A DNA stretch of 64,000 nt, taken from contig JADWOT020000008.1 in the NCBI GenBank assembly GCA_036345935.2, positions 4,939,114 through 5,003,113 on the forward strand, read 5' to 3'. Position numbers and translations under genes: made by a program. Numbering within the stretch: position 1 is the first letter of the stretch; each line of letters begins with the position of its first letter. Source of the DNA: Taenia hydatigena. Its lineage: Eukaryota; Platyhelminthes; Cestoda; Cyclophyllidea; Taeniidae. Under the pieces are notes generated by a model. That model saw nothing but the letters and a program-made list of their open reading frames with translations, searched no databases and was not told the DNA's origin. Shown piece after piece: positions 1 through 64,000 of this stretch.

Positions 1-3000
1 GCAGCCTTAACTATCCCGGTCACCAAAATGTGAGAGTTAAACAAACAATCGAAGCACAACGCTTCCTCCAATCAACCTCTTACACCGATCATCAAAAGGT
101 AGCCCTTACTGTGGGATAAACATCCTCGAACTAGCCGCTCTAGTCATCGAAGGTGCTTCACCTCAAGCATACTGATCCTATTTGACATTTCTTCTAGATC
201 TAGATATAAGCTGCGCATCAACCATGCTCACCGCACGTTGACAGAACACCGGGGGTGAAGTTCCGCATCTCCTTTGCTATGCTAATTTAATCTTACTTTA
301 GTAATGCTTAGCTGTTTCTACCCGGATTCAATCCACCTACTATAGAGGTGGGGGAGCGATCGGGTGTTCATGAAATTGATAGCTCCGTAACAAACATTTT
401 CAGATGGTTCACGACTTTACACGCTAATAGCACAGGACCAGAGCGTTTTTCGAATGCCGACGTTATAATCAACCTTCCTTATAGGGGTCGCCCCAGGATC
501 TCTCGGCTACAGCATATGTCCACTTTCTACCACGATAAGATTTAGCATTCAGGAACAGTAAGCAGTTTGTTTATTCACTAGGATCGGGTTTGCTTCCTGC
601 AGCTCTCGGAGTCTTCTTTAGCAGGCGAAAGAGGACAATACCTGGGCAGAACCTGGGACTACTGGACTGGTCTGGAGGCCAGATCACCCAACCGAGGTAC
701 AAAGGGCCATCTTTCATGCCCGCGTAACCAAAACTAAGAGTTTAATTAATAGCCAAAGTATCACACATTTTCAAATACTTATTCGCATCTTTAGTTCAAC
801 GCATAACTCCACATTCAAAAACACTCTAAGCAGCATCGCAGAGGTGAAAAAGTTCTATGCGCCAACGACACCATCTTCAGTTTACAAGGCTGGGTATATC
901 AATTGCTTGCGATCTGAAATCGTGACGGCAACTTCGCTCTCGAATTCAGCAGGAATTGACTCGAATCCACTCGGCTGATCCCTCAACTCACTTCTGCGTG
1001 GATGTAAATACCAAAAATGTGGCTGCTTGGCAATGCGGGGTGAAATTTTCGGATTAAAATTATACTTAGTTCTTCTTGAATACGGAGACTAGGTGACACA
1101 AAATAAATCTGAGCCTTTGAGATTAGCAAACTCGCATTTTAGGTAATTAAACCGTTTTGTCGTAGAAATTAAATTTTAATGTGCCTTTAAGTGAGGCTTT
1201 AAAAATACCATTAAGTTTATAACAGCAAGTTAAACTTCTTTTTCTTTCTGTTTTAAAACGCTCTATGTTAAATAATTTAACCTTACACTAGAATCTACTA
1301 GATCTATTCACTTACTTTGAGATGACCACATTTTGATGTGGTGGGTACTTGTAGCTTATTGAGACTCGTCAAATGCACGAAATTGTGTGCGTATTTAGCA
1401 AGTTCTGTGTTTCTTTCTCTCTTCCACCTAAACTCTTGGAACAAGGAGACGAGGTGGAGGAGGACAAGCCTCATTGGGCGGAATTGAATAAAGGGAGATG
1501 AAGGGATCGCAGTTAAAGCTTCTTCCTCCTCCTCGAGAGCCGATGGTGTCCTTCCGGTCCGTCAATAAGGTTCGTATTTACGGATCGCGTAAAGGGTGCA
1601 TCCAAACAAACTTTTATCACATCTACATGCATGCAGGTAAGTCCTTAAATGCTCTACTCTTCATCGTAATCCGTACGGGTATCCTGTCGCTTTGATTAGT
1701 GAATGGCAGGGGGGTCCGGTTGAGCCAGATGGGTGGATTTTGGAACTGCCTGATTTACAGGCACACAGTGGTTTGGTTCAAATGCTCGAGAAGCCCCTCA
1801 TCCATTGTACATAACTCGTAGGAGGTAAGGAAGATACCACACACAACCAAGTGGTTCAAAGAGGAAGAAGCATAAATGTGACGATGAAACACTTAAGGAT
1901 GGATCAAGATCTAGGTTGCCTCCATTGCTGAGTGTAATGGAGATGTACTTGATGCCGTGACTTGCATTGTTTGCTTTTTAATCCATCAGAATCAATCAAT
2001 CAATCATTACGTTTGATGTAAGTGGTGGTGGTGGTGGTGGTGGTGGTGGTGATGGTGGTGGTGGTGGTGGGACAATTTCAACAACTGTTAAGGGAACTTT
2101 ACGTGTCATGTATTAAATGACGACACAGGACTTTAACATTTGTTACTTGGTTTTTCACTTTCATCGCCTTCATCAGTAATAACGTGTAATGCCTTGTAGA
2201 AACTTGGCTGACTGAATCATTTGTGTTGCAAAGTGGCACGAAGTACGTGACACTGGCTATCCCTGAGTGACCCGCCACCCACTGTGCCACGCCCCGAAGA
2301 TGCGCATTGCTTCATCCTTCTTGCGCTGAGTTTGATGGAGAGCAGACGGAACCGCTCACGTTGAACGCCCTGGTGCGATCCATCTATCTATATCTTTGCC
2401 TTATTTAGACGAGGCAGTTTGAAGATGAGCACTGAGAAGGGACAGGACCTGAGGGTCAGTCAATTGAAATTTAAATTGTCATTCCCATCGGGTAGCATAC
2501 TACAAAACCTCACACCTCATGCGTCATGCACATGCATCACACCTAAAAAAAAACTGATCAGTAAGGGGAATGGACGTGGATCGAGGGCAGAAAGGAGGAA
2601 ATGCGGAAGGAGGGCAAGAGATAGGTAGGGAGGTATGGAAGGGGAGATTAGTAAAGTAGCGGATGGAGTATAGGGATACTACTTCTTCCTCATTCTCCGT
2701 CTTTCTTCTCATCACTACCAGTGTGGTAATTTTAATCCTTACCCCCGTCTCTCACATACCCCTTTGGTATGTTGCCCAACTCCAAAATGGCTGTGTGATT
2801 GGGAAAAGCGGGAGAGTCAGAGGTAGAAGTAGCCTGAGGTGACTGTTCGAGTCTGCATGTTATGGAAATGGGACTGACATTTAATCTGTCAAGCTAGTGG
2901 TTGAATTTGGGATCGACTTATGGACTGTCATCGTGCTTACTTCAACGAATAAGGTGCTTTCAACAGGTCCATAGCCTGCATTTTGGAGGCAACTTGAGTA

Positions 3001-3489
3001 TTTTATAACAGTGATACCAAACAAATTTACGTTTATCTTTGCTTTCGCTAATTTTTAACATCTCTGCATTTTCAACTACGAATTGTACTAATGTCTTGGT
3101 TTCTCTTCTATCAGTTTGCCAACTTTCAATCAACATTGGTGATACTGCAGCGGACATGGCCGCTAAATTCCACTTTCTCTGCATACTTTTAACTTTCAAA
3201 AATGACTTCAGAAAACTTGTATTTGTCTTCTCTTAAATACTTATTTACCCTGTCTCTATTGCTGCATCCCAAACGCACGTGGCAGCGCCGTTTTCTAGTG
3301 GTTGTCTTTACCGCTTGACCCTGATTGGTTTAACGTACAAGCCAATCAGATTGGAATACGCTGAAGAAAATTGTATGCCCATGGGAATTCCGAAGTCTCG
3401 ACACCTTTCCGTACCGTTAATTCAGCTTAGGACAAAAGCCACTCATTTTCCCTCCCATTATGAAAAGCATTAACCATTTTCCATGCTAG
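1..3489. other. Intergenic region upstream of the protocadherin gene
   Basis: I see no gene here. All open frames are under 80 codons and none resembles a known protein. The stretch holds a GTG microsatellite near 2022-2071 and a segment around 590-760 that looks like a decayed member of an old dispersed repeat also seen near 6.7 kb, 11.2 kb and 28.4 kb. The protocadherin promoter and 5' UTR should lie toward the right end, but I cannot place a core promoter motif. Confidence 0.6.
2022..2071. repeat. GTG trinucleotide microsatellite
   Basis: About 16 nearly perfect GTG units with one GAT interruption, in intergenic DNA. It is not translated in any supported gene. Confidence 0.9.
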
Positions 3490-6400
3490 ATGCGAAGTTT
3501 CCTCCCACTAGTACAATCAGTCTCCGGTGATACCTCTTCACCTCTCCTGATTCTGCTATTAATGGTTTTACCGTGGCAGCCTTACGAAGCATTTGGCTTT
3601 AACATTCCCCGGATCAGAAAGACTGAAACGCCTGATTTCACCGAAGTCTCTCTTTTTATTACCGAAAATGCCAAACCAGGAACGGTTGTTGGAGTTCTAA
3701 AGGAGTACCTACCATTCCTGAAATCGGGTGACGACTTACGTTACCAAATATACAACTTGGGACTTGTACCGGATTCAGAAGTACAGACAGTGTCATCCCA
3801 ATCGACGAATGAGTCAGACCCTATTTTTACAATGGACTCTGTATCCTCAGCCATTAGTGTAGCAGATTCATCCAAGCTAGATCGTGAACGACTTTGTCCT
3901 TTCGCTTCTGCAACGGAGAAAGAGTGTAGCCTTAATTATGGGGTTTCAATTACTCGGAACAATAAATCTGCTCCACCACTCCCACCTGAACATTCTTGGA
4001 TTAGGGTGAAAATCGTGATAAATGATATTAACGACTGTGCCCCGCAATTCAACGATGACAGCACCAAGGAATGCAAAACCATTGATCTACCTGAGGACAC
4101 TGCAGTTGGCACCAAAATTCACCTTCCCAATGCCAAAGATCTTGACAGTTTACAAAATGGTCAGCTGCTTTATCATTTGAACTGTCATAGCGGACCAACA
4201 AATCACCCCTTTGCACTTTATCAAGCGCGCAAATCAGTGCCGGCAACTGATGACAGCATCAGTTCCATTCGACTGCAATTACGGTATCCATTGGATCACG
4301 AAGAACAGAGTGCCTACAATTGTACGTTTACAGTGTGCGACAGTGGGACACCTATTCTCTGTTCTACAATGTCTCTCTGCATTAATGTTCACGATGTAAA
4401 TGATAACGCTCCGGTGTTTTTAAACGAAAATGCCTCTCTTGCCTTGCGTGAAGACACCTCTATCGGTAGTCGCATCACCAAATTAAATGCCACAGATGCG
4501 GATAGTGGAGCCTTTGGAAGTATTCGGTATGCTCTTGTAGGCGACATGTCCGACAGTCTGAGCAGTCAAAGGCACTTTCGATTGGACCCAAACACCGGAG
4601 AGCTGTTTCTAATCTCCCCCTTGCAAGGCGGAACAAAGTTCCACTTTTGGGTGGAGGCACGAGACAGAGGTGAACCCGAGTCACGAATGAGCAGGTCAAC
4701 TCTGTCCATCTACGTCATTGATGTAAACAATCATTCCCCAAAGATTATCGTCCTTCCAGCCGCTAGCAAAATCAAGAACGCCGTAGATAAGGATGCACCT
4801 ATGTTGTCGGTTCGCTCGGTGCTATCGAGGGTAACGAAGGTGCCGTGCACATTTGCTGGGATTAAAGATAGCAAAGTGTGCGAGGCGAATGATGAAGGGA
4901 GCAGTCTTATTCAGATCTTCGAAGATAACGTAGCACCCACCAATGTGGCATTTATTCACGTCTCCGATGCCGATGTGGGTGAGAATGCTCAAGTGGATTG
5001 CCAATTGCATACATATCCTGAAATTCCATTTGGAGAGAGTATCAAGCTTGTGCTGGAACATCAAATCTCCAGCAGTAAGGTTGTATATAAACTTGTACTT
5101 GAAACGGCCCTGGATTGCGAAATCCACTCCCATTCAAAAGGCCGATCCATTTGCAATTCGGCGTGGACTATTCCCGCCAAAATTGGATGCAGTGACTTTG
5201 GTAGTCCAGTTAGGAAGTCCTTTCATAATGTTTTTGTGGAAATCCTTGACACTAATGAATATCCTCCCGTGTTTGAAAAGGAGGTCTATCGCACTGAGGT
5301 GAAGGAGAGTGCTCCGGTCGGCTCCAACATCCTGCAACTCTCTGTCACCGATGCAGATTCCGTGTTACAGGGACTATCTCTGAGTGAGCAACAGAACCTG
5401 AGGCATTTTGCTCCCGTGAATTCCGAGCAGATCCTTCGATATGAATTGGAAAAACAGGAAAACTTGCCTTTTGCCATCGATTCCCATTCGGGAAGGATAT
5501 ACGCCGTGGGTGAGCTGGATGCCGAGAACAAAATGGAGTACTCATTTAAGGTAAGGGCCGCGTCCATGTCGTACCGGTTTGCATTTATCTCTATCTTGGG
5601 TCAATGTTGTTTGCTTTTCGCAACCAAATTGGTAGATTTTATTCCATTTACGGTACCTATTTAGGAAGTATTATAGCATAAGTTACAACTTTCCTCAAAG
5701 TCGGCTATTTTTCCTCCTCCTACCACATTCCGCTGCATAAATAAAGCAAGTTTTTTCCTCTTTTGCGGCTTGCAGGATTTGTCTTTTTATTAAAGCAAGA
5801 GTTGTAGCAACCAAGATGGAAGGTATTAATAGCTATTTTAGCATTCTAATGGGAACAGAAGACACCGTAGATGTAGGTACTGTGATACCAGCTTTATCAC
5901 TTGATTACTCTGACATAAATCATGATCGTTGTTGGTGGCGGTAGTTCACTCGAAGGCAAAAATGAAATCTTTGAGAGGCTTGGCCTGGTTATTTGATGGG
6001 TGTGATCGTTTCCAGGGGCCGCATGGTAGTATTTGAAGCTATTTTAACTATCTGATACCCTGGAGACAATACTTAACCTTCTAGAAATGCCTTCTGATCC
6101 ACCAATTTTGAGATCTGTTGCTCTGTGATGTTCTCCATTGATACACTAAGTGCAGAATCATTTGGTTCTGCGAAAAATACTCTCCACTCTGCCTTTAAGG
6201 TTACATTAAATAGGCTGACCATCAATTCATGGAGTGTTGGACCCACCTTCTGTTACAATAAAGCGAATTGACAGCACTTTGCAGTGTATAGGCGCAACGA
6301 TCTACCCATTCCTCACTGGTAACGCCTAATAAAGCAACAATACCGAAGTTACATTTGGTACTCTGAATTCAATAAAGTGGGTGAAATATGGCATCAATTA

Positions 6401-9400
6401 CATGTGCTCTGCCATTCGTGATGTTGCTCGCGGCGTCGACGATGCTCACTTTCATTCCACCTCGGCTAAACGCGAGGCGAGCAGCCTTTGCCTCCTGACA
6501 CACCACTTGTCATTCCTTTTAGGCTAATTGAATAGAACCTGTTTTGTTGGGCGCTGCAAAGTAAATTACCGCAATTTTTAAGCATCACGATTGTGTGTTT
6601 TAAGTTACGCGACTTGAACCTCTTCGTGCTATCATTGTTGCGCCGTGAGTCTTGGGAACAAAAAGAGGGCATAATACCAGGGCGGAATGTGCATTGTAGA
6701 GATACAAAAAATGCTAGAGGGCTACTCGAATGGTCAGGACGGGATGCTGCATCTTTTTCACCTTGTCACTTTGCTCTCTTCAGCCCTGCCTAGCCACAGC
6801 CATTTGGGTTCCATTCAGGTAGTCGAAGAGTGGAGAAGATATCGCGTGTTATCTCAGTTGACATCCTCATTCATGTACCGTCAACAGCTCCGGTTCTCGA
6901 GCAGTGTTGCGCTCTGCAGTTGTTAATAGGATTTCTACAAAACACGGGCGTGCGGTAATTGCCGAAGTTAGACTTCATTTTCAGTCGTTCCGTTAGAGGC
7001 AGTAACAGATTTTCCAATGCGCGGTGCATAACCTTCTTCCGTCATGTAAAGGTTCGTCTAGCCTCAAGTGTCTGCAAAATCAGAACGAAGAGTTAAACAA
7101 ATGTCTTAAGTGCTACAATCAAGATCAACCTTCTGTTAATTTATTATCAACTCACTTATTTGCGTACATATTTATCAGAAGTTGAATTAGCAAGCTTGCA
7201 TTCGCGCAACATGGATGGAGAAACTTGCTAGCAGAAGCCTGCGAACATAACCCGTGCGATGAGGCTTTTTTCCGCCATCTTTTGTGGTCACCACAGGTCT
7301 TTTTTCAGCTAGACATGCCAAATTCTGCTTCATTCTCGAAACACAGACCCAAAAATGACTGAATCGGAAAAGTGTGTTTGCATTGTGCAGGAAGTAAAGC
7401 TGGTCGAATAATCATATCATGATTAGTAAACTGTCCGAATTCGTGTGTCTCGGACCAGTTTCATGCATCTGCGCATGGCGTTGTTAGCAAGCCTTCATTT
7501 CAGAAAGCATTTTGGATGGATTGAGTGAAGCGTAGTCCAGACCCAGAGGTCATCTCCCACTGGTTTCTTCCATCCCGACGGCTTCCACCCAGTGAATCCG
7601 CTAACTTACCAGCAATCACTGGACCCCAACCTGCCTCCCGTCCTGTTGGTAAATGGACGCGACAGAGTCGTCACCAATCCCGAGTGCGAAGTCAGCAGAT
7701 TGACGGCGTCTAATGCCGTCTGCTCAATGTCTTTGAAATTCCTCCTCCCGGTCTTCCATGCTTTGCCACATACTCATTTCAGCTAGGCCTGGGAAATCTC
7801 AAAAGAATTGCAAAATAGATTTTAGACGCAGACATTAAATAAGTCTGTGTCCAGTCGGGTCCATAATTTATGACAATGTCTGGTTGTCAACTCGAATAGT
7901 TAATTTTTAAGGCTTGTGCTGTGAAAAAAAAAGTTTAGTTTCTGATTTAGGAAAAACCGCAACTTTATTGCCCACTGTATTTCCCACTGTAACAGTACAA
8001 TTTAGGTCTATGGCAAATGACATGCGCAGTGCCTTAAGGCTCCTCCGAAGACGCTAGGGAAGACTCTGTACTGTCGACCTAGAGTGGGACACCAAGTGAC
8101 TATTTGTAAAAAAACCGAGAGTTTGGGCATTACAGAAAGTAAATTTTACCACCATTTTAAAAAAGAATCCTTCAAACCCACTTGACCTTTGTAGATTTCA
8201 CTTATCTGCATTTGTGATGAAGCTGCACATGAAATAAAGTTGTGGTCTAGCATTTTGGGACGAAAAAAAACAAGAAAAATCAGGAAAGAGGCATTGTAAT
8301 TAGTGAGAGGCGAGGCCAGAGTTTGCCTTCTATTCCACCTCTTGTTTGCTGTCAAAAATTGTCATTTTGATGGCTCAAAATTCGTAAATGCACCCTTATG
8401 CATCTACGAGGCATGGATTTAGAAGAACAACCCATGAATTGGCTGCCTTTTCTGTACTAAAAAGCAGTGCTAAGGATGTGCAACATTGGTGGTCTCGGTC
8501 TCGTTGGAGACGGTATTGTCATTTGCCAACTCCTTCACTCCACTGACAAGTAACCTAGCTAGTGGGATTTTTAATCCTCTCATTGCTCTAAAGTTACGCT
8601 GCTTTGACTAGGTTTGAAAAAATCTTTTGTTTCGACGTATTTGCCTATACTAAGTTCCTTCATTTTGGTTTTTTTATTATCGGTGAGCCAATGTAACTTA
8701 CCATCTTCCTACTAAGTAGACTTTTCAAAAGTGGTATTTACAGAAGCTGCTTTGCTTAAGCGGAAGTAGAAACCAAAAAGTCCTAACAATATACACGTTG
8801 ATAGAAAGATTAAAAACTGTATTGGAACCTTCCACTTCCCCTCTGGGTGGTAGAGCTTGGCACAACTCAGATGCATCTAAACACCCGCTTAATGGTGCCT
8901 ATTGTTACTACCTAATTGAGTCCCTTAGCTTCAAATGTGCATATATGTTGGATGTAGGAATTGTAATGCTTTGATTGCTTGTTTGACTCTTGATTTCGAC
9001 AGCACACCACTTAGCGCTCTGCCATTGTACCTCCGCCGGACGGTCTTGTCTCCAGGCCATACCACTAGCTTCCCAACCCCTCTGTAGGACCAAAACTACT
9101 TATTCTGCTTGAGTGTCATGCCTTTTCTCGTCTTCTGCGAAGACTTAGGACGCGTCTTGTTGGGTTAAAATAAAATTCTACATCCTAGGAGGTGGTGATA
9201 TTAGAATCGTGGGGATTTCCTAGCTTCCTGGCATTAGAGTCTACAACACGGATGCTATGAAACAATCTGACACATCTTTCAGACTCAACTGACACAAAGT
9301 TAAACTCTCCTACTCTGTATGCTTAGCATAGCAGTCAGTTTTATTGTCGAATTGAAATGGGAATCTTCTCTAGCTTCAAGACGACAGAGGTGGTATTCGA

Positions 9401-12400
9401 CTTTAACTGCTACAGCGGCATCACTCCCAGCGTACTCGCTTCTAAAGCGCTTTTGCAGTTCTTTGTGGTGTATTAATGCATCATTCCTTTTCTAGCAAGA
9501 AAAACAGACACTTTTGTAATTGTCAGTTTGTTGTTTGTCACCCTTCCCCCCACTCCACCCCCCGTTAACTTAGAGCTTTGTCAGCCTTGACAGCAAAACT
9601 TCTCGTAAATGTTAAAATTTGATCACTTGAAGTGTGAGCAATACGCTCATTTCTATTGTCTGGTGGTCCTACAAAAAGCAACTTTCGCCTTCCCAGCAGT
9701 CCTGCTCGGTAGACCGATTTGTTTTAATTTGGTGCATCCGCTGTTGTGTACTGCGATTTTTTTTCCAGCACTTCAGAAACACGCACTGAGTGCGCAAAAA
9801 TGATTTGATCGCTTTGATAACCAACGCTGGCTACATGTTTGCTCTTGTTTTTTTTAGAAAAAAAATCACTTTAATACCTACTTAAGGAGATATTTTGCAT
9901 TTTTTGCAATGCGTAAACCGATTGCCGGAATTTAACGAAATCAAAATGAGTTCGACTCTGCTGGCTCTTTTTTTACACAATTTTCTTTCATTTTGATGGT
10001 TCCTTGTTGAGCGGTAAAAGAGACATCAAAATCGCATGGCAGACTGCTTTGAACTGGCGGTGCAACCTTTCGTGCGGAGTAAACCTTCAGGTTGTTGGCA
10101 ATTTTGTTTCTTTTTACCATAAAAGGCATCTTTTTTGTAGGTGAATTTTACCTACAAGGATGTTTTGTACATTGCTTTTGGACAAACTCGTGTGTGTGGG
10201 TGCGTAGAGAGAGAGGAATTGGGACAGACAATACATGCATTAGGCTGGCAGCTGTGATTTAATCTATGCAAGCATTAATCATGCGTAAATACCTCCCTCC
10301 TAGTGGTTTATACGACTTCTCCCGCTTTTATTGAGGTACTTTGCCTATTTCGAGCCAATTGGTTGCGCTGCTGTGGCGAGGCACACTTTTGACCTCCCAT
10401 GTTGGTTAACACCTTCCCTTCAAGGGGACTCGTTCAGAACTTGCAGGTGCCTTTTAAACAAAGTTTGACAAAAAGGGAGTGATGATGTGGTGGTAAAATT
10501 GATTCCAGTAAGATACCGAGTTGCGTGTCTGCATTGAGTGTGCTTACACTGTGCAAAGCCCAACTGAGACGTTTTGAGCAACAGAGTGTGTGTTGCTAAT
10601 GTACTGAAGGAAGGATCGCTGACATGCCTGGGAGGCTCAGTCGCCTAAGTGACGTACAATGGCAGAGCTTTGGGTGTCCTCGTCGTCCCAGGTGCTGCCT
10701 TTGTCAACCCTCCACATTGGTCCTCACGACATAGTCGGTGTTGTGGGTAGGACACCCACAAACTATCTGCGTCAGTCACCGCAGCATTATCGAACCCACT
10801 TGGCAAATCGACTGATACTGAAGTTTAGTCTTGTTTGGGAACTATATTGGAAGACGTGGGAGCACTGTGCTGGCCATTACGTGCGCCCATTGCCGGTCAG
10901 TAGAACACTGGAACGAACTTCCACTCCTGTTCCTCCTTGGTACTTTATTCTCACTTCATCGATGTCCAGCCTCTTCTCTCAGGCTTACATCCAGCCAGTT
11001 CACTTCTTATTCATCTTCGTACAGACATTAGAGACAGTTCCAGATGGTCCACTCTTGAGACTGAGATAGTGTTTAAGGCAGAAGTCCTTCTTGACCCTTC
11101 GTCACACATTCTCGGATGCCTCTCGAGTTTTCGTTAAAGCCATAAAACTTGGAAAGAGTATGCATTGCCAATATGCACGAGAGCTGTGGCTATAGCCTGA
11201 CGGAATTCGAAAGCGGAGCCTTTAGTACTCGAAAAGCCAAAACTAAGGGTTAAATAACCACCCAACGTATTACAAAACCACACTGACACTTTCTTTCAAT
11301 GGTGCAAGAATAAACCTGACGTTGATTAGATGATGCTTTAACTTCAGAAGCTAATTAAGGCAAAGGACTGATTTCGGTAAACTAACACAAGCCCTGGAAA
11401 ATCAACCAAAGACGGCAGCAAAATGCACTCGGAGAAAATTCACACTTTTTTGGTTTTTTTTTCAGTTCGAAAGTTGCGTGAATGGTGTAACACATTGTGA
11501 AGTATTTATGAAGAATTTATCTCGACAGTTGGCCACCGGATTTGGCCTGACAACTTAAATGCCTGCCAAACTTTTATCTCCAGCCTCCACACAGCTTTCC
11601 CTCCCCCGCCCCCGCCCCCTCTACCCTAACAACGCGCATTTTTTATTTATTGAGATAGGTTCGGTTTTATTTTTTTGTACTTATGCTGCACTTTTTACTT
11701 TGGCTCGGTTGAGAAACTGCTCAAAAGGCAACCAATTTTGTACTGCTGCCTCTCATTAACTCGAAATTCGCTAGCAGTATACTCGGATAAGTTATTTTTA
11801 CGAAGTTTAAAAAGTGTTAAAGTGTGGATGAATTCCTCTTACTAATTTTTAATACTTTTTTAAGGTGACGGCAATCAATACTGGAGTAGACAACGTGACA
11901 TTGACAAGCACTTGCCAAGTGATTGTCGAGGTGCAAAATGTGAACGACAATCCGCCCCACTTTCTCCCTCCCAATGTTCTTGTGGGTAGTCTGGTGATGG
12001 AGGAGAAGGAGGAGACAGTAATCCGCATCCCCGAGAATTTGCACAAGGGCACCATCTTCATGCAACTGCGCACGCATGACCCGGACGGCAGTGAAAACTC
12101 CACAATCCGGCTGGAGGGTTGCGTGCCACGACCCACAGGCCGGCCTCTGACGGTGGCGGCGACAGCGGCGCCAAAACAGGCACAAATGAAGCCGGTTTTT
12201 GAGGTGGATAAGAGGAATGGCAAGTGCTGGACTACTGGCACTCTTGACAGGGAGATTGAATCCGCCTACGTGTGCACTGTCACTGCGGAGGATGGAGAAA
12301 TGTCAAGTAGGCTGACTTCAACGTAAGTGTTTGCTTTTAGAAGTAGAGTCTATAATTCTGAAATTCAGGTAAGTTGCATAACGACTTTAAGTGCATTGTT

Positions 12401-15400
12401 CACAAATGCGCCCTTGTTTTAATTAGCCCATTAAAAGCGGGAAGACGCTTTTATGTGAACCACAACCAGCCAGCATATATTTACCTTAGATTTAATGCTG
12501 AAATTGCATTAGAAGCCAGATTTCGTACTATAATCAAGAAAACAAGATATTTCCTCCTACATTTTAAATTTTATCGAAGGACTGGTGGAATGTAAAGTGA
12601 ACACATTAATCAAATTGCGTGATTTGGTACCATTAAAACCGTTTCTCTTCTATTTGTCATGCTTACCATATACTTTACACTTTAGAAAATACAACGTAGT
12701 TTTGTTTTTAAAGCTGCCTGAAAAATAAGTAAACGAAATGTGAAAATGGGCCCTTGTTAATCGGAGAAGACCTACCAACCTCGCGGTGCACACCTCGGAG
12801 GTAATATCTGCTCCCTTAGTTGCCAACATTGGAGTCTCCTTATCCGAATTAATAAAAGACTTGGCTCGACTGAAACCTGGCAGGAAATCTAGCTAACCCG
12901 CAAGATCGATAAAGTGGAGCTTAGCTTAGTCTCTGTTTTCTGTGCTCCAAATCCCTGTGTCAAATATTTTCTTCGCAAATGAAACCTTTAGTTATCGTTT
13001 TTAAAGAATCTGGTACTTTGACTTCTTTCATGGAAATTGTCAAACACGAATTCGCCTTGTTTAAACGCGCCTCAACTTGGTGCCTACAAGGACGACGCCT
13101 TATCCGAATGCGTCTACTTGAGAGCCACTAATTTTTGCTTCCAATTTTTTGAAGGAGGCGTTTTTAGTAAATAAAATTAAGACATTTGCAGATTTTATTA
13201 ATGCGACTTGAGATGAGGGCTATTTAAAACAAAGTTTTGTTAAGAACTTTGAAGAATTGTGATAGTGGACCTTGCTTAATATGCGTATTATAACGCAATC
13301 AACTCTGTTTTTTGACAACAAATCTATTTTGCAACTTTAATCACAAAAATTATGGCGTATAGAGGCACAATTGAGACATTAAAATGATCGTCTTTCTTTG
13401 AAGCTGGAGTGAATAGAGTTCTCCCTTTTAGTTTAATGAGAAGCTGTCTTTGTTTTTGTACATCCAAAATCCGCCCTGCTTTGTTTACAGCATAGGGAGG
13501 GAAGACTGGTTTTCTTTGTAACGGTTTGACAATTTAATGTCTCACAACTTCTCATGTGAAATCACCACACACGCAATGCGTGATAACCCATAACTGCCTG
13601 TGAATGTAATGGAAGCGTATTCCCCAAACAATGTGTACATAAAAAGCTGGTATGCTAATCTCTTGATTTTGTAAGGGATTATTAGGAAGTTCATAAGGCA
13701 ATTAATTATTCCGCTGGTCAATGCTACTGCCTTGCCAAAACACGGGACCTCTTAATGGATACACAAAACTTTCTAACACCAATAATAAAAGTGAAATAAA
13801 GCATTTATACGTTGATTGGTAGCTGCGAGTTTACCATTGTTATGGTCACAAGTGTGGGGAGAAGACAATGAGACATGTGTCTGCTGCTAGTGTACCTCGC
13901 TGTGCGTGAAAACACTTTAAGCTAGTTATTTCGCTTGAAAGGAGGGTAATGCCCCTAGTCTGCCCTAAAATTGCAAAAAAAGTCATGCATGTGGGACAGA
14001 AGCAGTAACATTGATGTGCAGAAGGACTAAGAGGCTGCTGACATAACCCGGATGTCATGCCGCCGAGCGGAAGTACAACCCACCCACATAATCAGACGCA
14101 GGGATAAACAAACCAGCAAAATATTACAAAACGATTTGGGTGACAATACGCGTGTTTATAAGCAATAACTGTAAAGCAATCCTTTGATCCAATCAAACAT
14201 CAGATAATAGCATTTTAACCCTTAAAGTTCATCTATGGATAATTTCATCGCAAAATTTAAGGACGCACTAAAAGCTTTCGAGGTCAAAGATTGTGATAAC
14301 AACTTCAACAAAAAACTTTTTTTAACAAAACCACTACTGCTTGTTTCAGAAATTGCACTTTTGTAACGCTCTTAGTAAGGATAAAAAGTCCACGCTTTGG
14401 AAAAGAGATCGCATGCATCTCCGAAAATCAAGGCTTCAACAATTATGGTGATCTTCGACCTCATTTTACCATATAAACAAGTGATTTCATGATTTTAAGT
14501 AAAAATTACAAAACTATTGAGACTTTTCTGAGTGCCAAGGATGGCATAAGAGCAAAGAGAAAAGGCAAGCCCACTCGGCTAGGACAATATCGTCACCCTG
14601 TATTACAGGGTTTCTAAAGTGCTCTCGAGCTCTTTAATTTTATGATGTCTAAAACATTCAGAACTTTTTTTCCAAACAGAGCCACAGTGACCATCGAAAT
14701 AACCGACGAAAATGACAACGCCCCAATTTGGTTGTACCCACGTGCGCCCGACGACTCGCGCATCCAAATTGGGGTGGAATTCCCCACCACTCGAATCATC
14801 ACACGAGTGCGTGCCGTGGACGCAGACAGTGGCAAGAATGCACGCATTATCTACTCCTTGGAGGACGCCTCCTTCGTCCACTTCAGCCATGACCGTACCT
14901 GCGACCTCTTCGCCCTCTTCTCCCTTGAAAGTACAACCGGTCACCTTAGAATGCGAGAGGGAATAAGCCCCTGTATCAAACCCGGAGACTCAGTTCGTCT
15001 CCTCCTTCGAGCCACTGATGGAGGCACACCGCCTCTCTCAAAAGATGCAGAGTTCTTCCTCGAATTTAAGGCTGGATCAGAGGTTCTAAATATTCCTCCT
15101 GAATCCACATTCCTAACACAGGCCGACGAAGCGTTCGGGAATAAACCACTTAGTTCGGAATCACAAATTCGTGAGAGTCTTGTTCAGACTGACTCTGCTG
15201 GCTCACTCACCACTGAAGAGGATACAGAACTAGCCGGTACAAAACGGATGTATGTCTTTGTGCTGATGATCGTGGTTCCAGTGGCGGCTATTCTTCTTTG
15301 TTGTTGTCTGGTAACCACCCTTCTCTTTGTTATTCGATCTCGACGAAGAAGACGTCCACGTCGAAGTGGCTTCAAGGAGTCATGCGTTCTGAATGAATTG

Positions 15401-18400
15401 GACGTGTTGCAGGCAGAAATAGGAACAAATCGTTTCTCGTCACTAGACACCTGCTCAGGTCGCAATAAATCGCCAACGCCTTCAACATCACAAATGGTCT
15501 ACTCAACCGATGCTAGAACCCTCTCCTCACAGCAGCGGTTAAGACCAGGCGGTGGAAATGACTTCGTGCACACCATAACAGGCATCCATTTGGACGACGC
15601 CACCTCTGTGCATAGTGGGGATGTACCACCAGAGGGGAAGGTTGTCTACCCCATCTACCTGAAACCCCTGGTCGGTGAGCCGACCACTTCAGCGCCAGCA
15701 GGCGATGCAGTGATTCGGTTGACCAGCATTCCAGAACTAGAGGGAACCATACTTGTTCCGTTGCCGAGACACAACCTCACCACGCCGACTGTAAATTACC
15801 ATCAACCTGTTTCTGAAGCTGTAAGCGTTGATAATTTCTACTTGAGCAAAACCGCACACCCAATTCACCTATGCATTGCAAAAGCTTTGCTTATGGGAAA
15901 TTTTATCTACACAAATGGTTCATTCTGTTGTACCAACTGTCCGTTTGACATCTACGTCGCGAACAGGCTTAAGATGTTGCCTCCTCTTTGGCATGGCACA
16001 GACACCGCGATGGAGGAGACTAGTACTGCATGTATTTTGTTCCTCTCCGCATGGCAAATTTTCATCCCGCTTTGGGAATTCCAGCCCCAACCATCAAAGG
16101 ATATCGCAGACGGCGTCTTGTTTCTTGATTGCACAAATTTAAGGGTTTCTGAAGTCAGGTTCCAATTGTGCAGTGCCTTCTCATTCATCAGCAGTCAAAT
16201 CCCGACTTCAAACAGCTTTCTAAGTGTCAGAAATCACACGGAATTGCCCGTCTCATCGCATTGTTTCTAAATGGGTCGCTTACTTCGATTAAACGTGATT
16301 CGAGATTAGCATTTAGTGACGGATACTTCTGATGCATTCCAAACAAAGCTCTTGTTAAGATGTTTTGTTTTCCAGTCAACCAGATGCCTCACTCAGTGAG
16401 GTAGTGCGCTCTGCAATCGCGGTTCGCTTCTTGGCCCAATCTTTCTGCTCTCAGGCTATTCTCACAGCCCTTTTTGCTTCCACAAGCTTCATCTGGTAGT
16501 CTTTTTGGTGTCTGCTGGCTTTCCATGTAGTTGGTATGATTTATGAGCTTGGTTACATGCACGCTTCCCCTCGAAACTTGTGTTCTAACCATCGGTCGCC
16601 CCTAACCCGAGCCAGCTGACAAGATTTTGGTGTTTCTCCTGTCTTTAAAGAAATTTTCTAGCGATTTACTTCCTCATTATAATGAATTTCATCAAAAATT
16701 TCGTGGCATTATCTCGGTAAAACCGATCCCTTAAATAGACGTTTAGATGAGCCAATCTCCTTCCAGGTATCACGTAGATTAATCATAAATTGCGTTTAGA
16801 CAAGATCATCTACTTGAAGAAGGCGAAGTACTGGTTTCTTTAAGAAACTTACTTAAAATCTCATTTGAAAGAAAAATTGGAAGTTAGGCATAGCAATGTG
16901 GGGCACGGGCAAAGTTTTGCCCACCGAAACCAATCCACAGTTTGTACACTGACTTCTGCGCCTGAATTGATGAATAAACTCTTGTGTTTTTTCCCATTCA
17001 CAGGGCATCCTGATGGCTTGTATGATTCCAGACGCCGACAAGTCAAGTGCGGATTCGGGCAAAGGTCAGAGCGATGATGACGTCTTCAGTCACGAAGGTG
17101 AGTCCATGAGTCAATAATGGTTTTCCCCATTTATTTATGTTTGTCACGACCTTTGCGATGGTCAAACGGGTTTTGTTTACCTTCAGTGCAAACCTTGCCA
17201 AAAGGCTAGCTAGGAAGGTGAAATTAGCATTCGCCTGACATTACACACCCCGCTGACTCAGTGGATGCGTTGTGTGGCGACCTTTTGTGTCAGCAAATCG
17301 TGGAAATATGTCTTGTTTGGCTCAACCCGTTGCTTCTTCCAATTTTCTGCAAAAACGCAGAGTGTGTTCATCTTCCCCACTCTCACCTTTTGTTCATGCA
17401 AATTTTGAGCCTACTCCGTGAAGTTTAGCCTATTTAATTAAAATTTTCTATTTTTTTTTTACTACACTCCTTATTCTCAGGCCGAGTTAGGCTAGTTACG
17501 CTTAGAGATTTAAGTATCCTGAACTGGACATGGCGTGTCCCTACCCTTGTGCCATCAAACCCTCACGAGAAGGCAAAGCGACTTCCACCAAATTGCCTCT
17601 TCCGTCGAGAGCCACTAGCGGCTATGAGTGTTAGTGGGTGGCGTTTGAGTGGGCCTTGTAAATCTTCCACTACTTCAAGCTTTTCCTCCCTACCGTACCC
17701 CCTTAAGCGACATTTCACTGACAGGTTTTACTTTATGATTTTTCGTGTTTACAGATTGATTTAACATGCTTGAAAACTATTGAGAAAGCGTTGACACCAG
17801 CTAACCTTCCCATGTATTAATTATTAATTCCTCAACGATATCCCTCTTAATTCAATTACCTTTTATTTAAAATTTCCGTTGTTCATATGGCAACCGGCAA
17901 TTCGTCGATATTGCCGCTCTATTAATTTAAACAATTCATCAACTTTGAACAGAAGTGCTGCAAAGACTGTGTATTTCTTAGTACCTAAAATAATTAGAAC
18001 TGAAAATATGCGACGTCAATTTTTCTGTGTCACTTTACCTGCATAAACGCAATAGACCCGATGCTCGTGACTTTTAATGTCCATTTACGAAACAGACACG
18101 TGCCAATCCCGCTTTTCCTCCATTGGTCTCCAATCATCGCTCTAACGTCTATTGATCTAAAAGACAATTAAGGGACTTAAAAAGAGACAACATGAGAATT
18201 TCTGTTGTTCCATAATCGTACCGTTTTGGTGCTTCTCGTCCTCCATTTAATCGAGGCGTTTTGATCAACAAATGCATGACCAAAATACAATTTTGTGTGC
18301 TGCTTTTATCCCGAGGATAAGAGAAGTGCTAACTGCGAAAAGTTTTGGCAACGACTTAATTGACACCGCGAACAAAAGCCCGCTGATGCCTTTTAGGTGT

Positions 18401-19511
18401 TAGGCAAGACTGGAGGGGAGCGGGAGGCGGGGGCGGGAGGGAGTGGGGCGCCTAATGCATTCCTGGTGACTTTGTTACGCAGGCACACTCTTCTTGGGGG
18501 AGGAAAAAAAACATCTTGCGGCTTTCTCGTAGCAGCTGTTTCTAAAGTTCAAGTTGTCAGACCTATTTACGGAGCAGCACAATTGTTTATTCAACTTCGT
18601 TACACTGCTGCAAGTAATGCGCTGTCTATTCTGTGTAGCGGTTTGATAAATTATCTTAAATATTCACCTTGCACCAAGCCTATGGCTCTCTTCTTCTTCT
18701 TCTTCCTCCCCCCCTTCCTCCTTCTCCGTCGCCGCCTCCGCTTCCATTGGCTTTAACATCGTCACGAAATTGGGCTGTACTGCATGCATCGAGGACACAT
18801 CGTTGGCAAAAGGCCAGGGCTATTTTTTGAATAAAAGGGTTGCTTAATGTCGCTTATTTTCCTGTGTCTGCTTGTTGAAACTCGAAATTAAATAAAGCAT
18901 CAACAAATAAATTCAATTACCCAATAAGACACTTGCCGATCGGAAAGCAAGGAGAAGAGATTGGGATGGTCTACAAGCGTGGTAAACAGTTCGACTGTAG
19001 AGTTTTAGAGTTTAGATTCCACACATGTACAAGGTTTTCAAATTTTTTTGCGGATTTTTAGGTTATAACTTTACTTCTGCCCCTTCTTTCCCCATGTGAT
19101 TGCTGTGAAGGGGAATTTCAGTAATATTTTACCCTTTACCGTCCGTCAAAGTTCACACCTTAATGTCCCCAGGTTCCATGTCTTTTTAGTAAAATTGAGC
19201 AGTAAACAGAACATCGATTTCCAAAAGCTGCCAACAATAAACTCTCATGCATTTTTACGCACTTCCTTGTCTTCCATGAAGGTGGTCAGCGTCAGAAGTG
19301 CCTCCCATCGACGGGCGTCATTTACGTTCCCGTCGGCTCTACGGATATTGGGCAGGTGGCTATTCGGACAAGCAGTCCGACCGCCGTCTCGCCTCACACC
19401 GGGTCAGCCCTATCAACACCCACTTCCACTCTGATCGCCACCAAAAAGTCGCCAATCCGTCCGTCCAATGGGAGTGGTCCGAGCGATAGTAAAAGTGCCG
19501 CGTCTTCCTAG
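3490..19511 (+). CDS. Protocadherin, seven cadherin repeats, single-pass membrane protein
   Basis: A calcium-dependent cell-adhesion receptor at the plasma membrane. Proposed exons are 3490-5550, 11865-12322, 14680-15820, 17004-17097 and 19282-19511, about 1327 residues. Phases agree at every junction and introns are GT-AG. The start is the first ATG and is followed by a hydrophobic signal peptide (residues about 18-36). Calcium-binding linker motifs end successive repeats: NDINDCAP (~178), DVNDNAP (~302), DVNNHSP (~411), DTNEYPP (~588), NVNDNPP (~711), DENDNAP (~848). A transmembrane helix spans ~1029-1057 and is followed by a run of Arg. Seven repeats and an acidic DSGKGQSDDD tail motif in the 94-nt exon fit the delta-type protocadherins of other animals; orthology is not proven. 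In-frame extensions past 5550 and past 15820 are intron read-through. The last exon is least certain: alternative acceptors a few bases downstream switch its frame and move the stop to 19487-19489. Confidence 0.9.
5551..11864 (+). other. Protocadherin intron 1 (6.3 kb)
   Basis: GT-AG intron between the large N-terminal exon and the exon completing cadherin repeat 6. I see no nested gene. It holds fragments of an old dispersed repeat at about 6640-7130 and 11200-11290 and otherwise unremarkable AT-rich sequence. A 136-codon open frame at 10659-11069 has no recognisable protein features and overlaps other open frames, so it is not called. Confidence 0.6.
6640..7130 (+). repeat. Decayed dispersed repeat, copy in protocadherin intron 1
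   Basis: By eye, patches of this segment match 28340-28900 in the same order and orientation. The shared landmarks are a CATTTTCAGT stretch followed by a C/T-rich cgttccgttagagg-like block, a cttcttcc-gtcatg block, and AACGAAGAGTTAAACAAA (AACGAAGAGCTAAACAAA in the other copy). No ends, coding capacity or target duplication can be defined, so the class is unknown. Confidence 0.35.
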
Positions 19512-20673
19512 GGTCCCCCTTCCTCTCCTCCAAAGCCCCATCTCTTCTTCCCTTTGTGTCGCCCTTGCGTTCCCCACACACTCGATTGCACTCCACTACT
19601 GCATTCCTCACTGTACACCGCGTTATCAGTTCACGGTTATGTAAAAAAAATGAGAGAGTTGAATAGAACCTAATATGGTTATGCACGCGCTATAACGTCG
19701 GCGCTCGTCAATATTTGGGTAAACCAACAAAGCCTTGTCTGAACATGGCTAGATTATGCCTCCACTCTAGAGGAAGCGTCTGTGGGAGGCAGGCAGCAGT
19801 CCACTATTTCTCTCTCGGATATCATTCACCATTGCCCCATACGGCGATGAGATGGTAAAATTTACTTCGCCTTCAACAAGATTTTTTTCGGAGCATCGTG
19901 CATGCTTGCATCCGCTCCGTCGACTGCAGATGCGTGTATATTAGCCTCCGTGATAAATGAGAAACGGAATGCATTGGTGGAGTTCAAAGTTAGAAACACA
20001 CGCATATTTGGCTGAAGCAAATTTATCTCAACTTTTTGCGCCTAAAAGGGTACATATAGAAGTCATTAAAAGGTAATAATAAATATGAGGAAAAAGGGCT
20101 TCACGTCTTGCATTAAAACTGCATCTCCAAAAGGAGGCGGAGGCTGGTGTGCGCAAATCAGATCCAACGTCATCAAAGAGAGGATCGTACTTAAGGCATT
20201 TAAAGTGGAAAGTTGGCAAATTTTAGGACTAACAAAGGTACCGCCTTTTATGGCATCGAAGGGATAACTTTAAATTGCGGCTTTGGTGAAAGAGTCATAC
20301 TGGGAGTTCCCACTATTGTGCCTTCGAGACATGACAGCTTCCCCAACACAGTCCTTCAAAATGTAAAATTCCAACTTTCTGTCCCAGTTTTATGGCTCAA
20401 ATCGCCTTCAAGAAGGCCTTAAATCGCTATGTCAAAGTGCCTTAAATTGGTCCTAAAGCCCTCATTTCAATGAATACTTTCGGCGTAGAAGGTCAGGAAT
20501 AATTTTTCCATAACTTTAAGAAATTTGACAACGGACTCAAATTAAAAAATGTTAATCTACTAGCTATCGGTGCCCCTGTGAGGTATAGAAGAAAGAGAAG
20601 AAAATATCTTTCATTCTGCACGCTCACAGTACACTTCAGCTCCTTTCTGCTCCAACCTCTCATTCGGTTAACC
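19512..20673. other. Protocadherin 3' flank up to the inverted repeat
   Basis: No gene seen. The region probably holds the protocadherin 3' UTR; an AATAAA hexamer lies at 20078-20083, 567 nt past the proposed stop. The remainder is unassigned intergenic sequence up to the outer edge of the left palindrome arm. Confidence 0.5.
20078..20083 (+). promoter_or_regulatory. Candidate poly(A) signal for the protocadherin
   Basis: A canonical AATAAA hexamer on the coding strand downstream of the proposed terminal exon. Hexamers are common in AT-rich DNA, so this is weak evidence. Confidence 0.25.
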
Positions 20674-23614
20674 TTTTATCACTTCAACAACGAAGTGTGA
20701 CGCATAGGCTCCATCACTTCTGCTGTTCGTGGTGTTGACAAATCGGTTCACAAGGCGTGTCTGCTTGCGAGCGACACACCATAGAGTTCATCTTCTCTCT
20801 AAGGTAACATCTCACTGTAGTACATCTTGATAGGTCACCCAACTTCCAGGCAATGCAAGCCGACGACGTGGACAGTGGGACGCATAGTTGCCTTCCACAC
20901 CTCAAAACACTTTCTTCAAACAAGGAAGCCAGCTCAGCTAGGTCGGTTTAGCCATGCTACAGTGCATTCAGCACCAGAGCATTGTGCAAGCACAGCAGTG
21001 GAAAGTAGATTGTGCTACTTCCCTCCACCAACTCCATCACCAATGTCCCACCTTACCTTCACTGGCATCCATTCAGAACAATCACTTCAAAGCACACATC
21101 CCACATCCATTTGGCTACCACAACGATCGCGTGATATTTCAGCTAAAAAACCGTCAACCAACTCTCATTTGTGGTGTGGCACACCGTCCACTAATCACCA
21201 CTCTCTGATGCTGCCAGATCACCGGAAACGTTTCTACTTTTTCCTACACGACGTCTACCCCAACCCACCCCACTCCACCCCACACCCTCTACCCCATCCC
21301 ACCCTATCTCATCCCATCCCCTCCTCCTTTTGTCTGATGTGTCCTGCTCTTCAAGCATTACAACACGGTCATTTGGCGAACACAATCGTGCAAGCAAAAG
21401 TGCAGTGGGAATGTTGCGTCGTCGCATTCTAACCCTGTCTAGACAACCCTGCCACCGCTTACACCGATGACTATGGGGAAGGCCTTACACACAAAACACA
21501 TTCCCCACCAAGTCATCACACCATCCTCATTCGTGGGGAGGACGACATCACCCAACACTGCTGTATTCACTGCGTTTGCATTCCAACCTTGTGCTATGAA
21601 ACGCATTTCGTACAGGTGGTTGGTTGTCGGCCACACCACAGAACAACCCACAATGCTAGCTTCCACTTCCATATCCCCCTTCTACAATTCACTACCGAAG
21701 TTAGCATCGTGCTTTGTGTCGAGGCCAGCTAGACACCTGAATGCACAACACAAATGTCAAGTGGTCGTTTAAAAATGAGCTTGGGAAGAAGGAAAAGAAG
21801 AAGAGAAAGCGTGACAGGAGAAGGAGACTTTACTTTGCCATTGTAAGTCGCCATGCAAATGAAGGCTTACACACGACTGTCGTCGTGCTGCCAACAATCC
21901 ACCTGATGTGCCTCGATTTCGAGGTGTCCTCTTTCCCACTTACCAGCCTCGTGGTCAAGTGGGAGGATCCAAGTGTGGCCACGTCTTAAACCCACTGAAT
22001 CTGCGAAGTAGTTGACACGATACAGCCAATCACATGACGAAACACCATGTGACAGCTAACGGTTTCTAACACCAACACTTCATTCACTCACTCCCCTTTT
22101 AACGCCATTTCGCCAAACGGTTCGCACTGCTCAGTTATTTCCTCAATGGTGGTCAGAAAACACAATACAACACCAAAGCAAGCCATTTGAGAGAGAAGCC
22201 TCATTGTGGGAGAGTCGAGTTTCGTGAGGTGTCACTGAAAGTCACCGGGAGGAGGTAATGGATTCGGTGATAGGAACATTTTGCATGCGCTCAACTCAAA
22301 TCAACTAGGATAGGTGCTGTCTGATGACGGAAGAAGGCATTACTTTGTCCGTCCGGTGCTCCCTTCCTCACATGGCCATGATATTATCATGCTCGTGTGT
22401 GGACGTCTTAGAGGCTGCGGTAAAACGATGATCGCGAACCGTTGTTTGCGTCAATGCAGCAGACACTACCACTTGCTCTACACCCTGTGTTGCATCGGGG
22501 TCGTTTCATCAATTATTCTTACTTACACAGCTAATAACTGCCATTTACAGCCAGCAAACGAGGCTTAGGGGATAATAGAGTGACAGAAGCACTGTGTCAA
22601 TGCGACGGAACACAGATTCTACTGCTTATGATTCTCACCTCCACACTCACTTAAGCGCACTTCCCACCTCTCAAACCCCAATGTCTGATTCCACAGAATC
22701 CATTAATTGGTTGGGAGGACACCACGAATCAGACGACACACCATATGCCACTCCAAGTCAACATTTGCTGACATTTCACCAACCAACTTCATCAGAAGTA
22801 CGTTGTAGGCAGAAGTTTTGCACTGCCTCAGTCGGAAATTATGACAGCCAAATTGGATCATTTGAAAGCAAAGTCTGTATCTCAGCAAATGCAATGGGAT
22901 TGCGCGTTTTGTCAAGCATCTCTGCAACCCAACGCAATGAAGTGATCCCACGAGTGAGGAGTCCGAGTTGCGTGCGTCCGTCTAATACGCCTCCTGCATG
23001 TTGCAGTGGTGAAGTGATGATCATGGACCCACCATTAGCTCCACTCCACCATCCAGATAGACTGTCCCCTGTGCTGCATGGAAGTCGTTTCATCGCTCAT
23101 GCTCACACAGAGTGATACAACCGGCCATTTGTTGATGATGAACAAGGTGCAAGGAACATGACAGCTGTGAAAGCATCGATTCAACGTCGTGGTAAATAGC
23201 TTCCACTGTTTGCGTTTCCGACGTCTTCATTGATGCATCCATGCCATCCACCTTCTTCACTCTCCTTCTGCTCAACTACTTCTAGGCTGTTCATGCGTTC
23301 TTACGCCTCTGGTCAATTTGCGTGGTAAGAGTCATGTTGTCAGGCCTTCAAGCGAGCTAAAAACACCAGACGTTGTGTGAGGTACGAGCCATCTCTTCCC
23401 TTCCTTCCAATTGTGACGTCCTCAATCACTGAAAACCAATTTCCCACTACAGCTCAATTGGTATAGCTTACCTCTGCAGAGGGTCAACTTCTGCCGAAGT
23501 AAGTGTATTGAACGTTGGTTCTTTTATAAGAAAAGCAAAATGCTGAAGAGTCACTTGGAAAGACTTGCTGCGCTTCATCTCGGTGTTGCAGACATCCAAA
23601 GTGGTGGAGGCGTA
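20674..23614 (+). repeat. Left arm of a large inverted repeat (~2.9 kb)
   Basis: This arm reads as the reverse complement of 24663-27558. Anchors pair at a constant coordinate sum: 48232 from the outer edge to about 21850, 48276 to about 23350, and 48277 to the inner edge. The two steps are a 44-bp segment (21855-21898) present only here and one extra A in an A-run near 23360. Spot reading gives roughly 1% base mismatches. The + strand of this arm is rich in A and C. Open frames reach 201 codons but none resembles a known protein, and I see no transposase, reverse transcriptase or terminal motif. Confidence 0.93.
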
Positions 23615-24662
23615 CCCAAGGGAATGCCGAGTTAGCAACATTAAGAATGTGCCATAAATCCTCCCCATTCTCGCTGCATTGCCCTCTTTCTTTAAAGTCA
23701 AAAGTATACAAGGGTCTTCACCTTTACTAACTATAGCATTTGAAAGTATTTATGATTTCTTAAGCCTCACATCCAGTTCTTTGGTACTGCCTCATTTGTC
23801 TACTTAAAAATAAAAGTTTATTTATACGTCTGCCTGTCCTTGTGTACAAAAAACGTCCGTCTCGACTCTCGCAAACGCCCATATGGACAAGAAGGCAAAA
23901 GACGAAGGAGGGAAGGAAGTAAGGAGAAATTCCATATTTCATGTGCTCCTCTCAGTTTGAAGGGATTTGTAGCCAACTTTTTGTGTGATACTGTCCAATA
24001 ACTGGAAGGACCTTCATCCTCCTCATCCTCCTCCTCCTCTTCCTCCTTCTAGTGTATGCGCCACTCCCGGCTAGCATTTCATGCAAATGCCTTCATTCTT
24101 TTCTTTTTGTACTCCCAAATGCCATATTGTTGTGTATTTAGTAGGACTGCTGCTGTTGCCTCATAATTCCTAAGGAGTGGGCAACTGCATCGCTACATCC
24201 CGTTGCCCATTCGAATGTCATGGTTTTGTTAAATGCGTTTGAGAATAGAAAACACTAAATTTGCTGCTAATGTTTCACTTCGAGGGTAGGATGAATGAGG
24301 TCTTGGGCATTCCCACGCGAATCCAGGCGCATGGGATGGCTTAACGGCACCGACTTGCCTCCTTTCGACTGCCACCTACATTGGCTAGGCGTAATTAATG
24401 TGTATCAGAATGCAGTAGATGCTGGAAAAAATGTTTAGAACAAGAAGGTAATTTGTCTTGGGGACTCTGTCCTTTGCATCCGTGGGAAATTTTGTGGTGT
24501 TAGCCTATTTTGGAGGTGATATAGCGTGTTTGTTAAATGGTGAGAGGCGTGAAGATCGGACTGCGCTGGTTTGTTTTTAATTCTTAAAATGTAGTTAAAC
24601 AGCAAAACTTAAGAAGTTTTCATACCATTATCTTAACATCGCAATCCTAATATTACCTCAAG
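23615..24662. other. Unique spacer between the palindrome arms
   Basis: About 1.05 kb that is not inverted-repeated. It contains a short CTC/TCC-rich imperfect microsatellite near 24017-24050 and no recognisable gene. Outside the arm edges (left aggcgtac at 23608-23615, right gtacgcct at 24662-24669) the two sides stop matching. Confidence 0.8.
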
Positions 24663-27558
24663 TACGCCTTTACCACTTTGGATGTCTGCAACACCGAGAT
24701 GAAGCGCAGCAAGTCTTTCCAAGTGACTCTTCAGCATTTTGCTTTTCTTATAAAAGAACCAACGTTCAATACACTTACTTCGGCAGAAGTTGACCCTCTG
24801 CAGAGGTAAGCTATACCAATTGAGCTGTAGTGGGAAATTGGTTTTCAGTGATTGAGGACGTCACAATTGGAAGGAAGGGAAGAGATGGCTCGTACCTCAC
24901 ACAACGTCTGGTGTTTTAGCTCGCTTGAAGGCCTGACAACATGACTCTTACCACGCAAATTGACCAGAGGCGTAAGAACGCATGAACAGCCTAGAAGTAG
25001 TTGAGCAGAAGGAGAGTGAAGGAGGTGGATGGCATGGATGCATCAATGAAGACGTCGGAAACGCAAACAGTGGAAGCTATTTACCACGACGTTGAATCGA
25101 TGCTTTCACAGCTGTCATGTTCCTTGCACCTTGTTCATCATCAACAAATGGCCGGTTGTATCACTCTGTGTGAGCATGAGCGATGAAACGACTTCCATGC
25201 AGCACAGGGGACAGTCTATCTGGATGGTGGAGTGGAGCTAATGGTGGGTCCATGATCATCACTTCACCACTGCAACATGCAGGAGGCGTATTAGACGGAC
25301 GCACGCAACTCGGACTCCTCACTCGTGGGATCACTTCATTGCATTGGGTTGCAGAGATGCTTGACAAAACGCGCAATCCCATTGCATTTGCTGAGATACA
25401 GACTTTGCTTTCAAATGATCCAATTTGGCTGTCATAATTTCCGACTGAGGCAGTGCAAAACTTCTGCCTACAACGTACTTCGGATGAAGTTGGTTGGTGA
25501 AATGTCAGTAAATGTTGACTTGGAGTGGCATATGGTGTGTCGTCTGATTCGTGGTGTCCTCCCAACCAATTAATGGATTCTGTGGAATCAGACATTGGGG
25601 TTTGAGAGGTGGGAAGTGCGCTTAAGTGAGTGTGGAGGTGAGAATCATAAGCAGTAGAATCTGTGTTCCGTCGCATTGACACAGTGCTTCTGTCACTCTA
25701 TTATCCCCTAAGCCTCGTTTGCTGGCTGTAAATGGCAGTTATTAGCTGTGTAAGTAAGAATAATTGATGAAACGACCCCGATGCAACACAGGGTGTAGAG
25801 CAAGTGGTAGTGTCTGCTGCATTGACGCAAACAACGGTTCGCGATCATCGTTTTACCGCAGCCTCTAAGACGTCCACACACGAGCATGATAATATCATGG
25901 CCATGTGAGGAAGGGAGCACCGGACGGACAAAGTAATGCCTTCTTCCATCATCAGACAGCACCTATCCTAGTTGATTTGAGTTGAGCGCATGCAAAATGT
26001 TCCTATCACCGAATCCATTACCTCCTCCCGGTGACTTTCAGTGACACCTCACGAAACTCGACTCTCCCACAATGAGGCTTCTCTCTCAAATGGCTTGCTT
26101 TGGTGTTGTATTGTGTTTTCTGACCACCATTGAGGAAATAACTGAGCAGTGCGAACCGTTTGGCGAAATGGCGTTAAAAGGGGAGTGAGTGAATGAAGTG
26201 TTGGTGTTAGAAACCGTTAGCTGTCACATGGTGTTTCGTCATGTGATTGGCTGTATCGTGTCAACTACTTCGCAGATTCAGTGGGTTTAAGACGTGGCCA
26301 CACTTGGATCCTCCCACTTGACCACGAGGCTGGTAAGTGGGAAAGAGGACACCTCGAAATCGAGGCACATCAGGTGGATGGCGACTTACAATGGCAAAGT
26401 AAAGTCTCCTTCTCCTGTCACGCTTTCTCTTCTTCTTTTCCTTCTTCCCAAGCTCATTTTTAAACGACCACTTGACATTTGTGTTGTGCATTCAGGTGTC
26501 TAGCTGGCCTCGACACAAAGCACGATGCTAACTTCGGTAGTGAATTGTAGAAGGGGGATATGGAAGTGGAAGCTAGCATTGTGGGTTGTTCTGTGGTGCG
26601 GCCGACAACCAACCACCTGTACGAAATGCGTTTCATAGCACAAGGTTGGAATGCAAACGCAGTGAATACAGCAGTGTTGGGTGATGTCGTCCTCCCCACG
26701 AATGAGGATGGTGTGACGACTTGGTGGGGAATGTGTTTTGTGTGTAAGGCCTTCCCCATAGTCATCGGTGTAAGCGGTGGCAGGGTTGTCTAGACAGGGT
26801 TAGAATGCGACGACGCAACATTCCCACTGCACTTTTGCTTGCACGATTGTGTTCGCCAAATGACCGTGTTGTAATGCTTGAAGAGCAGGACACATCAGAC
26901 AAAAGGAGGAGGGGATGGGATGAGATAGGGTGGGATGGGGTAGAGGGTGTGGGGTGGAGTGGGGTGGGTTGGGGTAGACGTCGTGTAGGAAAAAGTAGAA
27001 ACGTTTCCGGTGATCTGGCAGCATCAGAGAGTGGTGATTAGTGGACGGTGTGCCACACCACAAATGAGAGTTGGTTGACGGTTTTTTAGCTGAAATATCA
27101 CGCGATCGTTGTGGTAGCCAAATGGATGTGGGATGTGTGCTTTGAAGTGATTGTTCTGAATGGATGCCAGTGAAGGTAAGGTGGGATATTGGTGATGGAG
27201 TTGGTGGAGGGAAGTAGCACAATCTACTTTCCACTGCTGTGCTTGCACAATGCTCTGGTGCTGAATGCACTGTAGCATGGCTAAACCGACCTAGCTGAGC
27301 TGGCTTCCTTGTTTGAAGAAAGTGTTTTGAGGCGTGGAAGGCAACTATGCGTCCCACTGTCCACGTCGTCGGCTTGCATTGCCTGGAAGTTGGGTGACCT
27401 ATCAAGATGTACTACAGTGAGATGTTACCTTAGAGAGAAGATGAACTCTTTGGTGTGTCGCCCGCAAGCAGACACGCCTTGTGAACCGATTTGTCAACAC
27501 CACGAACAGCAGAAGTGATGGAGCCTATGCGTCACACTTCTTTGTTGAAGTGATAAAA
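24663..27558 (-). repeat. Right arm of the large inverted repeat (~2.9 kb)
   Basis: Reverse complement of 20674-23614, lacking 44 bp relative to the left arm between positions about 26377 and 26378. The outer end reads gaagtgataaaa at 27547-27558, pairing with ttttatcacttc at 20674. Differences from the left arm are mostly single transitions. Same absence of recognisable coding content as the left arm. Confidence 0.93.
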
Positions 27559-28339
27559 AGATGAACAAGTTTGGTGAAGAAAGCGGGTAAAATGCATTGT
27601 GAACCTCAAGAATGAAGGAAATTCCTTATCTCCTCCGTCTTTTTCTCCCAAGGGCACTGACACCTGAAATAGAAAAGAGAAACTTCCAGCCAGTTTTAGC
27701 GCCTTACCAGCATGGCAAGATCATGGCTATGACAACGCAGTGTGAAAGTTTTCGCCAACAAATATCGGCATACTGATGCATAATTTATACCTCCACTTTG
27801 TCCGTCCTTGTTTTCCTCTCTATCTCTTTTCCTCTTTCTTTTAAGGGCTTTTTATCCTTTCCTGAATATGAAATGGACTCTTAAGCAGATTCGATTTTCT
27901 AGCTACTCTACTTTGAATGCGTTTCGCCTGAAGCAGACAGGCAATTCGTTGGCGTTGATTATGCCAGACACAATGTAAGCATTGGTTGGGGTAGGCTTAA
28001 TTTGACATTTTATTTACAAATGACAGTTGCACGCATTGCTAAAATCTGATTTGCATTGTCATCGCCTCCCCAATGAGGCGCCTGCTTGTCTCGGTTTAGC
28101 TCGGCGCAAGTATTTTCTCGCCAGTGCTGCAGTAAAATGAAAGCCTCTAATATTCTTCTAATCCGTCTGACAACCTTGAGGGTCTGATGTGTCAAAGGAG
28201 CATAAATCAAGATAAATGAGCAGTTAAGGGAAAATAAAATGTGAATAGAAACAGTGAGGAAGGACTTAACACGGCAAGGCTGTGTTTACATTGGCTCCTT
28301 TATCCCACGATCGCGGTAGTCAAGATGATGCTTTTATTT

Positions 28340-28900
28340 CCAGCCGTTCAGATTGATTGTCCAGAGACCTTCCTGAAGGCGAAAGAAGACAGAATATGCA
28401 TAGGGCGCAACTAGAATGGCTCGCATATCAATCTGCTTGACGGAGGGACACTGGTGAGCCCGAGGAGGACAAAACGAAGAGCTAAACAAAAGTCTTCCCA
28501 GTGGTCCACTTGATTTTACGCCCTTTTTAGTACCCACAATACAGTCGATGCTGCCAATGGTCTCATGTGTCGAATCTGCGCTGGCCGCCTTGAGAGTCCA
28601 TGGGTAGTCGTAAGAACACTTGTCTCAAAGCAGAGTCCTTCAGCTAGACGGGCCACCTCGAGTCCGCTTCATTAACAACTTCATCCAGGTGCCGTGGACA
28701 GCTCCGAAATGACCATTTCCGAACCCTTCACGGTTGGCGTCACCTTAGTTGATGGAAGCACTTATAAAGATCATGGGACTGGGATCAGTCGTTAAGAGCA
28801 GAAATCATTTTCAGTTCCTCTGTTGGGGAATCGACACAGATTCTCTCGATATCGACACAAGTTCTTCGTCCATCACGTTAAGCCTTAGCAGTCGGTAGTC
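28340..28900 (+). repeat. Decayed dispersed repeat, intergenic copy
   Basis: Shares ordered patches with 6640-7130, for example AACGAAGAGCTAAACAAA at about 28473 and a cattttcagttcctctg-like block near 28810. A related fragment lies at about 600-650 (gcgaaagaggacaat versus gcgaaagaagacaga here). It is too decayed to class as a transposon type. Confidence 0.35.
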
Positions 28901-30490
28901 TGGAAAGCATTCATTGGATTCAAAGAAAATGAAACCACGGCGTGAGTTTAACGAAACAAAGGTGGATTTCTATTGAATGCTCAGACAGCATCTACTTACC
29001 ATCTCTTTACAAGCCAGAAGCACCAAATCAATGCACATCGGAGCTTTGAGGCATGTCTCTTTCAATCATGTCGAAAAGGGAAGTTTAAATGTAGCTGTTC
29101 ACCTGCCCTCTCCATGATCCCACCTTCCTTCCACTAGTCTCTCCCTCAAACCTCTTCCCTGCCGTCACAGCCTTTGGTGGTCACCCAAGTAGTGGACTTA
29201 AGCTCTCCACTGAGGCAAGACGGAACTACTAAAGCAGAGAAAAGCTGTCTGATGGTGTGAAAAAGGCGCACAATTCTGTTGACCAAGTCAAATGGTCAGG
29301 TTGCACGTATTTCCTCTCGCCTTTGGGGCTCAATTTGTACTCGCTAGTAAAGATTGAGCAGCTCGTATCAATTTTTTTTGCAGGGACTTTAATTGACGAT
29401 ATTCTGGCGAACTCCACGGGATGCCTTAATCCTTCTTGGCTAAAACAAATACATTGCTTCCGAGAGGGCGAGTCGTATTCCCTTTCTTTCCACTCTTCTA
29501 TACCATCCTGCTCAGGCTATTCATAAATTCCTACGTCCACGTCACAGTACAGCGAAGGTCGTGGCAAGCAATGAGCTCCTTGGGTCAAATGAAATTGCCA
29601 TTTGAGAGTTGTGCTGGCATCTATTCCACTTGGGAGCTCCGCCAGGTGGAATGACCTCCAGGTCATGCCATTTAGCCCCAATCCTTTCCATGCGTACATC
29701 CTCCTTCATCTTCAAGCAATTCTTGAAGCACTGCCTATCTTAAAAGACATATTTCCCGACTTCTACTAAAGTGTGATAGGAGTAAGAGGTGCACGTGATG
29801 TTGATGGGAGGATCGGCGATGACGCACACCAGTAACGCTGTAATTGACTTCCACCCTCGCCAACCACCCCAGCGCCGTGATCTGCAGTAATGCTATTAAT
29901 AACTGCAGCGATACTTTCCGTGAACAGCCTAAAAATACTCATTGTGTAGCTGTCTACGGCACCTATATGGAGATGTCAATAAAGTTGACACGCAATATCT
30001 CCTCTGCCTCTCTCCCAACTACATAAAATCAAAGTCGATGTAGTCAGGTAACACTGGAATGAGAAATAAATGGCAAAAAGGAACAGCCACGAAATTAACT
30101 CTCAATCAAATCATTTTAAACAGCATGTTATGTTAAAAGGCTCTGTTTCTTAGGCCATTACCCTCACGACTGGCGATGGACAAACGGGATGATTAGCACA
30201 GTTCCCTTTCCCCAATATCGTTTAAAAACAGGACAAAACTCCAGTTCTTGTAGAATCGCCAAGAAGAATCAGTGACTTTGTCGTCCGGCATCTGCAGAGT
30301 TGAAGGGACGTTTGACGCTTGGCGCAGACGGTTCTTAAGTATTACTCCTTGCAGCATCGACTACGTTGGAAGAGCGATGGAGACGACGCCCAAAAAGAGG
30401 CGATAGGCTATGTAATACGTTAGTTCAGCTCTTGGTGATCTACCTTTGACTTTTTGCCTTCGGGCCATGCTATTACCGCCAGCATTACGT

Positions 30491-30766
30491 CTTCCTTCCT
30501 TCCTTCCTTCCTTCCTTCCTTCCTTCCTTCCTTCCTTCCTTCCTTCCTTCCTTCCTTCCTTCCTTCCTTCCTTCCTTCCTTCCTTCCTTCCTTCCTTTCC
30601 TTCCTTTCCTTCCTTCCTTCCTTCCTTCCTTCCTTCCTTCCTTCCTCCTTCCTTCCTTCCTTCCTTCCTTCCTTCCTTCCTTCCTTCCTTCCTTCCTTCC
30701 TTCCTTCCTTCCTTCCTTCCTTCCTTCCTTCCTTCCTTCCTTCCTTCCTTCCTTCCTTCCTTCCTC
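30491..30766. repeat. CTTC tetranucleotide microsatellite, 276 bp
   Basis: About 69 CTTC/TTCC units with two register slips near 30598-30606 and 30647. The long Ser-Phe-Leu-Pro and Lys-Glu-Gly-Arg open frames across it are repeat artefacts. Length is probably polymorphic and may be collapsed or expanded in the assembly. Confidence 0.97.
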
Positions 30767-33700
30767 TTCAAGGAGGTCTCGGAGCGCGCTGCAGCATGAT
30801 TGCCTTTATCGGCCTCGACCTCAGCCAAAATATACCTTTATCAGGGGGTACTTTTAACAGAACACCTCCTTTCTAGCTGCAACCGCTCCACGTCTAGAGG
30901 AGTTTATTAGTAAAAGTCACAGTCAACACGTTGGCTAACCCTGGCTAAATTGGACTGCTCAAAGGTGGGAACAGACTCACATTTGATGCCTGGCGAGGCT
31001 TGGGAGGGTCGCATTTCACCAGTGCTTGGGGCTTTAAATTGGAGGATCAGGCATCGTTTAGATCTTCGTAATGTGGTTTTGCGCCTTTACGAGGAGTGTT
31101 AAGGGCCAACGACGAATTTAATGCTATTAAACGACTGCAACTTTCATGGAATCAGAACTTGATTGACGATTAAATTTTTACACCTAGTCCGGTGTTCAAA
31201 TAATCGTGAGAAGCTCCTGCATGGAAGGATTTGGTAGCGAAGCAGACACCCCGTAGAACAGGATGCTTCAAGTGAAAGACATTCCTGGATGACTGCACTC
31301 ATCGTTCCTACAGCAACGCTTAAGGTCTTTCAGATACTGTAAGCGATAATTGTCCGCAGCACAATGTCATCCTTGAACGGATCGTCGTCGTATTGGTCTT
31401 AAAGACTTTCTGAAAGTGCAGGTGTCGACGAGGTTCTCGCCGAAAGGCGGTTTCATTAGAGGTACCCGTGCTGTTTGAGGCTTAAGCCCAAGTTTGGCTT
31501 GCGTATTCAAGTGTGACTGCACCATCAGTGGGAGAACAATTCTGAATGCATCAGCCGACCTGGTTAAACAGAAGAGAAAGGAACGAATGAGTGGCATCCA
31601 ACCTCCTCAGCCCCATTCCAACGGATTTGCACAAACAAGATCGCAAACACACTTCCCTTCTGCTTGTCTACCAACAAACCTTGTTTACACCTGGAATGAC
31701 TAATTCAGCGTTCGAATGGAAATTTTCATTGACTGGAATGATTTGCCGCTGACAGTCGATGCCGCCTTGATATGACAACAAAAAACCTCCAGATAAATTT
31801 ACAATAAAAAAGAGGTAAGCAGCATGATGAAAAGGTGAAGACAAAAAATCTAAAGGTCGCATTTTTTGGCCGAATCCAGTAGAAGTGGGTTTTCTGTCAT
31901 CTTTTGCCTCCGAATAAGACGCAGGGCGGCGCGGCATTTGCGGCAGTGGAAAATGAACTCTTCAAACCACCCTGATTTCTATTGCTGGTTGATTAAGTTG
32001 AGGGAGCAAAAGAAGTGCATCTTCGCCTACTGGAGAGAGGGTCAGTGCTGACTCTTAGCAGAAAGGCTAAAAATAATGCCCACCTTCGACAGCAGCCCCC
32101 GTCCTGTGTGTCCTGCAGGAACGCTACCCACAACTGCATCAAGCGCTACTAGCCATGATTCACCTGAGATGGTTCGTTAAGAAGCTGCCCATAGGGTTTT
32201 TATAAAGATGGCAATGATTTCCACATGTGACTCCTTCTCCTCTACCCATCTACTAGATGGACAGAGTCCGAGTTGGTACGGTTGGACAGAGCTGAAGTCA
32301 GGACCAAGTGGCACTGAGGAGCGGACTGTTTTCAACTCCGACTTATATCAGACGACTCTGGTCTTAAAATTAATGCCAAAAAAGCGTAAGTAGTGAGTTG
32401 AATAGAATTTCATCCTAAAAAAAAGGCGTTTGGTCTTCATATTCGCCCCCGCTCCTCCACCACTAGAGGTCTGAGGTCGAATCTCCGAATGAATGCAATT
32501 GTTGTTAAAATGATGGAAAAGACGAGGTAATAGGTGGGCGACTGTCGGTTTCAAAGCCCATCCATTACATCAGGCGACGCCTTATCTCCCGCCTGCCTGA
32601 CTCACCGACCTTGGCAGGCAATATATGACCTGCGCCCGCCATAAAACCGCAAAGTTATGACACGCAAAAGAGGTTCACGGATTCTCCGAAGCAGTTTGCC
32701 ACTTACTATGCTAATATTTTCTGTATTAACTTGGTGCCAACCATAAACAAGCCATTAAGTGAATTGGCAGAAGATTCAAAGCCCCGAGGCTTCCTTAAGG
32801 GCAAAAATGGGTATGATACTCGGACGAACTGGATATTCTCCACATACAGGAGGGCTTGAGGGGGTAATGGCATGGCCTAGACCACATTAAGGAGCTTAAA
32901 GTACCCTTGAAACTAAAGCAAGGAGTTGATCTTAAGATCTCTAGAGCTTTGCTAGGGAGAGACTGTTTAATTTTACAGACCTGAGGGACCTACCGGCCAA
33001 TGCAGCTACCGTCGCATTGCATTTGACTTTCTCAATGAAAATATGGTATGCGAGAAAAATGTGTTATTTTGCAGAAGTAAAGTGGAAACTATTATTGCTG
33101 TAGAGAGTTTTGCAGAACTTCATGCTAAATGTCAATTCAAATGATATTTTATTCATGCAAGCTCTACCACCTTAGTCAAATATCAATGCCAGAATAGCAA
33201 CCATTCCTAATTCCTCTAATTTCTATGAGTGAAATATGTTTTATAAGTAAGTGATGCCTATGCCTTTCCTATTTATGCGATGGTTCAAGTTAAATAAAGT
33301 CGCATTTGCCTACTGCTAAAACTGGCGTATTTAATACAGGAACTGTCACCGTACAATGCTGTTTCTATCAATTATTTTAGTCATCGCTAGGAAGCGGAAT
33401 TAATTTGCTAGTGTGCTGCAAAATCTTTTTGCTTCACTGCGCTTTTCGGGTCAAAACCGCCCAATTTGCCAAGTCTAGTAATTCTGTCGACGCAGTCTTC
33501 TGCAAACAGATATCGTTCGGGCCAAAGAATTATCCGGTAATTGTGCAGCAACAGTTGATGGTTTGTCCAATTGAGTAGGCATAATGAAGGTCAATGAACA
33601 AAGCTTTCTTCCATTACTTCGCGAAAGAGGATTATGTGGAATCTACAGGTTAAAGGATATGCAGTTATTTTGCAGCAAGTAGTTGGATTAAAGCGCCTGA

Positions 33701-34137
33701 ATCACTTTGGCCAAGAATCATTCCTTTCCTATATTGTTTTGAGAAATACCTTACACTTTTTTACGAATCGGCAACCATAGACCATAACATTTTGTGTAAC
33801 CATGCCGTTAGCGCCCATCTTGACTTGAATACCTGATTAAAATGCAGGCTTTTAGCAGTTAGCTTAGATACTTTAAAGAGTATTAGCGATTTACTTGAAT
33901 GGGACAAATTTTAACTTAATTTCTCCAGTCGCTACTAACCCATTCGTTTGCAGTTTTAATCGATCCAGTTTTGACTTCCTGCCCAACACATGCATTTCAA
34001 TCTTTTGATTTTGATTTTGAATTAAGTATTTTGATTTGAATGATGCAGTTTTTATTCAATTTGCAAATCGTTCAGCCCCGTAGGTTTCTTGTTTTAGTGC
34101 GCCACTTCGCGGCTGCCTGATTCCAGTTGGGTTCGAG

Positions 34138-37100
34138 ATGGATTCGTCGCCGGAGATGGATAAGTTTGGCATTTCAGAGCAGGATTATGAGTACATGTTT
34201 GATCCTCTCAAGCGTCGAGGCTTCACTTCCAAAAAGCAGCAGATATATGGTGTCTTCGCTTCGGATTCTGACTCTGAAACTGAAGAGAGTGGCATGAGCT
34301 CCATGGCCTCTATTCGCAAGCGTAAGGGTTCAAACTATTCTGGACCCATCACTTTTGTCAGTGGTGGAATTAAGGTATCTTATCATTAATGTACTCCTTT
34401 GGGGCATTTGGCTCAGGCGAAAGTCCCAAATGGGACATACCTATTCATCAAAGCTGTCTCATTATCCATTCCATACCGCTAAGAATTTCGTGTTGCTGAA
34501 GACTTTTGTTTAGTTAGTTGAGTGGGATCGTGCGTGGGCTGCATCTAGTGCATTGTTTTTTCTACTCCAGGAGGGTTCCAAAACTGTGGAGTCTGTGGTG
34601 AATGAGGAGGATCTGGATGTCGGGATATCAGATGAGGAAGAGGACAAGCGCTTATTTTCTGTAGACACTCACGCGAAGGAACATACATCGAAACAGCACG
34701 TTTTTGGGAAGCCTGCACCATTTAGACCACGTAAACCCATGCCTTCGTCTACCACTCAGGGTTTTGGGTCATGGGAACGGCATACCAAAGGCATTGGAAT
34801 GAAATTGTTGCAGAAGATGGGTTTTAAAGCTGGTGAGGGTCTCGGCAAAGCTGGACAGGGTATCGCTACTCCAGTGGAAGCGGTCAAGCGCGTTGGAAAA
34901 GGCGCAGTCGGTTCAATGGGTCCTGAGGTTGCTCCTGCTCCTCGCAAAGGAAATGAACCAGCTCCGTTGCCTGAAGAGCGTCAGAGTGATAATTGTAAGC
35001 AGCAGCGAGTTTCCTCATTGCTTTTTGTGTGCACGACTTAATTTGTTTGCGATTTTTTTTGCTTCAGCTGGTCTCCCTAGGTATAAGAAAAAGTCTGTTG
35101 TAAACGGTGACTCTGGTTCGGAAAAGCGTCCCCTGAAAGCGATTTATATGTCGGCTGATGAACTTATTGCTAGTGTTAGCCCAGCCACACCTGCTGCAGC
35201 AATCAAACTGCATGGCCCTTTTATCCAAAACAGGTAATTTTTACATGGGACCTCTTTTCTTCTTGTCTCCCATCTTTCTCTTGTTATAGTGAGTTGAGCA
35301 AAGTGAAGGTGATTGATATGACACAGAAGGAGCAGCGTGTATATGAGGGCTACGAGGCTGCTCTGTCTAGTTCCTCTCGCTATGGTCGACGCATTGATGA
35401 GGGCGATGATGATGCCGTGGATGCAGAAACGCGTAAACGTGAGCGACGTATTGAGGGTCACTTCTTCGAAGTGCCTGTGCTCTGCCACAATATTGATCTT
35501 GTTATCAAGTCGACTGAGGACGAGATCAGGCGTCTAGATCGTGGTGCGCGCTATGAGGAGGATAGGACTGCTGGACTACAACATGAAATCGATCGTCTCA
35601 GTCGGGTCTGGTCTTTCTTCGTTTATGTTTTCAACCCTTCAATCTTCGCATTTCTGTATATTGATACATTGATTCTGAATGGGCTTGGTTTTCTCATTAT
35701 TCGATGTCAATCCCCTTGTTAGTAATTGGTTGGAAAGCATTGCACCACAAAATTACTTAAGTTCTAGCAAATTCTTAACTCCACCTCGTCGGAGTCGCTC
35801 TTTACGGTTTTATGAGGCATAGGAGCCTGAAAGTAGCCTTTTAATAGCGTATAAAAGGGCTGACAGTCTAGCCGTCTAGGTAATAACGGCAGAGCTTGAC
35901 ATCACTCTCGTAGCGGTTGAATGGGACGCTCACCCATGCAGTTAAAACAAATCTCGTTCTGAGATGACGTGTTTTTGGACTCTGAACAGACTTGATGAAG
36001 CATGATCATTTAAGAGAACATTGGTATTTTCTGAGCTTACTGCATGGCTATTTGATGATGGAGTGAGTTTGAGTGCTTTTAGCTGGTTCTATGTTTCGAG
36101 CTGTTCCTTAGTAGATAAAGTCTCAGTCATTGCTTTTCAGACGCTATTCCTCCTCATCCCCTTTGTTAATCCGTATCATTTACTGTGGAGAAACCTTATT
36201 CCCTTTGTTTAACGAACCAAGGTCGATTTTTTATGCTTTAAAGCTTGGAATCGTCAAAAATATGTATGGATAACTTATCGGGAAACTGCTCTCCTCTTAC
36301 TGTGCCGACTGGTTTGGGACTTGTCTATCTCACATGAGCTATTGGTTTTCACTTTTACACTCCATAAGTGGGCTTGTTACTTGACCTCCCATTTTACTTG
36401 CATAAACAGGTGGTGGAAAAGGCAGCGTTTGATGTAGATGAGTTGACAGCAGCCCTAGATCTCATTGGCCAGTTCGAATGCGCCCTGAAAAGAGGCGAGT
36501 GTGGGTCGAGCCCCGAGGCCTGTTCCTCCTGGCTCACACGGATTCGGCGGGAGTGCGCTGATCTCTTCGAACTGCCTGCCCTCCTCGCTGCCGTGGCGCG
36601 GCCTCTTTTGGACAGCATGCTGATTAGTTGGAAACCCCTCGTTGTGAGTTCTCTCATGCGTTTGTCTCCTTTAACAATTCGAATCTCTATACGACAGCTT
36701 GGTGTGAGTAACTTCCGATTCTTTGAATAGGCTTTAATAAAAAGGATTTTATAACCAGTATTAACGTGGTTAACTTCATTTGAATCACATGGCGGTGGGG
36801 CACGTGGACTTCAATGGTGTTTAAATCCACCTCTGATCCTAAGCACACCGGTGATTTTATTTGGAGTTTGGGATATTTTTTCAGCTTTCGAATGCATTTC
36901 TGATGTAACCATCAGTAGGCTAGTGTTGCTTTCTAGGCTGTGAAGTTTATGAAGTTTCAGCAGGGAAATATGCTTTCTTTAGCTCCGACTAACTGCTTAT
37001 AATAATTCCAAGTTATTGGAGTCAAAGTAGTTGGGTGTTTACTATGTAATCCTTGGGCTAAATCTGAGACCTCCTTAATCTCAGGTCCATATTTATTGCA

Positions 37101-39790
37101 TTGATGTTCGTGTTTATGACAATAACCTACAATTGAACTACCAGGACTCGAGGCAACTGTTTGCGAATCTTGTTTCCTCCCTTTTGGTATTCTGAATCTA
37201 CTGGTACTTTTTTCTGATAAAAGCATGTTTTGTTGTCCGAGTCCGAGCATTCACTTGGGCCTAGCATTTGAATTCTTGACACCTAGTGCATCCCCTTCAT
37301 CCAGTCTTCAAATATGTCTTCCCCTTCCCTTATGTCCACCAGAATCCAAGCTACGGCGTCGCTGTTTTGTCGGAGTGGCGCAGCGCCCTAGACGACGCGG
37401 GTGCATTTGAGATTCTCCTGAGGACGAGTTGGTTGCCGCCAGTGCGGCGCTGCATCACCACGGAGTGGGATCCGCATGATTGCGAACGCCTACTCGCCGT
37501 CTTCGAGGCCTGGCAATCCATCCTTCCCGAGGACCTTCTTCAACACGACCTCCTTGATGGATTGGTGCTGCCCCGCCTTCGAGTATGTCTCACACATCAT
37601 GTTGTGATTCGAATTTCAACTGATCAATGCCGCTGTTGACGTTAAACTCCCTTCTCTTCTCTGAACTCCAGACAGCGGTAGACGCGTGGAACCCGCTGAC
37701 CGACACGGTGCCCATCCACACGTGGCTGCACCCCTGGCTGCCGTGGTTCGGTGGGGCCTCTCGCCTTGCCACTGTACACGAGGTGGTGTTGCACAAACTA
37801 GCCCTTTGTCTCACCAACTGGCATCCCTCTGACGCGTCCGCCAGCTCAGTCCTCATGCCCTGGCGTAATGTCATCCCCATGACCCAAATGACTATCTTCT
37901 TAAGTCGCAACGTCGTACCTAAGTTGGCTCTGGTCATGCAAACCTTCCAGGCAAGTTTCTCTTCCCCATGCCTCCCCCAATAGTGAGTTTCCACTCAGTT
38001 TCTCAGTAATTATGGCCCATTTGCATCAGCATTTATCCCTGTATTTGCTTTGTTACTAAATCTCTCTGCCAGTGGTCCTTGCTCATTTAGCATGGACCCA
38101 CTCAACAGTATAGAATATTATTTAGTTCTTTCTTTACTATCCTGATGCCGACTTTCCAGGAAAATCCCTTTTTCTCGACCTCCTCCTTACTGGCTGTGCT
38201 GGTACCGGTACGATTTTATGAATCAAGGCATCAATTGATGGTAGTAATTTACGTCATCTGTTAAGTAAACAATGGGTGACGGTGACTTTTTCGTATTAGC
38301 GTTTTTTAGCTTTATTGATACTTTATTCTTCAGCTCCTTTACTGGTGGCGTTTCGTGCACATTAAGCTGTTATTTGTAACTGGGCAGTGTTCTGTGCCAC
38401 ACACGTGGCAACAGTTCCACTTTTCTGCACACTAAACGGCCAAGGCTATTTGCATAAGTGATATTACGATCACCAAGCAAGTCCCCCCGTATCTTATATC
38501 GGGGATTCTTCAACTGGCCTCCCTTAGTAGATGCCTGAGGGAGCTGTTTGTGCGTTTCGTGGCTGGCTTGCTGAATCCCTACAACAGTGTGTTCATTTTG
38601 CTGCTTCATTCCTTTCTCTTGCATTGTCGCTTGTCTTAGCCTTCATTAGCTGGTATCAATGCAATACAATGGATCTAAAGGCAGTCCGACTGCCAGGTAT
38701 CGGATGGTTTAGCGTCTCGAGCCCGTTTTTCCAGGAGGATGTCTTGCATTTTTAGTTTCCCGTTCTTGTTCGGCTTACCAGACCAACTCGCTGATGAAGG
38801 GTGATTGTGGCCTGCTAATATTTGTGCAAGATTGGACCCAGCAATTATCTAATTGGGGGAAAAGAAATGACCTCTACTTGGAAGTGTGGAATGACGCTCC
38901 ATGACCGTGCGCTGCAATAAGTTTATGCGTCCGCTTGGAGCCAAATAGGAACTAAGTGCCCAAGCGAAATTTCAATGTTCGACAAAACTTGGCCTTCATA
39001 GCACGTATGCAAATATGGCCTTTGTTTTTGCGCCTCAGCAGAAACAATTGTTACACCTTTCACCATTAGATAAATCCTGCGGATCAGAATATGGAGCCCT
39101 GGAATTGGGTGATGCGTTGGCTAGAAATTGTCGATCCTGCGGTAATAGCCGACCTCCTGGAGCGCTTTTTCCTGCCACGCTGGCTCCATTGTCTCTCCGA
39201 GTGGCTCACCCAAGCCGTAGAATCGCGCAACCGTCACGCTTCCTCCACCGGTCAGATATTCAGCGAAATCGGTGCCTGGTACTCTGGCTGGAAAGGCCAA
39301 ATTCCTCCCGAGTTGACAGACTATCCAAGTATCAAGGACGCGCTCACGAAGGCTCTCAGTTTCATGGAATGCGCGATGCGTGGAATAGCTCCGGTTAGCG
39401 TCTTTCATTTTTTCTCGTTTACCAAGAGTTTGTGTGGCCCCTTTGAACATGGTCAATGTCTTGCCACTTTAGGACACCCTGTCGTACGGAAGAGCACCAA
39501 ATTCCCAAATAGCTCCAGGTCTCCCCAACAACAGTGCTGCACGCCGTCCACCGTTTGTGCCTTTGGCACAACTCCCACCGACAAATTTGAGGGAGCAGGT
39601 GGAGCAGACGGCAGCTCAGAGAGGCTTCCTCTTCCTTCCCATTGCAAATCGCTTCCACGAGGGCAAGCAAGTATATCGCCTAGAGGGCCAGCAGGTCTTT
39701 TTCGACCGCAATGTCGCCTTCTGCTTCAACTCATATGATTCTGGTTGGCATCCCGTCTCCTTCAACGAGCTCATGGCGATGGCCGAGTAG
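34138..39790 (+). CDS. TFIP11: Tuftelin-interacting protein 11 (G-patch splicing factor)
   Basis: The G-patch partner of the DHX15/Prp43 helicase, which drives release of the intron-lariat spliceosome in the nucleus. Exons: 34138-34374, 34571-34994, 35068-35233, 35290-35605, 36410-36643, 37343-37582, 37672-37950, 39070-39393, 39473-39790. All phases agree; about 845 residues (human 837). Visible parts: acidic N-terminus, G-patch at about residues 143-195 ([16 protein letters not shown]), and the GCFC-like C-terminal region with the near-invariant [27 protein letters not shown] and [14 protein letters not shown], ending with HEGKQVY. I chose the 39070 acceptor because it restores INPADQ before NMEPW. 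The 35605 donor (gtctgg) is weak. The 37950 donor is GC rather than GT. The gene converges on the caspase 519 bp away. Confidence 0.95.
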
Positions 39791-39852
39791 AGCAGACTAC
39801 GTTTTTCTACTCATGTACAGCCTCCTTGACTTGTAAAATTCATTCATCTTGT

Positions 39853-39858
39853 TTTATT
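39853..39858 (-). promoter_or_regulatory. Candidate poly(A) signal for the caspase
   Basis: TTTATT on the + strand, i.e. AATAAA on the caspase strand, 451 nt past the caspase stop. It lies only 63 nt beyond the TFIP11 stop, so the two convergent 3' ends would overlap if it is used. Confidence 0.4.
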
Positions 39859-40277
39859 CCTTTTTTTTTCATTCTACAGTTGCTAAAATATCAGTTGCCT
39901 GTTCACTTGACTAATACCATAGGTTTAACAACCGATGGCTAATCACACGTGGTGTTGGCGTGAGGATTGTCCCTTACTCATGTCCCGACGTTTACTAGTC
40001 TAACGGGTCCAACAAAGTGATACTTTCCTCCCATGATTTGGCCTCCCTCCATCACAGTAATATTTACGATAAGTTAGGGGTCTGTCTACCCTTTGTGCAA
40101 CTATAGGCTCGTTATTAGCATTTCAACTGGCTGATTGATGAGCCGTGTTGGACGCTGAGGTCTTCCATCCAACGCTGAGGCGTTGCCGTCGAACGCAAAT
40201 ACGGCAGTGTTGTGTTTACGGTTAAACATCTGCGCCTAGACACGATCAAAAAGGCGGGCGGCATGTAGAGAAAGAAT

Positions 40278-40283
40278 AATAAA
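40278..40283 (+). promoter_or_regulatory. Candidate poly(A) signal for TFIP11
   Basis: AATAAA on the TFIP11 strand, about 490 nt past its stop and within 30 nt of the caspase stop codon. With the caspase signal at 39853 this suggests overlapping antisense 3' UTRs. Confidence 0.4.
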
Positions 40284-40308
40284 TAGGAAAGCGACTAATA
40301 CGTTAGGA

Positions 40309-41445
40309 TCACCTCGATTGAGAATGCGTGCCAGCGAGGTAGAAGGGACGAGTGAGGGTGTGCGACTGTTGGGTGATTTGTTTAAACTCACGCTCCTGGG
40401 ACTCCTCCACCAGACGACGATTAACCTCGGTCAGCAGGTCGAGCACATGGAGAGAGCTGGCGTACCTGCGAAACACATCGACGAGAATCTGGATGAACCA
40501 GCTTCCAGCCTTCTCCGAGCGCCAGGATACAAAGCCTGGCAGGGTGGAGTAGGCGATAATGTAGTCACTCATGTAGGGCAGACACTTCCACAATGTCTTG
40601 TGCACTCCAGCATCCACGCTTTCCAGTGGGGATGCAACGAAGCTTGCAGTATCGGGCTCAAATATGTATCCTCGATCCTTCTCCTCCCCCCTACAGGCTT
40701 GAAAAAGAATAAACTTGGGTTTGCCGGCTAGGGCTGGAAAGGATTTGTTGGTAAAGGCTTCGAGGATGTCATTAATGGCAAAGAGTTTTCCGTCGGCAGT
40801 GTAGATGTAGTCCTGCACTCCATGGGACATTACAATGAGACCACCGGCGTCAACATCATAGTGACTGGGACATTTTATAAAGGCACTGAGGCTAGACTCC
40901 AGGACGGTGGCGGTGGGATCTAAGAGTACTTCGACAAAGTAACCGAGGTCAGTGAAAAGAGATTTTAAAGCGACGACATCTTCCGATGAACCGATTCGGT
41001 TGCTGAGACCCGAGCCTGCTTCGAAATTTGAAATGTTTACCAGGAGGATGTAGCCGTGGGGAGTGGAGTTGACGGGGTACGCAGCGATCGACTGTGTGGG
41101 ATGTTCTGTAACCTGGGCTTCCATCTTGGACGGAGGTGAGGCCGGAGGTACTGGCCGAGGACTTATGCTTAAATTGGCCATTTTTTCAACAAAAGATGAC
41201 TGATTAGTTTCAGAAAGGGCAGATACGAAGGTATCATAGGCGTCGGGACCACAGCGGACTAGCACATTGAGGAGAGTTCGAACTTGGTCGGCGACTACAG
41301 GACCGGAGGAGAGGATTTTCTCTGCCTGAGTTCGCGAAAGAATTTCATGGCAAAGGAGATAATCAGTGATCTCCTCGATATCACGCAACCCTTTTACGAA
41401 ATCAACCTGCATTCGACCCAGGCGTTGCCTTTGTTCAGCATTCAT
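40309..41445 (-). CDS. CARD-containing initiator caspase, caspase-2-like, single exon
   Basis: An Asp-directed cysteine protease of the apoptosis pathway, 378 residues in one uninterrupted exon starting at the first ATG. Residues about 1-90 form a CARD whose end (GPDAYDTFVSALSETNQ) resembles the caspase-2 CARD; a Pro/Ser linker follows. The p20 part has the substrate Arg (SNRIG, R150), catalytic His208 (MSHG) and catalytic Cys251 in QACRGE. An Asp-bearing linker (D265, D278) separates it from the p10 part, where SWRSEKAGSWFIQ (~307-319) forms the S1-S3 pocket. All catalytic landmarks are intact, so an active enzyme is expected; the CARD implies activation by oligomerisation on an adaptor. The lack of introns is unusual beside its intron-rich neighbours. 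It diverges from SMARCE1, with an LTR element cluster between them. Confidence 0.95.
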   Translation of the reverse strand: MNAEQRQRLGRMQVDFVKGLRDIEEITDYLLCHEILSRTQAEKILSSGPVVADQVRTLLNVLVRCGPDAYDTFVSALSETNQSSFVEKMANLSISPRPVPPASPPSKMEAQVTEHPTQSIAAYPVNSTPHGYILLVNISNFEAGSGLSNRIGSSEDVVALKSLFTDLGYFVEVLLDPTATVLESSLSAFIKCPSHYDVDAGGLIVMSHGVQDYIYTADGKLFAINDILEAFTNKSFPALAGKPKFILFQACRGEEKDRGYIFEPDTASFVASPLESVDAGVHKTLWKCLPYMSDYIIAYSTLPGFVSWRSEKAGSWFIQILVDVFRRYASSLHVLDLLTEVNRRLVEESQEREFKQITQQSHTLTRPFYLAGTHSQSR

Positions 41446-42425
41446 TTCTGGAGATCAAACGTTAACAGCTGCCTTGATGGTATAACTTCCAAGGATTATT
41501 CATCAAGCCTAATTAGTGTAGCAAAGTAGAATTCGAGCAAAAGCATATACATCTTACTCATGCAAGAAGTGTATTAGCAAGCTCGTAGCGATTACTTACT
41601 CCAGACAAGGGGGGGTCATAAGGTTATTCGAATATCGCAAGTTAAGTTACTATCATTTCAAAACGTAGAACATAAATATACCATCCAGATAGAATACAAA
41701 CATACTGAAAGGTTTGGATAAGTCAAAACCAAACAAATCAGAGGGTCTAGTCCACTTTTACGACCAAGTTGTGGAATAGCAGCACATTACCTCCACAAGA
41801 ACCGCCCACTGGAAGCGACTACGTGGGGCACTCAAGACCAATTAGAAGTTCTTAAAATGCACACCAAGGTCCCTCGTAAGGTGCATACCAGTACATTCAA
41901 ATCATCTCTAAAGCAACATCATCAGACTCCATCTGCAATAGCTTGATGTATCTGTTTAAATGGGACTAAATTCTCACTGCGTAAAGCTAAATAACGTTGC
42001 AGGACTTAACGTATTCGTGATAACTAGAAAAGTATCCTTATAATACGCAATGGGCATGACAGTACAGACATCGTGTGACGCATTATGTTAAAAAATATGA
42101 CGCGTTCAAAATGCATTTTATTTCTTATAAAGGTACTGCAGGCAGAATAATTATACAGGTGGCTTGCAGCTTGCTGCAAAACCATACAGCATCATTCCAG
42201 CTACGACCGAGACGTAAAGTGGTATAAGCAACTTCGAAAAATTTTCATTTTTACATAGATATGGTTTAGTGTTTAGTGTGACCTGGGTGCCACGACTTTC
42301 CTTGAAGTCCAAAGAGGTCATAGTAGCATGAAAATGTATTGCTAACACACAGGCGGGCCAAAAGGGTACTGCCACAAATTTAAGGTAATGCTCATGGTTA
42401 AAATTAAAGTTTTCCGGGACTAAGT
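41446..42425. other. Upstream region of the caspase gene
   Basis: No gene recognised. It should contain the caspase promoter and 5' UTR. The right end borders the LTR-family cluster. Confidence 0.5.
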
Positions 42426-42522
42426 GTGTAGTACCTTGTTTGTTCGACTGTCGGTTTTAGTTTCAGCAACTTGAAAGGCTACATTGACTGGGTCGGGTGA
42501 GTGGCCTCTGAGGCATACCAAC
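42426..42522 (+). repeat. Partial, diverged LTR abutting the miniature element
   Basis: Begins TGTAGTACCTTGTTTGTT, matching the start of the LTR at 42523, and continues with a degraded version of its first half (for example gtggcctctgaggcatacca against gctagcctccaagccatgcc). It stops exactly where the full LTR begins, so the downstream element either inserted here or replaced its 3' half. Confidence 0.6.
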
Positions 42523-42710
42523 TGTAGTACTTTGTTTGTTTGTACTACCGGTTTTTGGTCAGGGTGACAGAGGTAGCAGTATTGCCTTAGCTGCGTAGGC
42601 TAGCCTCCAAGCCATGCCAGCAGCCTATTTCCATCTGTCCGTTGAATATACATATTCTATCCTAGCATTCTGCCTTCTTTTGCCATCAGAGAGAGACTCG
42701 AGAAGCTACA
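42523..42710 (+). repeat. 5' LTR of the TRIM element (188 bp)
   Basis: Starts TGTAGTACTTTGTTTG and ends AGAAGCTACA, forming the short TGTAG/CTACA inverted ends typical of LTRs. It aligns through its length with 43235-43420 and 43588-43772, sharing the CTCTGTCCG(T/G)TGAA block and the gccttcttttgcc block. Confidence 0.85.
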
Positions 42711-42711
42711 T

Positions 42712-42723
42712 TGGTGGCAGCGG
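42712..42723 (+). other. Putative tRNA primer-binding site
   Basis: TGGTGGCAGCGG lies one base after the 5' LTR. A TGG start is expected of sites that pair with a tRNA 3' CCA end. The priming tRNA was not identified. Confidence 0.6.
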
Positions 42724-43216
42724 AAAGCGGACCCCACTCTATAGCGCTTTTATCCCGATCTCTACCGCCTGCGGCATGTTGCAGCGGTGCGAAAGAAGTG
42801 CATGTGCTACGGATGGGCCAAAAACGGCGTCCACCTCCGGCATCTACCCATTCTCCGTGTTCTACAAGAAAGCTACCAGCAACTGATTCAACACTAGCCA
42901 TAGGCTACCCGGAAAGTTTCGTTTCAAAGATTACCCCTAATATGCTTGCTTAAGAAGATCGGTGTGCTAACGCCTCCCTACGGACATACTGATGATCAGT
43001 GGAACCAATTATTCTAAACTTTGTTCCCAAGCCAAACAAAACTCCAAGTCCAACGCACTGCCAAGAGCGACCACTGACGTTGGTGACAAGCATCGTCTCG
43101 ATCGCGTCGAATGTCGGCGACTGGCATGGTTAGCTCGTGGGTGCTTCTTGCAGCACTGACTAAGTTGTGATGGCTGAGGCGATAGATGTACCAAGGGGCG
43201 TGTCGGGGCGACGCTT

Positions 43217-43231
43217 AAAAGAGGAGAGGGA
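43217..43231 (+). other. Polypurine tract of the TRIM element
   Basis: AAAAGAGGAGAGGGA, 15 uninterrupted purines ending three bases before the 3' LTR, where plus-strand priming takes place in LTR retrotransposons. Confidence 0.8.
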
Positions 43232-43234
43232 TAA

Positions 43235-43420
43235 TGTAGTACTTTGTTTTTTTGCACTACCGGTATTCGGTCGGGGTCACAGAGGTGGCCATATTGCCCT
43301 AGCTGTGTAGGCTGGCTTCCGGGCCATGCCATCATCTTGTTTTCCTCTGTCCGTTGAAAATAAATGTTCCATCTTAGTATTCTGCCTTTTTTTGCTTCAA
43401 GGGAGCCTTGGAACGCTACG
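43235..43420 (+). repeat. 3' LTR of the TRIM element (186 bp)
   Basis: Starts TGTAGTACTTTGTTTTTT and ends GAACGCTACG. The many differences from the 5' LTR mean the insertion is not recent, or that the two LTRs come from different elements joined by recombination. Confidence 0.82.
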
Positions 43421-43587
43421 ATTACAACTGATGCACGGAAGGTGTGAGGGGCTGCTGGCATTAATCGCATGGCGTCGCTAAATTAGCGCTTGCAAACCAC
43501 TTCATTTGAGTCGCAAGTGTAAGTTTTTGTAAAAATATGGTACCGCAATGAAATCTAATACAAGGAGGCAGATAGATAAATTGTCGT

Positions 43588-43772
43588 TGAAGTACTTTGT
43601 TTTTTAGAACTGCCGGTTTCTGTCAAGGTCACAGAGGTGGCCATATTGCCCTAGCTGCGTGGGCTGGCCTCTGGGCCACGCCAGCAGCCGTTTTCCCTCT
43701 GTCCGGTGAATATATATATTCTATCCTGTCACTTTGCCTTCTTTTGCCTTAAGGGAGCCTCGGGACGCTACA
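43588..43772 (+). mobile_element. Solo LTR of the same family with 5-bp target duplication
   Basis: A 185-bp LTR, starting TGAAGTACTTTG and ending GGACGCTACA, without internal sequence. It is flanked by GTCGT at 43583-43587 and GTCGT at 43773-43777, a perfect 5-bp direct duplication as left by integrase. A full element probably inserted here and was reduced to one LTR by LTR-LTR recombination. It lies within 270 bp of the SMARCE1 coding start. Confidence 0.85.
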
Positions 43773-44039
43773 GTCGTTGCTGTCAATTATTCAACTTTCC
43801 ATTGTTAATGGAATTGTTCCCTGCATGGGTTCTGATACCTGAAGGTCCCAACTAGCTAGGTTAAATAATTTTATGTGTGGAACTTGCAAATCAAAAAGTG
43901 CCAGCAAATAAACATTTAATCCGATCAAAATTACCTGCAGTCCTACCACCATGGCACTAAACGGGCGGGATCGCTAGCCCGCCAGCCTAGTGCGTCCTCG
44001 CCATATTACGTGCTTCTTTTGGGTTTTTGCGTTTTATTG

Positions 44040-47086
<3,047 letters not shown>

Positions 47087-47678
47087 TTAACACTAACCTC
47101 GCATTTATACTTCACCTCCACGTGTTCGTCTTTTTGTGTACCTCATTTAATTAATATGTGGTGGTTCCATTCTTTTGGGATCCAGCACTTTCAAGATCAG
47201 GTTAAAATTTTCCTGAAGGCAGAGTTTTTGGGCGCACTATTGTTGCTTCCGTATTCTCAAACAGTGAAATAACGGAGTGCCGTCTATCCGGCCCGTGTCC
47301 GTTATGTAGGCACCCGTATCGAGTATAATGATCACTATACTGAATAACTGAACATACACAGGCGCAAAATGCGTTCAAAACTGAAGAGGGCAAAGTAAAA
47401 TCGACCCGATGCATTTCACACCTCTGTGCATTTCAGATTTCGCGCAAAAATTACATCCTTGATGTCTGGAGTAAATTGTGAGTATCTTTGAACTCTCTCT
47501 TTTTCTGTACCTCCAAATGCAAGGTCCGTTCTTTGAAGAGGCAGTGTTTTGGAATAACTTTCTGCTTCCACAAAATTATTGCAGTAATCGTCTCATGTTC
47601 AGATATGCAAGCACCGTTTTGTCAAGGCACTAACTCGGATAGTCTAAAAAGATAATTTTCTTTTCTCCACTCTGAACA

Positions 47679-47688
47679 AATAAATAAA
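47679..47688 (+). promoter_or_regulatory. Candidate poly(A) signals for SMARCE1
   Basis: Two overlapping AATAAA hexamers, about 595 nt past the SMARCE1 stop, the first I see on this strand. They lie 25 nt from the WDR59 stop codon, so SMARCE1 transcripts probably run into the end of the convergent WDR59 coding region. Confidence 0.5.
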
Positions 47689-47712
47689 AATTGCAAAACA
47701 CAGCTCAGAAGG

Positions 47713-50700
47713 TTAGTGAGCTGTAGTAGTTTCGGAGGGGAGCCTTAGATACCTACAGTGACAATCACAGTCGGGCGCCGGGCAGACCACATTTACACCA
47801 TCGCCACGCCGTCGCATACACCATGCGGCCATGTGTTCCATGTGGCCGCCGTGGTGACATTGTGGACAGGCTACGATCACGCCACGGGCTGTGATGTTGC
47901 ACACCGCGCAATGCAGCAGGCCACCACCCGCATCAGCGGCCGTGAACTTGGCAGCTGGAGTGGGGGTAAAGCCCGCGAGACCCGTAGGGCCGATTACCTC
48001 CGTCTGCACGGCTGGAAGACTGAGCAGATGAGTTAGCACGGGTGGCATGTGTTTGGCTCGCCATTCACTGGGGGAGAGGAGAACTTGGCTCTGACGGTTG
48101 AGGGGTTCGGTCAACCCGAGGCTATAGAAATCAGGACGTGAGCGGGCGTGAAGCCATGTCAGAACTTTGTGCCACTGGGCGGAGAAGTTGGCACGGGGCA
48201 TTATGAGATCCCACGCAGAGAGAAGGCTGATGTAGACGTTGAGGAAGTGCGTGTACTGGAGCACGTGTTTGAACGATAGCAGCCTTGAGAAGGAAGACAG
48301 TAAAATCGTCAGTATAACCACCACTTGGTAGATTGACTCCTCAACTATTGAGCTCACCACACTTGGGAGGTGTAAGGAGCGTCATGTTGAGGCTCCTCTC
48401 CAGTAACTCCACCAACATCCATCAGCACTTGTTCACGGAAGTGTTGTTGAAGCAGAGCGACGTTAGCGATTTCTTCGGAGCTTTGACGACTTCGAGAGGC
48501 CTCGGACTCGGCGACATCGGTTGCAACGGAGACCTTATAGCATGGAGTAGCACTAGGGGAAGAAGGATGAGGTGACTCCGAAGGGTCCGGGGTTGTGCTC
48601 TCGACTGAAGTTGAAGGATTGGCTGAGCAACTGCTCGATCGTGTCCTCGTGCACGAGGAAACACTAGTTCCACTCTCGAATGTAGACTGCTCGGTAGGAC
48701 TCTTGCCACCTAGAAGTAGTGGGGCAATCGAACATCAGTTGACACTCCTGATTCGTGAAGGATGTGAAATCATTAAAGTGAGGTATACATTTGAAAGTCG
48801 GTGCTTGGCGCGACGTCCGAGTGGATGTGGAGTCCTCCGTGGTGGATTTTAAAGGTCCCCTTATTGTAGACGGAGCAGCGGTTTGTGATTGCTGAAATTC
48901 GAAGATATGCCATGGTTAAACAAGGTCGTATGGAATTTTTTTTTGCAATAAATTGTAGACTGCGGTTGTTTACGCACGCTGTCAGAGACCGCTAATGCAC
49001 CCTTTCGGCTGGTTTTTATCTCGTCATCACACGCCAATTGAGCCCCATGAGATTCGAGCTTGTCTGAATGACGAACCGAGGTTGGCTCGTCCACAAACCG
49101 CTTTTTGGGGATGCAGTAGTTGAGCATACAACTCAGTCAAAATATGGCGGTGAATTGCCTCATTATCATCACGTTGCGGCCAAGAGCATCACCTGCTGTT
49201 TATAAGGAAAGGAGCAAGAACTTTCAGTTGCCTACATCAACAGACAATCAACTCGTTCTCCTCCGTACGGTGTAGATTTGCGCGGTTCTGCCGTGTTTAC
49301 TGGCTCGGTGACTGGCAAACATTGTCACTCGTTATGATCCTTAAACGATCCACTACTCATTCTGTACCTCGCCAGTCGTGACCAAAACAACAGCTATGAT
49401 CAAAATTTACTTGTCCAAGTGTAAAAAGCCTCGCCTTCAGGAGGAGCTATGACTAGTCAGAACAGTTGGAGAAAGCCTCGCCTCCGTGGGACAATGCGAA
49501 ACCCGTCAATGTGCTCGTGAGATTGGTGCTTTATGATAAAGGGAGAGGAAAAGGAATTAGTGCCCCATTCTCATTCCTCCATAGCTCGTAGTAGTTATTA
49601 TCACCAAGGGCACAGAATCACACCAAATCACGTAGTTTCTGTACCCAAAGAAAGCTTCAGTGATAATGGATCTATAAATTCTCCTCTTTCAAAAGGCTAA
49701 CCGAGAAAAGTTGGCGAGGCAAGGAGAAAGTAACGGAGACAGAACCTAACAAGGCTAGAACTGAACCTTGGGCAGGGGACTGTCATGCATACAGACAGCT
49801 GGAGGAGAAGGTCGCTTCAACACCAAGTTACCCTGCTCTCCACCTATTTCATTTGAGTAGTTGCACGCTGTAAAGGAGCTGTCAGACACAATTCTGGTCA
49901 GCATACCAAGCGGCACCGTTTGTGGGCTCACGACTCGCAATTATGTCCCTTCAAACTTAGACAGCTCCTCCGAGTAAGTTAACTTTAGGACGTTTCTTCT
50001 TCAACTAGCCCGGATGTGAACGCAGAAATGCATTCGAAGATGTCAAAGCCTGAAGTGGTCGACCTGCAGCATTTTCACTGATGTAAGTAAAGCTTATGTT
50101 ACGGTTGGGAGTTTTTTAACAGTGTCACATCAACTTCTTCCATCTACTACTCCAAAGCAGGAGAATGAGACCGTGACAAACTCTGAACACGGTCGCCAGC
50201 AAAGTGTCAAAAAGGAGAAAGGCGTTTCTTTCAGTAATGACATCAATTTCACACAGCTTTCCTAACTAATCCAATCTGCTGCTCAAAAAGTAACATGTGA
50301 CTGTTCTTAAACCAATCTCGACCCGCATCTACTCTGCTCCTATGGCCTCAACCAACCCACCTGTGATACGAGAGTTAATGCAACCACCAATTAGCATGAA
50401 CGAATGCCCCTGTCATAGTAAAGAACGAGTTGAGTATGGGATTCAAAAAAGACTTTCTAGTGAGGAATGGAAGGAACGTTCAGTCAGGAGTGATGGGAAA
50501 AGCATTCGTGCCACACATACATCAATTGGGATGGGAAAAGCGTTCCATCGATACGCACCAACAGACAAGACGATCGACTCGTTCTCCTCCCCAAGTTGGG
50601 AAGTCGAGTGGCATTACAATGCCTGCTGACTAAATGACTGACTTGCGATGAGAAATGACGTCAAGGGAACAAACATTGTCACTGGTGATCCTCCAACAAT

Positions 50701-53700
50701 CCACTCTACCCATTCTGCACTCCCCGAAGCACCACGTCATGCTCAAGTGACTCGGTTTGCCTGGTGAAAGCCAACCAGCACCCAGGAGTGAGATTCACCT
50801 ATCCAGGACGACAAAGTGGGTGTAGAAATTCGACTTCAGAGGGAGGAAAGCCTCGTCTCCACAAGACAGTACAGGCCCCGTGAACGCCCCTGCGATTTGT
50901 GTTTTATGGTGAGTGGAGGAAAGGGAATTAGCGCCCTCTCCTTCCCCCCCCCTATAAGTGGGGGAGCAGCGGAAGTAACTACAGCGGCTTGTTAACCTGG
51001 CTTCTAGAAGGAAATTCGTGCCTCGTCAGGTACAAAACCAGTACTAGTGAATCCACAAATTCTCTTCGTCTGGAAGGAGAGCCGAGAACATTTGGAGGGT
51101 TTTGACGGCAGATTTTGAGGCAAACGAAAAAAAGTGGCGGAGACAGAACCCAACTGAGCCTCAGTACACACACAGCCGGAAGAGAATTTCGCTTCAGCAC
51201 TTAATTACTTGGTTCTCCGCCTTTTGTAACCAGTCGAAAGAGTTGTGAATTATGAAGGGAGCCATTAGACACCGTTTGTGGAGTCACGACTCAAAATTAT
51301 GTCAAGTTTCCTTTCAAGCCTAGGCGGCACTTCTGAATACACTACATTCAGAGCAGGCAGGCGCAAGAGCAGGAATGAATCCGAAGCTATCAAAAGCCTG
51401 GAATGATAAGCCTGGAGACATTTTTGCCAGTAAGAACTAAGCAACCCGTAAATAAAAAGGTCACTCCTACCATAAACATGCAAATTTATTGCCGCTGGTA
51501 GCAACAATTAGTGATGGTTTTAATCTGAGTGTTCTGACTATAGAAATTGGTCGACAGGCGCTTAATTTCCAGTTCTCGAACGTCTGGAATCTCATTTTGT
51601 CACCTGCCATTCCCTCTGGAGCGCCTTGACACAGCTCGAGTTGTAATGTGGAGGGAAGCAGTTTAACCTAAGAGTCACGGCAACACTTAGTTGACGAGGT
51701 TGACGACTCCTATTTTAAGCGCTAGGTAAAAAGAAAGTCACTCCCTCAGAACATTACATTTTATGGTGGAAAGAGCCACACTAATGCAAAGGAAGATCCG
51801 ATGTGGCTCAACCGCCTGATGGGAGGGAAGTGTGCCGCAGTAGGTCTACAGAGGGACCCAGGCAATAGTTAGAAACACTGTGAACAAGAAGGAGGTGACA
51901 TATCCTAGAATTTATGCTCAAAGAAGAACTCATTAAACGTGTTTTTGTTTTTGCACGAGATGCTCGTGCTCCGAAGGCAATAATGCGATCACAACACACA
52001 ACTTGCACACGCTCTCCGGCAGTCTCAAAGACAAGAAAAATGATGAAGAGGTGCTTGTCTTAACACAACACAGACTCCACCTCAAAAGGCCGCATGTGAC
52101 TGGTTTTTAGGCAAGACCGTATCCACATCTACTCTGCCCCTATGGCCTCAACCACAAGTCCATCAGTGACACGAGGGTCAGTGCAACTGATTAGCATGAA
52201 CAAATACCCCTGTCAAATCAAAGAACGGATTAAGCATAAAACTCTGAGGAAAAAAAAAGATTAATTAAAGCATTCACCATGGGTAATTGATGACCCACAG
52301 GTGTGATTTTAAGTGGTGTGAAAAAAAAGGGATGTGAGTTATGTGGATACTTTGAAGTTGGCATTTGCATTAGCTATTAATCCTCAGCTTGAAAGAAGCT
52401 ATTTTGAGCATAGATGAAAACTGACTAATGAGATTAGGAAAATAAACCTTTCCAGTACAGCTTTTGCCCTCCTAAAAAGGCATATTTGGGCATTACTTAC
52501 TGCTACTCGATTGACAGGGAAAGCATGGAATTTTACTACTCAAATCGCACCTCATCTGTTCTCTCCACAGGCGTCAAGGCGTGTAGTTGATGAGCTTCTA
52601 GCAGAGCCAAATTGGGTAGCACTACAGTTGACTTCGATCTTCTTGATATCTGCACCGCGGCAGTGGGCTGTGGCACCTGTTGAAATGCACGCCGAATGGG
52701 GCTCTTTTGTGGTTCGAGGGGGTAAGGTCGGAAGTAGGTGAATGATGCACGCTGTGGTTCTTTCAAAGCCATAGCTGCGGCTTTCAGTGGCGCAGTGAGG
52801 AGGAGGGCCGGCGGACTGGACTGTGCGTCGATTGCGACCATCACAAAACCCATCATTGTCAGGCTCTGGACGTCCCCGAGGGAGAGAAAGTGAGAGAGCC
52901 TAGGGGAAAACCGGGGATTTGAAGAATTTTTACCTTGATAGGTCTCTTTAACGTTGTAGTATGCATGTATTGCCCGGGATCTCTTGCCTAAGCCCGCACG
53001 TCACACATAGGTGACATGAAGGATTTAAAATGAATTAGACTGAAAAAGAAGATCAGGATCAAAAAGTTGGTGTCAGACTGGAGCAATATGAATCAAGCCT
53101 CCGGAAATATGGTATTGAAAGCGGAATTAAAGGAAGTACTAGCGGATTGGCTTGGCCTTTCTGACTACCCTCTCAACAATCAAGTGTGAAATGCGATGAG
53201 CGTGTCAACATCAATTAGACCTGTGGTTTGCCTGTCACGCCTCAAAATGAGGAGGAGGAGGAGGGTTAACGACTTTGAAATTAACTCACCAGGTATTAAA
53301 AAAGGACCGACCAATAGATTGACTAGCGTAGGGCGGAACGATGGCGGGAAACGGAGGCTGTCTCAACTTGGCACCAGCCAGTGACGCCACAAAGCTCCAA
53401 AACTAGGAGAAATTAAACAAACTATCTAGCTACACGCAATTTGGTAGCGTTTATGAACCCATAAAATAGACCAAATGACTGAGCAGATTGCAGGATGAAG
53501 GAAATACAAAGTGGATGATAATTACAACGAAATGAATGAGGATTGGAGTATGATGAGGCGGAGATTTTGAGCCTAGTTTCGGGTGTGTGTGTGTGTGAGT
53601 CCGTGGCGTTCAACCAACCTGAATCAGATCCGTCCGACCAGTTGTGCGAGCGACCTTCAGGTTTCGTGAGCACATGCGCTTTGGATCCGCAATATCAAGC

Positions 53701-56700
53701 CTGGGAGAATGGCAAAGGAGGGAGAGCGAATCAGGCAAGCCCTAGCATTTCCTTCACTTCTACAACATTTCGTATGGATCATGGAAGCATAAGTACATCT
53801 TCAAGGCCGAGAGGGCTGAGAGGCTACCGGCACGGCCCGTACACCACGCCACTCCCAGTTGAGGCCTTCAAAGGCCCACGCAACGGAAACGAATGGTTAG
53901 ACAAATGACCAAATTATTGCATTATCGGTAAAAATTTTGCCCTTTTTTCCCCTTACCTACTAGAAAAAGGCAGAAAATTTAGGCAATACTTCCACTTCCA
54001 TTCATCCGCACGACACTAGGGCAGTAAAAACGCCTAATGGAAAGTCTAGACGGAGTGAATTACCAAATAAACAAACGTAAAAACTGAACCACTTTTACTG
54101 TTAAGGCATAAAAGCACGGCTCTCAGGTATTGCTACTTGGGTGTAAAAAAAAGCCTCCAAGCGACTTACGAGTAGTTGTTGGCAAGGTACCTTGACATGG
54201 GAATCAACGATGAAAGGTCGCTGATAATTGCTCGAGGCGAACCTATGCAGGGCGCAGAAAAGGAGAGTGTCTCGTCAATCAGGCGGTAATAGAGAAGTAA
54301 GCTACTCTCGATTGCGATTCAAAGACGGTGATGAGAGTGAGAAAACAGCTTTAATTGCATAATCCATTGGCTTGGTGATGAAATAGAATTGAATGGTGTG
54401 CTGCGTGATTTGAATGCCTTCCTACGGGTAGGATGAATATTCTAAATTGTTAACACCCACCGTTGGAACGAGTTCGATCAAACGAGGTCTTTCGAACGGA
54501 AGTTGAGGCAAGGAATGAATTGAAACGAGTGGCATAGGACGCTCTCCGCATCCGCGCTCGTTGATTCACTGTCGTGGGCTGCTCAGTCCCCATAACTACT
54601 GTCTTTTTTGTTGAGGCAGTGGATGCCTGAAAAAGAACAAAGGACAGACTTGCAAGCCTAGCCCATTGCAGCAATGAAATTCGCCACATAGGAAGCAAAG
54701 ACAGCTCACCTTCCCAGATTCAGTAGAGGTCTTTCCTGAATAATAACGTCTTCGATTAGCATTTTTAGGCGATCCAAATGTCACCAAAGAGGTGCTGTAG
54801 GTGTCTTGTACTGCCTCTCCTACACCACCACCACCGCCACCACCACAGATGGCCTCCGCACTCAGCGATCTTTTCAATTGGCTGAGAGGGCCACCCACAA
54901 TCTGATCCACAGTCTGCGATAACCTCGCCTGTTGCCTGACCAAAGAACTGTCCGCAGCCATACAAAAGAGGTGCTCCTTACCCTCTGTGAGCTGAAGGTA
55001 GTCGTGGAAGGAGCGAGGTGTGCGAGTGGATCCTAAATGCACTGGACTAGCGGCTTGAACAATTTCTACAAGTGGCTGATGCAATCCGAAGGTCACCATT
55101 AGGCCTGAGGGGGAGATACGAACCCCAGAGGTGCGTGGAAAGGGAACAAACACGTCCTGAGAGGGCGGTTGTGAGGCGGCGCCGGCTTCCGCACCGGTGG
55201 TGGAAGCCTGAAAATCTGGATGCTCTTGAGCAAAGCTGACGTAGGGATCGGATGAAGCCAGAGTGGCCTCATTATCACCTATCTTCTGCAGAAGACAGAA
55301 GGTTAAAAGGAGTAAATTACAAAGGAATGGTGAATGAGCTGAATTACGGATAGTAAGGCCAATCACAACTTACAGACTCCTCGTCAGAAGAAAACGACAA
55401 AATGGTAGAGTTAAGATGCTTGAAGACTTTCCGAATGCACGGCTCCAGACACCCTCGCGAAACAGACACTGTCTTTTCAGCCGTACGCTGAATGTCCTGC
55501 AACGCAGGTGGTAACAAGGTCTAAATTCCCACGTTAATTTGAAATAGCCAAAATACCACCGGTGGCGTGCAGTAATTTGTCACTTCACTTCAGAAAAATC
55601 CATAAGACATTCAGATTTTAAGCTAAAATCTAAATGAAATTGAAAAACTTTCCACTCTCTTTCATCGCTGATATTGCGCAATGCGTGGAGATTGAGCTCA
55701 CAAAGTGACCTTTGAAGTGTACACAAGCTCATTAGCAGAACCACTAGTCTCCACACCCCAATTTCTACCTGCGGGTCATGTGTATGGTTCTCAGTTGAAG
55801 TTTAGATGTTACACTACACGCGAGCTGCTGGAATACGGCCTGAATCTCAAAAAAAACAGTAGTACACATCAAAGTGGAAAAGCAGTAATTAAGAATGACA
55901 GGCTAACTGAGAGTTTTCCATACTAAAACAAAAGTTAGAGAGTGAACTTTTCACGTTTGACCTGCTCAAAGATGGCCTCAAGATTAACACGCCATCTCAG
56001 TGGCCTGATGGTCCCACAAGAAGGAGCTGAGAAAGAGGGACAGACAAAAGCTGGGGGAACATTTGAGGAGTTAGCAATATGCAGGTGCTCAGAATCGGTC
56101 CAATGGAGCCAGGTTAGCCTTCAAAGTTGGATCTTCGCATAAAACTTGCAGCGCAAGAGAAATTACAAATTCTACCAGTCCACCGAATCACATCTCAAGT
56201 AGGCCATAGAAGCACAAAACCAACCGAACATACCTTGAGTATATGCATAAGTGTTGATTCATGTACGGGGGGATCGGAGGCGATGAAAGTGAAGGTGGGA
56301 GGGCAGTTTGGTGCAGGATAGGCAGGAGGAAATCGAGCCAGGAGGGTTACGTTACCAGCACTGGGGAGAGACTCAAGAGTCCTTCCAGCCTTCGCCACCG
56401 TCAATAGTGTTGGTCTCGCTGAATTAGTAGGAGTAGTGGTGGTCGTGGTGGTGGTGGTGGACTGGAATAGCGCGTCCAGATCGGTTAGTGGAAGGGAGTC
56501 AGAACGATTGCGTGACTGAACAGCCTCATTGCCTGTATCGAATCCGCACACTGTGTGGTGGTGATAGTGATTTCGACGGCAGTAATAGAGCGTCAGTCGA
56601 ACCGCACAGTCGACTTCATTGCGATCGACATCGTCGATTCGGTACTAACAGGAGGAGGAACAGACACGTGAAGTCGCCGCTTGCCTCTCCGAGGAGAAAC

Positions 56701-59700
56701 TTGCCGCCTTACCTGGCCAATGGAAGAGCTAAGAAGAGAGAGTTCTTGCGTGACAAACTGGAAGGCAAAAGGGTCGGTTTTGGTGGATTGAGAAGCTAAA
56801 CAAAGAACGAGAGAGAGAGTTGTTAGTGAGTCACTGAGACATTTTAATGTTGCACAGGCGTGTAATTAACCTGTCTGTTCCGAGGAGGTGTGCCTGCTGG
56901 AGCCATCGATGCCATCTTCGGTCTGCAACATTGAAAGAAGGGTGAAAAGATACGGTAAATGAAGTGAAAGAAAGAAAGAAAGCAGGCTATTGTACAGGGG
57001 CAGCAGCGACAGAATCCTTTGCAGCAGGCTCTGAGGACGCTGGACGTGGAGGACTACGGTAAGACAACGGCTTTACCCCGTCAACATGCAAAAAAGCAGC
57101 CGGTAGATTGTGAACCCTCAAATGACGATCTCCGGACCAGGAGACAAGATTGGCTAGTTGGACTGTAGGAGATAAAGGCACCGCATTAATTATGACACAA
57201 AAAAACCAAATTATTTCAAGGATTAAAATATTTGTGAATTATTAAGGGGGAAATAGCACTCAAGACGAGAATTACAAATAGAGTGTGCCTTAAGGAAAAA
57301 CAAGCGAATCCGGCCCCAAATTAGGGAGTGAAAAATGCTTGCTTTGGCACCGACAACCGAAGGTGTATGGAGAAGTCTCCAGAATGAATATGTCCAGTGA
57401 GTGACTTTCCAATGCTCAGGGAGTCTTTGAAGGTTTCAATTAGAAGGCACCCAAACACGATAGCCTAGACTGGGCCCACGGTCCACCACACAGATGCATG
57501 ATTACATGAAAATCAGTAACTTGGGGATAAATTTGTTGGTGCTAGAGAAGTGTAGTGATTACCGCCGGACGGTATTTGAACCACCATCAAAAACAAACAT
57601 ACCCATATCTCGTAAATTTTCCTTATTCTCCAAATCGAAAGTGGTCTCATTGAAGACGGCGGCGGGGGGAAGATCAGGCCTACACCATCCAAAGCCGAGG
57701 ACACAGCTCTCCTCGCTGATGATACTCGATGCCGACGGGTAGCCCACACCTGCTTCCTCGTCAACCCCGTTCGGGGCGGGGACGAGACGCATGGGGGAGA
57801 GGGTGTCTGACCTCCAGAGTATCAAGCCCGCACTTGTCCAACGTGTTCGCTGTGGCAAGCTAACAATCCCAGCCCCTTTAGGCTGAAACCAGGACAAAGA
57901 GGAGACTCATCATCGCCATGGCAGTGTTCGACGCTCTGGCTTAAGTCAACCCTTGTGGACTGTCCAGCGATTCTGGCCATCGATTTGGCGAAACAAATTT
58001 TAATTTTCTAGTTCCAAAACAGGATACCACATGCAGTAATTATTAGCAAGGGTGATTGTTGGTGCACACGTCGCTAGCCTGTCCAGAAAAAGAGTGAAAG
58101 GGACTTGGAATAGGGTACTTCTACCTGCTGAGGGCCTCAAGCACACTTCAGTAAGGAGGCATTCCACCGCTCAGCAGTACAGCACTTCAAAGGCAATCGT
58201 AGGTTCGATAGTTTTGATCCTGGCCCTGGCGGTTCAACCCATGAGGCGCTTGACGCGGGGCACAGGAGAGTCCTTTCAGCCTTTGGTAAACACACAAGAG
58301 TTAAGAAGCCCTCTGATAAGGTTGGAATTTTCAAAATCACACCATCACATGACACGTGACCTATTTAGATCCCTAATAGAGTGTGCTTTGGAAGTCAGCA
58401 CCATTGCACCGATGGCAAAGTGAAGCAGGCTAGTGTAAAAGAGACTCAATCTCACTGATTGATCTTTTCGTGTTCAAAAGCACCACTCCTTGGGATTTGT
58501 TACTTGCTTCTGTACAAGGGAGAGAAATGATGATACTCGTGGTATGTGCTGGCTGCAGTAATTTCAAAGGATTGCGGTTCAATGTAATCGCGGGACATCT
58601 CACCGTGTAGCGCAGATGGAACATAGGAATCTTCTTGTAGTTGCCAACAAGCAGAGCGTTGTCGAAGTCGTCAAGATGCCAGACACGTAGACCGCCGTCC
58701 TTAGTGGCGAGAACGAACTCCCCACTACGGACGGGCGACCAAGCCAATGAAAGAACCTGCGACGACTGCATTGAAAGGTGGCGCTCGGGCGTGTTGGCCT
58801 ACCATGTAGAGGGAACAGAGGAGGAGAAGGGGGTAAAATCTGAAGAAAACACCTGCTTCAAGCATGGATGCGTTCGCAAACATTAGGGAGCCCAGCATCT
58901 GAAAAAGGTTCCTGAAGAACCTGGAGAGTCGAATTAAATCCCGGCCAGATTATTAAGAAGCGAGCAAAATATTTTCTTATAATTCACGACATGAAAATGG
59001 ATCATTTGTACTGCGAGGCACTGGTTCGATTCAACAACTGAAAACTTCAAACGAGAGGTCGAAATACTTTCCAACCGCGATTTTCTACCGCTAAAAGCTG
59101 ATGATACCACCTTAGTGATCCAAGTTTTACAATAGCCATCATAAATTCTCAAGACTTAAATCATTTTAGCGGGTGGATGTCTACTATGGTCAGGTAGACA
59201 AAGCAATAATGGTCAAGACAATGGAGGAAGGTCTGCTTTCTTGTCCTACGATATTCGCACGGGCTGGCCTACTAGGGCTGAAAAAGGCCAGCAGTGAACC
59301 TCAAGCTAAAAGGCGGCCACTTGACCACTCCCTGGAAGAAAATGAGTTCAACAATCAACAACAATCCGATTTGTTTACTCCCAGCGATGAAACGATGTGG
59401 TCGGTAGTTCAAACGCACACACACACACACGCACTGTTTCTTGATGAGACAATATGGAGTGAAATAAATTTAAAATTTGAAGTAGAACGAGACATGTACG
59501 GAATTGAATTAAATTTTCTAAGGCTAGAAAGAGACGTACTCGGAGATCCCAAAATTGGACCATGAAGTTCCCTCCACTGGCGAAATTGTACTCTCGGAAT
59601 GGATCCCAAGAGAGCAGACTTGTGGTAGCTGTAGGGATCAAGAAAAATCCGCCTCCCGACAGGGGATCAAAAAAACAAGGCGCGGCAAGGATGGGGGCGA

Positions 59701-60514
59701 GAAAAAAATTAGAGACGTACAGAATAATTCAATATTTTTCACCAATTTGACAGGATCTCTCAAATCCCACACAGTGATTGAACGGAATTGTTCATTGGAG
59801 GCTGTGGCCAGAATATTGGGTTGCATGGGACACCAATCCACAGCGTTGATTGGACGGATGAAGCCCTGAAGTGGTGTCACCAAAGCCAGCCTGCTCTCAT
59901 TGGACGACCAGGAGTACACCTCACACACATTTCTCCGCTAAAATCACCCAACACAGATCTGATGAAAGGAAGATGCGTTTATAACAGGCAGGAATCCTTC
60001 CAATTAGCTATAGCACGAATCATAATAGACACTTCCAATGTGTCAATCTCAAAGACTGACACAGTAGACGAATGTTGTTTTGGGCGTCAATCATTATCAT
60101 ATCTCGTGTAAATGAGGATGAAAACACGTACAACTAGAGCCAATTGCGATCCATCGTTTGGATGGCACTGTAGAATTGACGGTTCGGGGGCATCAATCTT
60201 TTCAAAGCAGACCTTGTCGTAAGGCGACTCAAGATCAATGACAGCTAGCCCTTTAGAGCTAAACAAAAAGGAGGAGCAGAATAGATGCAATTTAGATTTA
60301 TCCACAGAACTCTCCAGTCATGATTGAGATTGCGAGAAACAATGAGGATGATCACGTACCCGGCTAGAAAAGCAAAACGTCCTGTACAGTCGACATCAAG
60401 CACAGAAGCCTAGTGTAAAAGGCAGGTATGAACGCTCCGCGAATGAATGTAAAAGGGAGCAAGAAAACGTACCTGCAAGTCGGGATGCGAAAATTCCCCA
60501 ATTAGATGGCTTCC
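47713..60514 (-). CDS. WDR59: WDR59, GATOR2 complex subunit
   Basis: Part of GATOR2, which opposes GATOR1 and relays amino-acid supply to TORC1 at the lysosome. Exons in transcript order: 60514-60473, 60409-60360, 60258-60132, 59937-59721, 59628-59540, 58798-58604, 57882-57603, 57162-57077, 56922-56871, 56795-56713, 56644-56234, 55496-55374, 55285-54710, 54626-54461, 54242-54191, 53700-53619, 52865-52569, 49100-48974 (tentative), 48709-48358, 48283-47713. About 1325 residues (human 974), phases continuous. Seen: WD40 propeller (~1-360; INAVDWCP, VWDLRD, LSLAWSP, VSWSGDRHLRV), an RWD domain (~408-585; LLARFPPAYP, CLEPCIRKV) with a poly-Thr insert, the family motif VPFPRTSGVR, IISDLSSLIPMS, and a C-terminal RING-like CAVC...CHHGGHMEHM...CDCHC. 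The first exon has no ATG; a weak upstream exon or a spliced leader must supply it. Single-copy ordinary WD40 alternatives are excluded by the RWD and RING order. Confidence 0.9.
49220..50460 (+). repeat. Direct repeat unit A inside a WDR59 intron
   Basis: Matches unit B (50550-52240) in order and orientation at many anchors: CAAACATTGTCACT (49316 / 50670), CATTCTG.AC (49358 / 50711), GAAAGCCTCG (49471 / 50846), GGAGACAGAACC (49735 / 51139), CACCGTTTGTGG (49914 / 51270), CATCTACTCTGC (50326 / 52126). The copies are clearly diverged. I see no protein-coding capacity; the element class is unknown. The intron interval 48710-52568, or 49101-52568 if the tentative exon is real, holds nothing else I can identify. 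Confidence 0.75.
50550..52240 (+). repeat. Direct repeat unit B inside a WDR59 intron
   Basis: Second copy of unit A. The offset to A stays near 1354-1404 over the first two thirds and then jumps to 1800, so B carries about 440 bp that A lacks (roughly within 51420-52080), by insertion in B or deletion in A. Both copies share an A/C-rich character on the + strand. Confidence 0.75.
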
Positions 60515-61039
60515 CTGCAAACAAAATGAAGTACAGTTTCAGCTCTCGGACCACTTTTTCACAGACCACCCAACGGTCCCAGCCCATAGTACTACCCACT
60601 GCGCCCACTTTTGAAGTCCTCATCCCCTTATCCAATGCCACAGTGACACACATCCAGGTAGGGAGTCAAAAGCCTAGTTAAAAATGCCATCGTTTCGCTA
60701 GAATTCCCACCTCCTAAGCCTTTTTACTATCGAAGAAGGAACGGCAAAGCATCAGAGACAGTAGTGAAAAGACGGTCCTCAAGCAGGCAATGGAAGAAGT
60801 GGCACATAGTACGCTTCCACAGCAAGTTTATTGATCCAAACAACCATCCCCTCAACATAGCGAACGGACACATACACGTGGATATAGGTAGAGGAGAGTG
60901 AAGAAGGCACGAACCCACTGAAAACTGTACACATAAAAGATGCGGTAGGAACGGGGAGATCTGAGCGGGAGAGGTGATCCGCCTACGTAACATATATACA
61001 TATACAGGGAAAGAAGAGGGAGGGGGAGAGGATGCGTGT
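60515..61039 (-). other. RYBP-WDR59 intergenic segment
   Basis: Only 525 bp separate the RYBP stop from the first recognised WDR59 exon on the same strand. It contains the RYBP poly(A) signal candidate and, nearest WDR59, a tttgtttgcag acceptor. A possible alternative first exon (ATG at 60653, Met-Cys-Val-Thr, 15 codons, donor gtgggc at about 60608) would also be in phase, but its context is weak. Confidence 0.55.
60827..60832 (-). promoter_or_regulatory. Candidate poly(A) signal for RYBP
   Basis: TTTATT on the + strand, AATAAA on the gene strand, about 208 nt past the RYBP stop and about 312 nt before the first WDR59 acceptor. Confidence 0.55.
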
Positions 61040-63677
61040 CTAGGTGGATGCACTAGCCGTGGACATCTCCAGTGCCACGGCACCGCAACTGTCAGTCATG
61101 GGGGCGGTGGACTCCGCGTTCATGGGAGACGTCAGATCTGAGGACGAAGTGACCTCCACAGAGGCAGTGGTGGATGGAGTGACGATCTTCCGCCGCTTAT
61201 AGGAACGAGGAGCGCTTGTAACACGGTAGAGAGAAGCGCGAGCTATCCGACTGGCTTGTCGACTGCGCGACGCCACAGCGGAGGAGCTAGTACTACTACG
61301 CAGAGATCGAGGCGAATTATTGGTAGAAGTATCACTCAGCAGCCGACGTTTGCGTCGCTTCCGTCGACAAGACACAGTCATTGCGGTAATCGAATTCTCT
61401 ACCGGAGCTTCAATCACCTCCGATTTTGGCGCGATTGAGGGAGAGACGAGGCTAGCTGCATCGAGCTCCTCTTCATCAGGATGAGGTTCTTTAGGGTCTA
61501 GATGGTCTTTTGCCTTCTTTTCTTCTTCCCCTTCCTCCTCATTGGGCACGGCAGTAGAACCGTTCAGGGGAGTCGAGGTGGGATGGTCACCACTAGCAAC
61601 ACCTGTAGAGGGCGGCGATGTTGGGAGATGGTTGGCGATTGGATGCTCAGGATGGGAAGTGTTTTCTACTTTTGCTGCACTAGTTCCTAATGGAATGCTT
61701 GTGGAGCCCTTAAAAGCGAACAAGAAAAATCAGGTCCTTTATCAATCAAAATAGAGGTGTGTATACTGGTGCCTTCAATTATATATCAAAGTGGAACGGA
61801 GGCCGTGGATGGTTCCAATAACAATGAGCATCCGTCTAGCCTTAACTCCCGCGTATACATTTAGGCGCGACTTGGAAGTTAAAATTCTTTTAAGATTACT
61901 AAGCTCGGCAATTCCATTTTTGGTGCTCAAGCAAAAGTAGTCATCATTCACTAGCCTTGTTTTCCTCCCAAAAAACAATATGGTTCTAAAGAAACCATAC
62001 CAATTTCATAAAGAAAAAAGGGAGCTAGAAATAACACCTCCAAGGATAAAGAGCACTGGGCTTCAATAAGTGATTAAAGTTAGACCAAAACTCTATCAAG
62101 GATGTGATTTTTGATTAAGCAGCGGATTAATGATACCCATTGCACAAAACATTTGCATTAGTATGGACGAACCACCTTCCGGCTGACTTCATTCATTAGG
62201 TTTGGGAATGGCACGAAATTTATAAATTACTTATCCGTACACTCAGAAATCAAAAGATGGTGAAGCATCAAAGGCCAAACCCTAACTTACTACAAGCGAT
62301 GCGGGAGTGGAAAGAGCAGGGCTGTTGGACAATGAAGACACTTGTTTGCTACCGCCTGGCGTTGTAGCAGGGGAGGAGGCTTTGGGATAATACTCCGTAA
62401 TAACCACACTGAATCCGTTAGCAAATACCTCGAAATGTTGCGGACAAGATCGGTCGACATTACGAAGAGATCTGCAATCGCGAAGCATCAAAAATTATTC
62501 AAAAGATCACCACGTGAGGTATTGAGTTCGATGAAAAAAACGCATTAAAAGTCTCAAAAAATCGCCTTACCCAGGGCGCAATAATGCAACATGCTTTAGA
62601 GCCGGGACAGAGACCGATGCACTACTGTTGTTACTTAAATGTCGATGATACTTCCGACGGTGAGGCGTATTTGACTCCGCGCCGCCAGTTGTGGCACCAC
62701 TCTCTTCTTGGCGTTCCTTGATAATGGCCCGAGCAATGAGATTCTGCTCCTCCACAATTTGTCTATTCAGCTTTGGTTTGCGGGTTGAAGTGCCTTTGCG
62801 CGTCTGGCACATTTCACAACGAAAAGCCTCGGCGGAGTTCTTGTAAGTGCACACCGTGCAATCCCAAAACTCCTCCTCTCCGCCAGTCAGCAATGTAGAG
62901 GATAAGCGATGTTTTCGTTTTCTGAAAAAAAAGGGAGCGAACATTAAAGGCGGCTTACCATGTAAAGGCTAAAGACTCGACACTAGATATCTGCAGATTC
63001 AGTCAAAATACAAATGCATAAATTTAGAAGTTATTGCGCTATATCGACAGAAAGCTAAGTAAGAATTAAGCGATGCGAACTAGTAGAATACAGTAACATT
63101 TTGGTTGATAAACTAAGTTCTGAATGATAAGATGAAGATGAAGTTATGAAAACACTGTACAAATCCAAAGCACCTAAAAGCAGAGAGTGAGATGACATTT
63201 GATATAACGTTTTAACATGGTCCTTATAAAAACGAAGCCGAGAAGTGGAGTTATGCACTTATCCTGTCCTTCAGTCATGTGTATTTCGGGCCACAGACCA
63301 AGTAATTGAGTAAATTACAGTCAAAGTTCAGCATTCATATGAATGACAGAAAAAATGCGGTTCTTTAAATCCCCCCAATATACCAAGGTGGAAGAAGCAC
63401 ATAGCAAGTGGAAGTTAAAAGACAAAGCCCCCACCTTCCTCTTCGCGTCGACCTTACAAAAAGAGATTAAAAATCAATGACAATAAAAGATTAGACATAA
63501 GTCAATGTGACTGCTTAAATAATCAAAACACACGCAAGTAATGAGACAGACCAGAATTTTGCAAAGGCAATGTCAACCTCATAAAACACTTCATCTCTGG
63601 GCAGAAAATCACTCACAAAAGATGGGGAGATAAAGCAAAACTAACTACCTTAACGAATCGGTGTGACGTGAATCCAT
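61040..63677 (-). CDS. RYBP: RYBP/YAF2, zinc-finger subunit of Polycomb repressive complex 1
   Basis: Bridges RING1 and histone H2A-ubiquitin in non-canonical PRC1, a nuclear silencing complex. Exons in transcript order: 63677-63649 (29 nt, [10 protein letters not shown]), 62921-62571, 62471-62291, 61708-61040; 409 residues, phases continuous. A RanBP2-type zinc finger with Cys31, Cys34, Cys45 and Cys48 sits in [18 protein letters not shown], followed by the family signature [12 protein letters not shown]. Exon 3 carries the RING1-binding segment, [14 protein letters not shown] through [12 protein letters not shown], matching vertebrate RYBP closely. The last exon (223 codons with the stop) is Ser/Thr-rich with an acidic patch and basic clusters ([15 protein letters not shown]) that should act as nuclear localisation signals; vertebrate RYBP is 228 residues long. 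RYBP and YAF2 cannot be told apart here; one ancestral gene is expected in flatworms. Confidence 0.93.
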
Positions 63678-64000
63678 CCCTAGACTATGAGCATAACGTT
63701 TGTTCTCCAGAACGGAGAAGTTGTGCACACCGCCACACCTGGTAACCTATATAAACACCTGCTCCTATTCCAACAATAATGCTTTTTGGCATTGTTAAAA
63801 AATCAAGCAGAGTTTGGATTTGCACAACAAGTAAAATGTTTTAACGTCGTAAAAAAATACAGATTTAATAACTTTTTGATGCATACCAAAGCTTAAAAAA
63901 GTTTAAAGCAAATTTTAGCAAAATTTTAGCCTGTAATTTAGTGTGTGCTTTCAATTAAATATGACCTCTGCTGTAGGAAAGTTGCTTATCCCAATACGTA
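63678..64000. other. Upstream flank of RYBP
   Basis: No gene seen. AT-rich sequence that should include the RYBP 5' UTR and part of its promoter; no motif could be assigned. Confidence 0.5.

Follow-up and report, generated by a model that had tools for sequence, protein, structure and literature searches.

A 2.9-kb-arm palindrome of Taenia hydatigena as a probable old inverted duplication homogenised by gene conversion

Comparison with Known Palindromes

Comparable palindromes are known in other animals. In Caenorhabditis, intergenic inverted repeats were reported to be maintained over speciation (Zhao et al. 2007, PMC1803023), and for the F44E5.4 locus an arm length of 2,207 bp and a spacer of 126 bp were given there. 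As that report presents them, these repeats share with the tapeworm palindrome an invertebrate host, near-identical inverted arms, a short spacer and diverged sequence outside the kept part. However, the Caenorhabditis repeats involve paralogous gene pairs, and their age was shown by orthologues in other species (PMC1803023), whereas no recognised gene or paralogous gene pair was found in the tapeworm arms, and their age was deduced from decayed edges only.

The palindromes of the primate sex chromosomes, as described in two studies (PMC8981503, PMC3723533), also possess arms of more than 99% identity over aligned bases, a spacer and a raised arm GC content, the GC medians for the human X being 46.3% versus 41.2% (PMC8981503). 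Furthermore, the mean minimum conversion tract inferred for palindrome P6 of the human Y was 2,068 bp, which is the scale of the tapeworm arms. In contrast, the primate palindromes lie on sex chromosomes and far exceed the tapeworm one in size (the median arm of the conserved X set is 37 kb, compared with 2.9 kb here), and 10 of 12 X arms carry genes, whereas the tapeworm arms hold no recognised gene. Conversion in primates was demonstrated by polymorphism and species comparison (PMC8981503, PMC3723533), while for the tapeworm it is proposed from one genome. Comparison between species and data on populations are how conversion is usually proved. The hpRNA loci of Drosophila resemble the tapeworm palindrome as inverted repeats able to fold into dsRNA if transcribed. 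According to the source consulted, the arms of these loci typically resemble their target genes (PMC10317233), while no target-like second locus was found for the tapeworm arm.

Arm-to-arm conversion is best known from gene-bearing sex-chromosome palindromes, and a common explanation there is that it allows repair when no partner is available. If the reading proposed below is right for this intergenic palindrome, which holds no recognised gene, neither genes nor sex linkage would seem to be required for conversion between closely spaced inverted repeats. Tapeworms are hermaphroditic and are not known to have sex chromosomes.

Structure of the Palindrome

The window, that is, the whole 64-kb stretch analysed, contained no N and lay inside a 16.26-Mb sequence. 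Self-BLAST of the window gave one inverted pair, 20567-23615 and 24662-27660, with a bit score of 5084. The palindrome is real, and the earlier note, which had described a 6.9-kb palindrome with near-identical arms and a spacer of about 1.05 kb, was right in this respect. The BLAST matches left a spacer of 1,046 bp (23616-24661), which was of ordinary composition (GC about 0.42) and gave two weak matches besides itself in 304 kb. The locus was intergenic, with cadherin-domain frames on one side and a G-patch frame on the other. A neighbouring caspase frame was 95% identical to Taenia solium, in agreement with the attribution to a flatworm in the earlier note.

The near-identical core of the left arm (20686-23605, forward strand) and that of the right arm (24672-27546, reverse strand, the reverse complement of the left) were 98.05% identical over 2,920 columns, gaps counted. 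Over 20686-23610, 14 mismatches in 2,880 aligned pairs and 45 gap columns were counted. The gaps formed two indels, as had been noticed before: a block of 44 bp that only the left arm has (about 21855-21898, forward strand, its edges ambiguous by about 2 bp, with AT microhomology) and a single base in a run of A. The differences comprised 11 transitions and 3 transversions and were not chiefly homopolymer indels, and those between strong and weak bases leaned to neither arm (7 vs 6). The density of differences was higher in the outer 360 bp (5/360 compared with 7/2,510, p 0.011, with a cut chosen by eye). Inverted arms at about 97% identity or more around a unique spacer are expected of a gene-converted palindrome and were present here. 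Short-read polishing of the assembly could have exaggerated the likeness of the arms.

Decayed Edges and Origin of the Palindrome

Homology did not stop at the ends of the core. The left outer zone (20567-20685, forward strand) and the right outer zone (27545-27660, reverse strand) were identical at 82 of 110 aligned bases, or about 75%. The anchored alignment score was 73, while the best of 1,000 base shuffles reached 9; in free alignment, the flanks scored 81 and the highest of 200 dinucleotide shuffles 51. The two zones paired with each other at E=4e-12, the 304-kb region contained no further match to them at E up to 0.01, and the left zone was single-copy in a search of its own genome. The mismatch frequency was 28/110 in the outer zone versus 12/~2,880 in the core, the two inner-edge mismatches being left out (Fisher p 7e-33), and the corresponding Jukes-Cantor distances were 0.31 and 0.004. 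The identity stepped up sharply, and the maximum-likelihood change point of a two-rate model fell at 20674, exactly where the palindrome had previously been said to start. That earlier extent held for the near-identical core and missed the decayed homology, about 120 bp, outside each core end. Since the outer ends were decayed, a crisp element end could not be placed.

At the inner edge, a weak, decayed, in-register homology ran into the spacer ends. Its anchored score was 0, compared with a shuffle mean of -25, and 10 of 2,000 base shuffles reached 0; as a free local alignment it scored 25, not above the shuffles (mean 26.8). Decayed edges, weak at the inner side, indicate a duplication older than the arm divergence suggests.

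The locus is probably an old inverted duplication, the arms of which would have been homogenised by arm-to-arm gene conversion; this reading is drawn from sequence comparison. The arms may pair so that one serves as repair template for the other, by which mutations would be either erased or copied into both arms. Conversion would end at the frayed edges, and these would keep diverging. The conversion itself, which we infer, may have been repeated or one large event, and continuous conversion fits only slightly better than a single large recent one. Three features favoured conversion over the other options: the decay of the outer zone, the weak decayed homology at the inner edge and the raised GC of the arms. 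As the arms carry no recognised gene, we take it that recombination, rather than selection on a protein, maintains the structure. Frayed edges also offer a way to separate converted from young palindromes within a single genome.

Among the four options listed in the earlier note (a young inverted duplication, a giant foldback element, arms kept alike by gene conversion and an assembly artefact), gene conversion was therefore the one favoured. A young duplication is rather unlikely; it accounts for the core, whereas old edges are not expected of it. It would mean that about 2.9 kb was recently copied in inverted orientation by a template switch or break repair, which a short inverted repeat of greater age, now seen as the 75% edges, had primed or bounded. 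The uniformly low core divergence, about 0.4-0.5%, looks as if it came from a single recent event, and a pre-existing inverted repeat would be a plausible primer for fold-back synthesis. However, a decayed inverted repeat must then already have lain precisely in register where the core ends on its outer sides, and the weak homology in register at the inner edge would have to be coincidental as well.

Base Composition, Copy Number and Alternative Explanations

The GC content of the arm was 0.482, compared with 0.420 in the spacer and 0.432, 0.452 and 0.436 in three flanking stretches. This value was reached by 4.2% of 596 local windows, some of which overlap the palindrome. Raised GC in the arms is a feature of gene-converted palindromes; it could instead be the original composition. 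The dinucleotide make-up of the arm was extreme for the region, low in TpA, rich in TpG/CpA and exon-like, and it stopped at the arm edges. GC-biased conversion combined with CpG decay was rejected as its source, the lowest TpA value among nine simulated parameter sets being 0.73 and that of the arm 0.52.

In the 306-Mb genome, the arm was found, at the sensitivity of the search, at the two palindrome positions only, apart from one 49-bp low-complexity match. The genome-wide search with one arm that the earlier note had proposed, for repetitive and always paired copies, thus returned a single locus with both arms. In 304,000 contiguous bases (826 N), the palindrome was the sole near-identical inverted pair at E 1e-8. 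Another inverted pair in this region, 5.6 kb apart, was 75% identical, which shows that inversion alone does not keep copies alike.

A functional hairpin-RNA locus, in which a read-through transcript folds into a 2.9-kb dsRNA that feeds Dicer and the pairing of the arms is selected, is improbable. The exon-like, low-TpA composition ending at the arm edges would suit it, as would the description of tapeworms as having no canonical piRNA pathway, together with the miRNAs or endo-siRNAs reported in parasitic flatworms, as far as the source consulted covers them (PMC6880638). Drosophila hpRNAs, however, are described as typically complementary to one or a few targets (PMC10317233), while no second genomic match was found here beyond the 49-bp low-complexity stretch, in a search whose sensitivity single-siRNA-length matches would escape. 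A bolder version combines both ideas, with slightly lower odds still: the palindrome might be a functional, conversion-maintained source of 2.9-kb dsRNA in a lineage described without the canonical piRNA pathway, the arm-confined exon-like dinucleotides reflecting selection on a stable transcript and conversion keeping the duplex perfect.

An assembly artefact, that is, a single-copy stretch or its two haplotypes misjoined head to head, is very unlikely, because a false join would not make a 75%-identical, in-register zone outside the arms, the left one of which was single in the genome search. The core differences of about 0.4% would suit allelic variation, and palindromes reported in one rotifer assembly were not found in a related species (PMC5916493). 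On the other hand, the spacer here sits between different flanks, in an N-free window inside the 16.26-Mb sequence. A giant foldback or terminal-inverted-repeat transposon copy, suggested by the shape, with long inverted arms on either side of a short unique spacer, can practically be dismissed, since no dispersed copies of the arm beyond the 49-bp low-complexity match were found in its own genome and no transposon protein domain in the 12 left-arm frames tested.

Coding Capacity and Internal Repeats of the Arms

The earlier observation that no gene is visible holds as far as tested. The longest stop-free frames of the arm were 203 and 178 aa; the longest frame reached at least 203 aa in 33 of 500 dinucleotide shuffles, and the second-longest at least 178 aa in 11 of 500. 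Three-base periodicity was absent from the 203-aa frame (157/200 shuffles as strong) and weak in the 178-aa frame (20/200), compared with 0/200 for five and 6/200 and 3/200 for two of the seven putative exons tested. A stop-free stretch of 297 bp (21433-21729) was periodic (1/200 shuffles) and gave no Pfam match. For the 178-aa ORF, one match was found among 22 candidates, its own right-arm version, and none among solved structures at E up to 10; the 203-aa ORF had 0 matches among 128 candidates. In Pfam, no family was above the cut-off for the 12 left-arm frames, the two matches having E of 0.16 and 0.26. A coding gene in the arms was thus unsupported by frame lengths, periodicity and homology; the codon scores of the arm frames overlapped those of putative exons and leave coding possible. 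Rfam gave no match at the gathering score anywhere in the window, nor any within 20560-24670 at E up to 1. The local folding z-scores of the left arm ranged from -3.2 to +1.7 (38 windows, both strands).

More diffuse internal repetition in the arm is possible. With loose gap costs, the first half of the arm scored 204 against the second (best of 40 shuffles 194), the arm scored 278 with the cadherin 3' region, where 15 shuffles reached 253, and 355 with the right flank on the minus strand, where 15 shuffles reached 354. These small excesses were distrusted because base shuffles lose the odd dinucleotides of the arm. The arm also contains an ancient tandem duplication, in which unit A (21979-22675) aligned to unit B (22664-23276), both on the forward strand. 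A coding origin of this duplication was rejected: the mismatches by phase were 11, 17 and 10 of 33, 33 and 32, and translated comparison of the units gave matches in several dissimilar frames of either strand (best E ~1e-10), with none favoured. The two units were 60.6% identical over 160 columns (E=1.8e-7), and they scored 183 in alignment, while 200 base shuffles reached 122 at most.

Structure and Genomic Location of the Palindrome

The window (C8:4939114-5003113, where C8 is contig JADWOT020000008.1) belongs to a genome assembly of 306,030,797 bp in 1,354 contigs. The published report on the T. hydatigena genome gives 308.54 Mb and 294 scaffolds for version 1.2, and a Hi-C version 2.1 exists (PMC8384839). 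Two cadherin frames lie on one side of the palindrome (3490-5664, above the Pfam cut-off; 14618-16270, which falls short of it), and a G-patch frame lies on the other (34514-35041). For the neighboring caspase reading frame, identity was 95% with Taenia solium caspase-2, 92% with T. crassiceps and 90% with Echinococcus granulosus.

The palindrome described in the earlier note was confirmed as the single inverted pair within the window (20567-23615 vs. 24662-27660). In the alignment, its near-identical core covered about 20686-23605 in the left arm and 24672-27546 in the right arm, with 98.05% identity over 2,920 columns when gaps were counted. The two indels claimed between the arms were also found, namely a 44-bp block present only in the left arm and a single A. 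Mismatches amounted to 14 in 2,880 aligned pairs across 20686-23610, comprising 11 transitions and 3 transversions. Furthermore, five of them were CpG transitions, which exceeded the expectation from 111 CpG sites (p 0.003), a hint that such sites are hypermutable in the tapeworm. The core proper was counted as having 12 differences, two adjacent ones at the inner edge being left out. These were denser in the outer 360 bp of the arm (5/360 vs. 7/2,510, p 0.011), a weak excess obtained with a cut set after seeing the data.

Decayed Edges of the Arms

Beyond the core, the flanks stayed homologous in register, with 82 of 110 aligned bases identical between 20567-20685 and 27545-27660. Free local alignment of the flanks scored 81, compared with a best score of 51 among 200 dinucleotide shuffles. 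Over 20567-22000, a two-rate model was 61 log units better than a single rate and placed the step at 20674. The divergence of the edge was about 70 times that of the core (Jukes-Cantor 0.31 vs. 0.004). Within the 304-kb region of contiguous bases scanned around the palindrome, these outer zones matched each other only (E 4e-12), indicating that they are not copies of a locally common repeat. A genome search with the left outer zone returned no match besides itself and also missed the right outer zone; therefore, this search was poorly sensitive to relatives at 68%.

At the inner edge, the homology was weaker. For 80 spacer bases per side, 10 of 2,000 base shuffles attained the score of the anchored alignment, and the two halves of the spacer gave no excess in free local alignment (25 vs. 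a shuffle mean of 26.8). The right spacer end (24581-24661) had a weak match about 60 kb leftward (66%, E 7.5e-4).

Origin of the Near-Identical Arms

On the sequence evidence, the palindrome is best read as an old inverted duplication homogenized by gene conversion. After the old duplication, the core would have been made alike through gene conversion between the inverted repeats. Among the options raised in the earlier note, converted arms were favored by the diverged edges. The alternative, a recent duplication whose end coincides exactly with an old inverted repeat, requires coincidences at the outer edge and probably at the inner edge, which counts against the young duplication also proposed there. 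Gene conversion was preferred because one known process suffices. In addition, the raised GC of the arms (arms 0.482; spacer 0.420; three flanking stretches 0.432, 0.452 and 0.436) and the weak outer excess of differences are supporting signs for conversion.

A second inverted pair was found about 46 kb past the palindrome, at L007:68-1045 and L007:6692-7631 (L007 is a piece of the 304-kb region beyond the window; window scale about 74068-81631). Its copies were 75% identical over 1,005 columns, with 5.6 kb between them. This pair is not kept alike and resembles an inverted gene duplicate that escaped conversion; judged from its translation, one frame in the pair is presumably a short-chain dehydrogenase/carbonyl reductase.

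The closest counterparts among known systems are inverted repeats maintained in Caenorhabditis and the palindromes on primate sex chromosomes. Near-identical arms are common to both and to the tapeworm palindrome, but the latter, unlike them, is without recognized genes. By title, no such flatworm palindrome was among the matches listed for palindromes with flatworm genomes, Schistosoma, or Taenia and cestode genomes, and the single paper matched for tapeworm inverted repeats with gene conversion was, judged by title, on mitochondrial genomes.

Content and Composition of the Arms

The genome-wide arm search suggested previously found 20674-21674 and 21600-23620 each at the two arms only, besides one 49-bp low-complexity match. 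The left arm contained two long reading frames of 203 and 178 aa, oriented from outer to inner. With an E limit of 0.1, no Pfam family was assigned to either. In a large protein search, the 203-aa frame had no match, and the sole match of the 178-aa frame, P0001, was the right-arm reading, given without source. Shuffling and periodicity gave no support for coding by these frames, and their codon scores do not rule against it. The earlier statement that no gene is visible thus holds for Pfam families and outside protein matches, while codon scores are compatible with coding. The arm also carried an ancient tandem duplication (21979-22675 and 22664-23276), with about 61% identity across the best 160 columns and no third-codon phase in the mismatches. 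No Rfam families were found.

The arms (20686-23605, 24672-27546) formed a dinucleotide island. Their observed/expected TpG (1.42) and CpA (1.43) exceeded all 408 overlapping 2.9-kb windows in the 304 kb, some of which overlap the palindrome, and TpA (0.52) was equally low in one of the 408. At the 600-bp scale the signal was less extreme, with 1.7% of 1,007 windows reaching the arm mean in the combined measure. It dropped at the arm edges, and the flanks and spacer were ordinary. Across 15 stretches of the window taken as putative exons, TpG/CpA ranged from 0.98 to 1.44 and TpA from 0.38 to 0.82, which places the arm at the exon-like end. This make-up could reflect sequence that is transcribed or was once coding, or else long conversion; a simple simulation of conversion failed to reproduce it.

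Other Repeats

The tetranucleotide CTTC is repeated about 68 times in an array at 30491-30765. Moreover, three direct repeats, each about 160-195 bp long and with 80-83% identity, were observed at 42523-42718, 43235-43419 and 43588-43780, and their relatives occur inverted elsewhere in the 304-kb region.
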